Shown: positions 1 through 64,000 of the stretch, one piece after another | Numbering within the stretch: the stretch's first letter is position 1 | How the letters are laid out: every line of letters starts with the position of its first letter | Assembly: GCF_003116815.1 (NCBI RefSeq) | Contig: NZ_QDKQ01000011.1 | Location: 62,001 to 126,000 of the forward strand | Origin: Caulobacter endophyticus | GTDB lineage: Bacteria > Pseudomonadota > Alphaproteobacteria > Caulobacterales > Caulobacteraceae | Direction of reading: 5' to 3' | DNA: 64,000 bases | The notes under the pieces: model-generated | Seen by the model: the letters and a program-made list of their open reading frames with translations, nothing else | The model's database searches: none | What the model was told of the DNA's origin: nothing | Position numbers and translations under genes: made by a program

Positions 1-2664
<2,664 letters not shown>

Positions 2665-2699
2665 CGATCGGCGGGTTCGCGAGAGCCTGAAACGACGAA

Positions 2700-2735
2700 G
2701 CCCGCCCCGGGAGACCGGGGCGGGCTTTTTCTTTG
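2700..2735 (+). terminator. Rho-independent terminator of secA
   Basis: A perfect 9-bp GC stem (GCCCGCCCC / GGGGCGGGC) with an 8-base loop is followed by TTTTTCTTT. It starts 36 bases after the secA stop and separates it from the convergent gene at 2776-3804. Confidence 0.9.
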
Positions 2736-2775
2736 GGTCCCGGGCTCGGCGATGGGCCGAGCCGGCTTACTCAGC

Positions 2776-3804
2776 CTAGAAGGCGCCGACCCGGTTCACG
2801 ATGAGCTGGCCCGAGGTGAGGGTGCGGATGCGAAACTCGATCGAGTGACCCGCGACCTGATTGTAGTCGAGCGAGAACCAATGCCAGGCGCCCGGGCCGG
2901 AGAACGAGGAGGGCGCGATCGTGCGGCGCGCGATCTGGGCGCCAGTTGTGGAGTCGAAGACGTCCAGTTCGGCCAGATCCTGCGACCCGGTAGTCGAGCC
3001 GTCGATCATCACTTGCCAGAAGGCCGTGCGGCGACCGGCGGGCACGGCGGTGCTGTACGGGCCGAACACGATGTGGTTGGCGGCGCCCGAACTGGACCAG
3101 CTGTCACCGACGGCCGCGCCGCCCGCGTGCGGCAGGTTGCGGCCTTCCCACGCCGAGGCGCAGGCGCCGACCTCGCCCCCGTAGTTGGCGTTGGTGGTGG
3201 GCGACGAAATCGCGACCCAGTCCTGGGTGACGGTCGCCCAGGAGGCGTAGGAGGTCCGCAGCTCGATCATGTGGCCCGCGGCCGAGGCCGGGACCTGGAA
3301 CGCCAGCGAGAGGACCTGGTACTCGTCGGCGGCCGTCCAGGCCGACCGGGGGATGCTGCGGGCCGCCAGGGTGACTCCGGCCGTGGCGTCCCACACGTCG
3401 ATATACAGAGACTGCGTACCGTCGCCCGGCGCGACCTGGCTGCTCTTGGCGCGCCAGAGCCCCACATAGGATCCCGGCGCGATGTCGGTGGCGTAGGGAC
3501 CGTAGATGACGATGCCGGAATTGGCGGGCGTCATCTGCCAGCCGCCGGGTGTCGCCGCGCCCTGGGTGTGGGGGAGGGCTTCGGCTTCCCATTTGCGCTG
3601 CGGCTGGGCGACGTCGCAGCTGGCGCTTCTGGTGCGATTGCCGGCGGGGTCGTACTCGTAGCGCGTGATCCTGGATCCTGCGCCGGCCTCGACGAGGCGC
3701 CCCTGCGCGTCATAGCCGTATACGTTGCGCGTCTGGGCATGGCCCGCCGTGGTCAGCGCGCCGGTAAGCAGCGTCGCCAGGGCGAGCCGCGCGAAAACTC
3801 TCAT
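2776..3804 (-). CDS. Small secreted YD-repeat (RHS-like) protein with a duplicated C-terminal domain
   Basis: 342-residue exported protein; the start is the ATG giving a clean signal peptide (MRVFARLALATLLTGALTTAGHAQ), since the frame upstream has no signal-like sequence. Residues 28-60 hold two YD repeats of the RHS/wall-associated type (YGYDAQGRLVE and YEYDPAGNRTRS). The rest is two related units, about residues 72-200 and 219-342, both beginning W-E-x-x-x-L-P-H and sharing GPY, the D-V-(W/F)-D turn and a GH-x-IE(L/F)R strand; they look like beta-sandwich or carbohydrate-binding modules. It lacks the long RHS shell and any toxin tip, so it is not a classical RHS toxin. Function unknown. Confidence 0.75.
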   Translation of the reverse strand: MRVFARLALATLLTGALTTAGHAQTRNVYGYDAQGRLVEAGAGSRITRYEYDPAGNRTRSASCDVAQPQRKWEAEALPHTQGAATPGGWQMTPANSGIVIYGPYATDIAPGSYVGLWRAKSSQVAPGDGTQSLYIDVWDATAGVTLAARSIPRSAWTAADEYQVLSLAFQVPASAAGHMIELRTSYASWATVTQDWVAISSPTTNANYGGEVGACASAWEGRNLPHAGGAAVGDSWSSSGAANHIVFGPYSTAVPAGRRTAFWQVMIDGSTTGSQDLAELDVFDSTTGAQIARRTIAPSSFSGPGAWHWFSLDYNQVAGHSIEFRIRTLTSGQLIVNRVGAF

Positions 3805-3962
3805 CTCAATCCCCCAACCTGCACGCCATGCAGCAAGCGTGACTATAAGGCGGGGCATTTAAGCGTCGTTCGCGAGCTGCACGTCAAGATTGTGCGGAGG
3901 CGATGGGAGGTTTCCGCGCGAAAAACGGTGTGGATTTCTTCGCGGCTCGCCGGAGGGCGACC

Positions 3963-4925
3963 TTACTGCAGCCCTTCGCGGCCGATGGCGTAGAAGCGCT
4001 CGGCGCGCTGGCGCTTCAGCTCGGCCGGGGTCAGCAGCGACAGCTTCTTCAGCTCGTCCTCGACCGCGTCGCCGACGGCCTTGATGGCCGCTTCCGGATC
4101 CGAATGGGCGCCGCCGGCCGGTTCCTCGACGATGCGGTCGACGATGCGCAGCTTGATCAGGTCTTGCGCCGTGATCTTCATGTTGGTCGCCGCGTCCTTG
4201 GCCCGGGCGCCGTCGCGCCACAGGATCGAGGCTGCGCCTTCCGGCGAGATCACCGAATAGATCGAGTGCTCGAGGATCAGCACGCGGTTGGCGCCGGCCA
4301 GCGCTATGGCGCCGCCCGAGCCGCCTTCGCCGGTGACCGTGGCGACCATCGGGGTGCCCAGGGTCAGGCAGCGCTCGGTCGAGCGGGCGATGGCCTCGGC
4401 CTGGCCGCGCTCCTCGGCGCCCAGGCCCGGATAGGCGCCGGCGGTGTCGACGAAGGTGACGACCGGCAGGTTGAAGCGCTCGGCCATGTCCATCAGGCGC
4501 ACGGCCTTGCGGTAGCCTTCGGGACGGGCCATGCCGAAGTTGTGCTTCAGGCGGGTGGTGGTGTCGTAGCCCTTCTCGTGGCCCATCACGACCACCGGCA
4601 TGCCGCGGAAGCGGCCAAGGCCGCCCACGATGGCCTGGTCGTCGGCGAACTTGCGGTCGCCGCGCAGCTCGACGAACTCGTCGATCAGGCCCGCGACATA
4701 ATCACGCAGGTGCGGACGCTGAGGGTGGCGGGCGACCATCGTCTTCTGCCAGGCGTCGAGGCCGGCATAGGCTTCCTTGCGAAGCACCTGCACGCGCTCG
4801 CGCAGGGCGCCGATCTCGCTGTCGAACGCGCCAGGACCAGCCGTCTCGGAAAGCTTTGAAAGCTCTTCGATCTTGGCTTCCAGGTCGGCGATGGGTCGCT
4901 CGAAATCGAGATAGTGCGCGGCCAT
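3963..4925 (-). CDS. accA: Acetyl-CoA carboxylase carboxyltransferase subunit alpha
   Basis: Transfers the carboxyl group from biotin to acetyl-CoA with AccD, giving malonyl-CoA for fatty acid synthesis. The 320-residue length matches the family. The N-terminal DFERPIADLEAKIEELSKL helix, VTFVDTAGAYPGLGAEERGQ and GEGGSGGAIALAGANRVL segments are the standard AccA signatures around the CoA site and oxyanion hole. It is a single gene here, with accD elsewhere, as is usual in bacteria. The ATG start sits at the beginning of the conserved N-terminus. Confidence 0.97.
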   Translation of the reverse strand: MAAHYLDFERPIADLEAKIEELSKLSETAGPGAFDSEIGALRERVQVLRKEAYAGLDAWQKTMVARHPQRPHLRDYVAGLIDEFVELRGDRKFADDQAIVGGLGRFRGMPVVVMGHEKGYDTTTRLKHNFGMARPEGYRKAVRLMDMAERFNLPVVTFVDTAGAYPGLGAEERGQAEAIARSTERCLTLGTPMVATVTGEGGSGGAIALAGANRVLILEHSIYSVISPEGAASILWRDGARAKDAATNMKITAQDLIKLRIVDRIVEEPAGGAHSDPEAAIKAVGDAVEDELKKLSLLTPAELKRQRAERFYAIGREGLQ

Positions 4926-5208
4926 GAGTCTCTTAACGTCGCCGTTTGCGAAAGGTTGGCGAACCTAGTGCGTGATGACGCCCAGGGAAAGCGCATTCAC
5001 GCGGAATTGGAACCACCGTCTCGGCGACGGATTCCCTGATCACGGGCCTCGTCCCCAACGAAGTCCCGCCAAGAAGCCGAACCCCTATGGTGAATCGAAC
5101 GCCGATCATTATATTGGGTTCTCAAGAGCCGGCTGCGGAAGTCAGCTGGCGCTGCGGCCCCGCCCATCGAACATGGACACGGCCCGCCTGATGAGGACGA
5201 TGGTTCCC

Positions 5209-5403
5209 ATGCAGGTGTTCACCTTCTTCTGCGTCGAGCGCGACGGCTCGGTTCCCCGTTTTGACGTCACGGCCTGCGCCGACGACCATGCCGCGCGCCT
5301 GCGCGCGGGCGAGTTGTTCGACATGCACCGCGGCTGCAACGAGGTCGAGGTCTGGCGCGGCGCCACGCACCTGTTCAAGGTCGGGGCCGGCGCGGCCGCC
5401 TGA
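5209..5403 (+). CDS. Small hypothetical protein (64 residues)
   Basis: Short protein starting MQVFTFFCVERDGSVPRFDV and continuing through a helix rich in Ala, Asp and Arg (DDHAARLRAGELFDMHRG) to a final beta-like strand (EVEVWRGATHLFKVG). A GAGGA stretch lies 11 bases upstream of this ATG; in-frame ATGs at 5173, 5191 and 5200 are alternatives. The codon bias is that of the neighbouring genes, and the bab-like pattern resembles small conserved alphaproteobacterial proteins of unknown function. No motif allows a function. Between accA and this gene (4926-5208) I see no other gene. Confidence 0.55.
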   Translation: MQVFTFFCVERDGSVPRFDVTACADDHAARLRAGELFDMHRGCNEVEVWRGATHLFKVGAGAAA

Positions 5404-5488
5404 ACCTTCACGTTCGCGCGGATTCGACCAAGCGCGTGATCGGGCAAGGCGCCACATTGGCGGTCTCGACAGACGCAGGATTCTCGCC

Positions 5489-5902
5489 ATGACCGACACC
5501 GCCCGCCCTTCCGCCATCGCCGAGGACAGCGGCCATGGCGGCGTGCAGATCCTGGTCACTGCCGGTCCGTCGCGTTTCGCCGGCGATCTGAAGCCCGCCG
5601 AGGGCGGCCTCGACACCGGCCCCAATCCCCACGACCTGGTCGCAGCGGGCCTGGCGGCCTGCACGACCCAGACGTTGCGGCTCTATGCCAGGCGCAAGGG
5701 CTGGGCTCTTGGCGCGGTGCGGGTGGAGACCAACTGGCGGCGGCTGCCCGGTCAGGTCCCGGCCGACGTGTTTGATCGCGTGATCAGCCTTTCCGGCGAT
5801 CTCGACGCCGAGCAGCGCCAGCGCCTGCTGGAGATCGCCGAGGCCTGCCCTGTGCACAAGATGCTGACCGCCGGCGTGAGGGTCGAGACCCGGGTGGCTT
5901 AG
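5489..5902 (+). CDS. OsmC/Ohr family protein
   Basis: 137-residue member of the OsmC/Ohr fold, thiol peroxidases or relatives that act on organic hydroperoxides. The segment GLAACTTQTLRLYARRKGW carries the first family cysteine and EIAEACPVHKML the second, with the expected C-P around the buried active site. The ATG gives a complete N-terminal strand (GGVQILVTAGPSRFAGD). A second OsmC-like gene sits at 61173-61568; that one has lost the second cysteine. The redox role is inferred from family. Confidence 0.85.
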   Translation: MTDTARPSAIAEDSGHGGVQILVTAGPSRFAGDLKPAEGGLDTGPNPHDLVAAGLAACTTQTLRLYARRKGWALGAVRVETNWRRLPGQVPADVFDRVISLSGDLDAEQRQRLLEIAEACPVHKMLTAGVRVETRVA

Positions 5903-5995
5903 GGCCGCCTTGCATCGCCGGGGCTGATCGCCCGCCGCTTGCGCGCCTCGCCCAATCGCGATCACATGCCCGCTGCGATTGCATGGGGGTCTGGC

Positions 5996-6739
5996 GTGAC
6001 CGAAGCCTTGATCGTCCGGGGGCTGGACAAGACCTTCTCCAAGCCCGCCGTGCGCGAGCTGGACCTGACGGTGCATCCGGGCGAGCTCTATGCCCTGCTG
6101 GGCCCCAATGGGGCGGGCAAGACCACGACCCTGCGGATGGTCGCGGGGCTGACCAAGCCCGACAGGGGCAGCATCAGCATCTTCGGGGTCGACGCCCTGG
6201 CTGACCCGGCCGGCGCCAAGGCGATCACCGCCTGGGCGCCCGACGAGGCGATGATCTATGACCGCCTGACGCCGCTGGAGTATCTGGAGTTCGTCGCCGG
6301 CCTCTGGAACGTCGAGCCCCGTCACGCCAAGGCCCGGGCGCTGGAGCTGCTGGAGACCCTGGGCCTGGCGTCCGAAGCGCGGCGGCGGTGCGAGGGCTTC
6401 TCGCGCGGCATGAAGCAGAAGGTGGCCCTGGCCGGGGCCCTGATCCACGATCCCAGGCTGCTGATCCTCGACGAGCCGCTGACGGGCCTCGACGCGGCCT
6501 CGGCGCGCCTGGTGAAGGACATGCTGCAGGCCCGGGTCGACGCCGGCGGCACGGTGATCCTGACCACCCACATTCTGGAGGTCGCCGAGCGCATGGCCGA
6601 CCGCATCGGCATCATCGCCGGCGGCCGCCTGCTGGCCGAGGGCACGCTGGACGCCCTGAGATCGCAGGCGGGGCAGGGCGGCGGCGACACCCTCGAGGAC
6701 GTCTTCCTGCAACTGACCGCCGACGGGGCGCCCGCGTGA
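5996..6739 (+). CDS. ABC transporter ATP-binding protein
   Basis: 247-residue nucleotide-binding subunit of an ABC-2-type exporter. It has Walker A GPNGAGKTTT, a signature loop in SRGMKQKVALAGAL (degenerate LSGGQ, as common in exporters), Walker B LLILDEPLTGLD and the switch histidine in LTTHILE. The GTG at 5996 is chosen because a GGGGG purine stretch lies about 4-8 bases upstream and the first beta-strand follows directly; an ATG at 5966 is possible. Its stop overlaps the GTG of the permease gene by four bases (GTGA), so the two are translationally coupled. Substrate unknown. Confidence 0.9.
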   Translation: MTEALIVRGLDKTFSKPAVRELDLTVHPGELYALLGPNGAGKTTTLRMVAGLTKPDRGSISIFGVDALADPAGAKAITAWAPDEAMIYDRLTPLEYLEFVAGLWNVEPRHAKARALELLETLGLASEARRRCEGFSRGMKQKVALAGALIHDPRLLILDEPLTGLDAASARLVKDMLQARVDAGGTVILTTHILEVAERMADRIGIIAGGRLLAEGTLDALRSQAGQGGGDTLEDVFLQLTADGAPA

Positions 6740-8292
6740 GCCTGCTGCGCTCCGGTTCTATCCCCTGGCTGCTGGCCCACGAGATGCGGCTGGGCTTCCG
6801 GGCCCTGACCGGCAAGCGGGCGATGGGCGGGGTCGGGGCGATGATCGGCCTTGCGATCCTGGCGCTGCTGATGCTGACCGGCGGGGTGATCATCGGCCTG
6901 GCCGCGCGCCGGTTCGACGTGCCGGTGATCCCGCTGTCGGCCGCTGTCGCCCTGGCCTGCTGCGCAACGGCCTTCACCCTGATGCTGTCCCAGACCCTGG
7001 CCGCGGCCAGCGAGGCGCTGTACGAGCGCGGCGATCTCGACCTGCTGTTCTCCTCGCCGATCCCGCCGCGCACGGTGCTGTTTGTCCGCGCCCTGGGCGT
7101 GGCGGCCGGCGTGCTGACGGTGTTCCTGATCTTCGTCACGCCCCTTCTGGGCCCCGCGGTGTTCCTGGGCCATCCCGAATGGCTGGGCCTGTTCGGCGTG
7201 CTGGCGGCCCTTGCCCTGCTGGCGACGGCGACAGGCCTGACCCTGGCCATGGCGCTTTTCAAGCTGATCGGTCCGCGCCGCACGCGCACCGTCGCCCAGG
7301 TGCTGGCGGCCCTGACCGGCGCGGCCTTCTTCCTGGCCAGCCAGATCCGCACGATCATGGGCGAGAAGGCCAGCGAGAGCCTGTTCCAGTCGCTGGCGCG
7401 GGACGCGGCCGAGGGGCGGGTCACGATCCCGCCGATCGGCTATTGGCCGCTGAAGGCGATGCTGGGCGAGCCCTTGCCCCTGCTGGCCATGGTGGCGATC
7501 GGTGCGGGGGCCTTCGTGCTGTCGGCCCTGTCGCTGGGCAAGCGCTTCGCCGACGCCGCGGCCGCGGCCGCCACGCAGGGCGCCGAGGCCTCGGCCGCGA
7601 AGCCGGTCAAGGGACGAGACCGGGCCTTCGCGCGCGGCGTCTTCGCCGCCACCCTGGCCAAGGAAGTCAGGCTGATCCTGCGCGACGCGGCGCTGCTGTC
7701 GCAGGTGCTGCTGCGCGTGCTGTACCTGGTGCCGACCGCGCTGATCCTTAGCCGCACGGCGGGCCATGGCGACGGCGGGGCGGCCCTGGCCGGCGGCGCG
7801 GGCGTGGTGGTGTTCCTGGCCGGCCAGGTCGCCGGCAGCCTGTCCTGGATCACCCTGTCGGCGGAGGAGAGCCCCGATCTGCTGGCCGTGTCGCCGGCCG
7901 CCACGCGCAGCCTGCGCCGCGCCAAGCTGGCGGCCGCCCTTCTGCCGGTGGCCCTGCTGCTGGCTGTGCCGCTGGCGATGCTGCTGTGGCTGGCGCCGGT
8001 CGCCGCCCTCTGGACGGCCCTGGGGGCTGGCCTGTCGGCCTGGTCATGCGGCCTGATCAACGTCTGGCACCAGAAGCCGGGCAAGCGGGCCGACTTCAAG
8101 CGCCGGCGCGGGGCGTCCTGGTTCGCGACCCTTGCCGAGGTGGTGGTCTCGGCCCTGCTGGCCGGCGGGGCGGGCCTGGCCGTGGCGGGCCTGGCGTCCT
8201 GGGCGCTGATCCCCCTGGCCTTTGCGGGCCTGGCGATGCTCGCCCTGCGACGCAGCGACGAGCAGATCGCCAAGGTGTTGCGGATGGCGTGA
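6736..8292 (+). CDS. ABC transporter permease, ABC-2-like
   Basis: 518-residue integral membrane protein forming the exporter with the ATPase encoded just upstream. The GTG start overlaps the previous stop codon. Many hydrophobic segments are visible, for example MIGLAILALLMLTGGVIIGL and the repeated Leu/Ala-rich stretches near the C-terminus, with a cytosolic loop rich in Ala and Lys in the middle (residues ~270-300). The N-terminal W-LLAHEMRLGFR motif is typical of large two-halved ABC-2 permeases. Substrate cannot be read from sequence. Confidence 0.85.
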   Translation: MSLLRSGSIPWLLAHEMRLGFRALTGKRAMGGVGAMIGLAILALLMLTGGVIIGLAARRFDVPVIPLSAAVALACCATAFTLMLSQTLAAASEALYERGDLDLLFSSPIPPRTVLFVRALGVAAGVLTVFLIFVTPLLGPAVFLGHPEWLGLFGVLAALALLATATGLTLAMALFKLIGPRRTRTVAQVLAALTGAAFFLASQIRTIMGEKASESLFQSLARDAAEGRVTIPPIGYWPLKAMLGEPLPLLAMVAIGAGAFVLSALSLGKRFADAAAAAATQGAEASAAKPVKGRDRAFARGVFAATLAKEVRLILRDAALLSQVLLRVLYLVPTALILSRTAGHGDGGAALAGGAGVVVFLAGQVAGSLSWITLSAEESPDLLAVSPAATRSLRRAKLAAALLPVALLLAVPLAMLLWLAPVAALWTALGAGLSAWSCGLINVWHQKPGKRADFKRRRGASWFATLAEVVVSALLAGGAGLAVAGLASWALIPLAFAGLAMLALRRSDEQIAKVLRMA

Positions 8293-8300
8293 GGGGAGAG

Positions 8301-8378
8301 ACCCCCTCAGTCGGCTTTACCGACAGCTCCCCCAGAAGGGGAGCATCCGCGCCGATAGATCCTCCCATGGGGAGAGGG
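8301..8378. repeat. Intergenic palindromic element, family A, copy 1 (rearranged/degenerate)
   Basis: 8301-8346 is a 'cap' half-unit: CCCCCTCAG, an inner hairpin with arms TCGG...CCGA, then GCTCCCCCAGAAGGGGAGC. It is followed at 8358-8378 by a shortened half-unit of the other orientation (CCTCCCATGGGGAGAGGG). Compared with the other copies the order of halves is reversed. It lies between the convergent permease and histidine kinase genes. Confidence 0.75.
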
Positions 8379-8385
8379 CCTTCTG

Positions 8386-10650
8386 TCAGCAGTCCAGCAA
8401 CGCCGTGATCTGGCACTCGACGCCTTCGGGCCTGAAGTCGATCCGGGCCTCGCCGGAGAGCTCCTGGGCCAGGCCGCGCTCGATCAGGCGCGAGCCGAAG
8501 CCGCGGCGGGTGGGGGCGACCACGGCCGGGCCGCCGCGTTCGGTCCAGCGAAGCGACAGGCGCGGCACGCCGCTGTAGTCGACGCTCCAGCTGATCGTCA
8601 CCTGGCCGCCCTGGCGCGACAGGGCGCCGTATTTCACCGCGTTGGTGGCCAGCTCGTGCAGGGCCATCGACAGCGACAGGGCCGGGCGCGGCGACAGGCG
8701 CACCGACGGGCCGTCCAGCACGAAGCGCCCCTCGCCGCCGTGCAGCGCCACCAGGCGGTCGACCACGTCCAGCAGGTCCGCGCCCTCCCAGTTCTCGCGG
8801 GTCAGCACGTCGTGCGCTTCGGACAGGGCGATGATCCGGGCGGTGAAGGCCTCCTGGGCGGCCGGCAGCGAGCGCGCGGCGTGGAAGGTCTGGCCGGCGA
8901 TGGCCTGGATGGTGGCCAGCGAGTTCTTCACGCGATGGTTCAGCTCGTTGACCAGCAGCCGCAGATGCAGCTCGGCACGCTTGCGGTCGGTGATGTTGAC
9001 GGTGGTGCCGATCATCCGGATCGGCTTGCCCTCGTTGTCGAAGAAGGCCTTGCCCTTGGCCGACAGCCAGCGCTCGACCCCGTCCTCGCGGCCGATGAAC
9101 CTGAACTCGACGTCGTAGTCGGCGCAGATACGGCCATCCAGCGTGCGGCGCAGGGCCTCTCGCACCTCGTCGCGATCGGCGCGGTGCAGGTTGGCGTAGA
9201 AGTCCTCGCGCACCACCGGCGTGCCGGGCGCGACGCCGAACATGGCGTAGCAGCGGTCCGACCAGGTCAGCACGTCGTTGCGAATGTCCAGGTCCCAGGT
9301 GCCGACGTCGGCGGCCTCGATGGCCAGGCGCAGGGTCTCCTCCTGCGAGACCAGCTTGCGGGCGGCCTCCTTGCGGTCGGTGACGTCAGAGCCGACGCCG
9401 ACGAAGCGGGTGCAGACGCCGCGCTCGAAATAGGCCCGGCCGAACACCTCGATCCAGCGCAGGGCCCCATCGGAGGGGCGCACGATCCGGTACTCGACAT
9501 TGATCAGCCCGTCGCCCGCCGGATCGGTGGCGGCGGCCACCGCCGCCTTGACCAGTTCCACGTCGTCGGGATGCAGCAGGGCCACGAAGCTGTCGAAGTC
9601 CCGCGGGCCGGGCTCGGCCACGCCGAACATCTCGCACGAGCGCCTGTCCCAATAGCGCTGGCCGGTGCTGGGGTTGTGGTCCCAGCGGCCCATGCCGGCC
9701 GCCTCCATGGCGATGTCGCGGTCGAGGCGGGCTTCCAGCAGCTCGCTCTCCATCCGCTTGCGCTCGGTGATGTCGAAGACGACGCCGGCGTTACGGTCGG
9801 CCTGGCCGTCGGCGTCGAGATAGCAATGGCCGCTGGCCGCCACCCAGCGCACCGAGCCGTCGGCCTGGACCAGCCGATACTCGTCGGCGAACGCGCCGCC
9901 GGTCTGCATGGCGGCCAGGGCGATCTGGCGCACCCGTTCGCGGTCCTCGTCATGGACGGCGGGGGTGAAGCTCTGGGCGGGCAGGCCCTGCGAGGCGAAG
10001 GCCGGATCCACCTGGTGCAGGCTGGCGTAGCGGGCGTCGCAATAGACCCTGTTGGCCTTGATGTCCCATTCCCAGGCGCCGACGCCGCCGGCGGCGTCCA
10101 GGGCCATGTCGTAGCGGGCGCGGGTGGCGCGCAGCTCCTTCTCGGTCTCGATCGCGCCGGTGATCTCGACGGCCGAGATCAGCACGCCGCCCACGCCCGT
10201 GGGGGCGGTCTCGTCGGGCACCGGGCTGTAGCTGACGGCGAAGTGGGCCAGGCGCGCCTCGCCGGCCTCGCGCTGCACCTGCAGGGGCATGCGTTCCAGG
10301 GCGTAGCCGCCGCTCTCGCCGGTAAGGATGTCCTGGTGGATGCCCAGCAGGGTGGCGCGGAAGGCGTCGGAATGCTGGGTGAACGGCCGGCCCAGGGCGT
10401 CGGAATGACGCTCGCGCAGGGCGGGCGCGTAGGCGTCGTTGTAGATCAGGATCAGTTCGGGACCCCAGCGCAGGGCCATGGGGAAGTTGGTGGCCATCAG
10501 CATGTCGACGGCCAGCCGCAAGCTGGCCGACCAGGCCTCGCGCGCGCCAAGCGGCGTCAGCGACCAGTCGAAGGCCTTCACGCGCTCGGCCATTTCCCCA
10601 CCGGCCAGCCGCGTGAACGCAGGCAAGCTCCGCCCTTCGCCCTGCGGCAT
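8386..10650 (-). CDS. Four-PAS HWE-family sensor histidine kinase
   Basis: 754-residue, apparently soluble sensor kinase. The N-terminal ~150 residues form a PAS-like domain (WSLTPLGAREAW, with a later ITG end), followed by three PAS/PAC units each closing with a D(I/V)T(E/D)RK linker (around residues 295, 425 and 555). The kinase core has the phospho-acceptor histidine in LLVNELNHRVKNSLATIQ, the tryptophan motif NWEGADLLD and an N-box ALHELATNAVKYGAL, which place it in the HWE/HisKA_2 class. No membrane segment is seen. No response regulator gene is adjacent, so it is an orphan kinase; the ligand of the PAS domains is unknown. Confidence 0.92.
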   Translation of the reverse strand: MPQGEGRSLPAFTRLAGGEMAERVKAFDWSLTPLGAREAWSASLRLAVDMLMATNFPMALRWGPELILIYNDAYAPALRERHSDALGRPFTQHSDAFRATLLGIHQDILTGESGGYALERMPLQVQREAGEARLAHFAVSYSPVPDETAPTGVGGVLISAVEITGAIETEKELRATRARYDMALDAAGGVGAWEWDIKANRVYCDARYASLHQVDPAFASQGLPAQSFTPAVHDEDRERVRQIALAAMQTGGAFADEYRLVQADGSVRWVAASGHCYLDADGQADRNAGVVFDITERKRMESELLEARLDRDIAMEAAGMGRWDHNPSTGQRYWDRRSCEMFGVAEPGPRDFDSFVALLHPDDVELVKAAVAAATDPAGDGLINVEYRIVRPSDGALRWIEVFGRAYFERGVCTRFVGVGSDVTDRKEAARKLVSQEETLRLAIEAADVGTWDLDIRNDVLTWSDRCYAMFGVAPGTPVVREDFYANLHRADRDEVREALRRTLDGRICADYDVEFRFIGREDGVERWLSAKGKAFFDNEGKPIRMIGTTVNITDRKRAELHLRLLVNELNHRVKNSLATIQAIAGQTFHAARSLPAAQEAFTARIIALSEAHDVLTRENWEGADLLDVVDRLVALHGGEGRFVLDGPSVRLSPRPALSLSMALHELATNAVKYGALSRQGGQVTISWSVDYSGVPRLSLRWTERGGPAVVAPTRRGFGSRLIERGLAQELSGEARIDFRPEGVECQITALLDC

Positions 10651-10838
10651 GGCGTTTTGTCCCTCCCACCGGCTCCCCTAAAGCCGGGTCCGGGCGAACA
10701 ATGATCCGAGGGCTGTAGGGGTTGCAAGGGCGCAAGCACGGCCCTGCGCGCAAGCGTCGCAGCAGGCTCGGCTCAAGGCTGCGGATTTCGCCGGGGAGGC
10801 GAGGCGGCTCGACCGGAGGGGGAGGAGGCGCGCGCAGC

Positions 10839-10870
10839 AAAAAGGCCGCCTCCCGGAGGAAGCGGCCTTT
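10839..10870 (-). terminator. Rho-independent terminator of the DEAD-box helicase gene
   Basis: On the minus strand AAAGGCCGCTT / AGGCGGCCTTTTTG forms a strong stem ending in a T-run, 13 bases past the helicase stop. Confidence 0.85.
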
Positions 10871-10882
10871 CGGAGATCGGCT

Positions 10883-12352
10883 TTAGTCGATCGGGCTCCA
10901 GCGGGTCTCGACCTGCTGGACGCCGCGCTTGGGACCGCGGAAGTCGCCGCCGCCGGCGGCCGCCTTGCCTTGGCCCTGACCTTGACCCTGACCGCCGCCC
11001 TTGCCGCGACCGCCGTTACGGCCCTCGCCGCGGCCCTGGGCCTGCTGGCCGCCGCCCTGGCCGCCCTTGCCCGGGGCGCTCTTGCCCTGGCCGCCGCCGT
11101 TACGGTTGCGCTTGCGGCGCAGTTCCGAGGGGACGTTGTTGCGCGGGTCGGCCTTGCGCGGATCGACGTACTTCTCGGCCGGCGCCAGCTTGTCGGCGAC
11201 GGCCGCAGCAGCCGCCAGGGCCTTGTCGTTGCGGCGGTCGAAGGACGGGATCTTCTGGCGGGTGGCCTTCTCGATGTCCTTCAGCAGGCTGCGCTCGTCG
11301 TCCGAGCAGAAGCTGATGGCCACGCCATCCTTGCCCTTGCGGGCGGTTCGGCCGATCCGGTGGACATAGGCCTCCGGCACGTTGGGCAGCTCGTAGTTGA
11401 AGACGTGGCTGATGTCGTTGACGTCGATGCCGCGGGCGGCGATGTCGGTCGCGACCAGGGCCTTGACCTCACCCGCCTTGAAGGCGGCGAGCGCGCGCTC
11501 GCGCTGGCCCTGCGTCTTGTCGCCGTGGATCGAGGCGGCCTCGATGCCGGCGGCGGTCAGGTACTTGGCCACGCGGTCGGCGCCGCGCTTGGTGCGGGTG
11601 AAGACGATCGAGCGCTCGACGGCCTTGTCCGACAGCAGCTCGGCCAGCAGGGGACGCTTGCGCTGGGCCTCGATGTAGATCAGCGACTGGTCGATACGCT
11701 CGACCGTCGTGGCCTGCGGGGTGATCGAGACCGAGGCCGGGTTCTTCAGCAGCTCGCCGGCCAGCTTGCCGATCTCGCCCGGCATGGTGGCCGAGAAGAA
11801 CAGGTTCTGGCGGTCCTTGGGCAGCTGGCTGGCGATCTTGCGGATCGGCACCACGAAGCCCAGGTCGAGCATCTGGTCGGCTTCGTCGAGCACGAAGATC
11901 TCGACGCCGCCCAGGGTGGCGCTCTTTTCGCCCAGGTGGTCCATCAGGCGGCCCGGGGTGGCGACGACGACGTCGACGCCGGCGGCCAGGGCGCGCATCT
12001 GCGGGCCGTACTTCACGCCGCCGAAGATGGTGGCGACCGACAGGCCCAGGTGGGCGGCGTAGGCCTTGAAGTTGTCGGCGATTTGCGTCGCGAGTTCGCG
12101 GGTCGGGGAAAGGACCAGGCAGCGGAAGCCGCGGCGCGGGGCCGGACGGCGGTCCTCGGCCAGGCGATGCAGGATCGGCAGGGCGAAGGCGGCGGTCTTG
12201 CCGGTGCCGGTCTGGGCGATGCCCAGAAGGTCGCGACCCTTCATGACGATCGGGATGGCCTGGGCCTGGATCGGGGTGGGCTGGGTGTAGCCCTTGTCGG
12301 CCAGGGCCTTCAGGATCGGCTTGGCCAGGCCAAGGTCGGTGAATTGAGTCAC
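10883..12352 (-). CDS. DEAD-box ATP-dependent RNA helicase, RhlE-like
   Basis: 489-residue RNA helicase. The motifs run in order: Q-motif F-TDLGL...YTQPTPIQ, motif I AQTGTGKT, motif Ib TPGR, motif II DEAD, motif III SAT, motif V ATDIAARGID and motif VI HRIGRTARKG. The last ~100 residues are a Gly/Gln/Lys/Arg-rich low-complexity tail (GGQG and GQGQ runs) typical of RNA-binding tails. The GTG at 12352 is used because the conserved Q-motif follows within four residues; the frame stays open to 12508 but that extension is Arg/Pro-rich and unconserved in style. The RhlE assignment is by overall layout; RNA degradosome or ribosome-assembly roles are inferred. Confidence 0.93.
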   Translation of the reverse strand: MTQFTDLGLAKPILKALADKGYTQPTPIQAQAIPIVMKGRDLLGIAQTGTGKTAAFALPILHRLAEDRRPAPRRGFRCLVLSPTRELATQIADNFKAYAAHLGLSVATIFGGVKYGPQMRALAAGVDVVVATPGRLMDHLGEKSATLGGVEIFVLDEADQMLDLGFVVPIRKIASQLPKDRQNLFFSATMPGEIGKLAGELLKNPASVSITPQATTVERIDQSLIYIEAQRKRPLLAELLSDKAVERSIVFTRTKRGADRVAKYLTAAGIEAASIHGDKTQGQRERALAAFKAGEVKALVATDIAARGIDVNDISHVFNYELPNVPEAYVHRIGRTARKGKDGVAISFCSDDERSLLKDIEKATRQKIPSFDRRNDKALAAAAAVADKLAPAEKYVDPRKADPRNNVPSELRRKRNRNGGGQGKSAPGKGGQGGGQQAQGRGEGRNGGRGKGGGQGQGQGQGKAAAGGGDFRGPKRGVQQVETRWSPID

Positions 12353-12770
12353 TGCGGACGTATCTTTCGTACGGTCGCGAGACGGCGCGCGCGGTCCTCG
12401 CACGGCTCGCCTGGCGGCGGGTCGGTTGGGGAGCGCCCCGCGTGATACGGGCGGTCTATGAGAAGCTTTCAGGGCGCTCGACAGGCTGAACCCAGAGGGG
12501 TCCGTCACGCGGCTGGAGCACCGATAGCGCCTACAGGCGCGGGGCTCATATCGGATATTGCAGGTGCGAAGTCAAGGGAGAGGCTTGGGGCGCAAGGGTT
12601 TGCGGGGGCTGGGGTGGTCGAAGCGCAAGGAACCTCCCCCTGTGGGGGAGGCGGCCGAAGGCCGGTGGGGGGACGTTATCAGCCGCCGCAGGCGTCGGCC
12701 GATTTCCCAATCACTCCCCCCACCGATCGCTCCGCGATCACCTCCCCCACAGGGGGAGGTTCCTTTGTGG
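12353..12770. other. 418-bp intergenic region between helicase and GGDEF-EAL genes
   Basis: Contains the probable leader and promoter area of the helicase gene (12353-12560) and the palindromic element at 12630-12765. I see no convincing coding frame or RNA gene in it. Confidence 0.6.
12630..12765. repeat. Intergenic palindromic element, family A, copy 2
   Basis: Two inverted half-units. Left half 12630-12673 has the outer hairpin CCTCCCCCTGTGGGGGAGG, inner hairpin GCGGCCGAAGGCCG and a GTGGGGGGAC end. Right half 12712-12765 has CCCCCCACCG, inner hairpin ATCGCTCCGCGAT and outer hairpin CCTCCCCCACAGGGGGAGG. The outer parts are reverse complements, while the inner hairpins differ. Confidence 0.85.
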
Positions 12771-14960
12771 TCACGCCGTCGCTCTCTGGGCCTCGCTGGC
12801 CGGTTCGAGGGGCTTTACCGCCGAGAACGCCACCACCTCCGACAGGCCGCGCGGGGGCGTGGCCACCCCCAGGAGCGCCGCGATCTCGACCGCCGGCTTG
12901 GGGCGGCTGATGAAGTAGCCCTGGATCTCGCCGCAGCCCTGGCGGCGCAGTTCGTGCAATTGTTCCTCGGACTCCACGCCCTCGGCCGTGGTGGTGATGC
13001 CCAGGCTGGCGCCCAGGTCGAGGACGGCCTTGATGATCGCCAGGGCGTCGGCGTCGTCGAGGATGTCGCGCACGAAGGTCTGGTCGATCTTGATCTTGTC
13101 GAACGGGAAGCTGCGCAGGTAGCTCAGCGAGCTGTAGCCCGTGCCGAAGTCGTCCATCGAGATGCGCACGCCCAGGGCCTTCAGGTCGTGAAGGATGGCC
13201 ATGTTGGAGGCGCTGTCCTGCAGCAGGACGCTCTCGGTGATCTCCAGTTCCAGCCGCTCGGCCGGCAGGCCCGAGGCCGCGAGGGCCTGGACCACGGTGG
13301 CGGCGAGGCGCCGGTCGCGGAACTGGGCGGGCGAGAGGTTCACCGCCAGGCGCACGTGCTGGGGCCAGCGGGCGGCCTCGTCGCAGGCGGCGCGCAGCAC
13401 CCAGTCGCCCAGGGCGCCGATCAGGCCGATCTCCTCGGCCAGCGGGATGAACTCGCCGGGCGAGACCATGCCCCGCTCGGGGTGGAACCAGCGCAGCAGC
13501 GCCTCGCAGCCGGTGACGCGATCGGCCTCCAGGTCGAACAGCGGCTGGTAGAACAGCTCGAACTGGCCTTCGGCGAGCGCCTTGCGCAGGTCCAGCTCCA
13601 GGGCCCGGCGGGCCTGCAGCTGCTCGTCCATGGCCCGCTCGAAGAAGTGGAAGGTGCCCTTGCCGTCGGCCTTGGCGCGGTAGAGGGCCATGTCGGCCTT
13701 CTTCAGCAGCTCGTCGCAGTCGTGCCCGTCGTCGGGCGAGACGGTCACCCCGACGCTGCCGCCGATCACCACCTGGTGGCCCAGGAGGTCGAAAGGGGCC
13801 TCCAGGGCCTCGACGATGCGGGCGGCCAGGCGCGTGGCGCCCGACAGGTCCGACAGGCCCATCTGCACCACGGCGAATTCGTCGCCGCCCAGGCGGGCCA
13901 CGGTGTCGCCGTCGCGGACGCAGGCCCGCAGGCGCTCGGCGGCGGCCTTCAGCAGGGCGTCGCCGACCGGGTGGCCAAGCGTGTCGTTGACCACCTTGAA
14001 GCGGTCCAGATCGACGCAGTGCACGGCCACCAGGTCCTCGCGCCGCGCGGCGCGGGCCAGGGCGTCGGACAGGTCCTTGTGGAACAGCAGGCGGTTGGGC
14101 AGCTCGGTCAGTGGGTCGTAGTGGGCCAGGCGCGCGATCTGGGCCTCGGCCCGCTTGCGCTCGGCGATGTCTTCCGAAACGCCCAGCAGGTATTCGGGGC
14201 GGCCCTCGGCGTCGAGGATGGCGATCTTCTTGGTGCGCAGGATGGCGGTCGTGCCGTCCTTGCGGGGGATCAGGTCCTCCTCGATGACCTTGACCTCGCC
14301 CGAGCGTACGACCTCGGCGTCGCGGGCGTGATAGATCGCCGCCTGCACCGGATCGAAGAAGGCCTCGTCGGTGCGGCCGATCATCTCTTCGCGCGAATAG
14401 CCTAGGATCTTCTCGCCGGCGCGGTTGAGCAGCACGTAGCTCTGGTCCGACGCGCGCTTGACGAACACCATCGACGGGATGGACTCGACCACGGCGGTCA
14501 TGAAGGTGCGGGCGCGTTCCTCGTCGGCCTTGGCGTCGGCCAGGGCGTCGAGGTTGCGGCGGTTGGTCTCGCTGGCGGCCTGCAGCAGGCCGATGACGGT
14601 GCCCACGCCCAGATAGCGCCCGCCGTCGGTGACGATGAAGCCGCGCAGCAGGTCGCTGGCCCGGTAGGACAGGCTGTCATTGGTGAAGGCGGCCAGCTCG
14701 ACGTCGGCCTCGACCACCAGCGGCTCGCGGTCCATCAGCACTTCGATGGGACGGTTGGCGTAGAGGGCGCGGCCGTACTCGGCGGCCATGCGCAGGAAGA
14801 ACGCGTTGCGCTCGACCAGGCCCACGGGGCGGTCGTCGGCGTCGAGCACCGGAATGATCAGGGTGTCGGGCTCCTCGCGGAACCGCTCGTACAGCGTCTT
14901 GCCGAGATCTTCCGCCCGCGCCGGGGTCAGGGAAGAAACGGTGTCGCGCAGGGTGAACAT
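12771..14960 (-). CDS. CBS-like / PAS / GGDEF / EAL cyclic-di-GMP enzyme
   Basis: 729-residue cytosolic protein that could both make and degrade c-di-GMP. Residues 1-~140 resemble a CBS pair (IIPVLDADDRPVGLVERNAFF and GFIVTDGGRYLGVGTV), then a PAS domain (~150-280, ending EDIAERKRAE), a GGDEF domain and an EAL domain. The GGDEF motif is intact, with an RxxD product-inhibition site (RDGD) five residues before it. The EAL domain keeps EALLRW, NLSPAQF, the DDFGTGYSSL loop, KIDQTF and AEGVE, so catalytic metal and base residues all seem present. Net activity cannot be predicted. The ATG start gives a complete CBS unit. Confidence 0.93.
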   Translation of the reverse strand: MFTLRDTVSSLTPARAEDLGKTLYERFREEPDTLIIPVLDADDRPVGLVERNAFFLRMAAEYGRALYANRPIEVLMDREPLVVEADVELAAFTNDSLSYRASDLLRGFIVTDGGRYLGVGTVIGLLQAASETNRRNLDALADAKADEERARTFMTAVVESIPSMVFVKRASDQSYVLLNRAGEKILGYSREEMIGRTDEAFFDPVQAAIYHARDAEVVRSGEVKVIEEDLIPRKDGTTAILRTKKIAILDAEGRPEYLLGVSEDIAERKRAEAQIARLAHYDPLTELPNRLLFHKDLSDALARAARREDLVAVHCVDLDRFKVVNDTLGHPVGDALLKAAAERLRACVRDGDTVARLGGDEFAVVQMGLSDLSGATRLAARIVEALEAPFDLLGHQVVIGGSVGVTVSPDDGHDCDELLKKADMALYRAKADGKGTFHFFERAMDEQLQARRALELDLRKALAEGQFELFYQPLFDLEADRVTGCEALLRWFHPERGMVSPGEFIPLAEEIGLIGALGDWVLRAACDEAARWPQHVRLAVNLSPAQFRDRRLAATVVQALAASGLPAERLELEITESVLLQDSASNMAILHDLKALGVRISMDDFGTGYSSLSYLRSFPFDKIKIDQTFVRDILDDADALAIIKAVLDLGASLGITTTAEGVESEEQLHELRRQGCGEIQGYFISRPKPAVEIAALLGVATPPRGLSEVVAFSAVKPLEPASEAQRATA

Positions 14961-15203
14961 GGGAATACGCCTCCACTCGCGAGGGTGAATGGCGGTTTCA
15001 CACCTAACGAGGTGCTAAACTTGACCGTTGGGACTACGGGTTTCGCGAAAACTTCATAGCCGCGTCACAGTGATTTCCGGCGCATTTACTGTGACGGCGC
15101 TGCGCGAATACTCAGTCATCGGACGATCGCGATTTGCACGTCCCGCGGCATGGCAAAGCCGGGCCGTTGGGCCTAGTTAGGGGCCGTTCGAGGAGTGCGT
15201 CCC

Positions 15204-16100
15204 ATGCCCAGTTCCCTGCCGCTTCGCCATTTCCTGCTGGCTCTCGCGGTGGTGGCGGTGTGGGGGACCAACTTCGTGGTCATCCGCCAGGCGCTGAACC
15301 ACCTGCCGCCGCTGACCTTCGCCACCCTGCGCTTCACCTTCGTGCTGCTGCCGCTGGTGTTCTTCGTCAGGAAGCCGGCGGTGTCGTGGCTCAATCTGGC
15401 GGGCTACGGCCTGCTGATCGGGGCGGGGCAGTTTGGCCTGCTGTTCGTGGCCATGAAGGGCCACATCTCGCCGGGCCTGGCCTCGCTGATCCTGCAGACC
15501 CAGGTGTTCTTCACCATCGCTCTGGCCATGCAGATCAATCGCGAGCGGGTGCGCGGCTTCCAGGTCGTCGCCCTGCTGCTGGCCATCGCCGGCATCGCGA
15601 TCATCGCCCTGCACGGCGGCGGCTCGGCCACCCCGCTGGGCGTTACGCTAGGGCTGCTGGCGGCGCTGAGCTGGGGCTGCGGCAACATCGTCGCGCGCCA
15701 GGCCGGCCCGGTGAACATGCTGGGCTACGTGGTCTGGGCCAGCCTGTTCTCGATCCCGCCGCTGCTGGGCATGGCCCTGTGGCTGGAAGGCTGGCCGGCC
15801 ATGGTCAAGGGCGTGGCCGGCGCCGACCTCGGCACCTGGCTGGCGGTGGTCTGGCAAGCGGTGGGCAACACCATGTTCGGCTACGGCGCCTGGGGCTGGC
15901 TGCTGGCCCGCCACCCGGCCGCCACCATCACCCCGATGGCCCTGCTGGTGCCGGTGTTCGGCATGAGCGCCTCGGCCCTGCTGCTGGGCGAGGGCCTGCC
16001 GGCCTGGAAGCTGCTGGCGGCGGGCCTCGTGCTGGCCGGCCTGGCGGTCAACATGCTGTGGCCGAAGATCCGCGCGCTGCGGGCGGCGCCGGCCGCCTGA
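15204..16100 (+). CDS. EamA-family (DMT) permease
   Basis: 298-residue inner-membrane protein of the drug/metabolite transporter superfamily, usually efflux of amino acids or metabolites. About ten hydrophobic helices are visible in two EamA repeats, the first beginning LALAVVAVWGTNFVVIRQAL and the second near LGLLAALSWGCGNIVARQAG. The ATG at 15204 is preceded by AGGAG with 8-base spacing, which favours it over the in-frame GTG at 15195. Similar in type to 32259-33203 but not a close copy. Substrate unknown. Confidence 0.9.
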   Translation: MPSSLPLRHFLLALAVVAVWGTNFVVIRQALNHLPPLTFATLRFTFVLLPLVFFVRKPAVSWLNLAGYGLLIGAGQFGLLFVAMKGHISPGLASLILQTQVFFTIALAMQINRERVRGFQVVALLLAIAGIAIIALHGGGSATPLGVTLGLLAALSWGCGNIVARQAGPVNMLGYVVWASLFSIPPLLGMALWLEGWPAMVKGVAGADLGTWLAVVWQAVGNTMFGYGAWGWLLARHPAATITPMALLVPVFGMSASALLLGEGLPAWKLLAAGLVLAGLAVNMLWPKIRALRAAPAA

Positions 16101-16158
16101 TCATGCAGCTTGACGTCAGGTTGCGTCCGCTCGACCTTCGCCATGAAGGGGAGGGCGC

Positions 16159-16575
16159 ATGCAGCGACGGACATTCATCATCGGGACGGCGGCGCTGAGC
16201 GCGATCCCGGCCCTGGCAAGCGCCGAGGCCGGTTGGAGCCCGCCGCTCATCATCCGGTTCGCGCCGGGCTCGGCGGAGATCGATCGCCACGCGGTGGGGC
16301 AGCTCGAAGGCTTCAAGGCCGCGTTCGAGGCGCGCGCCAATCCGCGCAACGGCGACTCGATACGGGTCACCGGCCACATGGACGAGGCCGAGCGGCGGCA
16401 GAACCTGCGAGACCTGCCCCAGCAGCGGGCCGACGCAGTCGTAGAGGCCCTTGCCGACCTGGGCATGCAGCGCGGACGGGCGCGGGCCCGGCGCAGTCTC
16501 GACCGTCTCGTCGACGTCGCCGGTCCCTCGGCCGACAATCGCGTGGTCCTGCTGTCCTGGCGGGTCGCCTCTTGA
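16159..16575 (+). CDS. Exported small OmpA-like protein
   Basis: 138 residues with a Tat-like or Sec signal peptide (MQRRTFIIGTAALSAIPALASA). The rest resembles a shortened OmpA/MotB peptidoglycan-binding fold: FAPGSAEIDRHAVGQLEGF, then VTGHMDEAERRQNLRDLPQQRADAVVEAL in place of the usual GHTD...N..LS..RA. The aspartate and arginine that grip diaminopimelate are at the expected places. No beta-barrel or lipobox is present, so it would be a soluble periplasmic wall-binding protein. Identification is from pattern only. Confidence 0.65.
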   Translation: MQRRTFIIGTAALSAIPALASAEAGWSPPLIIRFAPGSAEIDRHAVGQLEGFKAAFEARANPRNGDSIRVTGHMDEAERRQNLRDLPQQRADAVVEALADLGMQRGRARARRSLDRLVDVAGPSADNRVVLLSWRVAS

Positions 16576-16582
16576 AAAGGCG

Positions 16583-16615
16583 ACGCCGCCCCGGCATCGA
16601 GGCGGCGTTCCTTTC
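16583..16615 (+). terminator. Hairpin terminator after the OmpA-like gene
   Basis: Stem ACGCCGCC / GGCGGCGT with a 10-base loop, followed by TCCTTTCC, directly before the threonine aldolase gene. The T-run is weak. Confidence 0.55.
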
Positions 16616-16628
16616 CGAGTGATCGCCC

Positions 16629-17669
16629 ATGACCATCGCCCGCTACGACTTCGCCTCCGACAATGTGGCCGGCGCCATGCCCGAGGTGATGGAGGCCTTG
16701 TTGGCGGCCAACGCCGGTACGGCTTCGGGCTATGGGACCGACCACGTCAGCCTGGCGGCGGGCGAGCGGATCCGCGCCGCCCTGGACGTCGACGCCGAGG
16801 TCAGGTTCATGCCGTCTGGCACGGCCGCCAACGCTTTCGCCCTGACCCTGCTGGCTTCGCCGCACGAGGCGGTGCTGGCCCATGAACACGCCCACATCTG
16901 CACCGACGAGACCGGCGCGCCCGGCTTCTTCGGCCAGGGCGTGGGGCTGATCGGCCTGTCGGGCGCCTCGGGCAAGATCGAACAGGCGGCGCTGGAGGCG
17001 GCCCTGGCTCAGCCCGACGTCTCCTACCGCCAGCCGGCGGCGGCCCTGTCGGTGACCACGGCCACCGAGTACGGCACTGTCTATTCCGAAGCCGCGCTGA
17101 AGGCGCTGATCGATCCGGCCAAGGCCAAGGGCTACGGCGTGCACCTGGACGGCGCGCGGCTGGCCAACGCCGTGGCGGCGGGCTTCGACCTCAAGGCCGT
17201 GGGGCGCCTGGGCGTCGACATTCTCGTGATGGGCGGCACCAAGGCCGGCTCGACCCCGACCGAGGCGGTGGTGTTCCTCAATCCCGAGCACCGCCGCCGC
17301 CTGGACGCGCGGATCAAGCATGCCGGCCAACTGATCTCCAAGGGCCGTTTCCTGGCCGCCCCCTGGCTGGGCCTGCTGGACGAGAACGGCGGAACGGGCC
17401 CCTGGGCGGCGCGCGCCGCCCACGCCAACGCCATGGCGCAGAAGCTGGCCGCGCTGATGCCCTATCCGATCGCCCATCCGGTGGAGGCCAATGGGATCTT
17501 CGTGACCATGAGCGACGCGGCGCTGGATCTGCTGCGCGGCGAGGGCTGGTTCGTCTATCGCTTCCTCGACGGCTCGGCCCGCTTCATGTGCTCGTGGGCG
17601 ACGACGCCGGAGATGGTCGAGGAACTGGGTGCGGCTTTGCGGCGCGTGGCGGCGGTGGAGGCGGCTTGA
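16629..17669 (+). CDS. Low-specificity L-threonine aldolase
   Basis: 346-residue PLP enzyme of fold type I that cleaves L-threonine or L-allo-threonine to glycine and acetaldehyde. The DFASDNVAG start, the GYGTD motif, HEHAHICTDETGAPGFF and the PLP lysine K205 in VMGGTKAGSTPTEA are family hallmarks; VHLDGARLANA holds the cofactor aspartate. Length fits the family. It is preceded by a terminator-like hairpin and followed by a palindromic element, so it is probably transcribed alone. Confidence 0.92.
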   Translation: MTIARYDFASDNVAGAMPEVMEALLAANAGTASGYGTDHVSLAAGERIRAALDVDAEVRFMPSGTAANAFALTLLASPHEAVLAHEHAHICTDETGAPGFFGQGVGLIGLSGASGKIEQAALEAALAQPDVSYRQPAAALSVTTATEYGTVYSEAALKALIDPAKAKGYGVHLDGARLANAVAAGFDLKAVGRLGVDILVMGGTKAGSTPTEAVVFLNPEHRRRLDARIKHAGQLISKGRFLAAPWLGLLDENGGTGPWAARAAHANAMAQKLAALMPYPIAHPVEANGIFVTMSDAALDLLRGEGWFVYRFLDGSARFMCSWATTPEMVEELGAALRRVAAVEAA

Positions 17670-17673
17670 TCCG

Positions 17674-17793
17674 ATCCTCCCCCTGAAGGGGGAGGTGGCC
17701 CGAAGGGCCGGAGGGGGAAGCGGCTGCTGACATGCCGCAACAACTTCCCCCTCAGTCGCTCCGCGACAGCTCCCCCTTCAGGGGGAGCATCTT
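17674..17793. repeat. Intergenic palindromic element, family A, copy 3 (best-formed)
   Basis: Left half 17674-17720: outer hairpin CCTCCCCCTGAAGGGGGAGG, inner hairpin GGCCCGAAGGGCC, then GGAGGGGGAAG. Right half 17741-17793: CTTCCCCCTC, inner hairpin GTCGCTCCGCGAC, outer hairpin CTCCCCCTTCAGGGGGAG. The halves are inverted copies except for the inner hairpin. It sits between the convergent genes ltaE-like and PRC-barrel. Confidence 0.9.
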
Positions 17794-17795
17794 CC

Positions 17796-18131
17796 TTACC
17801 CCTCGAAATACCGCTCCACCTGCTCGGCCCAGCCGTAGGAGGTCTTGGCCAACTGGTCGCGGTCGTAGGCCGGGCTGTCCTTGAAGCGGTCCTTCGATAG
17901 GTCGGTCGCATAGGCCTCGGCCTTGTCGTCGAAGGTCAGGATGCGCCAGGGCAGGGGGTGGTATTTGCCGCCGGTGAACAGGCCCGCCGGCTCGACGGCG
18001 ACATAGCGGCCGATGCCGGCGTCGCGGTCGACGAAGACCTCGCGGATGACGCCCAGCTTGTGGCCCTTGGGGTCGGTGACCGCGACCCCGATCAGGTCGC
18101 CGCTCTTCACCAGCCGATCGTCCAGCGACAT
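17796..18131 (-). CDS. PRC-barrel domain protein
   Basis: 111 residues. The first ~75 form a PRC-barrel (LIGVAVTDPKGHKLGVIREV, then DRDAGIGRYVAVEP), the fold shared by photosynthetic reaction-centre H subunits and the RNA-processing protein RimM; the last ~35 are a charged tail with several aromatic residues. No signal peptide or other domain is present. Small proteins of this kind are common in Alphaproteobacteria and have no agreed function. Divergent from the NUDIX gene with about 100 bases between. Confidence 0.85.
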   Translation of the reverse strand: MSLDDRLVKSGDLIGVAVTDPKGHKLGVIREVFVDRDAGIGRYVAVEPAGLFTGGKYHPLPWRILTFDDKAEAYATDLSKDRFKDSPAYDRDQLAKTSYGWAEQVERYFEG

Positions 18132-18232
18132 GGCGTTCCTCCTTGCGATTGCTCCTTCGGCAACGTTCGTCGCACCCGGGGAGTTGCCCCAAAGACGTTG
18201 CCAAGCCCGGCAAAGCCCGCGATGGATCGGGC

Positions 18233-18661
18233 ATGAGCACGCCAGCCGCCCCTCCGACCGACCGCCCCATCGTCCTGGTGGCCGCCGCCGCCCTGATCGA
18301 TGTCGACGGACGGGTGCTGATCTGCCAGCGCCCCGAAGGCAAGTCGCTGGCCGGCCTGTGGGAGTTCCCGGGCGGCAAGGTCGAAAAGGGCGAGACGCCC
18401 GAGGAATGCCTGATCCGCGAGCTGCACGAGGAGCTGGGCATCACCGTCGCCCAGGCCTGTCTCGCGCCCTTCGTCTTCGCCTCGCACACCTACGAGACGT
18501 TCCACCTTCTGATGCCCCTCTACCTGCTGCGGCGCTGGGAGGGGATCGTGACGGCGCGCGAACACAAGGCCATGGCTTGGGTAAAGCCTGACAAATTGTG
18601 CGATTACGAAATGCCGCCGGCGGATATTCCTCTGGTCGCTTGGCTTCGGGATGTGCTTTAA
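18233..18661 (+). CDS. NUDIX hydrolase, MutT/8-oxo-dGTP diphosphatase type
   Basis: 142 residues with a complete Nudix box at about residues 48-70 (G-x5-E-x7-RELHEELGI). LICQRPEGKSLAGLWEFPGGK and the final DKLCDYEMPPADIPL resemble MutT proteins that hydrolyse oxidised purine nucleotides to prevent mutation. The ATG at 18233 gives the normal MutT length; the frame is open further upstream but without family-like sequence. Substrate specificity is inferred from the MutT-type strands only. Confidence 0.9.
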   Translation: MSTPAAPPTDRPIVLVAAAALIDVDGRVLICQRPEGKSLAGLWEFPGGKVEKGETPEECLIRELHEELGITVAQACLAPFVFASHTYETFHLLMPLYLLRRWEGIVTAREHKAMAWVKPDKLCDYEMPPADIPLVAWLRDVL

Positions 18662-18709
18662 CTCAGACAAATCGCGCAACGACGCGACGTGGCTGGGAAG
18701 GAGACGACC

Positions 18710-20113
18710 GTGGAGACCTTGGATTTGCAGCCCTCGCGCCGCGTCCTGCTGGCCGGCGCCGGGGCCCTGGCCTTCGGCGGGATCGCCGGCGCGGCCCACG
18801 CCGCCGCCGAGCCCGGGCCGCTGATCAATCCGGTCGTGCGCCAGCGCGCCGACGCCCAGGTCTTCAAGCATATTGACGGCTACTACTACCTGACCGGCTC
18901 GGTCCCCGAGTACGACCGGCTGATCATCCGCCGCTCGCGCACCCTGGCCGGCTTCACCGACGCCGAGGAAGTCGTCGTCTGGCGTCGGCCGACGGAAGGC
19001 AAGCTGGGCGGCTACATCTGGGCGCCCGAACTGCACTGGTTCGACGGCGCCTGGCACATGTATTTCGCGGCCGGCGACAAGGATCAGCCGTTCCGCATCC
19101 GCACCTACGCCATACGCTGCAAGAGTCCCGACGCCATGGCCGGCCAGTGGGAGCTGCTGGGCAAGGTCGAGACCCCCTGGGACACCTTCACCCTCGACTC
19201 CACGGTGTTTCACCACAAGGGCGTGCGCTATTTCTGCTGGGCGCAGAAGGAGCCGGGGATCGACACCAACAGCAATCTCTACCTCGCGCCGCTGGCCACG
19301 CCGCTGACGCTGGGCGAGGCGCCGACCCGCCTGACCGTGCCGACCCTCGACTGGGAGATCCGCGGCTTCAAGGTGGCCGAGGCGCCGGCGGTGCTGATCC
19401 GCAACGGCCGCGTGTTCATCGCCTATTCGGCCAGCGCCACCGACGACCGCTACTGCCTTGGCCTTCTGACCGCCGATGCGGACGCCGACCTGATGGCGCA
19501 GGGCTCGTGGACGAAGTCGCCCGTCCCGGTGTTGGTCTCGTCCGAAGAGACCCGCGTCTGGGGCCCTGGCCACAACTCGTTCACGGTGGACGAGCAGGGC
19601 CGCGACGTCCTGGTGTTCCACGGCCGCGACTACAAGGCGATCAAGGGCGACCCCCTGTTCGATCCCAACCGCCATACGCGCGTGCAGCGCCTCTACTACA
19701 AGCCCGACGGGACGCCGGACTTCGGCGTGCCGGCCGGGGCTGGCGAGATCCCCGACCGGTTTTCGCCGGCTGACCAGCCTGGCGCGTTCCTGCGCGTGGA
19801 CGGCGGGGCGGTGAGCGTCGGGGAGGGGCCGCTGGCCGCCACCCAGCTGCGCCAGAAGGCGGGCGCCGGCGGGGTGTGGCTGGAGCCGATCCTGCAGCCT
19901 GGCCAGGCGCTGCGGGTCGAGGGCGGCAAGGTGACGGTCGGGCCGGGCGACGGGGCTGCGCGCTTCAAGCGCGTCAAGGGCCTGGCGGGCGGCAAGGGCG
20001 TGTCGTTCCAGGCCCCGGACGGGGGCTATCTGATGCACCGCAACGGCGCGGTGGTGGTCGGGCCGGCGCGCGACGCCAGGGCCCGCGCGGCGGCGACCTT
20101 CCTGGTCAGCTGA
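18710..20113 (+). CDS. Tat-exported GH43 glycosidase with AbfB-like C-terminal domain
   Basis: 467 residues. A twin-arginine signal (PSRRVLLAGAGALAFGGIAGAAHA) points to folded export. The catalytic five-bladed propeller covers about residues 40-345, with the likely base D48 in RADAQVF, the pKa-modulating aspartate in TLDSTVF and the acid glutamate in VAEAPAVL. The last ~110 residues (from FSPADQPGAFLRV) look like an AbfB/CBM42 beta-trefoil that binds arabinose side chains. It probably trims arabinan or arabinoxylan. The GTG at 18710 has GAAGGAGA 6 bases upstream; a GTG at 18689 is less good. The 3' end overlaps the convergent regulator gene by 8 bases. Confidence 0.88.
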   Translation: METLDLQPSRRVLLAGAGALAFGGIAGAAHAAAEPGPLINPVVRQRADAQVFKHIDGYYYLTGSVPEYDRLIIRRSRTLAGFTDAEEVVVWRRPTEGKLGGYIWAPELHWFDGAWHMYFAAGDKDQPFRIRTYAIRCKSPDAMAGQWELLGKVETPWDTFTLDSTVFHHKGVRYFCWAQKEPGIDTNSNLYLAPLATPLTLGEAPTRLTVPTLDWEIRGFKVAEAPAVLIRNGRVFIAYSASATDDRYCLGLLTADADADLMAQGSWTKSPVPVLVSSEETRVWGPGHNSFTVDEQGRDVLVFHGRDYKAIKGDPLFDPNRHTRVQRLYYKPDGTPDFGVPAGAGEIPDRFSPADQPGAFLRVDGGAVSVGEGPLAATQLRQKAGAGGVWLEPILQPGQALRVEGGKVTVGPGDGAARFKRVKGLAGGKGVSFQAPDGGYLMHRNGAVVVGPARDARARAAATFLVS

Positions 20114-21179
20114 TGTGACGGGCAGGGGGCTGGCCCAGGCGCCGGCTCTCAGCCCACCGCATCGCGCCCACGACGCAGGCTCCGAACAGCAGGCCCTCGA
20201 CCGCGCCGGTCAGCACCAGGCTGGCCAGGCCCAGGCCCTGCTCGCCAAGCAGCGCGCCGATGGCGTCCAGGCGCAGGCGCGAGCCGGGAAAGCTTCGCGC
20301 CAGCAGGTCCAGGCTGCCGGCCATCAGGCGACCGCCGAGCAGCGGGACGGCGGCCCCCATCGCCGCGCCGTAAAGGCCGGCCAGGGCCATGCCGCGCCGA
20401 AGCGACCGGGTGCGGGCCAGGCCCGCGCCGAGGCCGACCGCCGCGCCGACCAGCAGACCCTCGAAGGCGCCGGCTATGCCGCCCGGCGCGCGGCCGAACA
20501 GCAGGTTGAAGGCGTCCAGTCCCAAGAGCTTGAACGCCGCCCCGATGACCAGCCCGCCCAGCGCGCCGCCGACGGCGCTTCGCCACCAGGGGCCGGGCGC
20601 GCGGCTCGAAAGGGCGATGCCGAAGCCGACGCCCAGGCCGCCGGTCAGGCCGACCAGCACGCACAGCGCCAGCATCACCAGCAGCACCGAACTGCCGCCG
20701 GCCTGCGAGGCCTGGGCCGCGCCGACGAAGCCGTAGGCGATCCCGCCGATCGCGCCTGCCGCGCCGCCGCCGGCGGTTCCGGCCGCGCCGAGCAGCAGGG
20801 TGGCCGACCAGGCGGGGCGGGGTTGGGGTTCTGGCGGCGAGGCGGGGACTGACGCCTGGGTCTCCAGCCGCTCCACCGGCGCGACGAAGCGGTAGCCGTG
20901 CTTGGGCACGGTGGCGATGAAGCGCGGGTTGGCGGCCGGGTCGTCCAGCAGGCGGCGCAGGCTGCGCACGCACTGGGTCAGGGCTTCGTCGGTGACCGGC
21001 ACGCCGGCCCAGACCTCGTCGAGGAACCGCTCCTTGCTGACCAGCCGCCCGTCCTCGCGGACCAGCAGGGCCAGGGCGTCCAGATAGCGGGCGTTGATCG
21101 TCACGGGCTCGCCGTCACGGGTCAGCCGGCGTTCGCCAAGGTCGAGGATGAAGCGCTCGAAGCGGTAGCGGCCGGACAA
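20106..21179 (-). CDS. Winged-helix transcriptional regulator with a polytopic membrane domain
   Basis: 357 residues. Residues 2-100 are an OmpR/CadC-type winged helix (RFERFILDLGERRLTRDGEP, DEVWAGVPVTDEALTQCVRS, RFIATVPKHGYRFVAPVE). After a Pro-rich linker, about residues 120-345 are several Gly/Ala-rich hydrophobic segments, including AAGTAGGGAAGAIGGIAYGF and VLLVMLALCVLVGLTGGLG. ToxR/CadC proteins normally have one membrane helix and a periplasmic sensor, so this layout is unusual. The only sensible in-frame start inside the intergenic space is the TTG at 21179, with AGGA 7 bases upstream; a GTG at 21368 would overlap the upstream gene. Confidence 0.75.
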   Translation of the reverse strand: MSGRYRFERFILDLGERRLTRDGEPVTINARYLDALALLVREDGRLVSKERFLDEVWAGVPVTDEALTQCVRSLRRLLDDPAANPRFIATVPKHGYRFVAPVERLETQASVPASPPEPQPRPAWSATLLLGAAGTAGGGAAGAIGGIAYGFVGAAQASQAGGSSVLLVMLALCVLVGLTGGLGVGFGIALSSRAPGPWWRSAVGGALGGLVIGAAFKLLGLDAFNLLFGRAPGGIAGAFEGLLVGAAVGLGAGLARTRSLRRGMALAGLYGAAMGAAVPLLGGRLMAGSLDLLARSFPGSRLRLDAIGALLGEQGLGLASLVLTGAVEGLLFGACVVGAMRWAESRRLGQPPARHIS

Positions 21180-21253
21180 GGCGGAATCCTGGATGGCGTG
21201 TTGTGGCGAGTATGCACGGGACGGAGGGAAGGACGAGGTCCCCTCCGGCCCTC

Positions 21254-22168
21254 CTAGGACCCCGCCTTGTCCCCCACCGGCTGCTCCTTGACGCCAAGAG
21301 CATCGGCCAGCCGCATCTTGGCCGAGCCTGGCCGCAGCGGCTTCTGCTGGCTGTCGTGCGGCGCCCACCCCGTGGCGGTGACGATCTCGAAGGTCGCGGG
21401 CACGCGGCCGTCGGCTTCGGCGAAGCGCTCCTGATAGATCTCCAGCGCCCGAAACAGCAGCTGGCGGGTCAGGGGCTTGCGCGAGCGGTCGAGCAGCACG
21501 CTGGTCTCGCCCATGCGGCGCAGGTCCTGCAGCAGGCCGAGCGGGTGGGCGTAACGCACCTTGACCCGGTCGACGTCGGCCACCGGCAGGGTGAAGCCGG
21601 CGCGCTGCAGCAGGCCCGCCGCGTCGACCGTGTCGGCGAAGGGCGAGACGCGCATCGAGACGCCGCCGGCGATCTCGTCCTCGGCCGCCATCAGCGACTG
21701 GCGCAACTCGGTCAGGGTGGCCCCGCCGAACAGGGCGCCGATGAAGAGGCCGTCGGGCCTCAGGGCGCGGCGGATCTGGATCAGCGCGCCCACCAGGTCG
21801 TTGGTCCAGTGCAGGGCCAGGGTCGAGACCACGAGGTCCAGCGTCTCGTCGCCGAACGGCAGGCGCTCCTCGTCGGCGACCACGCTGGCGCCGCCGCGAC
21901 TGGCCAGCATCCGGGCCGACAGGTCGGTGTCGATCAAGAGGCCGATCTTGCCGGCGGCGTCGCTTTTCGACAGCGCCGCGCGGAAAGCGCCGTCTCGGCT
22001 TCCGAGATCGACGGCGACCGGAAACTCCCGCAGGATCGCCTCCAGCCGCATGACGGCGTCACCGGCGGCGCGCGCCTTGAGGAAACCGGCCTGGCCGAAG
22101 TTGGGCGCGGCGCGGTCGAGGCGGGCCCGGAGAAGGTCGCGGTCGAAGAGGAGGGGCGAACTGGTCAT
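21254..22168 (-). CDS. SAM-dependent methyltransferase, BioC/NDUFAF5-like
   Basis: 304-residue class I methyltransferase. Motif I is VDLGSRDGAF, motif II region VVADEERLPFGDETLDLVVS, then ALHWTNDLVGALIQIRRAL and PDGLFIGALFGG. This pattern and the C-terminal region after YAHPLGLLQDLRRMGE resemble the BioC-like proteins related to mitochondrial NDUFAF5, which modifies an arginine of complex I. The ATG at 22168 precedes the family-typical LFDRDLLRARLDRAA. It is divergent from the comF-like gene. The exact substrate is inferred. Confidence 0.85.
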   Translation of the reverse strand: MTSSPLLFDRDLLRARLDRAAPNFGQAGFLKARAAGDAVMRLEAILREFPVAVDLGSRDGAFRAALSKSDAAGKIGLLIDTDLSARMLASRGGASVVADEERLPFGDETLDLVVSTLALHWTNDLVGALIQIRRALRPDGLFIGALFGGATLTELRQSLMAAEDEIAGGVSMRVSPFADTVDAAGLLQRAGFTLPVADVDRVKVRYAHPLGLLQDLRRMGETSVLLDRSRKPLTRQLLFRALEIYQERFAEADGRVPATFEIVTATGWAPHDSQQKPLRPGSAKMRLADALGVKEQPVGDKAGS

Positions 22169-22220
22169 GCGGGTGGAACATGGCGATTCCTTCTCCCGAT
22201 GGAAACCCGGGCCGCGTCTC

Positions 22221-22946
22221 ATGGGCCTTGGAAGAGGTCTGCTGGACCTGATCCTGCCGCCGCGCGCCTTCGACGGCGAGCCGGCCCTGACGCCGGGGCT
22301 GTCGGCCGGAGCCTGGAGCCGCATCGTCTTCCTCGACGGACCGGTCTGCGACGGCTGCGGCGCGCCGTTCCCATTCGACCAGGGCGAGCCGCTGTGCGCG
22401 CTTTGCCTGGCGCGGCCCAGGGCCTTCGCGCGGGCCAGGGCCGCCTGCCTCTACGACGAGCATTCCCGCGATCTCGTCCTGAAGCTCAAGCACGCCGACC
22501 GCACGGATCTCTCGGGCCTGTTCGCCCGCTGGATCTCGCGCGCCGCGCCTGACCTGCTGGAGACGGCGCAGGCGGTGGTCCCCGTGCCGATGCACCCGGC
22601 CCGCCTGCTGCGCCGCCGCTACAACCAGGCCGCCGAGATCGCCCGGCCGCTGGCCCGCGCGGCCGGGCGGCCCTATCTGGCCGACGCGCTGGTGAGAAAG
22701 CGCGACACCGCCAGCCAGGGCGGCAAGTCGGCCGACGGCCGCCGCCGCAACGTCGCCGCCGCCTTCGTCGTGCCTGAGTCGAAACGGCGTCAGATCGAGG
22801 GAAAGCGTGTGCTTCTGGTCGACGACGTGCTGACCACGGGGGCCACCGCCGAAGGCTGCGCGAGGGCCTTGCTGGCGGCCGGAGCCTCGGCTGTCGATCT
22901 GACCGTCGTCGCGCGCGTTACAGAAATGAGAAGCCGTCCTATATGA
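22221..22946 (+). CDS. ComF-family phosphoribosyltransferase-like protein
   Basis: 241 residues. An N-terminal zinc-ribbon-like region (CDGCGAPFPFDQGEPLCALCLARP, four cysteines) is followed by a phosphoribosyltransferase fold with VVPVPMHPARLLRRRYNQA and the PRPP loop VLLVDDVLTTGATAEG. This is the standard ComF/GntX arrangement, linked to natural competence or DNA uptake in other bacteria. The ATG at 22221 is chosen from pattern; an in-frame ATG at 22167 is possible. It leads a run with grxC and the nitrilase gene. Confidence 0.9.
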   Translation: MGLGRGLLDLILPPRAFDGEPALTPGLSAGAWSRIVFLDGPVCDGCGAPFPFDQGEPLCALCLARPRAFARARAACLYDEHSRDLVLKLKHADRTDLSGLFARWISRAAPDLLETAQAVVPVPMHPARLLRRRYNQAAEIARPLARAAGRPYLADALVRKRDTASQGGKSADGRRRNVAAAFVVPESKRRQIEGKRVLLVDDVLTTGATAEGCARALLAAGASAVDLTVVARVTEMRSRPI

Positions 22947-22975
22947 GGGCGGGAATCCAACCCTTTGGAACCGAA

Positions 22976-23230
22976 ATGGCCAAGGTCACCATCTACACCC
23001 GTCCCTTCTGCGGCTACTGCGCCCGCGCCCTGAAGCTGCTCAACGACAAGGGCGCCGACTTCACCGAGATCGAAGCCGGCATGGACCCCAAGCTGCGCCA
23101 GGAGATGATGGACCGCTCCGGCCGCAACACCTTCCCGCAGATCTTCGTGGGCGAGCAGCACATCGGCGGCTGCGACGACATGATGGCGCTGGAGCGCGAG
23201 GGCAAGCTGGACCCGTTGCTGGCCGCATGA
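22976..23230 (+). CDS. grxC: Glutaredoxin 3
   Basis: 84-residue dithiol glutaredoxin. It has the CGYC active site at residues 12-15, the cis-proline TFPQIFV segment and the glutathione-binding GGCDDMMALE. It reduces protein disulphides and glutathione mixed disulphides in the cytosol. The ATG at 22976 matches the family start (AKVTIYTRPFC). The stop overlaps the next gene's ATG, so it is translationally coupled with the nitrilase. Confidence 0.95.
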   Translation: MAKVTIYTRPFCGYCARALKLLNDKGADFTEIEAGMDPKLRQEMMDRSGRNTFPQIFVGEQHIGGCDDMMALEREGKLDPLLAA

Positions 23231-24063
23231 GCGGCCCGGGGGGAGCTCTGCGCGTCGGTCTGATCCAGACCCGCACGCCCGCGACTCACGCGGCGGCGCT
23301 GGCCCATGTGGCCCCGCTGGTCCGCGAGGCGATCGCGCAGGGCGCCCGCTTCGTGCTGACGCCTGAGTGCACCAACGTCCTGCAGAAGGACCGCGCCAGG
23401 CTGCTTCCGACGCTGACGGCGCTGGAGGACGATCCGGTGGTGAACGGCCTGCGGGCCATCGCCGCCGAGACCGGAACCTGGATCGACGTCGGCTCGGCCC
23501 TGGTCCTGCGCGAGGATGGAAAGGCCGCCAATCGTCAGGCCGTGATCGACCCGACCGGCGCCGTCGTCGCGACCTACGACAAGCTGCACATGTTCGACGT
23601 GCAGCTTCCCAATGGTGAGACGGCGAAAGAATCGGCGACCTACACCCCCGGCGAACGGGCGGTGGTGGTCGACACGCCCCTGGCCGCCTTCGGCCTGACC
23701 ATCTGCTACGACATGCGCTTTCCGGCCCTGCACCGCGCCCTGGCGCTGGCCGGGGCCAAGGTGATCACGGCGCCGGCCGCCTTCACCCGTCCCACCGGCG
23801 AGGCCCACTGGGAGGTGCTGCTGCGCGCCCGGGCCATCGAGACCGGCTCCTTCGTCATCGCCGCCGCCCAGGGCGGCTTCCACGAGGACGGACGCGGCAC
23901 CTGGGGCCGTTCGATCGCCATCGGTCCGTGGGGCGAGGTGCTCGGCAAGCTCGATCACGACGAGCCGGGCGTGCTGATCGCCGACCTCGATCTTCCTGCC
24001 GCCGACAAGGCTCGCGCAGCCATCCCGGTCCTGGCCAACGCCCGTGAATTCACGGGTCCCTGA
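23227..24063 (+). CDS. Carbon-nitrogen hydrolase (nitrilase superfamily, Nit-like)
   Basis: 278 residues. The catalytic triad of the superfamily is visible: E in LTPECTNV, K in TYDKLHMFDVQLP and C in GLTICYDMRFP. The DVQLPNGETAKES and RAIETGSFVIAAAQ segments match the Nit1/Nit2-type omega-amidase or deaminated-glutathione amidase branch, which fits its coupling to grxC. The ATG overlaps the grxC stop by four bases. The amidase substrate is inferred from branch and context. Confidence 0.9.
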   Translation: MSGPGGALRVGLIQTRTPATHAAALAHVAPLVREAIAQGARFVLTPECTNVLQKDRARLLPTLTALEDDPVVNGLRAIAAETGTWIDVGSALVLREDGKAANRQAVIDPTGAVVATYDKLHMFDVQLPNGETAKESATYTPGERAVVVDTPLAAFGLTICYDMRFPALHRALALAGAKVITAPAAFTRPTGEAHWEVLLRARAIETGSFVIAAAQGGFHEDGRGTWGRSIAIGPWGEVLGKLDHDEPGVLIADLDLPAADKARAAIPVLANAREFTGP

Positions 24064-24078
24064 CCTCATATCCAGACC

Positions 24079-24513
24079 ATGATCAAGTACGCGCTCGCCT
24101 GTGACCATGCGCACGAGTTCGAAGGCTGGTTCGGCTCGTCGAGCGACTATGACGACCAGGCCGCCCGCGGCCTCGTCGAGTGCCCCGTCTGCGGCTCGAC
24201 GGGCGTGCGCAAGCAGATCATGGCCCCCGCCGTTGCGGGTACGAAGGCGCAGCGCTCGACGCCGGAGCCCGACGCCCGCATGCGCGAGATGATGATGACC
24301 GCCATGAGCGAGGTGCGCCGCGAGGTCGAGGAGAACTTCGACTATGTGGGCGACCGCTTCGCCAGGGAGGCCCGCGACATCCACGATGGCAAGTCCGAGG
24401 AGCGCGGCATCTACGGCGAGGCCTCGCCCAAGGAGGTCAAGGCCCTGCTGGAGGATGGCGTCAGGATCGCCGCCCTGCCGCCGGCCCCGCCGAAGAAGAC
24501 GGACGTCAACTAG
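24079..24513 (+). CDS. DUF1178 family protein
   Basis: 144 residues, starting MIKYALACDHAHEFEGWF, which is the hallmark of DUF1178. A zinc-knuckle-like set is formed by C-x-x-x-H and CPVCGS. The second half is charged and helical (MREMMMTAMSEVRREVEENFDYVG) and ends GEASPKEVKALLEDGV. The gene follows the nitrilase by 15 bases, an association often seen in Alphaproteobacteria, and is probably co-transcribed. Function unknown. Confidence 0.9.
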   Translation: MIKYALACDHAHEFEGWFGSSSDYDDQAARGLVECPVCGSTGVRKQIMAPAVAGTKAQRSTPEPDARMREMMMTAMSEVRREVEENFDYVGDRFAREARDIHDGKSEERGIYGEASPKEVKALLEDGVRIAALPPAPPKKTDVN

Positions 24514-24557
24514 ACCTCGCCGTTGTGCGCGCCGCAATCGTCGATCAGTTTGAGTGG

Positions 24558-25076
24558 ATGCAGAATTTCAGGCTGTGGTTGATTCCCTTGGCGGTCGCCG
24601 GGGCGCTCGGAGCGGCCGGGCCATCAACCTCGGCTGCGCGTCCCAAGGTGTTCGCGGCGTCGCACCAACTTGGCTTCAGCGGCGCTCTGGTGACGGTGCG
24701 CGAAGACTATCGCGCGACGAAATGGCCGGTCTCACGCCGCACCTTCGTGCTGCGCGGCGCGAGCGGCAAGACGACCTCTGTGGCGCTGGCCAACGGCGGC
24801 CCGAGCGAGCTCAGCACGCTCAGCCTCTACGGTGATGGCGACAGGTTCTTCCTGATCGGGGCGATCGAGTGCGTCGCGTTCGATCCGGTCGCGATCACCG
24901 CTGGGCGCTGCAGCAAGCGTCCGCCCTGCGCCGCCTTCGGGCGGGAGGGCGTCAGCTTCCTGGGACGCTTCGATTGGGCCAACGGCTTGAACCCGCCCCA
25001 TGGACGCTTCGGCCTCGGTTGGCGTTTCCTGCCGCAGGAGGACGCCTCGGAGACGTCGTTCTGCCCCGACCGCTGA
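24558..25076 (+). CDS. Hypothetical exported protein
   Basis: 172 residues with a signal peptide (MQNFRLWLIPLAVAGALGAAGPSTSA). The mature part is beta-rich with several aromatic residues and five cysteines, three of them in CSKRPPCAAFGREGV/FCPDR, so disulphides are likely in the periplasm. I recognise no domain. The ATG at 24558 is preceded by TGAGTGG. Convergent with the dienelactone hydrolase gene, with 3 bases between the stops. Confidence 0.6.
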   Translation: MQNFRLWLIPLAVAGALGAAGPSTSAARPKVFAASHQLGFSGALVTVREDYRATKWPVSRRTFVLRGASGKTTSVALANGGPSELSTLSLYGDGDRFFLIGAIECVAFDPVAITAGRCSKRPPCAAFGREGVSFLGRFDWANGLNPPHGRFGLGWRFLPQEDASETSFCPDR

Positions 25077-25079
25077 TCG

Positions 25080-25778
25080 CTAGCCCAGCTTTTCCTTGAA
25101 GAACGCCAGGGTGCGGCCGTTGGCGGTCTCGGCGTCAGCCTTGTCGTAGTGGTTGCCGCCGGGGCGCGCGAAGGCGTGGCTGCGGCCGGGGTAGACGTGA
25201 ACTTCGACGTTCGGGCGGCCGGCCAGGGCCTCGACGATGGTCGCACGGGCCTCGGGGCCGATGAACTCGTCGTCGCCGGCCAAGTGCATCAGCAGCGGCG
25301 CCTTCACGCCGTCGGCCTCGCCGACATAGCGCTCGGTGCCGCCGCCGTAGTAGGCCACGGCCGCGTCGGGCGCGCCGCGGGCGGCCCCCAGGAAGGTCAT
25401 CAGCCCGCCCAGGCAATAGCCCGTCAGGCCGACCTTGCCGTTGCCGCCGGCTATGGTCCGCGCGGCCTCGACCGTCTTGAGCACGTCGGCCGCGCCCTGG
25501 TCGAAATCGTAGGCGCCGTAGATGTCGAGGGCCTTCTTCCAGTTCTCTTCGCTGTTCTCCGACATCGAGAGGCCAGGCTCGGTGCGCCAGAAGAGGTCGG
25601 GGCAGACGGCGATGAAGCCCTGCACGGCGTACTCGGCGGCGATCAGGCGGATGCCGGCGTTGACGCCGAAGATCTCCTGCACGACCACGACCACCGGCGC
25701 GGGTCCGCTGGTGTCGGGGCGGACCACGAGGGCCTGGAAGCTGCCGTCGTCAGTCTGGATGGTCAGGCTCTCGGCCAT
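25080..25778 (-). CDS. Dienelactone hydrolase family protein
   Basis: 232-residue alpha/beta hydrolase. The Cys-Asp-His triad typical of carboxymethylenebutenolidase is seen: C in TGYCLGGL, D in AGDDEFIG and H in GRSHAFARP. The VQEIFGVNAGIRLIAAEYA segment is also typical. The ATG at 25778 has AGGAAG upstream. No other aromatic-degradation gene is nearby, so a general hydrolase role is likelier than chlorocatechol breakdown. Confidence 0.92.
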   Translation of the reverse strand: MAESLTIQTDDGSFQALVVRPDTSGPAPVVVVVQEIFGVNAGIRLIAAEYAVQGFIAVCPDLFWRTEPGLSMSENSEENWKKALDIYGAYDFDQGAADVLKTVEAARTIAGGNGKVGLTGYCLGGLMTFLGAARGAPDAAVAYYGGGTERYVGEADGVKAPLLMHLAGDDEFIGPEARATIVEALAGRPNVEVHVYPGRSHAFARPGGNHYDKADAETANGRTLAFFKEKLG

Positions 25779-25892
25779 GGTCGTCTTCCTCGCGGGCTGT
25801 GTCGGGCGACCATGGCGCGTGGCGAGACGGGCGGCTTGAACGATGCGGCTTCGCATCGGCCGCCGATCGACCGATCGGTTCAAGCGCCCACG

Positions 25893-25919
25893 AAAAAGCC
25901 CGCCCCGTGAGGGGCGGGC
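25893..25919 (-). terminator. Terminator of the small glycine-zipper gene
   Basis: Stem GCCCGCCCC / GGGGCGGGC with a GTGA loop, followed on the minus strand by TTTTT, about 25 bases past the stop at 25945. Confidence 0.85.
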
Positions 25920-25944
25920 GATCCGACCGAGCAGCATACTTCGC

Positions 25945-26244
25945 TTAGCGGTAGCGGTACTCGTAGTGGCAGTTCTTCTTGGAATTCTTCTTGGCGATCT
26001 GGTTGCCGGCGACCGCGCCGACCACGCCGCCGAGAATCGCGCCCTCGGTCTTGGCGCCGTTGCCGGCCACGGCCGCGCCGAGCGCGCCGCCGCTGAGGCC
26101 GCCGATCACCGTGCCCTTGTTGCGCGCCTTCTTGGTGCTCTTGCAGACCAGGACGCGCTCACGGCGCTGCTGGGCCTCGGCGGCGGTGACGGCGACGGTG
26201 GACGCGGCGAAGGCAAGGCCGACCGCGACGACGAGAGTTTTCAT
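25945..26244 (-). CDS. Small glycine-zipper surface protein
   Basis: 99 residues: signal peptide (MKTLVVAVGLAFAASTVAVTAAEA), a basic CKSTKKARNKG patch, a glycine-zipper membrane hairpin (VIGGLSGGALGAAVAGN, AILGGVVGAVAGNQIAKK) and a short basic, tyrosine-rich tail. This matches the 'glycine zipper 2TM' (17-kDa antigen/Rick-17) type that inserts in the outer membrane or periplasm. The ATG at 26244 is preferred over the one four codons upstream. Its neighbour at 26363 has the same domain. Confidence 0.8.
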   Translation of the reverse strand: MKTLVVAVGLAFAASTVAVTAAEAQQRRERVLVCKSTKKARNKGTVIGGLSGGALGAAVAGNGAKTEGAILGGVVGAVAGNQIAKKNSKKNCHYEYRYR

Positions 26245-26362
26245 TTGGGCGCGCATGGCGACCTCCGTTTGAGAGCGTGTGTTCGTGTCCCTTGCGGGGA
26301 ATAACGCCGAAGCTCCGTGTCGGTTCTATGTCGGGCGCCCGACGAGAAGCTTCAGCGCACCG

Positions 26363-27421
26363 TCAGCCTTCGAGGCGATAGCGGTTGTCGCTGTCGGGAC
26401 AGACGCGGACATAGCGGGTCTCGTTGCGACCCTGGTATTCGGTCTGGGCCGGGGCGAGGCGGCACTTGCGCTCGCTGTAGCGATTCCATTCCGAATAGCC
26501 GCCGGCCCGGTCGCGATACTCGGCGCTTTCGCGATAGGGCACGGTGTCCTCGTAGGACCAGTATTGGCCGCGGCTGTCGCACCGGGCCTTGGCCGCCGAG
26601 TTGCCGATGGCCGCGCCGACGCCGGCGCCGGCCAGGGCGCCCAGCACCGCGCCTTCGGTGCGGGCGTTGCGAGCGGCGACGTTGGAGCCGATCACCGCCC
26701 CGGCCAGGGCGCCGATCACGCCGCCGGCGGTGGCGTTGCGCTTGGCGTCGTCACGGCAGGGATCGGCATAGCCGCCCGACAGGCCCGAACCGGCGGCATA
26801 GGCAGGCGGCGGCGTCGGGGGACCATCGTCCCAGCGGCCCGCCTCGTTCGGATAGCGGCGATCATAGGCCCCGCGGCCGTAGCGGCGGTCGTAGTCGTCG
26901 CGGGCGCGCTGGTACTCGGCGCGGTCGGATTCCCACTGGCGGCGCTGGGCGTCGTAGTCGTCGGCGTAGCGGTTGTCGTAGCCGGTGGTGTCGAAGCGCC
27001 GGGCCTCGTCGGGATAGCGGCGATCGTAGGCGCCTCGGCCGTTGCGGGCATCGTAGCGGTCGCGGGCGCGCTCGTAGGCGGCGCGATCGGCCTCGAACTG
27101 GCGCTGCTCGCCGTAATAGTCGTTGCTGGTCGGGTAGGCGGGCGTGCGCCAGCGGCGGGCCTCGTCCGGATAGCGCCGGTCGTAGGCGCCCGAGCCATAG
27201 CGGCGGTCATAGTCGCTGCGGGCGCGCTCGTAGGCGGTGCGGTCGGCGTCGTACTGGGCCTGGCGGCTGTCGTAGTCGGCCCGGCGGGCCTCGTAGGACG
27301 AGCGCTGCTCTTCGTAGGTGCGCAGCTGCTGCTGGTAGCCGGCGTCCTGCGCCAGAGCGGGCGCGGCCGTGCTGATGGCGACGGCGCCGGCCATCAGCCA
27401 AGCCATGCGGCGGGAAGTCAT
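26363..27421 (-). CDS. Glycine-zipper protein with a triplicated Tyr/Arg/Asp-rich module
   Basis: 352 residues with a signal peptide (MTSRRMAWLMAGAVAISTAAPALA). After a coiled-coil-like start (YQQQLRTYEEQRSSYEARRADYD), three copies of a ~40-residue unit occur at about 54-97, 107-150 and 161-202, each with (D/S)RAxYxRARDxYD followed by GAYDRRYPxEAxR. A glycine-zipper hairpin follows (AGGVIGALAGAVIGSNVAA, AVLGALAGAGVGAAIGNSA), then a C-terminal cysteine-containing domain ending CPDSDNRYRLEG. Probably cell-envelope; function unknown. The preceding ~125 bp to the next gene show no other frame. Confidence 0.78.
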   Translation of the reverse strand: MTSRRMAWLMAGAVAISTAAPALAQDAGYQQQLRTYEEQRSSYEARRADYDSRQAQYDADRTAYERARSDYDRRYGSGAYDRRYPDEARRWRTPAYPTSNDYYGEQRQFEADRAAYERARDRYDARNGRGAYDRRYPDEARRFDTTGYDNRYADDYDAQRRQWESDRAEYQRARDDYDRRYGRGAYDRRYPNEAGRWDDGPPTPPPAYAAGSGLSGGYADPCRDDAKRNATAGGVIGALAGAVIGSNVAARNARTEGAVLGALAGAGVGAAIGNSAAKARCDSRGQYWSYEDTVPYRESAEYRDRAGGYSEWNRYSERKCRLAPAQTEYQGRNETRYVRVCPDSDNRYRLEG

Positions 27422-27543
27422 GGGGAAGTCTCCGTTCCGACGACCGAACCGACGTCCCGCCCCACAAGACGTCCGGTCCGGGTTCAAAGTCCCTGCGGCG
27501 GAATAAGTCGCGGCGAAGGCCAAGGTTCCCGGAAAGGCGCGTA

Positions 27544-27921
27544 TCAGTCGTTCAGCCAGGTGACGGCGAAGCGATCGCCCGTCCACACCGCGACCGCCAG
27601 GGAGGCTTCCTTAGTCCCGAACGACAGGGCGGGGGCCTTCAGCTCGACCTGTCGCGGCTCGCCGGCGGCGCACGGCGCGCCCACGTCCTTGGCGCAGGTG
27701 GTGGGATAGGTCCCGGGCGGCTGGGCGGCGATGAAGAAGCCGGCGGCGTCGGCCACCATGGTCACGGTCTGCGGCTTGCCGGGCGCCGCGCCGCGCTCGA
27801 CCACCAGCACATGGGCCCCGCCGCGCGGTTCCAGCCGCGCCTGGTCGGCCTTGCCGTCCCCGTCGAAATCCCCGGCCAGCACGGGCAGGGCGGCGGCGAG
27901 GGCGAGCAGCAGGACGGACAT
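27544..27921 (-). CDS. Small exported protein with one calcium-loop-like motif
   Basis: 125 residues. A short signal peptide (MSVLLLALAAALPVLA) is followed at once by DFDGDGKAD, a Dx(D)xDG-type loop of the FG-GAP/VCBS or dockerin kind. The rest is beta-rich with one cysteine pair (CAKDVGAPCAAG) and ends VAVWTGDRFAVTWLND. No enzyme motif. Identification beyond 'secreted, probably calcium-binding' is not possible. Confidence 0.6.
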   Translation of the reverse strand: MSVLLLALAAALPVLAGDFDGDGKADQARLEPRGGAHVLVVERGAAPGKPQTVTMVADAAGFFIAAQPPGTYPTTCAKDVGAPCAAGEPRQVELKAPALSFGTKEASLAVAVWTGDRFAVTWLND

Positions 27922-27973
27922 GACGGGAGGCTCCGAGGGTTACAGCCCGAGGTTGGCCTTCGGCGATCCGCCG

Positions 27974-28375
27974 TCAAGCCTCATTCAGGGCCGATCGCAG
28001 GTCTGTGCGCGAGAAGTCGTCGCCCTTGTAGAGCAGGGCGCCGCCGTGCGTCGCGGCCAGGGCGTAGGCGAAGCAGTCGCCGAGGTTCAACCCGGCCGGC
28101 GTGCGTCGGCCAAAGCGTATGAAAGCGTCGATGGCCAGCCGGGTATCGGCGGCGTCGACCGGCATGATCTTGATCCGTAGGGCTTTGAGAAGGCTCTCGG
28201 CTTCGAGACGGCCGATCTCGCCCTTGGCGACTTCGGCACGTGCAAGGGTCTCCCAGTAGTTCACGCTCGACATCAGGCGGTCGCCGGGTTCGTCCCGCAG
28301 CCTCGCGGTGAAGTCGACGGCCTCGGGTTCTCCGAGCAGGATGGCGACGATGGCGGAGGCGTCGACGACGATCAA
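27974..28375 (-). CDS. vapC: Type II toxin VapC (PIN-domain ribonuclease)
   Basis: 133-residue PIN-domain RNase. The acidic residues that hold the metal are present: D5 (VVDASAI), E42 (NYWETL), D100 (NLGDCFAYALA) and D119/D120 (KGDDF). Toxins of this group cleave tRNA or rRNA and are held inactive by VapB. The ATG overlaps the vapB stop by four bases, the classic coupling of such pairs. Confidence 0.93.
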   Translation of the reverse strand: MIVVDASAIVAILLGEPEAVDFTARLRDEPGDRLMSSVNYWETLARAEVAKGEIGRLEAESLLKALRIKIMPVDAADTRLAIDAFIRFGRRTPAGLNLGDCFAYALAATHGGALLYKGDDFSRTDLRSALNEA

Positions 28376-28638
28376 CGGGGCAGGCCGTCGGCGTCGTAGA
28401 AGTCGGCGTCCGATGGCATGGGCGCGCGTTCCGGAAGGGCCTGGAAGCGAGCGGCGATGGCGGCGACTTCGTCGAGGTCGATTTCGGCGTCGTCGTCTGT
28501 CTTCGCCCGATCGCGCTCCAGCGTTTCGCGGACGGCGACGTCGATGGCCTCGGAAAAGCTCGCGCCACGTTGACGGGCGAGCTCGCGGACATTGTCCACG
28601 ACCCGGCTTTCGATCTCGATGGTCTCGAACTTGGTCAT
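28372..28638 (-). CDS. vapB: Type II antitoxin VapB (Rv0623/PSK-like)
   Basis: 88 residues. The N-terminal ribbon-helix-helix-like part (FETIEIESRVVDNVRELARQ, SFSEAIDVAVRETLER) would dimerise and bind DNA. The C-terminal tail DADFYDADGLPR is the typical VapC-wrapping segment. The ATG is 35 bases after the ubiG stop, so the pair may be read from the ubiG promoter as well as its own. A weak palindrome (CGAAC-ctt-GTTCG, 28658-28670) lies just upstream. Confidence 0.9.
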   Translation of the reverse strand: MTKFETIEIESRVVDNVRELARQRGASFSEAIDVAVRETLERDRAKTDDDAEIDLDEVAAIAARFQALPERAPMPSDADFYDADGLPR

Positions 28639-28673
28639 CGCGGCAGGAAACATACCGCGAACCTTGTTCGCCG

Positions 28674-29450
28674 TCACGCCGCCGGCTTGGTGACCGTCAT
28701 CATGTAGTTGATGTCGACGTCGGTGGAGCGGCTCCAGCGGCCGGTCAGCGGGTTGTAGGCCACGCCGAACGGGCCGTGCATCTGAACCGGCTCGCCGGCC
28801 AGGAAGGCGCGCAGCTCCTCGGGCTTGAGGAACTGCTTCCACTCGTGGGTGCCGGGGGGCACCCAGCGCAGCACGTACTCGGCGCCGATCTTGGCGAGGG
28901 CCAGGGCTTTCAGCGTGCGGTTCAGGGTGGCGACGATCATCAGGCCGCCGGGCTTGAGCAGCTGCGAGCAGGTGCGCAGGAAGGCGCCCGGATCGGCCAC
29001 GTGCTCGATGACCTCCATGGTCAGCACCACGTCGAAGGGGCCAGCGCCCTCGGCTAGCAGCTGCTCGGCGGTGGCCGGGCGGTAGCCGATGGAAAGGCCC
29101 TGTTCGCTCGCATGGGCTGCGGCGGTCTTGATGTTGTTTTCCGAGGCGTCGATGGCGGTGACGGAAAAGCCCAGGCGGGCCATCGGCTCGGACAGCAGGC
29201 CGCCGCCGCAGCCGATGTCGATCAGGGTCAGGCCCTCGAACGGCGCGCGTTCGTTTCCGTCGCGGCCGAACCGCTCCAGCGCCTGCTCCCTTATGAAAGC
29301 CAGGCGGCAGGGATTGAACACGTGCAGCGGCGCGAACTTGCCCTTGGGGTCCCACCACTCGGCCGCGATGGCCGAGAACCGCGCCACGTCGGCGGGGTCG
29401 ATGCTCCAGTTGGGCGTGCTTCCTGCGGTGTCGGGGGCGGCGCTGGTCAT
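28674..29450 (-). CDS. ubiG: Ubiquinone biosynthesis O-methyltransferase UbiG
   Basis: 258 residues. Makes both O-methylations in ubiquinone synthesis. The family features are [34 protein letters not shown], motif [28 protein letters not shown] and [16 protein letters not shown]. The ATG at 29450 gives the standard N-terminus. Divergent from lysC as in other Alphaproteobacteria; vapBC lies immediately downstream on the same strand. Confidence 0.97.
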
Positions 29451-29458
29451 GGTCCGGT

Positions 29459-29465
29459 ATCTAGC
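29459..29465 (-). promoter_or_regulatory. Candidate -10 element of ubiG
   Basis: On the minus strand GCTAGAT lies 8 bases before the ubiG ATG and fits the Caulobacter -10 pattern GCTANA. No good -35 is visible. If used, the transcript would be almost leaderless. Confidence 0.3.
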
Positions 29466-29515
29466 ACGGCCAATTTTTCGCGCCATGCTGCGAGAAAAAA
29501 GACACCGGCGCGACA

Positions 29516-29544
29516 TTGCCGTTGCGCCGAGGCCCCGCTAGAAG
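29516..29544 (+). promoter_or_regulatory. Candidate housekeeping promoter of lysC
   Basis: TTGCCGT (29516-29522), a 14-base spacer, then GCTAGAA (29537-29543). This is close to the Caulobacter sigma-73 consensus (TTGaCGS, N10-14, GCTANAWC), recalled from general knowledge, and would give a leader of about 70 bases before the GTG at 29623. Confidence 0.5.
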
Positions 29545-29622
29545 GCGCGGGCTTGCGCGGAGGGACGGGTTCCAGCCGCGCAGGCGCAAGAAAAAACCGC
29601 TTTGGTTCGAGGATTTAGAGAC

Positions 29623-30870
29623 GTGTCACGTCTGGTGATGAAGTTCGGCGGCACCTCGGTGGCCGACCTGGAGCGCATCCGCCGGGTGGCGCGCCTGGTC
29701 GCCGCGGAAGTCGCCACGGGCAAGCAGGTCGCCGTCGTCGTTTCCGCCATGTCGGGCAAGACCAACGAACTGGTCGCCTGGACGGACGGAGCCGGCCGCG
29801 CCGCCGCTGGCCTGCCGGAGTCTGACGACGAGTACGACGCCGTCGTGGCGTCGGGCGAGCAGGTGACCGCCGGCCTGCTGGCCATGACCCTGCGCAACAT
29901 GGGCCACAAGGCCCGCTCGTTCCTGGGCTGGCAGGTGCCGATCATCACCGACGAGGCCCATGGCCGCGCCCGGATCGAAGAGATTCCGCCCGAGAACCTG
30001 GAAGAGTGCTTCGAGGCCGGCGAGATCGCCGTCATCGCCGGCTTCCAGGGCGTGACGCCCAAGCGCCGCATCACCACGCTGGGCCGTGGCGGTTCGGACA
30101 CCAGCGCCGTGGCCATCGCCGCCGCGGTGAAGGGCGCCTGCGACATCTACACCGACGTGGACGGGGTCTACACCACCGACCCGCGGATCGAGAGCAAGGC
30201 CAAGCGCCTGGCCAAGATCAGCTACGAAGAGATGCTGGAAATGGCCTCGCTGGGGGCCAAGGTGCTGCAGACCCGCTCGGTCGAGATGGCCATGGCCCAT
30301 CGCGTGCCGGTGCGGGTGCTGTCGAGTTTCGTCGAGCCGGGCGAAGCCCCGGGCCAAGGTACGATCGTCTGCGACGAGGAAGAAATCATGGAAAAGCGCA
30401 TCGTCTCGGGCGTCGCCTACAGCCGCGACGAAGCCAAGATCACCCTGCTGGGCCTGCCCGACCATCCGGGCGTGTCCTCGGCCATCTTCGGCCGCCTGGC
30501 CGACGCCAATGTGAACGTCGACATGATCGTGCAGTCGCGCGCCCGCAGCGCCGACACCGCCAACATGGAGTTCACCGTCGGCAAGCGTGACGCCACGCGC
30601 GCCGTCGAGATCGTCCGCTCGGCCCAGGCCGAGATCGGCTTCGAGGACGTGGCCGTCAACGAGGACGTGGCCAAGGTGTCGGTGATCGGCGTCGGCATGC
30701 GCAGCCACGCGGGCGTCGCCCAGTCGATGTTCGCGGCCCTGGCCGAGAAGAACATCAACATCCAGGTCATCTCGACCTCGGAGATCAAGATCTCGGTCCT
30801 GATCGACGCGGCCTACACCGAACTGGCCGTCCGCGCCCTGCACGCCGTGTACGGCCTGGACCAGCTGTAA
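29623..30870 (+). CDS. lysC: Aspartate kinase
   Basis: 415 residues. Phosphorylates aspartate, the first step to lysine, threonine, methionine and diaminopimelate. The kinase part has VMKFGGTSVADLERI and VVVSAMSGKTNELV, TTLGRGGSDTSAVAIA; the C-terminal region holds two ACT domains (ITLLGLPDHPGVSSAIFGRL and VSVIGVGMRSHAGVAQSMF), which mediate feedback inhibition. The GTG at 29623 starts the familiar (V)SRLVMKFGGTS; an ATG at 29638 would cut the first strand. Confidence 0.97.
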   Translation: MSRLVMKFGGTSVADLERIRRVARLVAAEVATGKQVAVVVSAMSGKTNELVAWTDGAGRAAAGLPESDDEYDAVVASGEQVTAGLLAMTLRNMGHKARSFLGWQVPIITDEAHGRARIEEIPPENLEECFEAGEIAVIAGFQGVTPKRRITTLGRGGSDTSAVAIAAAVKGACDIYTDVDGVYTTDPRIESKAKRLAKISYEEMLEMASLGAKVLQTRSVEMAMAHRVPVRVLSSFVEPGEAPGQGTIVCDEEEIMEKRIVSGVAYSRDEAKITLLGLPDHPGVSSAIFGRLADANVNVDMIVQSRARSADTANMEFTVGKRDATRAVEIVRSAQAEIGFEDVAVNEDVAKVSVIGVGMRSHAGVAQSMFAALAEKNINIQVISTSEIKISVLIDAAYTELAVRALHAVYGLDQL

Positions 30871-30877
30871 GGATCCC

Positions 30878-30912
30878 GGCTCCCTCGCACCCGTACGGGT
30901 TCGAGGGAGCCG
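30878..30912 (+). terminator. Hairpin after lysC
   Basis: Perfect 11-bp stem (CGGCTCCCTCG / CGAGGGAGCCG) 7 bases past the lysC stop. No T-run follows, so it may stabilise RNA rather than terminate. Confidence 0.6.
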
Positions 30913-30972
30913 ATCGTTGCCTAAACGTCGTGCTCTGACGTTATGGAAGGCGCACCAGCCTTCGAGAGTCCC

Positions 30973-31437
30973 ATGCCCGACGTCTTCAAGTTCGATCCCG
31001 CCGCAAAGACCGTCACCTTCCACGGCGACGCCGGCCTCGAGCTGCTCTACGACCTGCTGCTGCGCGCCAAGTTCGGCGACGGCTATGAGAAGCCGCTGCT
31101 GGTCAGCCCGTGGCTGGCGGCCCTGCTGCGCCAGCTGGACCAGGCCCTGCCCGACGACGGCCAGTGGTTCCCGGAAAAGCCCGGCCAGCCGATCTTCGAC
31201 ACCGACGACCTTCTGGCCATGGGCGACGCCGTGATCGAGGAAGGCCACACCGTCGGCTGGTGGACCATGACCGAGCCGGAAAAGCGCGATTACCTGCGCA
31301 ATGTCATCGCCGCTCCGCACCCTCTGACCGACCTGCAGGTCGAGTTCATCGAGAGCGACATCGATGCGGCCCTGCAGCAGGCTCGCCGCCTGGTCATGGA
31401 CGCCGAGGAGCCCCTGGCCCTGCCGGGCCACGGCTGA
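30973..31437 (+). CDS. Conserved-type hypothetical protein, 154 residues
   Basis: A soluble acidic protein with no signal peptide or membrane helix. It starts PDVFKFDPAAKTVTFHGDAG and contains WTMTEPEKRDYLRNVIAAPHPLTDLQVEFIESDIDAALQQARRL, a helical region suggesting a structured protein. I recognise no domain. The ATG at 30973 directly follows CCGAGAGTCCC-type sequence with no clear Shine-Dalgarno site; one at 30943 is also in frame. Coding is supported by length and codon use. Confidence 0.65.
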   Translation: MPDVFKFDPAAKTVTFHGDAGLELLYDLLLRAKFGDGYEKPLLVSPWLAALLRQLDQALPDDGQWFPEKPGQPIFDTDDLLAMGDAVIEEGHTVGWWTMTEPEKRDYLRNVIAAPHPLTDLQVEFIESDIDAALQQARRLVMDAEEPLALPGHG

Positions 31438-31441
31438 GTTC

Positions 31442-31448
31442 GCTATAG
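31442..31448 (+). promoter_or_regulatory. Candidate -10 element of the AraC-type regulator gene
   Basis: GCTATAG lies 7 bases before the ATG at 31456, so the transcription start would fall at or next to the start codon (leaderless). No clear -35 is seen. Confidence 0.3.
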
Positions 31449-31455
31449 TCGGGTC

Positions 31456-32190
31456 ATGGGCCACGACCTGACCGCCCCCGCAGAGCTCTCCTTCCGGCGC
31501 TACAGCGTCGAGGCGATCTCGCACGCCCACGACTTCGACCAGATCGTGCTGCCGCGCCGGGGCGTGCTGGAGATCGAGATCGACGGCAAGGGCGGCCGGG
31601 TCGATCCGGGCAGCGCCGCGGTGATCCCGCCGGGCACGCGCCACGTCTGCGCCGCCGACGGCGAGAACCTGTTCGTGGTGGCCGACATCGGCGCCTGCCT
31701 GATGGCGCCGTTCGAGCGCCTGCGGGACAAGCCGTTCGCCTGCGTCACCAGCCCGGTGCGCGGCCTGCTGTCGTTCCTTTCGGGCGAAGCGCCGGGCGGC
31801 ATTGACGACGGCGTCGCGGGCCTTTGGACGCCGCTGCTGCTGCGCGGCCTGTCGAGCGGCCCGGCCGCCGTCGATCCGCGCCTGGCTCGCGCCGCGGCGA
31901 TGATCGAGACCCGCTATCACCAGCCGCTCACTGTCCGCGACCTGGCCGCTGAGGCGGGCATGAGCCAGAGCCGGTTCTTCGACCGCTTCGCCGCCGCCTA
32001 TGGCGCGACCCCGCACACGGCCCTGAGCGACGCGCGGCTGCGGGCCGCTCAGCAGTTGCTGGACGATCCGACCCTCTCGATCGCGCAGATCGCCGCCCGT
32101 ACGGGCCACGGCGACCAGAGTACGCTGACCCGGCGGATGAAGGCGGTCCTGGGCGTGACGCCGGCGGCCTGGCGCAAGGGGCGGCGCTAG
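31456..32190 (+). CDS. AraC-family transcriptional regulator
   Basis: 244 residues. Residues 1-~130 form a cupin-like sensor (AHDFDQIVLPRRGVLEIEIDGKGG, IPPGTRHVCAADGENLFVV). The C-terminal ~100 residues hold the two helix-turn-helix motifs of AraC proteins (LTVRDLAAEAGMSQSRFFDRF and SIAQIAARTGHGDQSTLTRR), ending GVTPAAWRKGRR. The EamA permease gene follows in the same direction 68 bases later, a common pairing in which the regulator controls the exporter. Confidence 0.92.
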   Translation: MGHDLTAPAELSFRRYSVEAISHAHDFDQIVLPRRGVLEIEIDGKGGRVDPGSAAVIPPGTRHVCAADGENLFVVADIGACLMAPFERLRDKPFACVTSPVRGLLSFLSGEAPGGIDDGVAGLWTPLLLRGLSSGPAAVDPRLARAAAMIETRYHQPLTVRDLAAEAGMSQSRFFDRFAAAYGATPHTALSDARLRAAQQLLDDPTLSIAQIAARTGHGDQSTLTRRMKAVLGVTPAAWRKGRR

Positions 32191-32258
32191 GAGCCTTCGC
32201 CCGATCTTCAGGAGCTTTCGCCAAAGCCATGGCCGCGCGCGCCTGCTAGGTCCGGGCC

Positions 32259-33203
32259 ATGATCAGTCCCCGGAACCTCCTGCTCGGCCTTCTGTACGGC
32301 CTCTTCGCCGGCGCCCTGTGGGGCGGTGTGTTCCTGGCCCCCAAGCTGCTGGACGCCTTCACGCCGCTGCAGATGACCGCCGGACGCTACATCGCCTACG
32401 GCCTGGCCGCCGCCGTGCTGCTGGCGCCGACCTGGAAGTCGGTGATGGCGCGGATGGACGCGCGCGACTGGCGCGATCTGGCCCTGCTGAGCCTGCTGGG
32501 CAACCTCGTCTACTATGTGGGCCTGTCGGTCGCGGTGCAGACGGCGGGCGTGGCCCTGGCCTCGCTGATCATCGGCCTTCTGCCGGTGACCATCACCCTG
32601 GCCGGCGCGCGCAGGGGGGAGGGCACGCCCCTTAAGTCCCTGGCCGCGCCGCTGGCCCTGATCATCGCCGGCGGCGTCTGCATCAACGTGGCGGTGTTCA
32701 CCGCGCCTTCGGGCGCGCCGGCCGGCAAGCTGGTCCTGGGCGTGCTGGGCGCGACCCTGGCCCTGGCGGTGTGGACCGCCTACGCCGTCTGGAACGCCCG
32801 CCGCCTGGCCGCCACGCCCAAGTTCAGCAGCCACGAGTGGTCGCTGCTGACGGGCCTGGCCACGGGCCTGCTGTCGCTGGCGCTGGTGGTTCCGGCCTTC
32901 ATGCTGGGCGGCAAGAGCCATCCGCCGGCGGCCTGGACCTGGTTCTGGATGGTCAGTTTCGCCGTCGCCATCGGGGCTTCGGTGATCGGCAACGGCCTGT
33001 GGAACGCCGCCAGCCGCGTGCTGCCGCTGTCGCTTTCGGGCCAGCTGATCGTGTTCGAGACCCTGTTCGCCCTGCTCTACGGCTTCCTGCACGAGGGCCG
33101 CTGGCCCCACCTGCTGGAGGGAGCTGCGATCGTCCTGATGCTGGCCGGCGTGATCTGGTCGGTGCGGCTGCATCGCCCGTCGGCGGTTCACGCAGGGGAG
33201 TGA
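32259..33203 (+). CDS. EamA/RhaT-family DMT permease
   Basis: 314-residue inner-membrane permease with about ten helices in two EamA repeats (LLYGLFAGALWGGVFLAPKL... and LGATLALAVWTAYAVWNARR...). A tryptophan/histidine-rich loop (HEWSLLTGLATGL) is between. It is probably an exporter of amino acids or related metabolites, controlled by the AraC-type gene upstream. Substrate is not evident. Confidence 0.9.
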   Translation: MISPRNLLLGLLYGLFAGALWGGVFLAPKLLDAFTPLQMTAGRYIAYGLAAAVLLAPTWKSVMARMDARDWRDLALLSLLGNLVYYVGLSVAVQTAGVALASLIIGLLPVTITLAGARRGEGTPLKSLAAPLALIIAGGVCINVAVFTAPSGAPAGKLVLGVLGATLALAVWTAYAVWNARRLAATPKFSSHEWSLLTGLATGLLSLALVVPAFMLGGKSHPPAAWTWFWMVSFAVAIGASVIGNGLWNAASRVLPLSLSGQLIVFETLFALLYGFLHEGRWPHLLEGAAIVLMLAGVIWSVRLHRPSAVHAGE

Positions 33204-33218
33204 CAGTCTTTCCTCCGT

Positions 33219-33310
33219 AAAATCCCCGCGAAAGCGGGGACCCAGGCCTTTTCTGCCACCCACGGCGCTCGACGATAAAACACCTGGGTCCCCGCTTTCG
33301 CGGGGATTTT
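33219..33310. repeat. Intergenic palindromic element, family B
   Basis: Two arms of 28 bases (33219-33246 and 33283-33310) are exact reverse complements. Each arm is itself a hairpin (TCCCCGCGAAAGCGGGGA) followed by CCCAGG. A 36-base spacer separates them. Different in sequence from the seven family A elements. Confidence 0.88.
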
Positions 33311-33462
33311 GCGGGTGGATAGGTGTCGAAAGGCGCCCGAAAAAACCTGACGCGAAGATGAACGACCGCGTTCAGGCTGGGTTCAAACGGCAAGGCTCAT
33401 AAAGGTCCTCAACAGCGCCGCCCTCGGGATTGGCGACGCTTCTGGAACAAGGAGCAAATGCC

Positions 33463-33858
33463 ATGAAGACCTTCGGTAAGTTCAGCAAGATCGCCATCAG
33501 CACCGCCATCGCCGGCGCTCTGGTCATGCCCGCCTCGGCCGCCTTCGCCGGCGATCGCGGCAAGAGCAACAAGACCGAGCGGGCGATCCTGGGCGCTGTC
33601 CTGGGCGGCGCGGCCGGCGCCATGCTGGGCGACGGCGACGGCGGCGCGATCGCGGTCGGCGCCCTGGCCGGCGGCGCCATCGGCGCGGCCACCGCCAAGG
33701 ACAAGCGTCATCACCGCTACAGCAGCCGCTACGACAACCGTCGTCCGTACTACAGCGACAACCGCTACGGCTATGACCGCTACGACCGTCGCGACAACCG
33801 CCGCTACCAGGGCGATCGCTACAACACCGGCTACGACTACTACGGTCAGCGCCGCTAA
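33463..33858 (+). CDS. Glycine-zipper exported protein with Tyr/Arg/Asp-rich tail
   Basis: 131 residues: signal peptide (MKTFGKFSKIAISTAIAGALVMPASAAFA), glycine-zipper hairpin (ERAILGAVLGGAAGAMLG, AIAVGALAGGAIGAATAKD) and a tail rich in Tyr, Arg and Asp (YDNRRPYYSDNRYGYDRYDRR) resembling that of the 352-residue protein at 26363-27421. The ATG at 33463 has AAGGAG about 9 bases upstream. It is likely an envelope protein. Ends before a strong terminator. Confidence 0.8.
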   Translation: MKTFGKFSKIAISTAIAGALVMPASAAFAGDRGKSNKTERAILGAVLGGAAGAMLGDGDGGAIAVGALAGGAIGAATAKDKRHHRYSSRYDNRRPYYSDNRYGYDRYDRRDNRRYQGDRYNTGYDYYGQRR

Positions 33859-33884
33859 GCGGATCGCCGCCAAGCTAGGCAATG

Positions 33885-33916
33885 CGCCGCCCCTTCCCGG
33901 AGGGGCGGCGTTTTTT
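33885..33916 (+). terminator. Rho-independent terminator of the glycine-zipper gene
   Basis: 10-bp stem CGCCGCCCCT / AGGGGCGGCG with a TCCCGG loop, then TTTTTT. Confidence 0.92.
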
Positions 33917-33970
33917 ACGCCCTTAGGTAAAGGAAAACCGTGCCGGCGCACTGTGCGGGGCGCGAAATCT

Positions 33971-33977
33971 GCTATAG
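33971..33977 (+). promoter_or_regulatory. Candidate -10 element of ptsP
   Basis: GCTATAG matches the GCTANA -10 pattern and is 61 bases before the ptsP ATG. The -35 region is not convincing. Confidence 0.35.
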
Positions 33978-34038
33978 CGCCCATGACAGGACGACGCGCT
34001 TGCCCGCGTCGGAACCAAGGGAGCGCACGACAGGCGAC

Positions 34039-36303
34039 ATGGCAGGCCCCGGCATCGCCGTTCGAGGACCCAGAAGCCTGCTTCGCCAGATTCGCGAGGC
34101 CATGGCCGGCGGCGGACCCGCCCAGGCCAAGCTCGACATGGTGGTGCGCACCATCGCCATCTCGATGGTGGCCGAAGTCTGCTCGATCTATCTGCGCCGC
34201 GCTTCCGGGGATCTGGAGCTGTTCGCCACCGAAGGCCTGTCGCGCGACGCCGTCCACGTGACGCGGATGAAGCCGGGCGAGGGCCTAGTCGGCGAGACCA
34301 TGCGCCTGGGTCGCCCGCTGAACCTGTCGGACGCCGCCAGCCACCCGCAGTTCTCGTACCGTCCGGAAACGGGCGAGGATCCCTATCACGCCTTCCTGGC
34401 CGTGCCGCTGCTGCGCGGCGGCCGGGCGATCGGCGTGCTCGTCGTCCAGAACCGCACCGAGCGGGTCTATGAGGACGAGGAGGTCGAGGACCTGCAGATC
34501 ATCGCCATGGTGCTGGCCGAAATGGTCAGTTCTAGCGAGCTGCTGGGCGCCGACGAACTCAAGGACGTCGAGCTGGCCCCGCACAAGCCAGAGCGCCTGA
34601 AGGGCTCGCGCTTCGCGGAAGGTCTGGCTTATGGCGTGGCCGTGCTGCACGAGCAGCCCGTGGCCCCCGAGCAGTTGCTGTCGGACGACGCCCTGGCCGA
34701 GGAGGCGCGGCTCAAATACGCCGTCGAGGCCCTGCAGACCCAGATCGACGAGATGCTGGAGGGCCAGCATGGCCTGGTCGGCGCTTCGTACGAGGTGCTC
34801 GAGACCTACCGCATGTTCGCCCACGACCGGGGCTGGAACCGCAGTCTGGAAGAGGCCGTGCGCTCGGGTCTGACCGCCGAGGCCGCCGTCGAGCGCGTGC
34901 GCTCGGAGCACCGCGCGCGCCTGGGCCAGGCCCGCGACCCCTATCTGCGCGAGCGGCTGCACGACCTGGAAGACCTGAACGACCGGCTGCTGCGCCACCT
35001 GTCGGGCGACGTCCACGCCGTGCGCCAGCTGCCCGAGGACGCGATCCTGATCGCCCGGAACCTGGGTCCCGCCGACCTGCTGGAATACGACCGCACCAAG
35101 CTGAAGGGCATATTGCTCGAAGAGGGCAGCGCCGCCAGCCATGCCGGCATCGTGGCCCGGGCGCTGGATATCCCGTGCGTGGGCCGCCTGGCCGGCCTGC
35201 GCGACCGGGTCAGCGAGGGCGACCCCGTGGTCGTCGACGCCGAGACGGCCGAGGCCTGGCTGCGGCCGCGCCCCGACGTGGTCAAGGCGCTGAAGGCCCG
35301 GATGGAGGTCCGCGCCCAGCGCAAGGCCGAGTTCGCCCGCCTGCGCGACACGCCGGCCTTCACCCGCGACGGCTCGAAGATCACCCTGCTGATGAACGCT
35401 GGCCTGGCCGTCGACCTCGACATCCTGGGCGAGACGGGGGCGGAGGGCATCGGCCTGTTCCGCACCGAGTTCCAGTTCATGGTCGCCGAGGAAATGCCCC
35501 GGCTGGAGGCTCAGACTTCGCTCTACGAGAAGGTGCTGGAGGCGGCCGACGGCATGCCGGTGACCTTCCGCACGCTCGACCTCGGCGGCGACAAGCTGCT
35601 GCCGTACATGGAGCTGGAGCGCGAGGACAATCCGGCCCTGGGCTGGCGCGCCGTGCGCATGGGCCTGGACCGTCCGGCCCTGCTGCGCCTGCAGATCCGC
35701 GCCCTGATCAAGGCCGCCAACGGCCGCGAGCTGCGGATCATGTTCCCGCTGGTGGCCAATGTGGACGAGTTCCGCGCCGCCCGCGCCTTCGTCGACCAGG
35801 AAGTGGCCTGGGCCCTGAAACGCGGCCGGCCCGCGCCCGCCCGCCTGGACGTCGGCGCGATGGTCGAGGCCCCGTCGCTTCTGTGGCATTTGGACGCGCT
35901 GCTGCCGATGACCGACTTCGTGTCGGTGGGCACCAACGACCTGATGCAGTACCTGTTCGCCGCCGACCGGGGCAATCCACGGGTGTCGGACCGCTACGAT
36001 CCGCTGTCGCCGGCGGCCCTGCGGGCGCTGAAGACCATCCAGCAGGCCTGCGAGGATACCGGCACGCCGGTGTCGGTGTGCGGCGAGATGGCGGGGCGCC
36101 CGCTGGAGGCCTTCGCCCTGGTGGCCTTGGGTTTCGATCGCCTGTCCATGCCGCCCGCCGGCATCGGTCCGGTCAAGCAGATGGTGCTGTCGTGCGATCG
36201 CGAGGCGGCCAGGCGCAATGTCGAGGCCCTGCTGAAGGGGTCGGGCGGTTCCCTCAGGGGCGAGATCGAAACCTTGGCCAGGAAGCTTTATGTCGCCATC
36301 TAG
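34039..36303 (+). CDS. ptsP: Phosphoenolpyruvate-protein phosphotransferase PtsP (EI-Ntr)
   Basis: 754 residues; first enzyme of the nitrogen phosphotransferase system, passing phosphate from PEP to NPr. An N-terminal GAF domain (~residues 20-165, ending DLQIIAMVLAEMV) is followed by the enzyme I core. The phospho-histidine is H368 in SAASHAGIVARAL, and the PEP-site cysteine is C681 in VSVCGEMAGRP. The DFVSVGTNDLMQYLFAADRGN segment is also diagnostic. In Caulobacter this pathway is known to sense glutamine and control (p)ppGpp. The partner genes ptsH and ptsN are not in the window. Confidence 0.96.
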   Translation: MAGPGIAVRGPRSLLRQIREAMAGGGPAQAKLDMVVRTIAISMVAEVCSIYLRRASGDLELFATEGLSRDAVHVTRMKPGEGLVGETMRLGRPLNLSDAASHPQFSYRPETGEDPYHAFLAVPLLRGGRAIGVLVVQNRTERVYEDEEVEDLQIIAMVLAEMVSSSELLGADELKDVELAPHKPERLKGSRFAEGLAYGVAVLHEQPVAPEQLLSDDALAEEARLKYAVEALQTQIDEMLEGQHGLVGASYEVLETYRMFAHDRGWNRSLEEAVRSGLTAEAAVERVRSEHRARLGQARDPYLRERLHDLEDLNDRLLRHLSGDVHAVRQLPEDAILIARNLGPADLLEYDRTKLKGILLEEGSAASHAGIVARALDIPCVGRLAGLRDRVSEGDPVVVDAETAEAWLRPRPDVVKALKARMEVRAQRKAEFARLRDTPAFTRDGSKITLLMNAGLAVDLDILGETGAEGIGLFRTEFQFMVAEEMPRLEAQTSLYEKVLEAADGMPVTFRTLDLGGDKLLPYMELEREDNPALGWRAVRMGLDRPALLRLQIRALIKAANGRELRIMFPLVANVDEFRAARAFVDQEVAWALKRGRPAPARLDVGAMVEAPSLLWHLDALLPMTDFVSVGTNDLMQYLFAADRGNPRVSDRYDPLSPAALRALKTIQQACEDTGTPVSVCGEMAGRPLEAFALVALGFDRLSMPPAGIGPVKQMVLSCDREAARRNVEALLKGSGGSLRGEIETLARKLYVAI

Positions 36304-36459
36304 ACTGACGGCCGGTTAACCTTGCGGCCAAGTTTAGCTCATTGAATCCGGCCACTTACTTTGATATCCACAATTCAATGTTAACGAATGCCGACTAGGG
36401 TCGGCGCATATCGGTCGGACTCTCGTGCGACGCGAATTTTCTGGGGTGATCTGTTCGTC

Positions 36460-37533
36460 ATGCCGCTCGACACGGGCACGGTGAGCCATCTGAGTCTGGT
36501 CGCCGAAGGCGATCGTGACGACACGGCCGCGCCGCCGGCGCAGCCGTCGGTCGACCATGGCGTCGATCTGGGCGAGGCCCTGCGCGCCGCCCGCCTGTTC
36601 CATGGCATGACCCTGCAGGACGTGGCCGACGCCACGCGCATCCGCCAGGCCTATATCGAGGCCCTGGAGGACATGCGGCTGGACGAGCTGCCGTCGCGTC
36701 CGTTCACCATCGGCTACATCAAAGCGGTGGCCGGCCTGCTGCGCCTGGATCCCGAGGCGGCCGTGGCCCGCTTCAAGCTGGAAGCCCACGACGACGCCGA
36801 GCCGCTGCGCGCGCCGATCGGCGTGCATCGCCAGCGCGATCCGCGCCTTGGGCTGCTGCTGGCCGGCGGCCTGCTGGTCGGCGGCGCCATCGTGCTGTGG
36901 AATGTCGCCCAGCGCGCCATGACCCACGACGCCGAGCCCAAGGCCCAGGTGGCCTCGCAAGCCCCGCCCGCCGCTCCGGCGACGACGGCGGTCGCGGCCC
37001 AGGCCGGCGGCGCGGTGTCGCTGGGCGCGCCGCTGCCGGCGCCGGCCGAATCGACCACGCCCGCGCCCTATGTGACCCCCGGCCTGGAAGCCGCCGCCGC
37101 CGCCGGCGGTTCGGCCGACGCCGTGGCCGCCGCCGCCAAGGCCCGCAAGGAAGCCGAGGCCCAGGCCGCCCCCGAGGCGATCGCCAACCTGGGCGCGCCG
37201 TTCAAGGGCAAGGGCGCGATGTACGGCGCGGCTCCGGCCGATTCGACGGGCGTGATCCTGCAGGCCCGGAAGTCGACCTCTCTGACGGTGCGCGGCGCCG
37301 ACGGCGCGGTCCATTTCACCCGCTGGCTGTCGGCCGGCGACGCCTTCCGCATCCCGCGCACCCCCGGCTTGGTGGCCGACGTCTCCGAGCCGACCTCGAT
37401 CGACGTTTTCACCGGCGGCGTGCTGACCGGCCGCCTGTCGGCCCCGCAGACCACGCTGGCCAAGCTGGTTCCGGCGCCCGCGCCGGCCAAGCCGGTCGCC
37501 GCGCCCGCAACCGCGACGACGCCCCGACGCTGA
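36460..37533 (+). CDS. RodZ-like helix-turn-helix membrane protein
   Basis: 357 residues. Residues ~35-100 are a RodZ-type helix-turn-helix (LGEALRAARLFHGMTLQDVADATRIRQAYIEALE); one membrane helix follows at ~130-150 (LGLLLAGGLLVGGAIVLW), then an Ala/Pro-rich periplasmic linker and a beta-rich DUF4115 domain (LQARKSTSLTVRGADGAVHF, RTPGLVADVSEPTSIDVFTG). RodZ bridges MreB to the elongation machinery. The ATG at 36460 has GGGGTGAT about 10 bases upstream; an earlier in-frame ATG at 36388 is less supported. It precedes ispG, an arrangement frequent in Proteobacteria. Confidence 0.85.
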   Translation: MPLDTGTVSHLSLVAEGDRDDTAAPPAQPSVDHGVDLGEALRAARLFHGMTLQDVADATRIRQAYIEALEDMRLDELPSRPFTIGYIKAVAGLLRLDPEAAVARFKLEAHDDAEPLRAPIGVHRQRDPRLGLLLAGGLLVGGAIVLWNVAQRAMTHDAEPKAQVASQAPPAAPATTAVAAQAGGAVSLGAPLPAPAESTTPAPYVTPGLEAAAAAGGSADAVAAAAKARKEAEAQAAPEAIANLGAPFKGKGAMYGAAPADSTGVILQARKSTSLTVRGADGAVHFTRWLSAGDAFRIPRTPGLVADVSEPTSIDVFTGGVLTGRLSAPQTTLAKLVPAPAPAKPVAAPATATTPRR

Positions 37534-37538
37534 TCGGG

Positions 37539-37580
37539 CCCAAAGGCGTCACGAAGCTTCCGTGACGCCCTTGGGTTCCT
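37539..37580 (+). terminator. Hairpin between the RodZ-like gene and ispG
   Basis: 15-bp near-perfect stem (CCCAAAGGCGTCACG / CGTGACGCCCTTGGG, one G-T pair) followed by TTCCTT. It starts 6 bases after the stop. Confidence 0.7.
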
Positions 37581-37605
37581 TCGCCAAACCCCTTAGATTG
37601 GCGCC

Positions 37606-38745
37606 ATGGCCGCAGACCACACCCACGTCCGTCCCTGGCGCATGATCGAGCGTCGCAAGTCGCGGAAGATTCGCGTCGGCAGCGTGGAGGTCGGCGGCGA
37701 TGCGCCGATCTCGGTGCAGTCGATGACCAACACCCTGACCAGCGACGCCGCCGCGACGCTGACCCAGATCCGCCAGCTGGAGGAGGCGGGCGCCGATATC
37801 GTGCGCGTGTCGTGCCCCGACGTGGAAAGCACCGAGGCCTTCAAGATCATCGCCCGCGAGGCGAAGGTCCCGCTCGTGGCTGACATCCACTTCCACTACA
37901 AGCGCGGCATCGAGGCGGCCAAGGCGGGCGCGGCCTGCCTGCGGATCAATCCGGGCAACATCGGCAGCCCCGACCGCGTGCGAGACGTGGTCAACGCCGC
38001 CAAGGATCACGGCTGCTCGATCCGCATCGGCGTCAACGCCGGTTCGCTCGAACGCGAATTGCTGGAGCGCTACGGCGAGCCGTGCCCCGAGGCCATGGTC
38101 GAGAGCGCGCTGAACCACGCCAGGATTCTGCAGGATCACGATTTCCACGAGTTCAAGATCTCGGTGAAGGCGTCCGACCCGTTCCTAACCGTGGCGGCCT
38201 ACCAGCAGCTGGCCGAGGCCATCGACTGCCCGCTGCACCTTGGCGTCACCGAGGCCGGGGCCCTGCGCACCGGCACCGTCAAGAGCGCCATCGGCATGGG
38301 CTCGATGCTGTGGGCCGGCATCGGCGACACCATCCGCGTCTCGCTGGCCGCCGATCCGGTGGAAGAGATCAAGGTCGGCTTCGACATCCTGAAGTCGCTG
38401 GGCCTGCGCCACCGTGGCGTCAACATCATCGCCTGTCCGTCCTGCGCGCGTCAGGGCTTCAACGTCATCAAGACGGTGGAGCAGCTGGAAGAGCGCCTGG
38501 CGCACATCTCCACGCCCATGTCGCTGTCGATCATCGGCTGCGTGGTCAACGGCCCGGGCGAGGCCCTGATGACCGATATCGGCTTCACCGGCGGCGGGGC
38601 CGGGGCGGGCATGATCTACATGGCCGGCAAGCCCGATCACAAGCAGTCCAACGACGGCATGATCGACCATATCGTCGAGCTGGTGGAGAAGAAGGCGGCC
38701 GAGCTGCAGGCCGCCAAGGACGCCAAGGCTATCGCGGCGGAGTAG
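37606..38745 (+). CDS. ispG: (E)-4-hydroxy-3-methylbut-2-enyl-diphosphate synthase
   Basis: 379 residues. 4Fe-4S enzyme that converts methylerythritol cyclodiphosphate to HMBPP in the MEP isoprenoid pathway. Conserved features are [33 protein letters not shown], the iron-sulphur cysteines [11 protein letters not shown] and the [10 protein letters not shown] segment. Length is normal. The ATG is a good match to the start of the conserved region ([16 protein letters not shown]). A hairpin lies just upstream, so it may have its own promoter. Confidence 0.97.
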
Positions 38746-38836
38746 TTTCTCGCCGCAAGCTTGACTTATGCGCGCGTCCCTCGGAAAGGTCGCGAACCGG
38801 CGATAGCGCCGTTACGTGTTCTGGGGGCTCTACCAT

Positions 38837-39412
38837 ATGAGAATGCTTGCGATCGTCGCGCTGGCCGCGACCCTGACGGCGTGCGCCACGACCGAGGAGA
38901 TCGTGCCGATCCCGTACGCGCCGGCCGAGGTCGCCGCCGTGCCGGGCGCCGAATCGATCCAGGTCACCGTCGTCGCCGTCGACGCCCGCACCACCAACCG
39001 CCAGCGTATCTCGACCAAGATCAATGGTTACGGCATGGAGATGGCGCCGATCCGCTCGAAGGAAGAGGTCGCCGACGTCGTGCGCGACGCCCTGTCGGCC
39101 GAGCTGAAGAAGCGCGGCTACGGTCTGGGCTCGGGCGGGCCGAAGGTCGAAGCCAAGGTCGTGACCTTCTACAGCAAGTTCGGCGTCGGCATCCTGGCCG
39201 GCAAGTCGGACGCCAATGTCGACCTGACGGTCACCGTCACCTTGGCCGGCGGCGAGACGCTCTACACCCGCGAGCTGAAGGGCAAGGCCAACAAGGCCGT
39301 GCAGATCGCCGGGGGCAAGAACGCCGCCGCGACCCTGAGCGCGGCGCTGGCCGACGACTTCAAGACCCTGTTCGCCGACGAGGCGTTCACCAAGGCCCTG
39401 GCCGCCAGGTAA
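38837..39412 (+). CDS. Outer-membrane-type lipoprotein, YajG/DUF4410-like
   Basis: 191 residues. A lipoprotein signal ends at LTAC (MRMLAIVALAATLTAC). The mature part has alternating strands (IQVTVVAVDARTTNRQRIS) and a helix EEVADVVRDALSAELKKRGYGL, then beta strands (VDLTVTVTLAGGETLYTREL), the fold of YajG-like lipoproteins. It ends convergently with another lipoprotein gene, with a shared hairpin between. The ATG at 38837 gives the proper signal; an upstream start at 38816 would add only seven residues. Function unknown. Confidence 0.8.
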   Translation: MRMLAIVALAATLTACATTEEIVPIPYAPAEVAAVPGAESIQVTVVAVDARTTNRQRISTKINGYGMEMAPIRSKEEVADVVRDALSAELKKRGYGLGSGGPKVEAKVVTFYSKFGVGILAGKSDANVDLTVTVTLAGGETLYTRELKGKANKAVQIAGGKNAAATLSAALADDFKTLFADEAFTKALAAR

Positions 39413-39434
39413 GGTCCGGCGTCCAGGCAAAGAA

Positions 39435-39464
39435 GAAGGGCGGGCCCGGCAGGATCCGCCCTTC
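39435..39464. terminator. Bidirectional hairpin between two lipoprotein genes
   Basis: GAAGGGCGG / CCGCCCTTC stem with a 12-base loop, between the convergent stops at 39412 and 39482. Confidence 0.6.
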
Positions 39465-39481
39465 GACGTTCCGGCTCAGGC

Positions 39482-39964
39482 TCAGCGCTTGATGAAGGCG
39501 CGCTTGCAGATCTCGTCGCCGAAGCCCGACGACAGCTGCTCCTCGGCCTGCGACATGGCCGCCGCGGCGATCAGGCCGCCGCCGCCCGTCGAGCGGGTGA
39601 TCTCGTAGTCGGCGACGACCTTGTCGCTTTCCGGGTCGACCAGCTTGGCCACGCCGACCATGTTGTTCGACGAGCCGACCAGCACGGTCATGGCCGCGTT
39701 GGCCTTCTTCAGGTTGGTGATCTCGACCTTCAGCAGCAGGGGCTTTTCGCCCTTGGCGCACTTGGCCAGCTTCTCGCCGACCCTGGTCTTGAAGACCGTC
39801 TCGAACTGTTCGCTGGCGCCGGTCGGGGTGTTGACCGTGATGTCCTTGACGAAGGCGGTCTTGGAGATGTCGGACGGGATCTGAGTAACGGTGTCGCCGC
39901 CGCTCGTGCTGACGCAGGCGGTCGTGAGCGAGGCCATGGCGGCCACCAGGAAGATACGACGCAT
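39482..39964 (-). CDS. Lipoprotein, DUF4410-like
   Basis: 160 residues with a lipoprotein signal ending LTTAC (MRRIFLVAAMASLTTAC). The mature part begins VSTSGGDTVTQIPSDISKTAF and contains VETVFKTRVGEKLAKCA, then LLKVEITNLKKANAAMTVLVGSSNNMVG and VDPESDKVVADYEIT, a pattern like DUF4410 lipoproteins. It resembles the convergent gene at 38837 in size and layout only. Function unknown. Confidence 0.75.
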   Translation of the reverse strand: MRRIFLVAAMASLTTACVSTSGGDTVTQIPSDISKTAFVKDITVNTPTGASEQFETVFKTRVGEKLAKCAKGEKPLLLKVEITNLKKANAAMTVLVGSSNNMVGVAKLVDPESDKVVADYEITRSTGGGGLIAAAAMSQAEEQLSSGFGDEICKRAFIKR

Positions 39965-40083
39965 TTCGGCTCCATAGGATGTGAACCGGCTGGAACTCAG
40001 CCCCCACGTGCGGAGCCATAGCAAAGCCATCGGTTGAATGGCAGAGCTTTGTTCCGCGAAAGGGTTGAGTTCACGACACCGTC

Positions 40084-41466
40084 TCAGATCACCGGGCGGG
40101 AGCGCTCGTCCACGTCGGTCAGGGCGGCGGCGACGATGCGCAGGCCGGCCTCCAGTTCGGCGCGGTCACCGGCCGCGCCCAGGGCCAGGCGCACGCCGGT
40201 GACGAGGCCCGGCTCGACGATCGGGGCGGCTGGCGGGGTGACCTCGGCCCCGCCGCGCAGGGCCCGCCCGGCCAGGCGCTCGGCCTCCAGTTCGCTCATC
40301 GGCAGCCACAGGTGCGGAACGGTGGGCGAGGCGGGAGGGGAAAGGGCGTCGTCCAGGATCGACCGGGCCAGGGCGACGCGGGCGGCGGTCTCCTCGCGAA
40401 TCTCGGCCAGGATGGCGTCGGCCGTGCCGTCCTCGATCCACTGGCCGGCGATCAGCATGCCAAAGCCCGGCGGGGCATAGGCGATGGCGCGCATTGTGTC
40501 GAGGATCCGCTCCAGGGCCGCCTCGCTGGGCGCCAGCACGAAGCCCGCGCGCAGGCCCGGGGCCAGGGTCTTGGACACGCCCGAGACGTGGAAGGTGCGC
40601 TCGGGCGCCAGCACGGCCAGGGGCGGCGGCGCGCCGGGGGCGTAGGCGCCGTAGATATCGTCCTCGATCAGGATCAGGTCCAGGCGGCGGGCGAGGGCGA
40701 TGATCGCCTCGCGCCGGGACAGCGACATGATCCGGCCGGTGGGATTTTGCAGGGTGGGCAGCAGGGCGACGACCTGGGCGCCGGTGCGGCGGGCGGCTTC
40801 TTCCAGCGCCTCGGGAATCAAGCCCTCGTCGTCCATGGCCACGCCCTGCAGGCGGTAGCCGGCGTGGGTCGCGAGCGCCTTTACGCCGTGGAAGGTCGAG
40901 GCCTCGCACAGCACCGTCTCGCCGGGGCGGACGGCCGCGCCGAAGGCCAGGGCCAGGCCCTGCTGGGCGCCGGCGCAGCAGACCAGGCGCGTCCAGTCGG
41001 CGCTCTCGAAGCCGGCGCTGCGGGCCAGCCACGCGGCGGCCGCGCGGCGATGTCGCTCCAGCCCGGCGGCGGGAGCGTAGTCTAGATGGTCGGCGAGGTC
41101 GGGACGGCGGCGCAGGCGCTGCAGGGTGTCGCCGATCACCCGGGCGGCCGGCCAGTTCAGGGCGACGTTCTGGGCCAGGTTGATCGGACCTTCCCGCCGA
41201 CGGGGGCCGGCGATGGCGCCCGGGGCGTTGACGAAGCTGCCGCGCCCCACATGGGCGCTGACCAGCCCCGCCTTCTCGGCCTCGACATAGGCGCGGGTGA
41301 CGGTGCCCAGGCCCAGGCCCAGGCGATGGGCCAGGTCGCGCTGCGGCGGCAGGCGGGTTCCCGCTGGCAGGGCGCCGGATTCGACGTCGGCGCGCAGGGC
41401 CTCTACCAGCCGCTCATAGATCGGGGCGCCGCCGTCGGGCAGGGCGGGGGTCCAGGGAGCGGTCAT
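40084..41466 (-). CDS. MocR-family regulator (GntR helix-turn-helix fused to an aminotransferase-like domain)
   Basis: 460 residues. Residues ~15-80 are a GntR winged helix (YERLVEALRADVESGALPAG, LPPQRDLAHRLGLGLGTVTRAYVEAE). The rest is a fold-type I aminotransferase domain with the PLP lysine in VSGVSKTLAPGLRAGF and DDIYGAYAPG. MocR proteins bind PLP or aminated ligands and control pyridoxal, taurine or transport genes. It diverges from the LysE-type exporter, with direct repeats in the shared intergenic space, so it probably controls that exporter and itself. The ATG at 41466 gives a full GntR domain. Confidence 0.93.
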   Translation of the reverse strand: MTAPWTPALPDGGAPIYERLVEALRADVESGALPAGTRLPPQRDLAHRLGLGLGTVTRAYVEAEKAGLVSAHVGRGSFVNAPGAIAGPRRREGPINLAQNVALNWPAARVIGDTLQRLRRRPDLADHLDYAPAAGLERHRRAAAAWLARSAGFESADWTRLVCCAGAQQGLALAFGAAVRPGETVLCEASTFHGVKALATHAGYRLQGVAMDDEGLIPEALEEAARRTGAQVVALLPTLQNPTGRIMSLSRREAIIALARRLDLILIEDDIYGAYAPGAPPPLAVLAPERTFHVSGVSKTLAPGLRAGFVLAPSEAALERILDTMRAIAYAPPGFGMLIAGQWIEDGTADAILAEIREETAARVALARSILDDALSPPASPTVPHLWLPMSELEAERLAGRALRGGAEVTPPAAPIVEPGLVTGVRLALGAAGDRAELEAGLRIVAAALTDVDERSRPVI

Positions 41467-41491
41467 CGGCGCGGTCCGGCTACATTGTCAC

Positions 41492-41524
41492 TGTATCAAT
41501 ATAAGTTTTGACTCATGTATCAAT
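41492..41524. promoter_or_regulatory. Candidate MocR operator: two direct TGTATCAAT repeats
   Basis: TGTATCAAT occurs at 41492-41500 and 41516-41524, 24 bases apart (two helical turns plus), in the AT-rich gap between the divergent mocR-type and lysE-type genes. Direct repeats of this kind are typical of MocR/PdxR binding sites. A role is inferred. Confidence 0.55.
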
Positions 41525-41562
41525 CGAAATCATCACCGTGACATTCCGCCAGGGAGGTCCCG

Positions 41563-42231
41563 ATGACGCCGCAACTGATCCTCGCCTTCATGCTGTTCGC
41601 CTTCGCCACGGCCGGCACGCCGGGTCCCAACAACATGATGCTGCTGGCCTCGGGGGCGAACTTCGGCTTCCGCCGTACGATCCTGCACATCCTGGGGATC
41701 AGCCTGGGTCTCGGCGTCATGGTGCTGGCCATGGGCTTTGGCCTCGGCGGCGTGTTCAAGGCCTGGCCGGTGCTGCACGAGATCCTGCGCTGGGCGGGCG
41801 CGGCCTACATGCTGTGGCTGGCCTGGAAGATCGGCACGGCCAGGGGGATTTCCGACCGCGAGGCGGGCGGCAGGCCGATGGGCTTCTGGGCCGCGGCGGC
41901 CTTCCAGTGGGTCAACCCCAAGGCCTGGGCCATGGCGCTGGGCGCGGTGACCACCTACGCGCCGGAGGGGGGCGGGGTCATGGTGGTGCCGCTGCTGGCG
42001 GGCCTGTTCATGCTGGTCGGCGCGCCGTGCAGCGCCGCCTGGGCGGGCTTCGGCATGGCCCTGCGGCGCTTCCTCGACCGGCCGGCGATCCTGCGCACGT
42101 TCAACGTGACCATGGCCGTGCTGCTGGTCGCCTCGCTCTATCCCACCCTGTTCGGCGGCCACTCGCCCAAGACCCCGCCGAGCGACCTGGCCCAGGCTTC
42201 CAAGCCGCTAGTGTTCGGCTGGCGGGGTTGA
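41563..42231 (+). CDS. LysE/RhtB-family amino-acid exporter
   Basis: 222-residue inner-membrane protein with about six helices. The LysE signature is clear: FATAGTPGPNNMMLLASGANFGFRR, then LHILGISLGLGV. The WVNPKAWAMALGAVTTY segment is also typical. It would export an amino acid or related compound. The ATG is preceded by AGGGAGG with 6-base spacing. Expression is probably set by the divergent MocR-type regulator. Confidence 0.93.
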   Translation: MTPQLILAFMLFAFATAGTPGPNNMMLLASGANFGFRRTILHILGISLGLGVMVLAMGFGLGGVFKAWPVLHEILRWAGAAYMLWLAWKIGTARGISDREAGGRPMGFWAAAAFQWVNPKAWAMALGAVTTYAPEGGGVMVVPLLAGLFMLVGAPCSAAWAGFGMALRRFLDRPAILRTFNVTMAVLLVASLYPTLFGGHSPKTPPSDLAQASKPLVFGWRG

Positions 42232-42290
42232 GACTTGCGCCGATGGGGGCGGGGGAGTCAGATCGCGCGGCCGTTCACGGAGCCTCTTCC

Positions 42291-42767
42291 ATGCGTCTCG
42301 CCGCCGCCATCGCCGCAACCATCCTGGCGCTCGCCCCCGCCGCCTTCGCTCAGGACCTCAAGGTCACGGTGCAGGGGCGCGACAGCATCGTCCTGACCCC
42401 CGCCGACCTCGCCGCCCTGCCGCGCGCCAGGGCGACCATGGTCGAGGGCGGCAAGAGCGCGGTCTACGAGGGCGCGCTGCTGAACGCGGCGCTCGTCCAG
42501 GCCGGCGTCGTGCATGGCGACCGGCTGATGGGGCGCTATCTGAACCAAGTGGTGCTGGTGAAGGCCGCCGACGGCTACGTCTCGATCCTGTCGCTGGCCG
42601 AGACGGACCCGTTCTACCGGACCAATCCCGTGGTCATCGCCGACCGCAAGAACGGCGCGCCGCTGGACGCCCGCGAGGGGCCCTACCGCGTCGTGGTGGA
42701 CGGCGACCTCAAGCCGTCGCGCTCGGCGAGGCAGGTGACGACGATCGAGGTCAAGCCGGCCTTCTGA
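42291..42767 (+). CDS. Exported minimal molybdopterin-binding-domain protein
   Basis: 158 residues with a signal peptide (MRLAAAIAATILALAPAAFAQ). The mature 138 residues resemble the sulphite-oxidase fold (Oxidored_molyb) in reduced form: LTPADLAALPRARATM, YEGALLNAALVQAG, ADGYVSILSLAETDPFY, then GPYRVVVDGDLKPSRSARQ and VTTIEV. It has no cysteine to ligand molybdenum, so it may bind no cofactor. The last codons and the stop lie inside an exact 55-bp tandem repeat (42723-42832). Confidence 0.7.
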   Translation: MRLAAAIAATILALAPAAFAQDLKVTVQGRDSIVLTPADLAALPRARATMVEGGKSAVYEGALLNAALVQAGVVHGDRLMGRYLNQVVLVKAADGYVSILSLAETDPFYRTNPVVIADRKNGAPLDAREGPYRVVVDGDLKPSRSARQVTTIEVKPAF

Positions 42768-42832
42768 GCCTGGACAATCGGCGAGGCAGGTGACGACGAT
42801 CGAGGTCAAGCCGGCCTTCTGAGCCTGGACAA
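42723..42832. repeat. Exact 55-bp tandem duplication across a stop codon
   Basis: Copy 1 is 42723-42777 and copy 2 is 42778-42832, identical over all 55 bases. Copy 1 contains the last 15 codons and the TGA of the preceding gene; copy 2 repeats them after the stop. Copy 2 is followed by TCG, which matches the start of the unit. Confidence 0.97.
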
Positions 42833-42883
42833 TCGACGCGAACCGACGAAGCGTACCCGCTAGACGATCATGTGGGGCTTTTC

Positions 42884-43726
42884 GTGACCAAGCTTATCCT
42901 CAACCGCCGCGGCCTGCTGGCCGCGACCCTGGCCTTCGCCGCGACGCCTTTGCTGGCGCGCGCCGCGACGGCGACCTCGAACACCACCCTCAAGGTCGGC
43001 GGCCGCGACGTCGAGCTGACCATCCTGCGTCCCGACGCGCCCAAGGGGATCATCATCTTCTCGCACGGGGCGGGCGGCTGGCCGGCGCACTATCAGGCGC
43101 TGCTCGACCTGTGGACGGGAGCCGGCTTCATGATCGTCGCGCCGCTGCATGTCGACTCCCAGAAGCACCCCAAGCGCGCCGACTACGACCTGCGCGCGGC
43201 CTTCCCGCTGCGCCTGGCCGACCTGGCGGCCGCCACCGATTACGCCGAAAAGGCCGCGCCCGGCCTGCCGATGGCCTCGGCCGGCCACTCCTATGGTTCG
43301 CTGATGTCGCTGATCCGCGCCGGGGCCATGGAGGGGATGATCCCGGCCCAGGATCCCCGGACCAAGGCCGCCCTGTGCTTTTCCAGCCCCGGCGTCATCA
43401 AGGGGCTGGTGGGGCCGACCTCTTACGCCAGCGTCAAGAAGCCGGTGCTGATGATCACCGGCGACCAGGACGTGCTGCCCGGCATGATCGCCGACTGGCA
43501 TGAGCACCTCTATCCGTTCGAGACCAGTGCGCCGGGCGAGAAGTATCTGTGGGTCGGCAAGGGGATCGGCCATGGCCTGGCCTATCACCCCGAGGCGCCG
43601 GGCTTTAACGAGGCCTCGGCCCTCAGCGTGGCCTTCCTGAAGGCCAAGGTGCTGGGCGACAAGGCCGCCGAGGCGGTGCTGGCCGCGCAGGGCTCGACCC
43701 CGCTGGCGGACTGGAAGGCGCGCTAG
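42884..43726 (+). CDS. Exported alpha/beta hydrolase
   Basis: 280 residues. A signal peptide (LNRRGLLAATLAFAATPLLARA; RRGLLA suggests Tat) is followed by an alpha/beta hydrolase fold with FSHGAGGWPAHYQALL, the nucleophile elbow AGHSYGS, the acid in MITGDQDVLPGM and the histidine in GIGHGLAYH. Substrate is unknown; the pattern is like platelet-activating-factor acetylhydrolase or chlorophyllase-type proteins. The GTG at 42884 has GGGGCT about 5 bases upstream; the GTG at 42872 is an alternative. Confidence 0.82.
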   Translation: MTKLILNRRGLLAATLAFAATPLLARAATATSNTTLKVGGRDVELTILRPDAPKGIIIFSHGAGGWPAHYQALLDLWTGAGFMIVAPLHVDSQKHPKRADYDLRAAFPLRLADLAAATDYAEKAAPGLPMASAGHSYGSLMSLIRAGAMEGMIPAQDPRTKAALCFSSPGVIKGLVGPTSYASVKKPVLMITGDQDVLPGMIADWHEHLYPFETSAPGEKYLWVGKGIGHGLAYHPEAPGFNEASALSVAFLKAKVLGDKAAEAVLAAQGSTPLADWKAR

Positions 43727-43734
43727 CGTCGAAA

Positions 43735-43768
43735 GCGGATGCTTTCCCGGATACGGGCGAGCATCCGC
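43735..43768 (+). terminator. Hairpin after the alpha/beta hydrolase gene
   Basis: 9-bp perfect stem GCGGATGCT / AGCATCCGC enclosing a second small stem CCCG-gata-CGGG. No T-run, so termination is uncertain. It precedes prfA. Confidence 0.5.
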
Positions 43769-43823
43769 CTCCATTCCATTCCCCCCCGAAAAGGCCTAGA
43801 GAGACCGGCCCCATCCCTCAGCC

Positions 43824-44900
<1,077 letters not shown>

Positions 44901-44907
44901 GGTCGAA

Positions 44908-45044
44908 GATCCTCCCCCACTGGGGGAGGTGGCCCGGAGGGCCGGAGGGGGGACGTTTTCAGCTTCCGCTGAAGCAGCCCCCTTCGTGGCGACTTGCCTC
45001 TCCGTCGCCTTTGACGACACCTCTCCCTTCAGGGAGAGGGTCTC
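44908..45044. repeat. Intergenic palindromic element, family A, copy 4
   Basis: Left half 44908-44954 has CCTCCCCCACTGGGGGAGG, inner hairpin GGCCCGGAGGGCC and GGAGGGGGGAC. The right part is composite: CAGCCCCCTTCGTGGCGACTTG then CTCTCCGTCGCC...GACGACACC and an outer hairpin CTCTCCCTTCAGGGAGAG. It lies between the convergent prfA and GNAT genes. Confidence 0.82.
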
Positions 45045-45045
45045 G

Positions 45046-45570
45046 TCAGATGGATTTCTCCATCACCACGAAGCTCAGGTCATCCCGCAGCGGCTTGCCG
45101 AAACGGTCGTCGCCGTGGGGGAAGGGGCGGGTCTCGCCGGTGAGGGCGTAGCCGCGGCGCTGGTACCAGGCGATCAGGGTGTCGCGGATGTGGACCACGG
45201 TCATCTGCATGCGGTCCGCGCCGCGTTCCTTGGCGTAGGCCTCGCCGGCGGCCAGCAGGGTGCGGCCCATCTGCCGGTCTTGAAGGTCTGGACGGATCGT
45301 CAGCATGCCCAGGTACCAGACGCCGGCCTGCGCCGGTTCAAGCCACACGCAGCCCAGAATGGGCCCCTCTGCTTCGTCGCGGGCGGTTAGGATCAGGGCG
45401 TCGGGCGACGCCGCCAGGTCGGCTTGCAGGCTTTCAAGGTCGATGCGCTGGCCGTCGATATAGCCCGCCTCGGTGGTCCAGCCGGCCTGGGCCCCCTGCC
45501 CGCGATAGGCGGAGTTGACCAGGGCGACGAGGGCTTCGTGTTCGGACGGAGCGGCGGGGGCGAAGATCAT
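45046..45570 (-). CDS. GNAT-family N-acetyltransferase
   Basis: 174 residues. The acetyl-CoA-binding motif A is in YLGMLTIRPDLQDRQMGRTLL with later MQMTVVHIRDTLIAWYQRRGY, the standard GNAT strand-helix-strand. The N-terminal part (ALVALVNSAYRGQGAQAGWT) is typical of a GNAT group found in Alphaproteobacteria. Acceptor unknown. It is followed on the same strand by no operon partner other than the BrkB gene upstream, 47 bases away. Confidence 0.88.
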   Translation of the reverse strand: MIFAPAAPSEHEALVALVNSAYRGQGAQAGWTTEAGYIDGQRIDLESLQADLAASPDALILTARDEAEGPILGCVWLEPAQAGVWYLGMLTIRPDLQDRQMGRTLLAAGEAYAKERGADRMQMTVVHIRDTLIAWYQRRGYALTGETRPFPHGDDRFGKPLRDDLSFVVMEKSI

Positions 45571-45617
45571 GGCGGCAAGCTAAGCCATGCGTCGCGCGCG
45601 GCGCCAAGCGATCAGGC

Positions 45618-46859
45618 TTAAGGCGGCGGCGTCTTCTTGCCCAGGCGCGTGGCCTGGCCCCAGTAGCGGCCGCCGATCCGCTTCACCGTGCCCGCCTCGC
45701 GCTTGATCATCTCCCAGGGGTGGAAGGCCAGCCCCACCGTGTCGGCCATGGCCGCGCCGCGCGCGCCCATCGGCTTTTCGGGGCCGGTGGTGGAGTCGTG
45801 GGCGGTCTGGTGCTCGATCTCGGCGTTGAGCTCGGCGCCGACCAGCACGGTCATGATCGAGAACCATACCCAGACCATGAAGGCGATCACCGCCCCCAGC
45901 GGCCCGTAGGTGGCGTCGTAGTGGGCGATGCGGTTGACGTAGATCGAAAAGCCCAGCGAGCCCACCAGCCAGGCGGCCGCGCCGAACAGCGCTCCCAGCA
46001 CCACCCAGCGCCAGCGCGGCCGCGTCCGGCAGGGGGCGAACCGGTAGAGCATGGCGAAGGCCAGGGCCGTGACCAGCCAGACGGCCAGCCAGCGCAGCGG
46101 GATCCAGAAGGCCGAGATCGCGCCCAGGCCTACCTGCTCCAGCACGATCGGCATGGCGATCAGCACCGCGGCGATGAACACCGCATAGAGCAGGGCGCAC
46201 AGGGTGAAGCCGTAGGTGAGGGCGGTCTTGGAGACGAAGTTGCGCTTCTCGTCTTCGTCATAGGCCACGTTCAGCCCGTCGAAGAGCGCCTTCATGCTGG
46301 CGTTGGCGCTCCAGATCGACAGCAGCAGGCTGACCACGAAGGCCACGCCCAGCTTGCCGCCCTCCTGGCCGGCCAGGCGCAGCATCTGCTCGCCGACGAT
46401 CTGGACGACGCTGGCCGGAAACACCGTGGCCATCTCCTGCAGTTGCTTCTCCACCGCCGCCACGTCGGCGAACAGGCCGTACAGCGAGACGAAGGCGCCG
46501 ATGGCGGGGAACAGAGCCAGCAGGGTGTAGAAGGTGACGCCTCCGGCCACCGAGGGCAGCTTGTCGACGCTGATCTCGCGGGCTGTGCGCCATAGGATGT
46601 CGCGCCAGCCCAGCAGGGGGATGCCGTGCGGATGGCGGGCGGCGCGGCCGCGGCGGGGCTCGGCCTGGTCGAATTCGTGCGGCGGCATGGTCCGGTCTTC
46701 CGACAGGCCCGGCGGCGGCGCATGCGGTTCGACCTGGGGCTCCAGGCGCTTGGGGAAGGCGAAGGGCGCGACCGCCAGCAGCAGGATCCACGGCGCCAGG
46801 TGATAGGGCCGCGAGGCCAGCCACGACCTTACGGGGCGTCGCGGCGTGGTGTCGGTCAT
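45618..46859 (-). CDS. YihY/BrkB (virulence factor BrkB) family membrane protein
   Basis: 413 residues. The long N-terminal segment to about residue 95 is cytosolic and Pro/Arg-rich except for one hydrophobic stretch (APWILLLAVAPFAF). The conserved BrkB core starts at WRTAREISVDKLPSVAGGVTFYTLLALFPAIGAFVSLYGL and has about six helices; VWFSIMTVLVGAELNAEIEHQT is its final helix motif. Family role unclear (once thought an RNase, now seen as membrane protein). The extra N-terminal helix is not usual. Confidence 0.9.
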   Translation of the reverse strand: MTDTTPRRPVRSWLASRPYHLAPWILLLAVAPFAFPKRLEPQVEPHAPPPGLSEDRTMPPHEFDQAEPRRGRAARHPHGIPLLGWRDILWRTAREISVDKLPSVAGGVTFYTLLALFPAIGAFVSLYGLFADVAAVEKQLQEMATVFPASVVQIVGEQMLRLAGQEGGKLGVAFVVSLLLSIWSANASMKALFDGLNVAYDEDEKRNFVSKTALTYGFTLCALLYAVFIAAVLIAMPIVLEQVGLGAISAFWIPLRWLAVWLVTALAFAMLYRFAPCRTRPRWRWVVLGALFGAAAWLVGSLGFSIYVNRIAHYDATYGPLGAVIAFMVWVWFSIMTVLVGAELNAEIEHQTAHDSTTGPEKPMGARGAAMADTVGLAFHPWEMIKREAGTVKRIGGRYWGQATRLGKKTPPP

Positions 46860-46945
46860 GAGCGGGCCTCCCTGCTGGTCAAATCCGTCAGGCCGTCCGG
46901 TGTTCCCGTCTTGCAAAGCTGCACCGCCGTGATCACCTTGCCGCC

Positions 46946-47710
46946 ATGCAAGCCCAGGTCGCCTCGCTCTATCGCCATCCCGTCAAGGGGTTCACGCCCG
47001 AGCGCCTGGAGACGGCGACGCTGCAGGCCGGCGCCTGCTTTCCCTGCGACCGGCTCTATGCGGTCGAGGACGGCCCCAGCGGCTTCGACGCCGCCGCGCC
47101 GGGGCACCTGTCGAAAATGAAGTTCACGGTGCTGGCCAAGATCCCGGCCGTCGCCAGGGCGCGCACCGCCTATGACGAGGCGACCGGCGTGCTGACCGCC
47201 TCGGCCGAGGGGCTGGCGCCCTTCGTGGGCGATCTCTCGGGCGACGAAGGCCGGCGCGGCTTCGAGGCCTGGCTGGCGGCCCTGCTGGGCGACGATATCA
47301 AGGGCCCGCTGCGGGTGCTGGAAGGACCGGGCGCGCACCGGTTCATGGACAGCAAGTCCGGCTTCGTCTCGATCGTGAACCTGGCCAGCGTGCGCGACCT
47401 CGCCGAAAAGATCGGCCGCCCCATCGATCCCCTGCGCTTCCGCGCCAACCTCTATGTCGAGGGCTGGCCGGCCTGGGCCGAGAACGGCTGGACCGGCCGG
47501 ACGGTGCGGGTGGGCGGGGCCACCGCGCAGGTGCTGAAGCCGATCGTCCGCTGCGCCGCCACCCACGTCGACCCGGTCACCGCCGAGCGCGACATCGAGG
47601 TGGTGAAGGCCCTGTTCGACAACTACGGCCACATGTTCTGCGGCATCTATCTCGACGTCACCGAAGGCGGCGCGGTGGGGCAGGGCGACGCGGTGGTGGT
47701 GGTGGAGTAG
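46946..47710 (+). CDS. MOSC-domain protein
   Basis: 254 residues. An N-terminal MOSC_N beta-barrel (VASLYRHPVKGFTPERLETA, FPCDRLYAVEDG) is followed by the MOSC domain (LRFRANLYVEGWPAWAENGW, VRCAATHVDPVTAERD). The cysteine in VRCAATHVDP is the residue that ligands the molybdenum cofactor in related mARC proteins. The protein could reduce N-hydroxylated compounds or carry sulphur. Its gene is convergent with parE, with 3 bases between the stops. Confidence 0.9.
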   Translation: MQAQVASLYRHPVKGFTPERLETATLQAGACFPCDRLYAVEDGPSGFDAAAPGHLSKMKFTVLAKIPAVARARTAYDEATGVLTASAEGLAPFVGDLSGDEGRRGFEAWLAALLGDDIKGPLRVLEGPGAHRFMDSKSGFVSIVNLASVRDLAEKIGRPIDPLRFRANLYVEGWPAWAENGWTGRTVRVGGATAQVLKPIVRCAATHVDPVTAERDIEVVKALFDNYGHMFCGIYLDVTEGGAVGQGDAVVVVE

Positions 47711-47713
47711 GTC

Positions 47714-48004
47714 CTAGAGACGGGACCCGGGGTCCATCTGCTGGTGCAGTATGCGGACGACCTCGATGCCCCGGTCGGCGAGGCGATAGTAGATCATGTG
47801 GGAGCCGCTCGGATGGCGGCGATAGCCATCCCGAACGTGGCCGCAGGCTTCGCCGAGCGAGGGGCCGGCGGCGAGGCGTTTCAGGAGCTTGTTCAGGCCG
47901 CTGGCGTAATCGTCGGCGCGCTTGGCGCCCCAGCGGTCGTGCGAATAGTTCCAGATGTCGCGGAGATCCTTCCTGGCCAGTGGTCGGAAGGCGAGGCGGC
48001 TCAC
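47714..48004 (-). CDS. parE: Type II toxin, RelE/ParE family
   Basis: 96 residues. Typical ParE pattern: [31 protein letters not shown], then [35 protein letters not shown] and [11 protein letters not shown]. ParE toxins poison DNA gyrase. The GTG start overlaps the antitoxin stop by four bases (GTGA). The pair has the usual antitoxin-first order. ParE over RelE is favoured by the [12 protein letters not shown] strand and by the ParD-like partner. Confidence 0.92.
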
Positions 48005-48264
48005 GGCTTGGCGGACCCGCGCGAGGCTTGTTCGTCGTGCATCTCGGCGATGAATTCCTCGAAGTCGAAGTCCTCGGCGAACCCGCTCGCCTCGCCTTCG
48101 GCCAGGGCGTTGCGCAGCGCGTCGAGCTTGGTCTCGTGCTCTTCCAGCATTCGCAGGCCGGCGCGGATGACGTCGCTGGCCGAGCCGTAGCGGCCTTGCG
48201 CCACCTGGGCTTCGATGAATTCCTGGAAGTGAGGCCCGAGGCTGACCGAGGTGTTCTTGCTCAT
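48001..48264 (-). CDS. parD: Type II antitoxin, ParD family
   Basis: 87 residues. The ribbon-helix-helix start [41 protein letters not shown] is the ParD/CC2985-type hallmark; the C-terminal acidic part ([17 protein letters not shown]) would wrap the toxin. Transcription probably starts in the 24-base gap that separates the ATG from the 17-bp palindrome at 48288-48304, pointing to autorepression. Confidence 0.93.
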
Positions 48265-48287
48265 AGCAGGCTCCTACAAGCCACAGC

Positions 48288-48304
48288 ATACCAATTATTG
48301 GTAT
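48288..48304. promoter_or_regulatory. Candidate ParD operator: 17-bp perfect palindrome
   Basis: ATACCAATTATTGGTAT has two perfect 8-bp arms around one central base and is AT-rich in a GC-rich context. It is 24 bases upstream of the parD ATG and 61 bases before prmC on the other strand, so it may also touch prmC expression. Confidence 0.7.
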
Positions 48305-48364
48305 CCATCCGCAATCTCGCCCTCGACCTCGCACTCGTCGCCGCGACGCGCTATTGGAGCCGCC

Positions 48365-49234
48365 ATGACCCTCACCCTCGTCAAAGCCTGGAACGGCGCC
48401 AAGGAGCGCCTGAAGGAAGCCGGCATCGACCAGCCCGCCATCGACGCGCGCCTGATGCTTGAAGTCGCCGCCGGCGTCAGCCGCACGGACATCATCACCG
48501 ACCCCTATCGCGAGCTGACCGCCGAGCAGGTCGCCACGCTGGACGAGTACCTGGAGCGCCGCGCCCGCCGCGAGCCGGTCAGCCACATCATCGGCCGCAA
48601 GGGCTTCTGGAAGATCCTGCTGTCGGTGACCAAGGACGTCCTGACCCCGCGTCCGGAGACCGAGGTCATCGTCGACGAGGTGCTCAAGGCCTTCCCCGAG
48701 ACCATGGCCTTCAACCTGCTGGACCTGGGCGTCGGCTCGGGCTCGATGCTGATGGCCATCCTGGCCGAGCGCCCGGCCGCCAAGGGCCTGGGCATCGATA
48801 TCTCCGAAGAGGCCCTGGCCGTGGCGCGCGAGAACGCCGCCAACCTCGACCTCGACGGCCGCGTCGCGCTGATGCGCGGCGACTGGACGACGGGCCTGGG
48901 CGACGCCTCGTTCGACGTCGTGGTCTCCAACCCGCCCTACATTCCCACCGCCGACATCGACACCCTGGAGCCGGAAGTGCGCGACCACGAGCCGCGCCTG
49001 GCCCTGGACGGCGGCGCCGACGGCCTGACCGCCTATCGCGCCCTGGCGCCCGAGATCCTGCGGGTGCTCAAGCCTGGCGGCCTGTTCTGCGTCGAGATCG
49101 GTTTCGATCAGTCGGCGGACGTCGAGATCCTGTTCAAGGCGGCCGGTGCCCAGAACGTCCGGACGGTCAAGGACCTGTCTACCCACGACCGCGTTGTCAC
49201 GGGCTTCAAAAACCCCTTGGAAACGTCGGCGTGA
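48365..49234 (+). CDS. prmC: Peptide chain release factor N5-glutamine methyltransferase
   Basis: 289 residues. Methylates the GGQ glutamine of release factors. The motif NPPY in VVSNPPYIPTAD, the SAM-binding LDLGVGSGSMLMAILAE and HIIGRKGFWKILLSVTKDVLTPRPETE are typical. The usual SAM motif is LDLGTGSG; V replaces T here. The ATG at 48365 is preferred over an upstream open frame that reads across the parD operator. Confidence 0.95.
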   Translation: MTLTLVKAWNGAKERLKEAGIDQPAIDARLMLEVAAGVSRTDIITDPYRELTAEQVATLDEYLERRARREPVSHIIGRKGFWKILLSVTKDVLTPRPETEVIVDEVLKAFPETMAFNLLDLGVGSGSMLMAILAERPAAKGLGIDISEEALAVARENAANLDLDGRVALMRGDWTTGLGDASFDVVVSNPPYIPTADIDTLEPEVRDHEPRLALDGGADGLTAYRALAPEILRVLKPGGLFCVEIGFDQSADVEILFKAAGAQNVRTVKDLSTHDRVVTGFKNPLETSA

Positions 49235-49486
49235 GGCGGTAGACGAAAAGGGTCTCCTTCCAAATCGCCGGGTGACGGGAAGAGCGGTCGTTTCGACGAT
49301 CGCCAGACGCATCCGGCAGGCGCGAACGGCCGACGAGGCCGAAAGCCGCGCCCGATCCGGACGGAGACTCTACGGAAACCCAGGTCTCAAGAACATCGAA
49401 GGCGAGCCCGAGACGGGCGCACCCAGTCTCAAGAGACCGAATACCGATCGGGCTAAAGTGTCCCGATCGGACAGGTTCAGAAGAAG

Positions 49487-50602
49487 ATGAGAGATTTCAA
49501 GGGCATGAAGCGCCAGCGTGGCCGCAACAACCGCGGGGGCGGTGGTGGCAAGCCGCAGCAGCACAACGCCAACCGGGCCTTCGATTCGAACGGTCCGGAT
49601 GGCGTGAAGGTCCGCGGCGCGGCCCAGAGCGTCTATGAAAAGTACCAGCAGCTGGCCCGCGACGCCTCGTCGTCCGGCGACCGGGTGCTGGCCGAGAACT
49701 ACTTGCAGCACGCAGAGCACTACTTCCGCGTCCTGCGCGCCATCCAGCCGAATCGTCCGGTCAGCGACATCATCGGCAAGGACGCCTACTCGGCCTACGA
49801 GATCGACTTCGAAGCCGAGCCGGAAGAGGCCCCCGAGGCCCCGCCGGCCGCCGAGACGCCCGCCGAGGGCGCTGAAGGCGGCGAGGGCGGCGAAGGCCAG
49901 GGCGAGCAACGCCGTGACCGCAACCGCGACCGCTTCGAGAACCGCGACCGTGACCGCAACCGCGATCGCGACCGTGACGGTCAGCAGGGCGAAGGCCGCC
50001 GCGACCGCTGGCGCGACCGCGACGATCGCGACCGCAACCGTGATGACCGCCCTCGTGACGATCGTCCCCGCGATGATCGTCCCCGTGACGACCGGCCGCG
50101 CGAAGAGCGCTTCCGCGACCGTGACGACCGTCCCCGTGATGATCGCCCGCGCGACGACCGTCCCCGGGAAGAGCGTCAGCCGCGCGAGGACCGCCCGGCG
50201 GCCGAAGGCGGCGAGTTCCAGGGCGAGGCCCGCGAAGGCCGCCGCTCGCGCCGCGACCGGGATCGTGACCGCAACCGCGATCGCGACCGCAGCGAGCGCG
50301 ATCCGCTGGCCGTGATCGAGCCGGAAGCCGGTCCGCTGGGCGGCGAAGCGCAGGCGACCGAAAGCTCGCCGGTGCTGCGCGGCCAGGACGGCGCCGTCAG
50401 CCACGCTCCGGCGTTCCTGGGCCGCAAGTCCGAACCCAAGCCGGCCCCCGAGCCGAAGACCGAAACCGCTCCGGCGGCCGAGACCCCCGCCGCCCCGGCC
50501 CCCGAGGCCGCCGGCGAAGAGGTCAAGAAGCCCCGTCGTCGCCGCGCCCCGCGCAGCTTCGAAGGCGGCGACGCCCCGGCTTCAGAGCCGGAAGACGCCT
50601 GA
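49487..50602 (+). CDS. DUF4167 protein with Arg/Asp repeat tract
   Basis: 371 residues. The N-terminal ~110 residues are the DUF4167 domain (RQRGRNNRGGGGGKPQQHNANRAFDSNGPDG, then YEKYQQLARDASSSGDRVLAENYLQHAEHYFRVL). From ~140 to 260 comes a long repeat tract, R-D-(D/N)-R and RDDRP units, then an Ala/Pro/Glu-rich tail ending KKPRRRRAPRSFEGG. The protein is likely RNA-binding. In Alphaproteobacteria this family commonly follows prmC. 49235-49486 before it holds no other gene, though two CCGATCGG boxes are found at 49455-49480. Confidence 0.88.
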   Translation: MRDFKGMKRQRGRNNRGGGGGKPQQHNANRAFDSNGPDGVKVRGAAQSVYEKYQQLARDASSSGDRVLAENYLQHAEHYFRVLRAIQPNRPVSDIIGKDAYSAYEIDFEAEPEEAPEAPPAAETPAEGAEGGEGGEGQGEQRRDRNRDRFENRDRDRNRDRDRDGQQGEGRRDRWRDRDDRDRNRDDRPRDDRPRDDRPRDDRPREERFRDRDDRPRDDRPRDDRPREERQPREDRPAAEGGEFQGEAREGRRSRRDRDRDRNRDRDRSERDPLAVIEPEAGPLGGEAQATESSPVLRGQDGAVSHAPAFLGRKSEPKPAPEPKTETAPAAETPAAPAPEAAGEEVKKPRRRRAPRSFEGGDAPASEPEDA

Positions 50603-50608
50603 GGTCAT

Positions 50609-50631
50609 CCGCCGCGAGGACTTGGCGGCGG
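50609..50631 (+). terminator. Weak hairpin after the DUF4167 gene
   Basis: CCGCCGC / GCGGCGG stem with a 9-base loop, 7 bases past the stop. No T-run. Confidence 0.45.
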
Positions 50632-50647
50632 ATCAACCCATAGGCTA

Positions 50648-50672
50648 GGCTCTCCTGGACCACAGGAGAGCC
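50648..50672 (+). promoter_or_regulatory. Perfect inverted repeat enclosing the ribosome binding site of the heme-PAS kinase gene
   Basis: GGCTCTCCTG-gacca-CAGGAGAGCC: perfect 10-bp arms, 5-base loop, 4 bases before the ATG at 50677. The only good Shine-Dalgarno sequence (AGGAG, 50665-50669) is within the 3' arm. It could block ribosome loading as an RNA hairpin, or act as a DNA operator. Confidence 0.7.
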
Positions 50673-50676
50673 AGCC

Positions 50677-51708
50677 ATGGGCGGGCGTGGAACACAGTCC
50701 GGCGGAGCGGGCGACGAAGCCCGCTATCGCGCCATCGTCGACACGGCGGTGGACGCCATCGTCGTCATCGACGAGTACGGCCGCATCGAAGCCTTCAATC
50801 CGGCCGCCGAGCGACTGTTCGGCTATGCCGCGGCCGACATGATCGGCGGCAACGTCAACACCCTGATGCCCGAGCCGCATCACGGCGCCCACGACGGCTA
50901 TCTCGACACTTACCGCCGCACCGGCGAGCGCCGGATCATCGGCATCGGCCGCGAGGTGTTCGGGCGGCGCCAGGACGGCACGACCTTTCCCCTCGAACTG
51001 TCCATCGCCGAGTGGCGCTCGGGCGACCGGCGCTTCTTCACCGGCGTCATGCGCGACGTCACCGAGCGCAAGCGGGCCGAGGAACTGCAGCGGCTGCTGG
51101 TCAACGAGCTCAATCACCGGGTCAAGAACACCCTGGCCACCGTGCAGTCGGTGGCCGGCCAGACCCTGCGCAACGCCGCCGACCTGGGCGACGCCCGCGA
51201 GTCGCTGACCACGCGCCTGCTGGCCTTGGCCCGGACCCACGACATTCTCACCCGTGAGGCGTGGGACGGCGCGGACCTGCACGACATCGTGGCGGGCCTG
51301 GTGGACTCCTATGGAGACGCCTCTCGCTTTGAACTGGCCGGGCCGCCGGTAAGGCTGTCGCCCAAGACCGCGCTGTCGCTGTCTCTGGCCCTGCACGAGC
51401 TGACCACCAACGCGGCCAAGTACGGCGCCCTGTCGCAATCGACCGGCCAGGTGCGGATCAGCTGGAGCCGGGAAGGCGAGGGCGACGACGAGCGGCTGCG
51501 ACTGCGCTGGCAGGAGGCCGGCGGCCCTCCGGTGTCGCCGCCGGAACGCAAGGGCTTCGGCAGCCGCCTGATCACGCGCGGGCTGGCGCTGGAGCTCGAC
51601 GGCGAGGCGGCGCTCGACTATCCGCCCGAGGGCGTGGTCTGCACCATCGTCGCCCGTATCCGCCGCCGCCCGGCGGCCCAGCCGGCGCCTGCCCGGGGAG
51701 CCGCCTGA
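50677..51708 (+). CDS. Probable heme-PAS (FixL-like) HWE histidine kinase
   Basis: 343 residues, cytosolic. Residues ~15-132 form one PAS domain very like the oxygen-sensing heme PAS of FixL: ERLFGY, NVNTLMPEP, then HDGYLDTYRRTGE, RIIGIGREVFGRRQDGTTFP and FTGVMRDVTE. By alignment to remembered B. japonicum FixL, H72 matches the heme ligand H200 and R92 the distal R220. The kinase core has H147 in LLVNELNHRVKNTLAT, the W motif AWDGADLHD and ALHELTTNAAKYGAL, so it is HWE rather than HisKA. Stop and ATG of the response regulator overlap by one base. Heme binding is inferred. Confidence 0.85.
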   Translation: MGGRGTQSGGAGDEARYRAIVDTAVDAIVVIDEYGRIEAFNPAAERLFGYAAADMIGGNVNTLMPEPHHGAHDGYLDTYRRTGERRIIGIGREVFGRRQDGTTFPLELSIAEWRSGDRRFFTGVMRDVTERKRAEELQRLLVNELNHRVKNTLATVQSVAGQTLRNAADLGDARESLTTRLLALARTHDILTREAWDGADLHDIVAGLVDSYGDASRFELAGPPVRLSPKTALSLSLALHELTTNAAKYGALSQSTGQVRISWSREGEGDDERLRLRWQEAGGPPVSPPERKGFGSRLITRGLALELDGEAALDYPPEGVVCTIVARIRRRPAAQPAPARGAA

Positions 51709-52046
51709 TGCGGGTGCTGATCGTCGAGGACGAGATCATGGTCGCCATGCTGGTCGAGGACCTGCTGACCGACCTGGGCTGCGACGTCACCGGCCCGGCG
51801 GTCTCGGCCGAGACGGCGGTGGAGGCCGCGCGGCGCGAGGTCGTCGACTTCGCCCTGCTGGACGTGAACCTGGACGGCGGCACCTCGTTCGCCGCCGCCG
51901 ACGTGCTGCGCGAGCGCGGCGTGCCCTTCGCCTTCGTCACCGGCTACGGCGACCAGGGCGTGCGGCCGGACCTGCGCGACGTGCCGATCCTGGGCAAGCC
52001 GGTCGATCCCCGGCAGCTGGCGCGGACCATCGCCGCCGCCCGCTGA
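51708..52046 (+). CDS. Single-domain response regulator
   Basis: 112 residues, receiver domain only. The phospho-acceptor is D52 (LLDVNLDGG); E7/D8 form the acidic pair, T78 and K97 complete the switch. There is no output domain, so it would act by protein contact or as a phosphate sink. The gene is translationally coupled to the kinase (TGATG) and is its likely partner. Confidence 0.93.
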   Translation: MRVLIVEDEIMVAMLVEDLLTDLGCDVTGPAVSAETAVEAARREVVDFALLDVNLDGGTSFAAADVLRERGVPFAFVTGYGDQGVRPDLRDVPILGKPVDPRQLARTIAAAR

Positions 52047-52108
52047 AGGCGAACCCTCCGGCGCCTGGCGAGTTATCTCGGCTCCTTCGACGTTCCCTGG
52101 AGCCGCCC

Positions 52109-52702
52109 ATGCGCGCCGCCGCCGCTATCGCCCTGTCCCTCGTGGTCGCCACGCCCGTCCTGGCCGCCTCCGGCGACTGGCGGCGCGACGCGACCCGCGA
52201 GGACATCAACCGGATCGAGCGGCTGAATTCGGCCTGGGAAGGCGCGCTGTCCGAGGCGCGGCGCAGCGGCCACGCCCGCGAGCTGCGCGCCCTGGGCGTC
52301 TTGGTGGAGCCGCGCGCCGCCCTGCCTCGACCGCAGCCGACGCCCGGCAATTACCAGTGCCGCACGATCAAGCTGGGCAGCCAGGACGGCCGTGGCCTGC
52401 CCTACGTCGCCTACGGCTGGTTTCGCTGCCGGGTGCAGCTGACGCCTGGCGGCGACCTCTTGCTGGAGAAGACCAGCGGCTCGCAACGTCAGGCCGGCAA
52501 CCTCTACCCCGACAGCGACCGGCGCCTGGTGTTCCTGGGTGCGGTGGCGTGGGGCGACCGCGAGGGCCGGGCGACCTACCGCCGCGATCCGCAGCGCGAC
52601 CAGGCCGGAGTGTTCGAGCGCATCGGCCCCAACCGCTACCGCCTGGTCATGCCCTGGCCGCAGCAGGAGTCCAAGCTCGACATCCTCGAGTTGAAGCGTT
52701 GA
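52109..52702 (+). CDS. DUF4893 exported protein
   Basis: 197 residues with a signal peptide (MRAAAAIALSLVVATPVLAASG). The mature part matches the DUF4893 pattern: DWRRDATREDINRIERLNSAW, then YQCRTIKLGS, YGWFRCRVQL, and LVFLGAVAWGDREGRATY; ends SKLDILELKR. Periplasmic; function unknown. Starts 62 bases after the response regulator, and is followed by a palindromic element, so it could be the last gene of that unit. Confidence 0.85.
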   Translation: MRAAAAIALSLVVATPVLAASGDWRRDATREDINRIERLNSAWEGALSEARRSGHARELRALGVLVEPRAALPRPQPTPGNYQCRTIKLGSQDGRGLPYVAYGWFRCRVQLTPGGDLLLEKTSGSQRQAGNLYPDSDRRLVFLGAVAWGDREGRATYRRDPQRDQAGVFERIGPNRYRLVMPWPQQESKLDILELKR

Positions 52703-52708
52703 CGCCAA

Positions 52709-52842
52709 GACCCTCTCCCTCTGGGAGAGGTGTCCGCGAAGCGGACGGAGAGGGGAGGGGCTGATGACCTTCAAGCGCTCAGAAAGCTGGAAACGGCTCC
52801 CCTCCGGCCCTTTGGGCCACCTCCCCGGCAGGGGAGGATCTT
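52709..52842. repeat. Intergenic palindromic element, family A, copy 5 (variant)
   Basis: Left half 52709-52760: CCTCTCCCTCTGGGAGAGG, inner hairpin GTCCGCGAAGCGGAC, GGAGAGGGGAGGGG. Right half 52794-52842: GCTCCCCTCCG, inner hairpin GGCCCTTTGGGCC, CCTCCCCGGCAGGGGAGG. Here the inner hairpin types are swapped relative to copy 3. Confidence 0.82.
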
Positions 52843-52904
52843 GTTGCCAGTCCGCGTCCACGCGCCTTAAGTCGGGCCGTCGACAACAATAACGCGAGCC
52901 GCCC

Positions 52905-53654
52905 ATGCGCCTTCGTCCGTCGCTGGTCCTGATCGCCGGCCTGATCCTTTCGGGCTGCGCCTACAACGCCGAGCTTGGCCGCGACCAGTTCGCCATGGTC
53001 GACGAGGCCAGCTTAGCGCGATCGGGCGAGCAGGCCTGGCAACAGACCCTGAGGACCAGCAAGATCTCGAAGGACGCGCGGATGAACGCCCGCGTCACCA
53101 CGGTGGGCCAGCGGATCATTGAGGCCGCCGGCCTGGCCAACCGGCCCTGGGACTACGTGGTCTTCGACAACGACACCCCCAACGCCTTCGTGCTGCCGGG
53201 CGGCCATATCGGCGTCAATTCGGGGCTGGTGCGCCTTGTCGACAACGACGACCAGCTGGCCGCCGTGCTGGGCCACGAGGCCGCCCACGTGCTAGGCCGC
53301 CACGCCGCCGAGCGCTACTCGCAGCAGATGAGCACCCAGCTCGTCCTGGCGATCGCCCAAGCCGCCGCCGGCGGCGGCGGCAGCGACAGCGGCCGGGCCG
53401 TGGCCTCGCTGGGCGGGGCGGGGGCGCAGATGGGCTTCCTGCTGCCGTTCTCGCGCAGGCACGAACTGGAGGCCGATCGCATCGGCGTCGACATCATGCA
53501 GCGCGCCGGCTACCGCCCGCGCGAGGCTGTATCGCTGTGGCGCAAGATGCAGGCCCAAGGGGGCTCGGGGCGGCCCGAGTTCGCCTCGACCCACCCCTCG
53601 GACGCTACGCGCATCCAGGCCCTGGAAAACTATCTGGCAAGCCAGGGCTGGTGA
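52905..53654 (+). CDS. M48-family metalloprotease lipoprotein
   Basis: 249 residues. A lipoprotein signal ends LSGC (C18). The zinc site is HEAAH (H124, E125, H128) in LGHEAAHVLGRHAAERY, with the third ligand E in HELEADRIGVDIM. The NTPNAFVLPGGHIGVNSGLV strand before it is typical of LoiP/BepA-type periplasmic proteases that act in outer-membrane protein quality control. No TPR domain follows, so it is LoiP-like in size. The ATG at 52905 gives the lipoprotein signal. Confidence 0.92.
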   Translation: MRLRPSLVLIAGLILSGCAYNAELGRDQFAMVDEASLARSGEQAWQQTLRTSKISKDARMNARVTTVGQRIIEAAGLANRPWDYVVFDNDTPNAFVLPGGHIGVNSGLVRLVDNDDQLAAVLGHEAAHVLGRHAAERYSQQMSTQLVLAIAQAAAGGGGSDSGRAVASLGGAGAQMGFLLPFSRRHELEADRIGVDIMQRAGYRPREAVSLWRKMQAQGGSGRPEFASTHPSDATRIQALENYLASQGW

Positions 53655-53787
53655 GCCTTGTGTGGCTCTAGGGCCACACTACATCCCCTGACAGGTCGGG
53701 TCGTGCTCATCAGAGGCGGCCCGGAGCGCGCCAGGGTTAGGTGCTTTGCGGCTAACCCGTCCGGCGCGCTCCTAGACTTGGAAGCTG

Positions 53788-53806
53788 GAGCCTGCTTGGC
53801 AGGCTC
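53788..53806 (+). promoter_or_regulatory. Hairpin in the clpB leader
   Basis: GAGCCTGC-ttg-GCAGGCTC, perfect 8-bp stem with a 3-base loop, about 35 bases before the TTG start of clpB. A possible outer pairing CCTAGA...TCTAGG (53771-53810) flanks it. No clear sigma-32 promoter could be fixed by eye in the 186-bp gap. Confidence 0.5.
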
Positions 53807-53840
53807 TAGGCCTGATCCGCCTAGTGAAGGGGACGCTGAC

Positions 53841-56426
<2,586 letters not shown>

Positions 56427-56856
56427 GGCTCGCGTCCGAACCGACGAGAAACGCGCTCCGGTCGCCTGGGGCGCGTTTTTCGTTTGCGGTGGCGCGAAAG
56501 CTCCCTACATCTGCAGGGTGAGCCGGACGCGCGCGTTCGGACGCCGCTGCCGCCTGCGATTCCATCGCCGCGCGCCGGCCGGGCCGAACCGAGGGCCTTC
56601 GAGGCCTTCGCGCCCACCAAAAAATCCTCTTCGGACTGAAAATAATTCGTGGAACCAAAACCGGGTTCGAGCGATCGCGCGCGGTCAATAGAGTGACCGT
56701 GAACATTGAATTCAAGCGGCGCCAATCAAGACAAGAACACGCCTATTTTTCGCCTCTGTCACCTGACGGTTTCGTAATGCGAAAGCTGAACGACCCGGAT
56801 GAGTTGGTAGGTCCAAGGTCAAGCTTTCTTGGATCAATGAGGAGAAGAAGCGAACA
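56427..56856. other. 430-bp intergenic region between clpB and the OmpA-type lipoprotein gene
   Basis: After the clpB terminator (56450-56481) about 375 bases carry no plausible gene. The last 220 bases are notably richer in A+T than the neighbourhood and contain two small inverted repeats (TTTCG-taatg-CGAAA at 56770-56784; CCAAG...CTTGG at 56813-56832) and a strong GAGGAG ribosome site. Likely a long leader or promoter area, possibly with a small RNA. Confidence 0.5.
56450..56481 (+). terminator. Rho-independent terminator of clpB
   Basis: AAACGCGC / GCGCGTTT stem with a 14-base loop and TTTTT at the end, 24 bases after the stop. Confidence 0.8.
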
Positions 56857-57435
56857 ATGATCGGCCAAGTCAAAGGCAGCTTGAAGATGGCGACCGTTGT
56901 CGCGCTGGTGGCTGGGGGCCTGGCGGTCAGCGGCTGCGCGACGAAGAAGTACGTCAACACTCAGGTCGGAGCGGTGAACACGCGGGTGGACGGTCACGAC
57001 ACCCAGATCTCCGAACTCGACAAGACGTCCCGCGAAGCCCTCGATCGCGCGACTGCCGCCGGCAAGCTCGCCGAAGGCAAGTTCATGTATTCGATGGTCC
57101 TGTCGGACGATTCCGTGAAGTTCCCGACCGACCAGGACGCCCTGTCCCCCGAGGCTGAACAGCGCCTCGCGGATTTCGCGGCCAAGCTGAAGGAAGAGAA
57201 CAAGAACGTGTACCTGGAGATCCAGGGCTACACCGACGCCACCGGCGAGGAAGGCTACAACGAAAAGCTCGGCCAACGCCGCGCCGACGCTGTCCGCAAG
57301 TTCCTCTCGCGTCAGGGCGTCGCCCTGAACCGCATGGCGACCATCTCGTACGGCGCGGAAGATCCCGTGGCCCCGAACGAGACCAAGGAAGGCCGGGCGC
57401 AGAACCGCCGGGTCGTGATCATGGTGCTGGCCTGA
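56857..57435 (+). CDS. OmpA-family lipoprotein with coiled-coil N-terminus
   Basis: 192 residues. Lipoprotein signal ends AVSGC. A heptad-like region follows (VNTQVGAVNTRVDGHDTQISELDKTSREALDRATAAGKL), as in Lpp-type anchors, then an OmpA C-terminal domain (LEIQGYTDATGEEGYNEKLGQRRADAVRKFL, with the D and R that bind diaminopimelate). It would tie the outer membrane to peptidoglycan. The ATG has GAGGAGAAGAAG 7 bases upstream. Ends at a strong terminator. Confidence 0.9.
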   Translation: MIGQVKGSLKMATVVALVAGGLAVSGCATKKYVNTQVGAVNTRVDGHDTQISELDKTSREALDRATAAGKLAEGKFMYSMVLSDDSVKFPTDQDALSPEAEQRLADFAAKLKEENKNVYLEIQGYTDATGEEGYNEKLGQRRADAVRKFLSRQGVALNRMATISYGAEDPVAPNETKEGRAQNRRVVIMVLA

Positions 57436-57527
57436 TCCCCAAGGGTTAAGCCGCCGGGACGCCGAGCGCGGGCGAAGACTCCACACCTCGCCCGCCGCTG
57501 GCGGACCAGCGCCGATGGTTCAACTTG

Positions 57528-57557
57528 GGCGGTCCCGGAAACGGGGCCGCCTTTTTT
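57528..57557 (+). terminator. Rho-independent terminator of the OmpA-type lipoprotein gene
   Basis: GGCGGTCCC / GGGGCCGCC stem and TTTTTT at 57552-57557, ending at the convergent trmL stop. Confidence 0.85.
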
Positions 57558-58032
57558 ACGTCTGCAGGGCTGCCAGCGACGGGAAGCCGCCCGTCTGGCG
57601 AAGGGCTTCGGCCAGGGCCATGCCGGCGGTCACCGACACGTTCAGCGAGCGGGCCTGCGGCCGAAGCGGGATCACCACCCGGGCGTCGACCGCGGCGTGG
57701 ACTTCCTCGGGCGCGCCGCGACTCTCGTTGCCGAAAAGCAGGGTGTCGCCGGGCTGGAAGGCGAAGTCGTGGAAGGTCTGGTCGCCGCGGGTGGTGAACA
57801 GCACCAGGCGCCCGTGAGCGCGCTGCGGCGCCTGCAGGAAGGTTTCCCAGGAATCGTGGCGGGTGAGGTGCGCCAGCGGGCCGTAATCGAGCGCCGCGCG
57901 CTTCAAGCTCTTGTCGTCCAAGGGAAAACTGCAGGGCTCGATGACGTCCAGGCCCACGTCCAGGCAGGCGGAAAGCCGAATCGCCGCGCCCACGTTCTGG
58001 GGAATGCCGGGTTGAAAAAGCGCGAGACGCAT
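57556..58032 (-). CDS. trmL: tRNA (cytidine(34)-2'-O)-methyltransferase
   Basis: 158-residue SPOUT-type methyltransferase, the small TrmL form. It has the knot motifs LFQPGIPQNVGAAIRLSACL (motif 1), LLFGNESRGAP (motif 2) and RSLNVSVTAGMALAEALRQ (motif 3). It 2'-O-methylates the wobble base of tRNA-Leu. The ATG at 58032 matches the family start. Divergent from petA with a 203-base gap, as in other Alphaproteobacteria. Confidence 0.95.
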   Translation of the reverse strand: MRLALFQPGIPQNVGAAIRLSACLDVGLDVIEPCSFPLDDKSLKRAALDYGPLAHLTRHDSWETFLQAPQRAHGRLVLFTTRGDQTFHDFAFQPGDTLLFGNESRGAPEEVHAAVDARVVIPLRPQARSLNVSVTAGMALAEALRQTGGFPSLAALQT

Positions 58033-58235
58033 TCTAACGAAACCAACCATGGGGCTAGTAGGGGCATTGCTGCACATCGAATAGGGCTTGCGAACTCTGT
58101 TCGCCCATCCGATAGGGAGCGTGCCCCTTGTGGCGAAGATCCGCTCGCGGGTCGAGGTAAAGATATCGCGCCGAATGGCGCATTTCCTGGTCTGGCCGTT
58201 CGCGCGGTTGGACGGATTTCGAAGGGTGGAACAAG

Positions 58236-58781
58236 GTGGCCGACACCGCCGTGGGCGCAAAGACCGAGTCTGGGTCCGATCCCAGCCGACGCGATTTCAT
58301 TTACATTGCCGCGATCACCGCCGCCGCCGGCGGCGCAGCGGCGCTTGCCTGGCCGTTCATCGACCAGATGAATCCCTCTGCCGACACGCTGGCCCTGGCC
58401 TCGACCGAGTTCGACCTGACCAAGGTCGCCGACGGCCAGCAGGTGACGCTGAAGTGGCGGGGCAAGCCGCTCTTCGTGCGCAACCGCACCCCGGCCGAAA
58501 TCCAGAAGGCGGTCGCCGACGACGGCGCGTCGATGAAGGATCCCCAGAAGGACGCCGACCGCGTGAAGCCGGGCAAGGCCCAATGGCTCGTGCTGATCGG
58601 TTCGTGCACTCACCTGGGCTGCGTGCCCACCTTCGGCGGCGGCGATTACGGCGGCTGGTTCTGCCCGTGCCACGGCTCGCACTACGACACGTCGGGTCGC
58701 ATCCGTAAGGGTCCGGCCCCGCTGAACCTCGCGGTTCCGGAGTACGAGTTCCTGTCCGACACCAAGGTCAAGATCGGGTAA
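58236..58781 (+). CDS. petA: Ubiquinol-cytochrome c reductase iron-sulphur subunit (Rieske)
   Basis: 181 residues. Rieske protein of the cytochrome bc1 complex. A Tat-type N-terminal anchor ([26 protein letters not shown]) is followed by the 2Fe-2S domain with C124/H126 in CTHLGC and C143/H146 in CPCHGSHY; C129 and C145 form the disulphide. The GTG start has AAGGGTGG nearby. First gene of petABC. Confidence 0.97.
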
Positions 58782-58786
58782 GCCAG

Positions 58787-60106
58787 ATGAGCGGACATTC
58801 GACCTACCAGCCGAAGACCGGTTTCGAGCGCTGGCTCGACGCCCGTCTCCCGATCGTGCGCCTGGGCTACGACAGCTTCGTCGACTACCCCACTCCGCGT
58901 AACCTGAACTACTGGTGGACCTTCGGCGGCATCCTGTCGCTGTGCCTGGCCAGCCAGCTGATCACCGGCATCATCCTGGTGATGCACTACACGCCCAGCG
59001 CCGACCACGCCTTCGCCAGCGTCGAGCACATCATGCGCGACGTGAACTACGGCTGGCTGATCCGCTACATGCACGCCAACGGCGCGTCGATGTTCTTCAT
59101 CGCCGTCTACGTCCACATGCTGCGCGGCCTCTACTACGGCTCGTACAAGGCGCCGCGCGAGGTGCTGTGGATCCTGGGCTGCGTGATCTACCTGCTGATG
59201 ATGGCCACGGCCTTCATGGGCTACGTGCTGCCCTGGGGTCAGATGAGCTTCCACGGCGCCGTCGTGATCACCAACCTGTTCGGCGCCCTGCCGATCGTCG
59301 GCCCGTCGATCACCACCTGGCTGTGGGGCGGTTTCGCCGTCGACAACGCCACGCTGAACCGCTTCTTCTCGCTGCACTACCTGCTGCCGTTCATGATCGC
59401 GGGCGTCGTGATCCTGCACATCTGGGCGCTGCACGTGGTCGGCCAGAACAACCCCACCGGCGTCGAGCCCAAGTCGAAGGCCGACACCCTGCCCTTCACG
59501 CCGTACGCGACGGTGAAGGACGGCTTTGCGATGAGCGTCTTCCTGATCCTCTTTGCGACCTTCGTCTTCTACCTGCCCAACGCGCTTGGCCACGCCGACA
59601 ACTACGTCGAGGCCAACCCGCTGGTGACGCCGGCCCACATCGTGCCCGAATGGTACTTCCTGCCGTTCTACGCGATCCTGCGCGCCGTGCCGGACAAGCT
59701 GATGGGCGTCCTGGCCATGTTCGGCGCCATCGCCTGCCTGTTCGCCCTGCCGTGGCTGGACACCTCCAAGGTGCGCTCGATGCGCTACCGCCCGACCGCG
59801 AAGCTCTATTTCATCATCTTCGTGGTGGCGTGCTGCATCCTGGGCCTCTGCGGCGCCAAGCTGCCGGACGATCCGGTGCTGGGTCACTTCAAGACCTTCA
59901 CCCTGGGCGACGCCGACCTGAACAGCTTCGTGTGGCTGAGCCGCTTCGCCTCGCTCTACTACTTCGCGTTCTTCCTGGTGATCCTGCCGGTGCTGGGCCT
60001 GGTCGAGAAGACCCTGCCGGTGCCGGACTCCATCGCCTCGCCCGCCCTGTCGCACCCGGCCGCCGCGCCGGCCGAAGCGACCGCCGCGCCTGAAATGAAG
60101 GGCTGA
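58787..60106 (+). CDS. petB: Cytochrome b of the bc1 complex
   Basis: 439 residues. Eight-helix diheme cytochrome b. Conserved features include [20 protein letters not shown], the CD-loop [39 protein letters not shown] (heme ligands) and the [18 protein letters not shown] quinol-site motif. Separate from c1, unlike the fused fbcH of some rhizobia. It begins 5 bases after petA and overlaps nothing. Co-transcribed with petA and petC. Confidence 0.98.
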
Positions 60107-60111
60107 TCCCG

Positions 60112-60966
60112 ATGCTGCGCAAACTCTCCGTCATCGCAGCGGTCGCGGGTCTGATGGCGGCTTTCGCCGCCGCCCCGGCCCTGGCCGCCGGTCACCCGCT
60201 GGAACCGGAAAAGATCCACTGGTCGTTCAACGGCCCGTTCGGCAAGTTCGACCAGGCTCAGCTGCAACGCGGCTACAAGGTCTATCGCGAGGTCTGCTCG
60301 TCGTGCCACTCCATGAAGCTGGTCAGCTTCCGGAACCTCGGCGACAAGGGCGGCCCGTTCTATAACGAGAAGTACCCGAACTCGAACGACAACCCGTGGG
60401 TCAAGGCGATCGCCAAGGAGTTCGAGGTCGGCGACATCGACTCCGAGACCGGCGACGCCATCAAGCGTCCGGCCACCAGCGCCGACCGCTTCCCCTCGCC
60501 GTTCCCGAACGAGGCCGCGGCCCGCGCCAGCAACGGCGGCGCGTTCCCGCCGGACATGTCGCTGCTGGCCAAGGCCCGCACTGGCGGTCCCGACTACATC
60601 CACGCCATCGTCACGGGCTACAAGAACCCGCCGGCCGGCCTGAAGGTCGGTCCGGGCCAGCACTACAACCCGTACATGCCGGGCGACCTGGCGGCCTACT
60701 GGAGCGGCGACCACGCCCACGTTCCGCCCGGCGGCTTCATCGCGATGGCCCAGCCGCTGACGGAAGGCGGCGTCACCTTCGACGACGGCACGAAGGCCAC
60801 GGTCGACCAGCAGGCCCGCGACGTCTCGGCCTTCCTGATGTGGGCCGCCGAGCCCAAGCTGGAAGAGCGCAAGCAGACGGGTTTTGCGGTGATGATCTAC
60901 CTGATCCTCTTCGCCGGCCTGCTCTATGCGAGCTACCGCAAGGTCTGGAAGAACGAGTCGCACTGA
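60112..60966 (+). CDS. petC: Cytochrome c1
   Basis: 284 residues. A signal peptide (MLRKLSVIAAVAGLMAAFAAAPALAA) leads to the heme c site CSSCHS (C62, C65, H66), and the sixth ligand Met lies in PPDMSLLAKAR. A C-terminal membrane helix (GFAVMIYLILFAGLLYASYRKVW) anchors it. Follows petB by 5 bases; ends at a strong terminator. Confidence 0.97.
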   Translation: MLRKLSVIAAVAGLMAAFAAAPALAAGHPLEPEKIHWSFNGPFGKFDQAQLQRGYKVYREVCSSCHSMKLVSFRNLGDKGGPFYNEKYPNSNDNPWVKAIAKEFEVGDIDSETGDAIKRPATSADRFPSPFPNEAAARASNGGAFPPDMSLLAKARTGGPDYIHAIVTGYKNPPAGLKVGPGQHYNPYMPGDLAAYWSGDHAHVPPGGFIAMAQPLTEGGVTFDDGTKATVDQQARDVSAFLMWAAEPKLEERKQTGFAVMIYLILFAGLLYASYRKVWKNESH

Positions 60967-60992
60967 GCGGCCGGTTCGATCCTGGAATGAAG

Positions 60993-61027
60993 AAGGGCCC
61001 GGCGGCGACGCCGGGCCCTTTTGTTTT
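60993..61027 (+). terminator. Rho-independent terminator of petABC
   Basis: Perfect 12-bp stem AAGGGCCCGGCG / CGCCGGGCCCTT with a GCGA loop, then TTGTTTT. Confidence 0.93.
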
Positions 61028-61029
61028 CC

Positions 61030-61167
61030 AAGATTCTCCCCCCGAAGGGGGAGGTGGCCCGGGGGCCGGAGGGGGAAGTATGTGCTGAGGTTGGAGTGGT
61101 TACTGGCTCACCAGTCACTTCCCCCTCAGTCGCTTCGCGACAGCTCCCCCTTCAGGGGGAGCATCTT
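61030..61167. repeat. Intergenic palindromic element, family A, copy 6
   Basis: Left half 61030-61080: TCTCCCCCCGAAGGGGGAGG, inner hairpin GGCCCGGGGGCC, GGAGGGGGAAG. Right half 61116-61167: CTTCCCCCTC, inner hairpin GTCGCTTCGCGAC, CTCCCCCTTCAGGGGGAG. Same arrangement as copy 3, between petC and an OsmC-like gene (convergent). Confidence 0.88.
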
Positions 61168-61172
61168 GTCGA

Positions 61173-61568
61173 TCACCCCCGATCCAACACCGTGTCGATC
61201 CCGAATCCGCCCTTCAGGGCCAGGGTCACGGGCGTGCGTTCGACCACGTCGCGCAGGCGGGCGATGGCGGCTTCGTCGAGGTCGCCCGTGGCGGAGACCT
61301 TGCGGTCGATGCGGGGCTTGTCGCCGCTGTTGTCGAGCGTCAGCGTCGTCTCGATGGTCACCTCGCCCCAGCCCTTGCGGTCGGCGTACATGCGCAGGGT
61401 GGTGGCCGTGCAGGCCGCCAGGCCTGCGAGCACGAAGCCGAAGGGCGGCGGGCCGGCGTCCTGGCCGCCGAGGGCGGGGGGCTCGTCGCCGACCAGCTTG
61501 TGGCCGTTGACGTCGAGCTGGATAGTGTGGCGCGGGTTGGCGGTGACGGCGTGAACGCGCGAGGCCAT
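61173..61568 (-). CDS. OsmC-family protein
   Basis: 131 residues of OsmC fold. GLAACTATTLRMYADRKGWGEVTIETTL is the characteristic first-cysteine helix and strand, but the second cysteine segment is absent (DVVERTPVTLALKGGFGI has TPVT in place of CPV), so peroxidase activity of the usual kind is unlikely. The ATG at 61568 starts a beta strand (HAVTANPRHTIQLDVNG). It is 29 bases downstream of the aspartyl-protease-like gene on the same strand, perhaps an operon. Confidence 0.85.
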   Translation of the reverse strand: MASRVHAVTANPRHTIQLDVNGHKLVGDEPPALGGQDAGPPPFGFVLAGLAACTATTLRMYADRKGWGEVTIETTLTLDNSGDKPRIDRKVSATGDLDEAAIARLRDVVERTPVTLALKGGFGIDTVLDRG

Positions 61569-61597
61569 GGGCAAACTCCGTATGGGGATGATCTGAT

Positions 61598-62341
61598 CTA
61601 AGGCGTGAGCCAGAGGGCGTGGGCGACGGGGTCCAGCCGCAGGCGGCCCCGGGCCAGCACCTCGACTCCCAGGGCGCCGACCACGCCGGGCGGCAGGTCG
61701 CCGGCCTGCACGGCGCGGGCGCGGGGATAGAGCCGGCCGTCGAAGGCCAGCGCCGCCACCGTGCCGGCCGGCTTCTGGCGCGGTCCGTCGGCCGGTCCGC
61801 GGGCGCGCAGGGCTGCGCCCGAGGCGGTGTCGATGGCGAAGGGGCCCTGGACGCTGGAGAAGCCGTCCGAGGCGCTGGCGCGCACCGTCGGCACCCCGCC
61901 GACCATCTCGACGTGCAGCGGGTGTCCTGAGGGCCTGTAAAGGCCGTCGGCGGGCTCCAGCCGCAGGCGGCAGGGGGCGAAGTCGATGACCAAGGTGTAG
62001 CGGGCCAGCACGTCGGCCCCGATGACGCCGGCGATGGGAGCGACGAACCCGACGCCGCGATAGTCCAGATCGGTCACGGCCACGGGCAGGGCGGGCAGGG
62101 CCTCGCCGGCCACGCGGACGGGCAGGGAAAGGTCGGTCGCCTCGAAGCCGCCAGCCTGGGCCTTGGTGTCGTGCAGCAGGGTGCGCGGCGCCGACAGGTC
62201 GATGACGAAGTCGCCGGTCATGTCGCCGACCGCGGCGGGGGCGACGACCGCGCCGTTCTCGAACCAGCACGCGGTCTCGCCGGCCCGCGCCGAGGCGGCG
62301 GTTGCGAGGCTGAAGACCAGGGCGAGAAGCGGTGCGCGCAT
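61598..62341 (-). CDS. Exported aspartyl-protease-like (retropepsin-fold) protein
   Basis: 247 residues with a signal peptide (MRAPLLALVFSLATAASARA). Two tandem pepsin-like lobes are seen: FVIDLSAPRTLLHD in the first and FAIDTASGAALRA in the second, each placed like the DTG loop. Both lack the full D-(T/S)-G, so catalysis is doubtful. GVIGADVLARYTLVIDFAPCRLRL and GALGVEVLARGRLRLDP are the paired psi-loops. It could be a scaffold or an unusual protease. Confidence 0.75.
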   Translation of the reverse strand: MRAPLLALVFSLATAASARAGETACWFENGAVVAPAAVGDMTGDFVIDLSAPRTLLHDTKAQAGGFEATDLSLPVRVAGEALPALPVAVTDLDYRGVGFVAPIAGVIGADVLARYTLVIDFAPCRLRLEPADGLYRPSGHPLHVEMVGGVPTVRASASDGFSSVQGPFAIDTASGAALRARGPADGPRQKPAGTVAALAFDGRLYPRARAVQAGDLPPGVVGALGVEVLARGRLRLDPVAHALWLTP

Positions 62342-62464
62342 GAAGGCAGACTAGGGCGTGTGGGGCTGGGCTGGGAAGCCGCTGCTCCATAGCCGCGCCG
62401 ATCGCGCATGGCTTGAACGGAAAGGGGGCGGACGCGAAGAAGGCCGGCGTGATGGAAGCTGAAA

Positions 62465-62515
62465 ACTTCCCCCCACCGGCCTTCGGCCGCCTCCCCCAGA
62501 GGGGGAGGTTCCTGG
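62465..62515. repeat. Intergenic palindromic element, family A, copy 7 (single half-unit)
   Basis: Only one half: ACTTCCCCCCACC, inner hairpin GGCCTTCGGCC, outer hairpin CCTCCCCCAGAGGGGGAGG. It is nearly the reverse complement of the left half of copy 2. It lies between the convergence of the GH3 3' end and the upstream sequence of the aspartyl-protease-like gene. Confidence 0.8.
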
Positions 62516-62532
62516 TGTGGAAACTTGCCGGC

Positions 62533-64000
62533 CTACTTCCGCAGCCCCACCGGCACGCTCTGAGCCGCGACGGCCGTGGTGGCGCGCGCCGAGATCGCCG
62601 CGGACGACGCCCCCAGCTGCACCTCGTAGTCGCCGGCCGCGACCTTCCAGCCGTGGGCCTTCTCGTCCCAGGTCGCCAGCAGGCGCGGGTCGACGGTCAG
62701 GGTGACGGTCTGGCTGGCGCCGGGAGCGAGGTCGACCTTCTGGAAGCCAGCCAGACGGCGCGGGGCCTCCCAGCCGCCGGCCTTGGGCGATACATAGACC
62801 TGCGGCACGTCCTTGCCGGCCCGCTTGCCGGTGTTGGTCACCTTGAAGGCGACCGTCAGTTGGCCATCGGTCGTCGAGGTCTTGAGGTCGGAATAGGCGA
62901 AGCGGGTGTAGGACAGGCCGTGGCCGAACGGGAACAGCGGCTTGAGGCCCTTCTTGTCGAACCACTTGTAGCCGACGGCCGCACCTTCGATCGAATAGTC
63001 GACGGCGAACAGCGCGTCGGGCGTCTTCGGGTCGCCGTCGAGCTTGGGCCGGGGCAGTTGGGCCTCGCTGGCCGGGAAGGTCACGGGCAGGCGACCGGTC
63101 GCGTCCACCTCGCCGGTCAGAACGCGGGCGATGGCCTCGCCGCCGCTGGTGCCGGGGAACCAGGCCTGCAGCACCGCGCCCACGTCGTTCAGCCACGGCA
63201 TGGTCACCGGGCCGCCCGTCTCGAGCACGACGACGGTGGGCTTTCCGGCCTTGGCGGCCGCGGCGATCATGGCGTCCTGGTTCTTGGGCAGGGCCAGGGA
63301 TGCAACGTCTTCCGACTCGGTGGTCCACTGGTCGGCGAAGACGATCACGAGGTCGCTCTGGGCGGCCAGCCTGGCGACCGCGGCCGGATCCTTGCCGTCG
63401 TTGTAGGTGAAGGTCGCCTGGGGCGCGCGGGCCTGCAGCGCCTTCAGCGGCGAGGACGGATAGTAGATCACCGGACCGGGCCAGGTCTTGGGCTCCAGGC
63501 CCTGCACGGCGCGACCGCCGGCCGGATAGACCTGCGAGGAGCCGCCGCCCGACAGCACGCCGACATCGGCATAGGCGCCGATTACGGCGACCTTCTGGGC
63601 CTTCAGCGCCAGGGGCAGCAGGCCCTTGTCGTTCTTCAGCAGGACCATGCCTTCCTCGGCGTCGGCCTGGCTGACCTTGCCGTTGGCCACGAGGTCGATG
63701 GGCGCGATTTTCACCGGATGGTCGACCGCGCCGCTGGCGAACAGCGAGCGGACGATGCGGCGGGCCATGTCGTCCAGGCGCGCCTGGCTGACCGCGCCGC
63801 TGGCGAGATCGGCCTTCAGCACGCCGGCCAGGAAGGGCTGCTTGTCGAAGGCGTCGCCGGCCGACTCCTGGTCGAGGCCGGCGTTGACCGACTTGGCGCC
63901 CGAGTGCACGGCACCCCAGTCGGACATCACATAGCCCTTGTAGCCCCAGTCCTGCTTGAGCACCTTGTTCAGCAGCCAGTCGTTCTCGCAGGCATAGTGG
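62533..64000 (-). CDS. Glycoside hydrolase family 3 beta-glucosidase (5' end outside window)
   Basis: The 3' part (488 codons) of a GH3 enzyme; the frame runs out of the window at 64000. The catalytic nucleophile aspartate is in VMSDWGAVHSGAKS. The second (alpha/beta sandwich) domain follows with MVLLKNDKGLLPL and GGSSQVYPAGG, and the C-terminal fibronectin III-like domain ends SYTRFAYSDLKTS...GDYEVQLGASS. It would release glucose from beta-glucosides, e.g. cellobiose. Together with the GH43 gene it suggests plant-polysaccharide use. Confidence 0.95.
   Translation of the reverse strand, partial: HYACENDWLLNKVLKQDWGYKGYVMSDWGAVHSGAKSVNAGLDQESAGDAFDKQPFLAGVLKADLASGAVSQARLDDMARRIVRSLFASGAVDHPVKIAPIDLVANGKVSQADAEEGMVLLKNDKGLLPLALKAQKVAVIGAYADVGVLSGGGSSQVYPAGGRAVQGLEPKTWPGPVIYYPSSPLKALQARAPQATFTYNDGKDPAAVARLAAQSDLVIVFADQWTTESEDVASLALPKNQDAMIAAAAKAGKPTVVVLETGGPVTMPWLNDVGAVLQAWFPGTSGGEAIARVLTGEVDATGRLPVTFPASEAQLPRPKLDGDPKTPDALFAVDYSIEGAAVGYKWFDKKGLKPLFPFGHGLSYTRFAYSDLKTSTTDGQLTVAFKVTNTGKRAGKDVPQVYVSPKAGGWEAPRRLAGFQKVDLAPGASQTVTLTVDPRLLATWDEKAHGWKVAAGDYEVQLGASSAAISARATTAVAAQSVPVGLRK

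Follow-up and report, generated by a model that had tools for sequence, protein, structure and literature searches.

The window, a 64,000-nucleotide stretch of the Caulobacter endophyticus genome (contig NZ_QDKQ01000011.1, positions 62,001 to 126,000), contains a pair of overlapping genes on its forward strand. The first gene (50677..51708, stop codon included), delimited from its open reading frame, translation, and Pfam matches, encodes a 343-residue sensor histidine kinase with a PAS domain (PF00989, E 1.4e-18) and an HWE domain (HWE_HK, PF07536, E 2.8e-27, 95.7 bits against a cut-off of 22.8). The second gene (51708..52046, forward strand), the start of which overlaps the stop of the kinase by one base, encodes a 112-residue protein that matches only the receiver family PF00072 (E 9.3e-11) and is without an output domain. 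The preliminary description of this DNA, made from the letters and their open reading frames, had reported the same 343-residue frame and adjoining receiver, and the Pfam matches bear out its reading of the kinase core as HWE, not HisKA, and of the partner as a receiver without output. The PAS motifs that it had listed, NVNTLMPEP, HDGYLDTYRRTGE, and IIGIGREVFGRRQDGTTFP, are all present where it had placed them, and its numbering of His72, Arg86, and Arg92 is correct on recount.

A 10-bp inverted repeat (50648..50672, forward strand) is located just 5' of the kinase start. As RNA, the repeat would fold back into a hairpin over the likely ribosome-binding site. The predicted fold of the segment 50645–50705 has an energy of −32.6 kcal/mol (z −3.85), which was equalled by one of 200 shuffled sequences. 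Most of the base pairs are kept in seven of the nine orthologs that carry threonine at position 78 of the kinase; one of these seven has substitutions in both arms, and several have wobble changes. Matches to sigma-70-type promoters or terminators were not found in the interval 50400–52300, and no respiratory genes adjoin the kinase–receiver pair.

The PAS domain of the kinase (residues 14–128; 50716..51060, forward strand) is assigned to the FixL heme type by its sequence and predicted fold. A phmmer search with the PAS domain alone against the PDB, a comparison that the preliminary description had proposed, identified only FixL at E ≤ 1e-20, with seven distinct sequences, the best of which is the S. 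meliloti FixL domain (6.7e-36). DosP is far behind FixL among the solved structures; its best E-value, obtained with the whole protein as the query, is 3e-14. The model of the kinase, built from a 38-row alignment, has a mean pLDDT of 86.5 and agrees with crystals of the B. japonicum FixL (BjFixL) heme domain to 1.2–1.8 Å and with the S. meliloti structure 1d06 to 2.4 Å. When superimposed using VIA-align, residues 25–141 of the model match residues 153–269 of BjFixL (1lt0) over 117 of 117 residues, with an rmsd of 1.4 Å and a Z of 19.8; the superposition onto S. meliloti 1d06 is less tight, at 3.7 Å. Both ends of the alignment with 1lt0 are offset by 128 and, therefore, His72 falls on His200, Arg92 on Arg220, and the other pocket residues on their equivalents.

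Sequence and structural alignments give the same mapping of the putative heme pocket; the roles given here for the FixL residues are those described in PMC10765370. His72 (codon 50890..50892, forward strand) corresponds to the heme ligand His200 of BjFixL, and Arg92 (50950..50952, forward strand) to the distal Arg220. Arg86 is at the position of His214, Thr78 (50908..50910, forward strand) at that of Arg206, and Ile87, Leu108, and Ile110 form the equivalent of the distal triad Ile215, Leu236, and Ile238. The two main equivalences, His72 with His200 and Arg92 with Arg220, had been anticipated in the preliminary description, which had named a placement of His72 away from the heme pocket as the outcome that would speak against its reading; the structural alignment places His72 in the pocket. 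The preliminary description had also noted an arginine where BjFixL has His214. The position is right, but the residue is not a departure from FixL, as S. meliloti FixL has arginine there too. We therefore rejected the argument that this arginine counts against heme. It is the common state of the position: the 65 FixL-type pockets that do not belong to the Caulobacter HWE orthologs, a set that includes BjFixL, have 38 Arg, 21 Lys, 2 His, 2 Gln, and 2 Thr, and a heme-type histidine is present in all 65. DosP of E. coli has the heme histidine and distal arginine in the same columns as the window PAS, and the window PAS is the best match to the heme-PAS part of DosP among the PAS domains of this genome (E 1.2e-16). 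DosP differs in being about 26% identical to the window PAS, and in its output, which is a c-di-GMP phosphodiesterase and not an HWE kinase.

The histidine alone is a weak marker, common in ordinary PAS domains. Pockets were surveyed by a six-frame phmmer scan of the collected loci, which provided 188 domains at E 1e-18; after gappy sequences were dropped and identical ones merged, 140 distinct PAS domains remained. The distal arginine is present in 99 of them, always together with the histidine, while 33 have the histidine without the arginine and 8 have neither, in a sample drawn by likeness to a query that carries both. Treating the histidine as the evidence was rejected on account of these 33 domains, and the whole pocket and the fold were used instead.

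Orthologs of the kinase were searched for in 75 Caulobacter genomes using a 150-residue PAS-plus-HWE query. They are present in 24 of the genomes, that of the window included, with matches extending from residues 1–3 to 150 at E ≤ 2.9e-79; in G472, only a fragment was found. His72, Tyr75, Arg86, Ile87, Ile88, Arg92, Val94, Leu106, Leu108, and Ile110 are invariant in all 24 orthologs. Because 77 of the 115 PAS positions are invariant, a single such residue is modest evidence and it is the pattern that counts. The sensor PAS is the best kept part of the kinase: the other 23 orthologs average 86% identity to the window protein in the PAS, against 83% for the HWE domain and 72% for the catalytic domain. 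Named loci with PAS domains 94% and 98% identical to that of the window belong to C. endophyticus and to a strain that bears the label C. vibrioides. A relative from another family of the order (L041 in G056), with 50% identity, retains both His72 and Arg92 and has a receiver downstream.

This conservation bears on the alternative that the PAS domain has FixL-type ancestry but has lost heme, and now serves for dimerisation or binds another ligand. Such a loss would be in keeping with the occurrence of the histidine in the ordinary PAS domains counted above, with the report that about 40% of a FixL/DosP PAS cluster is without the histidine (PMC10468136), and with the two HWE PAS kinases that are described in PMC10359499 without a known trigger. 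However, all 24 orthologs retain the histidine, the arginine, and the distal triad, and their PAS is more conserved than the kinase; we consider the loss of heme improbable. Heme binding by the PAS domain is highly probable, and the heme reading of the preliminary description appears well supported.

The PAS trees, calculated from 126 columns and 65–89 rows, leave many forks unresolved. In the first tree, L116 and L160 occupied unlikely places, and they were omitted from the second together with other long or near-identical rows. The second tree includes DosP, which forms a very long branch, and in it an ordinary PAS domain (L110) fell among the Caulobacter rows. Apart from L110, this tree separates the FixL-type rows, DosP, and the window PAS from five ordinary PAS rows with support of 100/100. 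BjFixL and S. meliloti FixL belong to a nested clade of 21 rows, most of which are HisKA by motif, and the window PAS branches outside this clade. Descent, therefore, helps but does not bracket heme binding.

As read from the alignments, the actual departure from FixL is Thr78, which the preliminary description had overlooked, and not Arg86. The arginine of FixL at this position, Arg206, contacts a heme propionate and is part of the O2 switch. Position 78 is occupied by arginine in 15 of the 24 Caulobacter orthologs and by threonine in nine, among them the window protein; the 65 FixL-type pockets outside this group have 30 Arg, 24 Asn, 5 His, and a single Thr. According to PMC10765370, the R206A variant of BjFixL loses much of the O2 inhibition, and R200 variants of SmFixL retain heme and undergo autoxidation in air; SmFixL itself has absorption bands at 418 nm (oxy), 434 nm (deoxy), and 424 nm (CO). 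Heme binding is therefore still to be expected with Thr78, and O2 is less sure as the signal. Compared with FixL, the Thr-bearing orthologs may be inhibited less strongly by O2, or may have a heme that is oxidised more readily. Thr78 could have replaced an oxy-stabilising arginine in a PAS domain that binds heme and reports on the redox state of the heme, NO, or CO, and not on O2. The frequency of threonine in the orthologs relative to the other pockets and the autoxidation of the SmFixL variants point in this direction. Nevertheless, the arginine kept in most of the orthologs makes the family as a whole look like an O2 sensor, and arginine is not universal at this position, which is asparagine in 24 of the 65 other pockets and histidine in DosP. 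We consider a signal other than O2 unlikely, and somewhat favour O2 over redox, NO, or CO as the main one. The presence of threonine or arginine at the switching position in close orthologs constitutes a natural experiment on signalling from a FixL-type PAS to a kinase.

The kinase core comprises the HWE dimerisation and phosphotransfer domain (residues 144–223; 51106..51345, forward strand) and the ATP-binding domain (residues about 224–330; 51346..51666, forward strand). His147 in the motif NELNHRVKN is the predicted phospho-acceptor, and the HRxxN, N-box, W-x-E, and GFG motifs of HWE cores are present. Residues 137–331 of the model can be superimposed onto the kinase domain of Brucella LOV-HK (5epv_B) with a Z of 25.1 and an rmsd of 2.0. 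The LOV-HK or LovK type (Brucella 6ph4, 5epv), which provides the closest solved kinase core, likewise combines an HWE core with a short, soluble sensor of the PAS family. However, the LOV motif NCRFLQ of this type (PMC10359499) is not found in the window kinase, the sensor of which is FixL-type. Another HWE kinase match in the window genome (G000:C24:77655-78583; L019, L025) runs over two adjoining frames, covering query residues 16–256 and then 258–324, as if a frameshift or sequencing error had broken the gene.

We classify the kinase as not being a FixL. Its NCBIfam FixL score is 156 bits against a cut-off of 850, and its neighbour is a lone receiver in place of FixJ. The FixL proteins of B. 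japonicum and S. meliloti have the same PAS fold, and the equivalents of their His200, Arg220, Ile215, Leu236, and Ile238 are all found in the window PAS; FixL has, however, a HisKA core with HELNQP, Arg206, and a FixJ partner, whereas the window pair has an HWE core, threonine, and an output-less receiver. The window genome also encodes two kinases with FixL-type PAS domains and HisKA cores (L013 and L015), and a gene that is FixJ-like when read by eye follows L015. This suggests that a standard FixL–FixJ-type oxygen pathway is probably kept in the same cell, beside the PAS–HWE pair.

The receiver has a complete set of active-site residues, consisting of the acid pair Glu7 and Asp8, the phospho-acceptor Asp52, Thr78, and Lys97. 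The nearest solved chains are 2lpm (E 1.6e-26) and SdrG (5ieb, E 5.3e-15). We take 2lpm to be Sma0114; its database entry names only a response regulator. Sma0114 is said, in the title of a paper, to be HWE-kinase-associated. SdrG, MrrA, and Sma0114 are FAT GUY receivers and, like the window receiver, single receivers beside or served by HWE kinases. The receiver motif PFAFVTGYG differs by one letter, Val for Ala, from the FAT GUY motif PFxFATG[G/Y] given in PMC5898713 and PMC5964349. A receiver-like frame, found by motif, is positioned directly downstream of all 24 Caulobacter orthologs, and the neighbouring receiver is very probably the partner of the kinase. Further FAT GUY-like receivers in the window genome are L254, L255, L257, and L259, two of which adjoin HWE kinases: L254 is beside L004 (G000:C11:33402-34402) and is 50% identical to the window receiver, and L255 is beside L007 (G000:C34:157675-158606) and is 49% identical.

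FixT of C. crescentus, a single-domain receiver that inhibits the autophosphorylation of FixL (PMC7078487), is a precedent for a receiver next to a kinase with a heme PAS, and the window receiver could similarly be a feedback inhibitor of its own kinase and not a relay. Against this, the four-cysteine motif described for Caulobacter FixT (PMC7078487) is absent from the window receiver, which has one cysteine; its likeness is to SdrG, and the matching solved chains listed do not include FixT. Feedback inhibition of this kind is very unlikely.

According to PMC5964349 and PMC5898713, many HWE/HisKA2 kinases donate phosphate to MrrA and SdrG, which relay it towards PhyR. From the likeness of the receiver to SdrG, we propose that its phosphate would enter the MrrA/SdrG–PhyR network. 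PhyR is encoded in the window genome (373 bits against a cut-off of 240), and a HisKA2-type kinase, membrane-bound by eye (L027), is located about 2.5 kb from PhyR; the connection of the pair to PhyR is one that we infer from family likeness. That the output is this stress or attachment network, rather than FixJ, is a realistic prospect, a little short of probable.

The pair could also withdraw phosphate from the network. LovK–LovR drain phosphate (PMC5964349) and have a part in attachment (PMC6530869). If the window pair were a sink of this type, the main activity of the kinase would be to transfer phosphate from a hub, for example MrrA, onto its own receiver and to dephosphorylate it, and the sensor would tune a drain and not a source. 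PMC5964349 describes LovR as a sink and LovK and PhyK, both of the HisKA2 type, as phosphotransferases, and the window receiver has no output domain. On the other hand, the ATP-binding motifs of the window kinase look intact, and several HWE/HisKA2 kinases of C. crescentus autophosphorylate and feed MrrA (PMC5964349). We regard a drain as doubtful.

A FixL-type PAS joined directly to an HWE/HisKA2 core also occurs outside the Caulobacter orthologs. The searches for this pairing, with G253:C75 left out, scored only some candidates per genome, so that the counts are lower bounds. Among 385 sampled genomes of the class, the pairing is found at least in G131; among 249 genomes of the order, at least in G056, with at least seven further Caulobacter orthologs in the same sample; and among 398 genomes of the phylum, at least in G853. 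It is also present in Pseudoroseomonas vastitatis (L080). The kinases of G056 and G131 are followed by a receiver, which in G131 lacks the FAT GUY motif. Within 300 bases after the kinases of G853 (L278) and P. vastitatis, no receiver was seen; a receiver does not accompany the pairing in every lineage, which counts against the mechanism proposed below. A whole-kinase search of the class sample, with 15 of 385 genomes matching at E ≤ 1e-60, identified no other FixL-type pocket among the loci picked up by the PAS scans. Candidates that were rejected as further pairings are G153:C62, which has glutamate at position 72, G104 and G200, which are HisKA by motif, and G782, which is HisKA. A Caulobacter protein with an HWE core, L042, has an ordinary PAS domain with the histidine and without the arginine.

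On the two PAS trees, the HWE label, with L042 among the labelled rows, changes nine and six times, and at least four of the changes are forced by well-supported branches. The tree of HWE cores, from which L020, L064, and L069 were left out and in which L198 has a very long branch, unites the Caulobacter orthologs in one supported group (97/99), with the other lineages apart. Repeated domain shuffling would be the simplest reading of how the PAS–HWE pairing arose.

From the observed domains and residues, the predicted fold, the conservation, the gene pairing, and the fact that the genome encodes PhyR, a mechanism can be proposed that connects heme, ligand, direction of control, control by O2, and the target of the receiver. 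The PAS domain would bind heme b via His72, and Arg92, together with Ile87, Leu108, and Ile110, would contact the iron-bound O2 or other diatomic ligand. The state of the heme would set the autophosphorylation of His147 through the helix joining the PAS to the kinase. From His147, the phosphoryl group would pass to Asp52 in the adjacent FAT GUY-like receiver. The target of this receiver, whether it works through phosphotransfer or serves as a sink, would be the MrrA/SdrG–PhyR stress and attachment network and not a DNA-binding FixJ. A soluble heme-based gas or redox HWE sensor kinase, with its own single-domain receiver and output on the MrrA/SdrG–PhyR network, is a likely description of the pair. 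More tentatively, a FixL-type heme sensor of oxygen or redox state may act, via an HWE kinase and a FAT GUY-type receiver, on the general stress and attachment network of the alphaproteobacteria, parallel to FixL–FixJ within one cell, with the pairing shuffled several times and the O2 switch retuned from Arg206 to Thr in one Caulobacter clade.

The sensor, the kinase family, and the receiver family are each known, and their combination is new as far as our literature search shows: in the openly licensed PMC literature, judged by title and the start of the abstract, no report on the fusion of a heme PAS with an HWE kinase was found. PMC5964349, the main text of which has no occurrence of "heme", "oxygen", or "FixL", reports that it is not known which cues are sensed by the kinases, often of the HWE/HisKA2 type, that act upstream of the C. 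crescentus hub MrrA. The window kinase belongs to the class that feeds MrrA, comes from the same genus, and has a sensor whose ligand is predictable. If the proposed reading is true, the general stress or attachment network would be linked to oxygen or the redox state of heme, in addition to the known FixL–FixJ route.

FixL-type PAS domains were also observed in other contexts. In L083 and L082 (3001–3420), one is carried on a GGDEF protein from Gallionellaceae and the other on a HisKA kinase, and in both an additional residue directly precedes the distal arginine (VCGREV and VGPREV), which would shift the O2 contact. S. meliloti 1021 encodes on pSymA (L158, 622084–622458) a second FixL-type PAS protein besides FixL, which retains the histidine and arginine and has a different kinase core. 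Other FixL-type PAS domains, about 67–68% identical to the window PAS, are found on Azospirillum plasmids. Two tandem FixL-type PAS domains are found in several other genomes of the class, and L204 of G168 contains, from position 657 onwards, three in tandem, each with the heme-type histidine and arginine.
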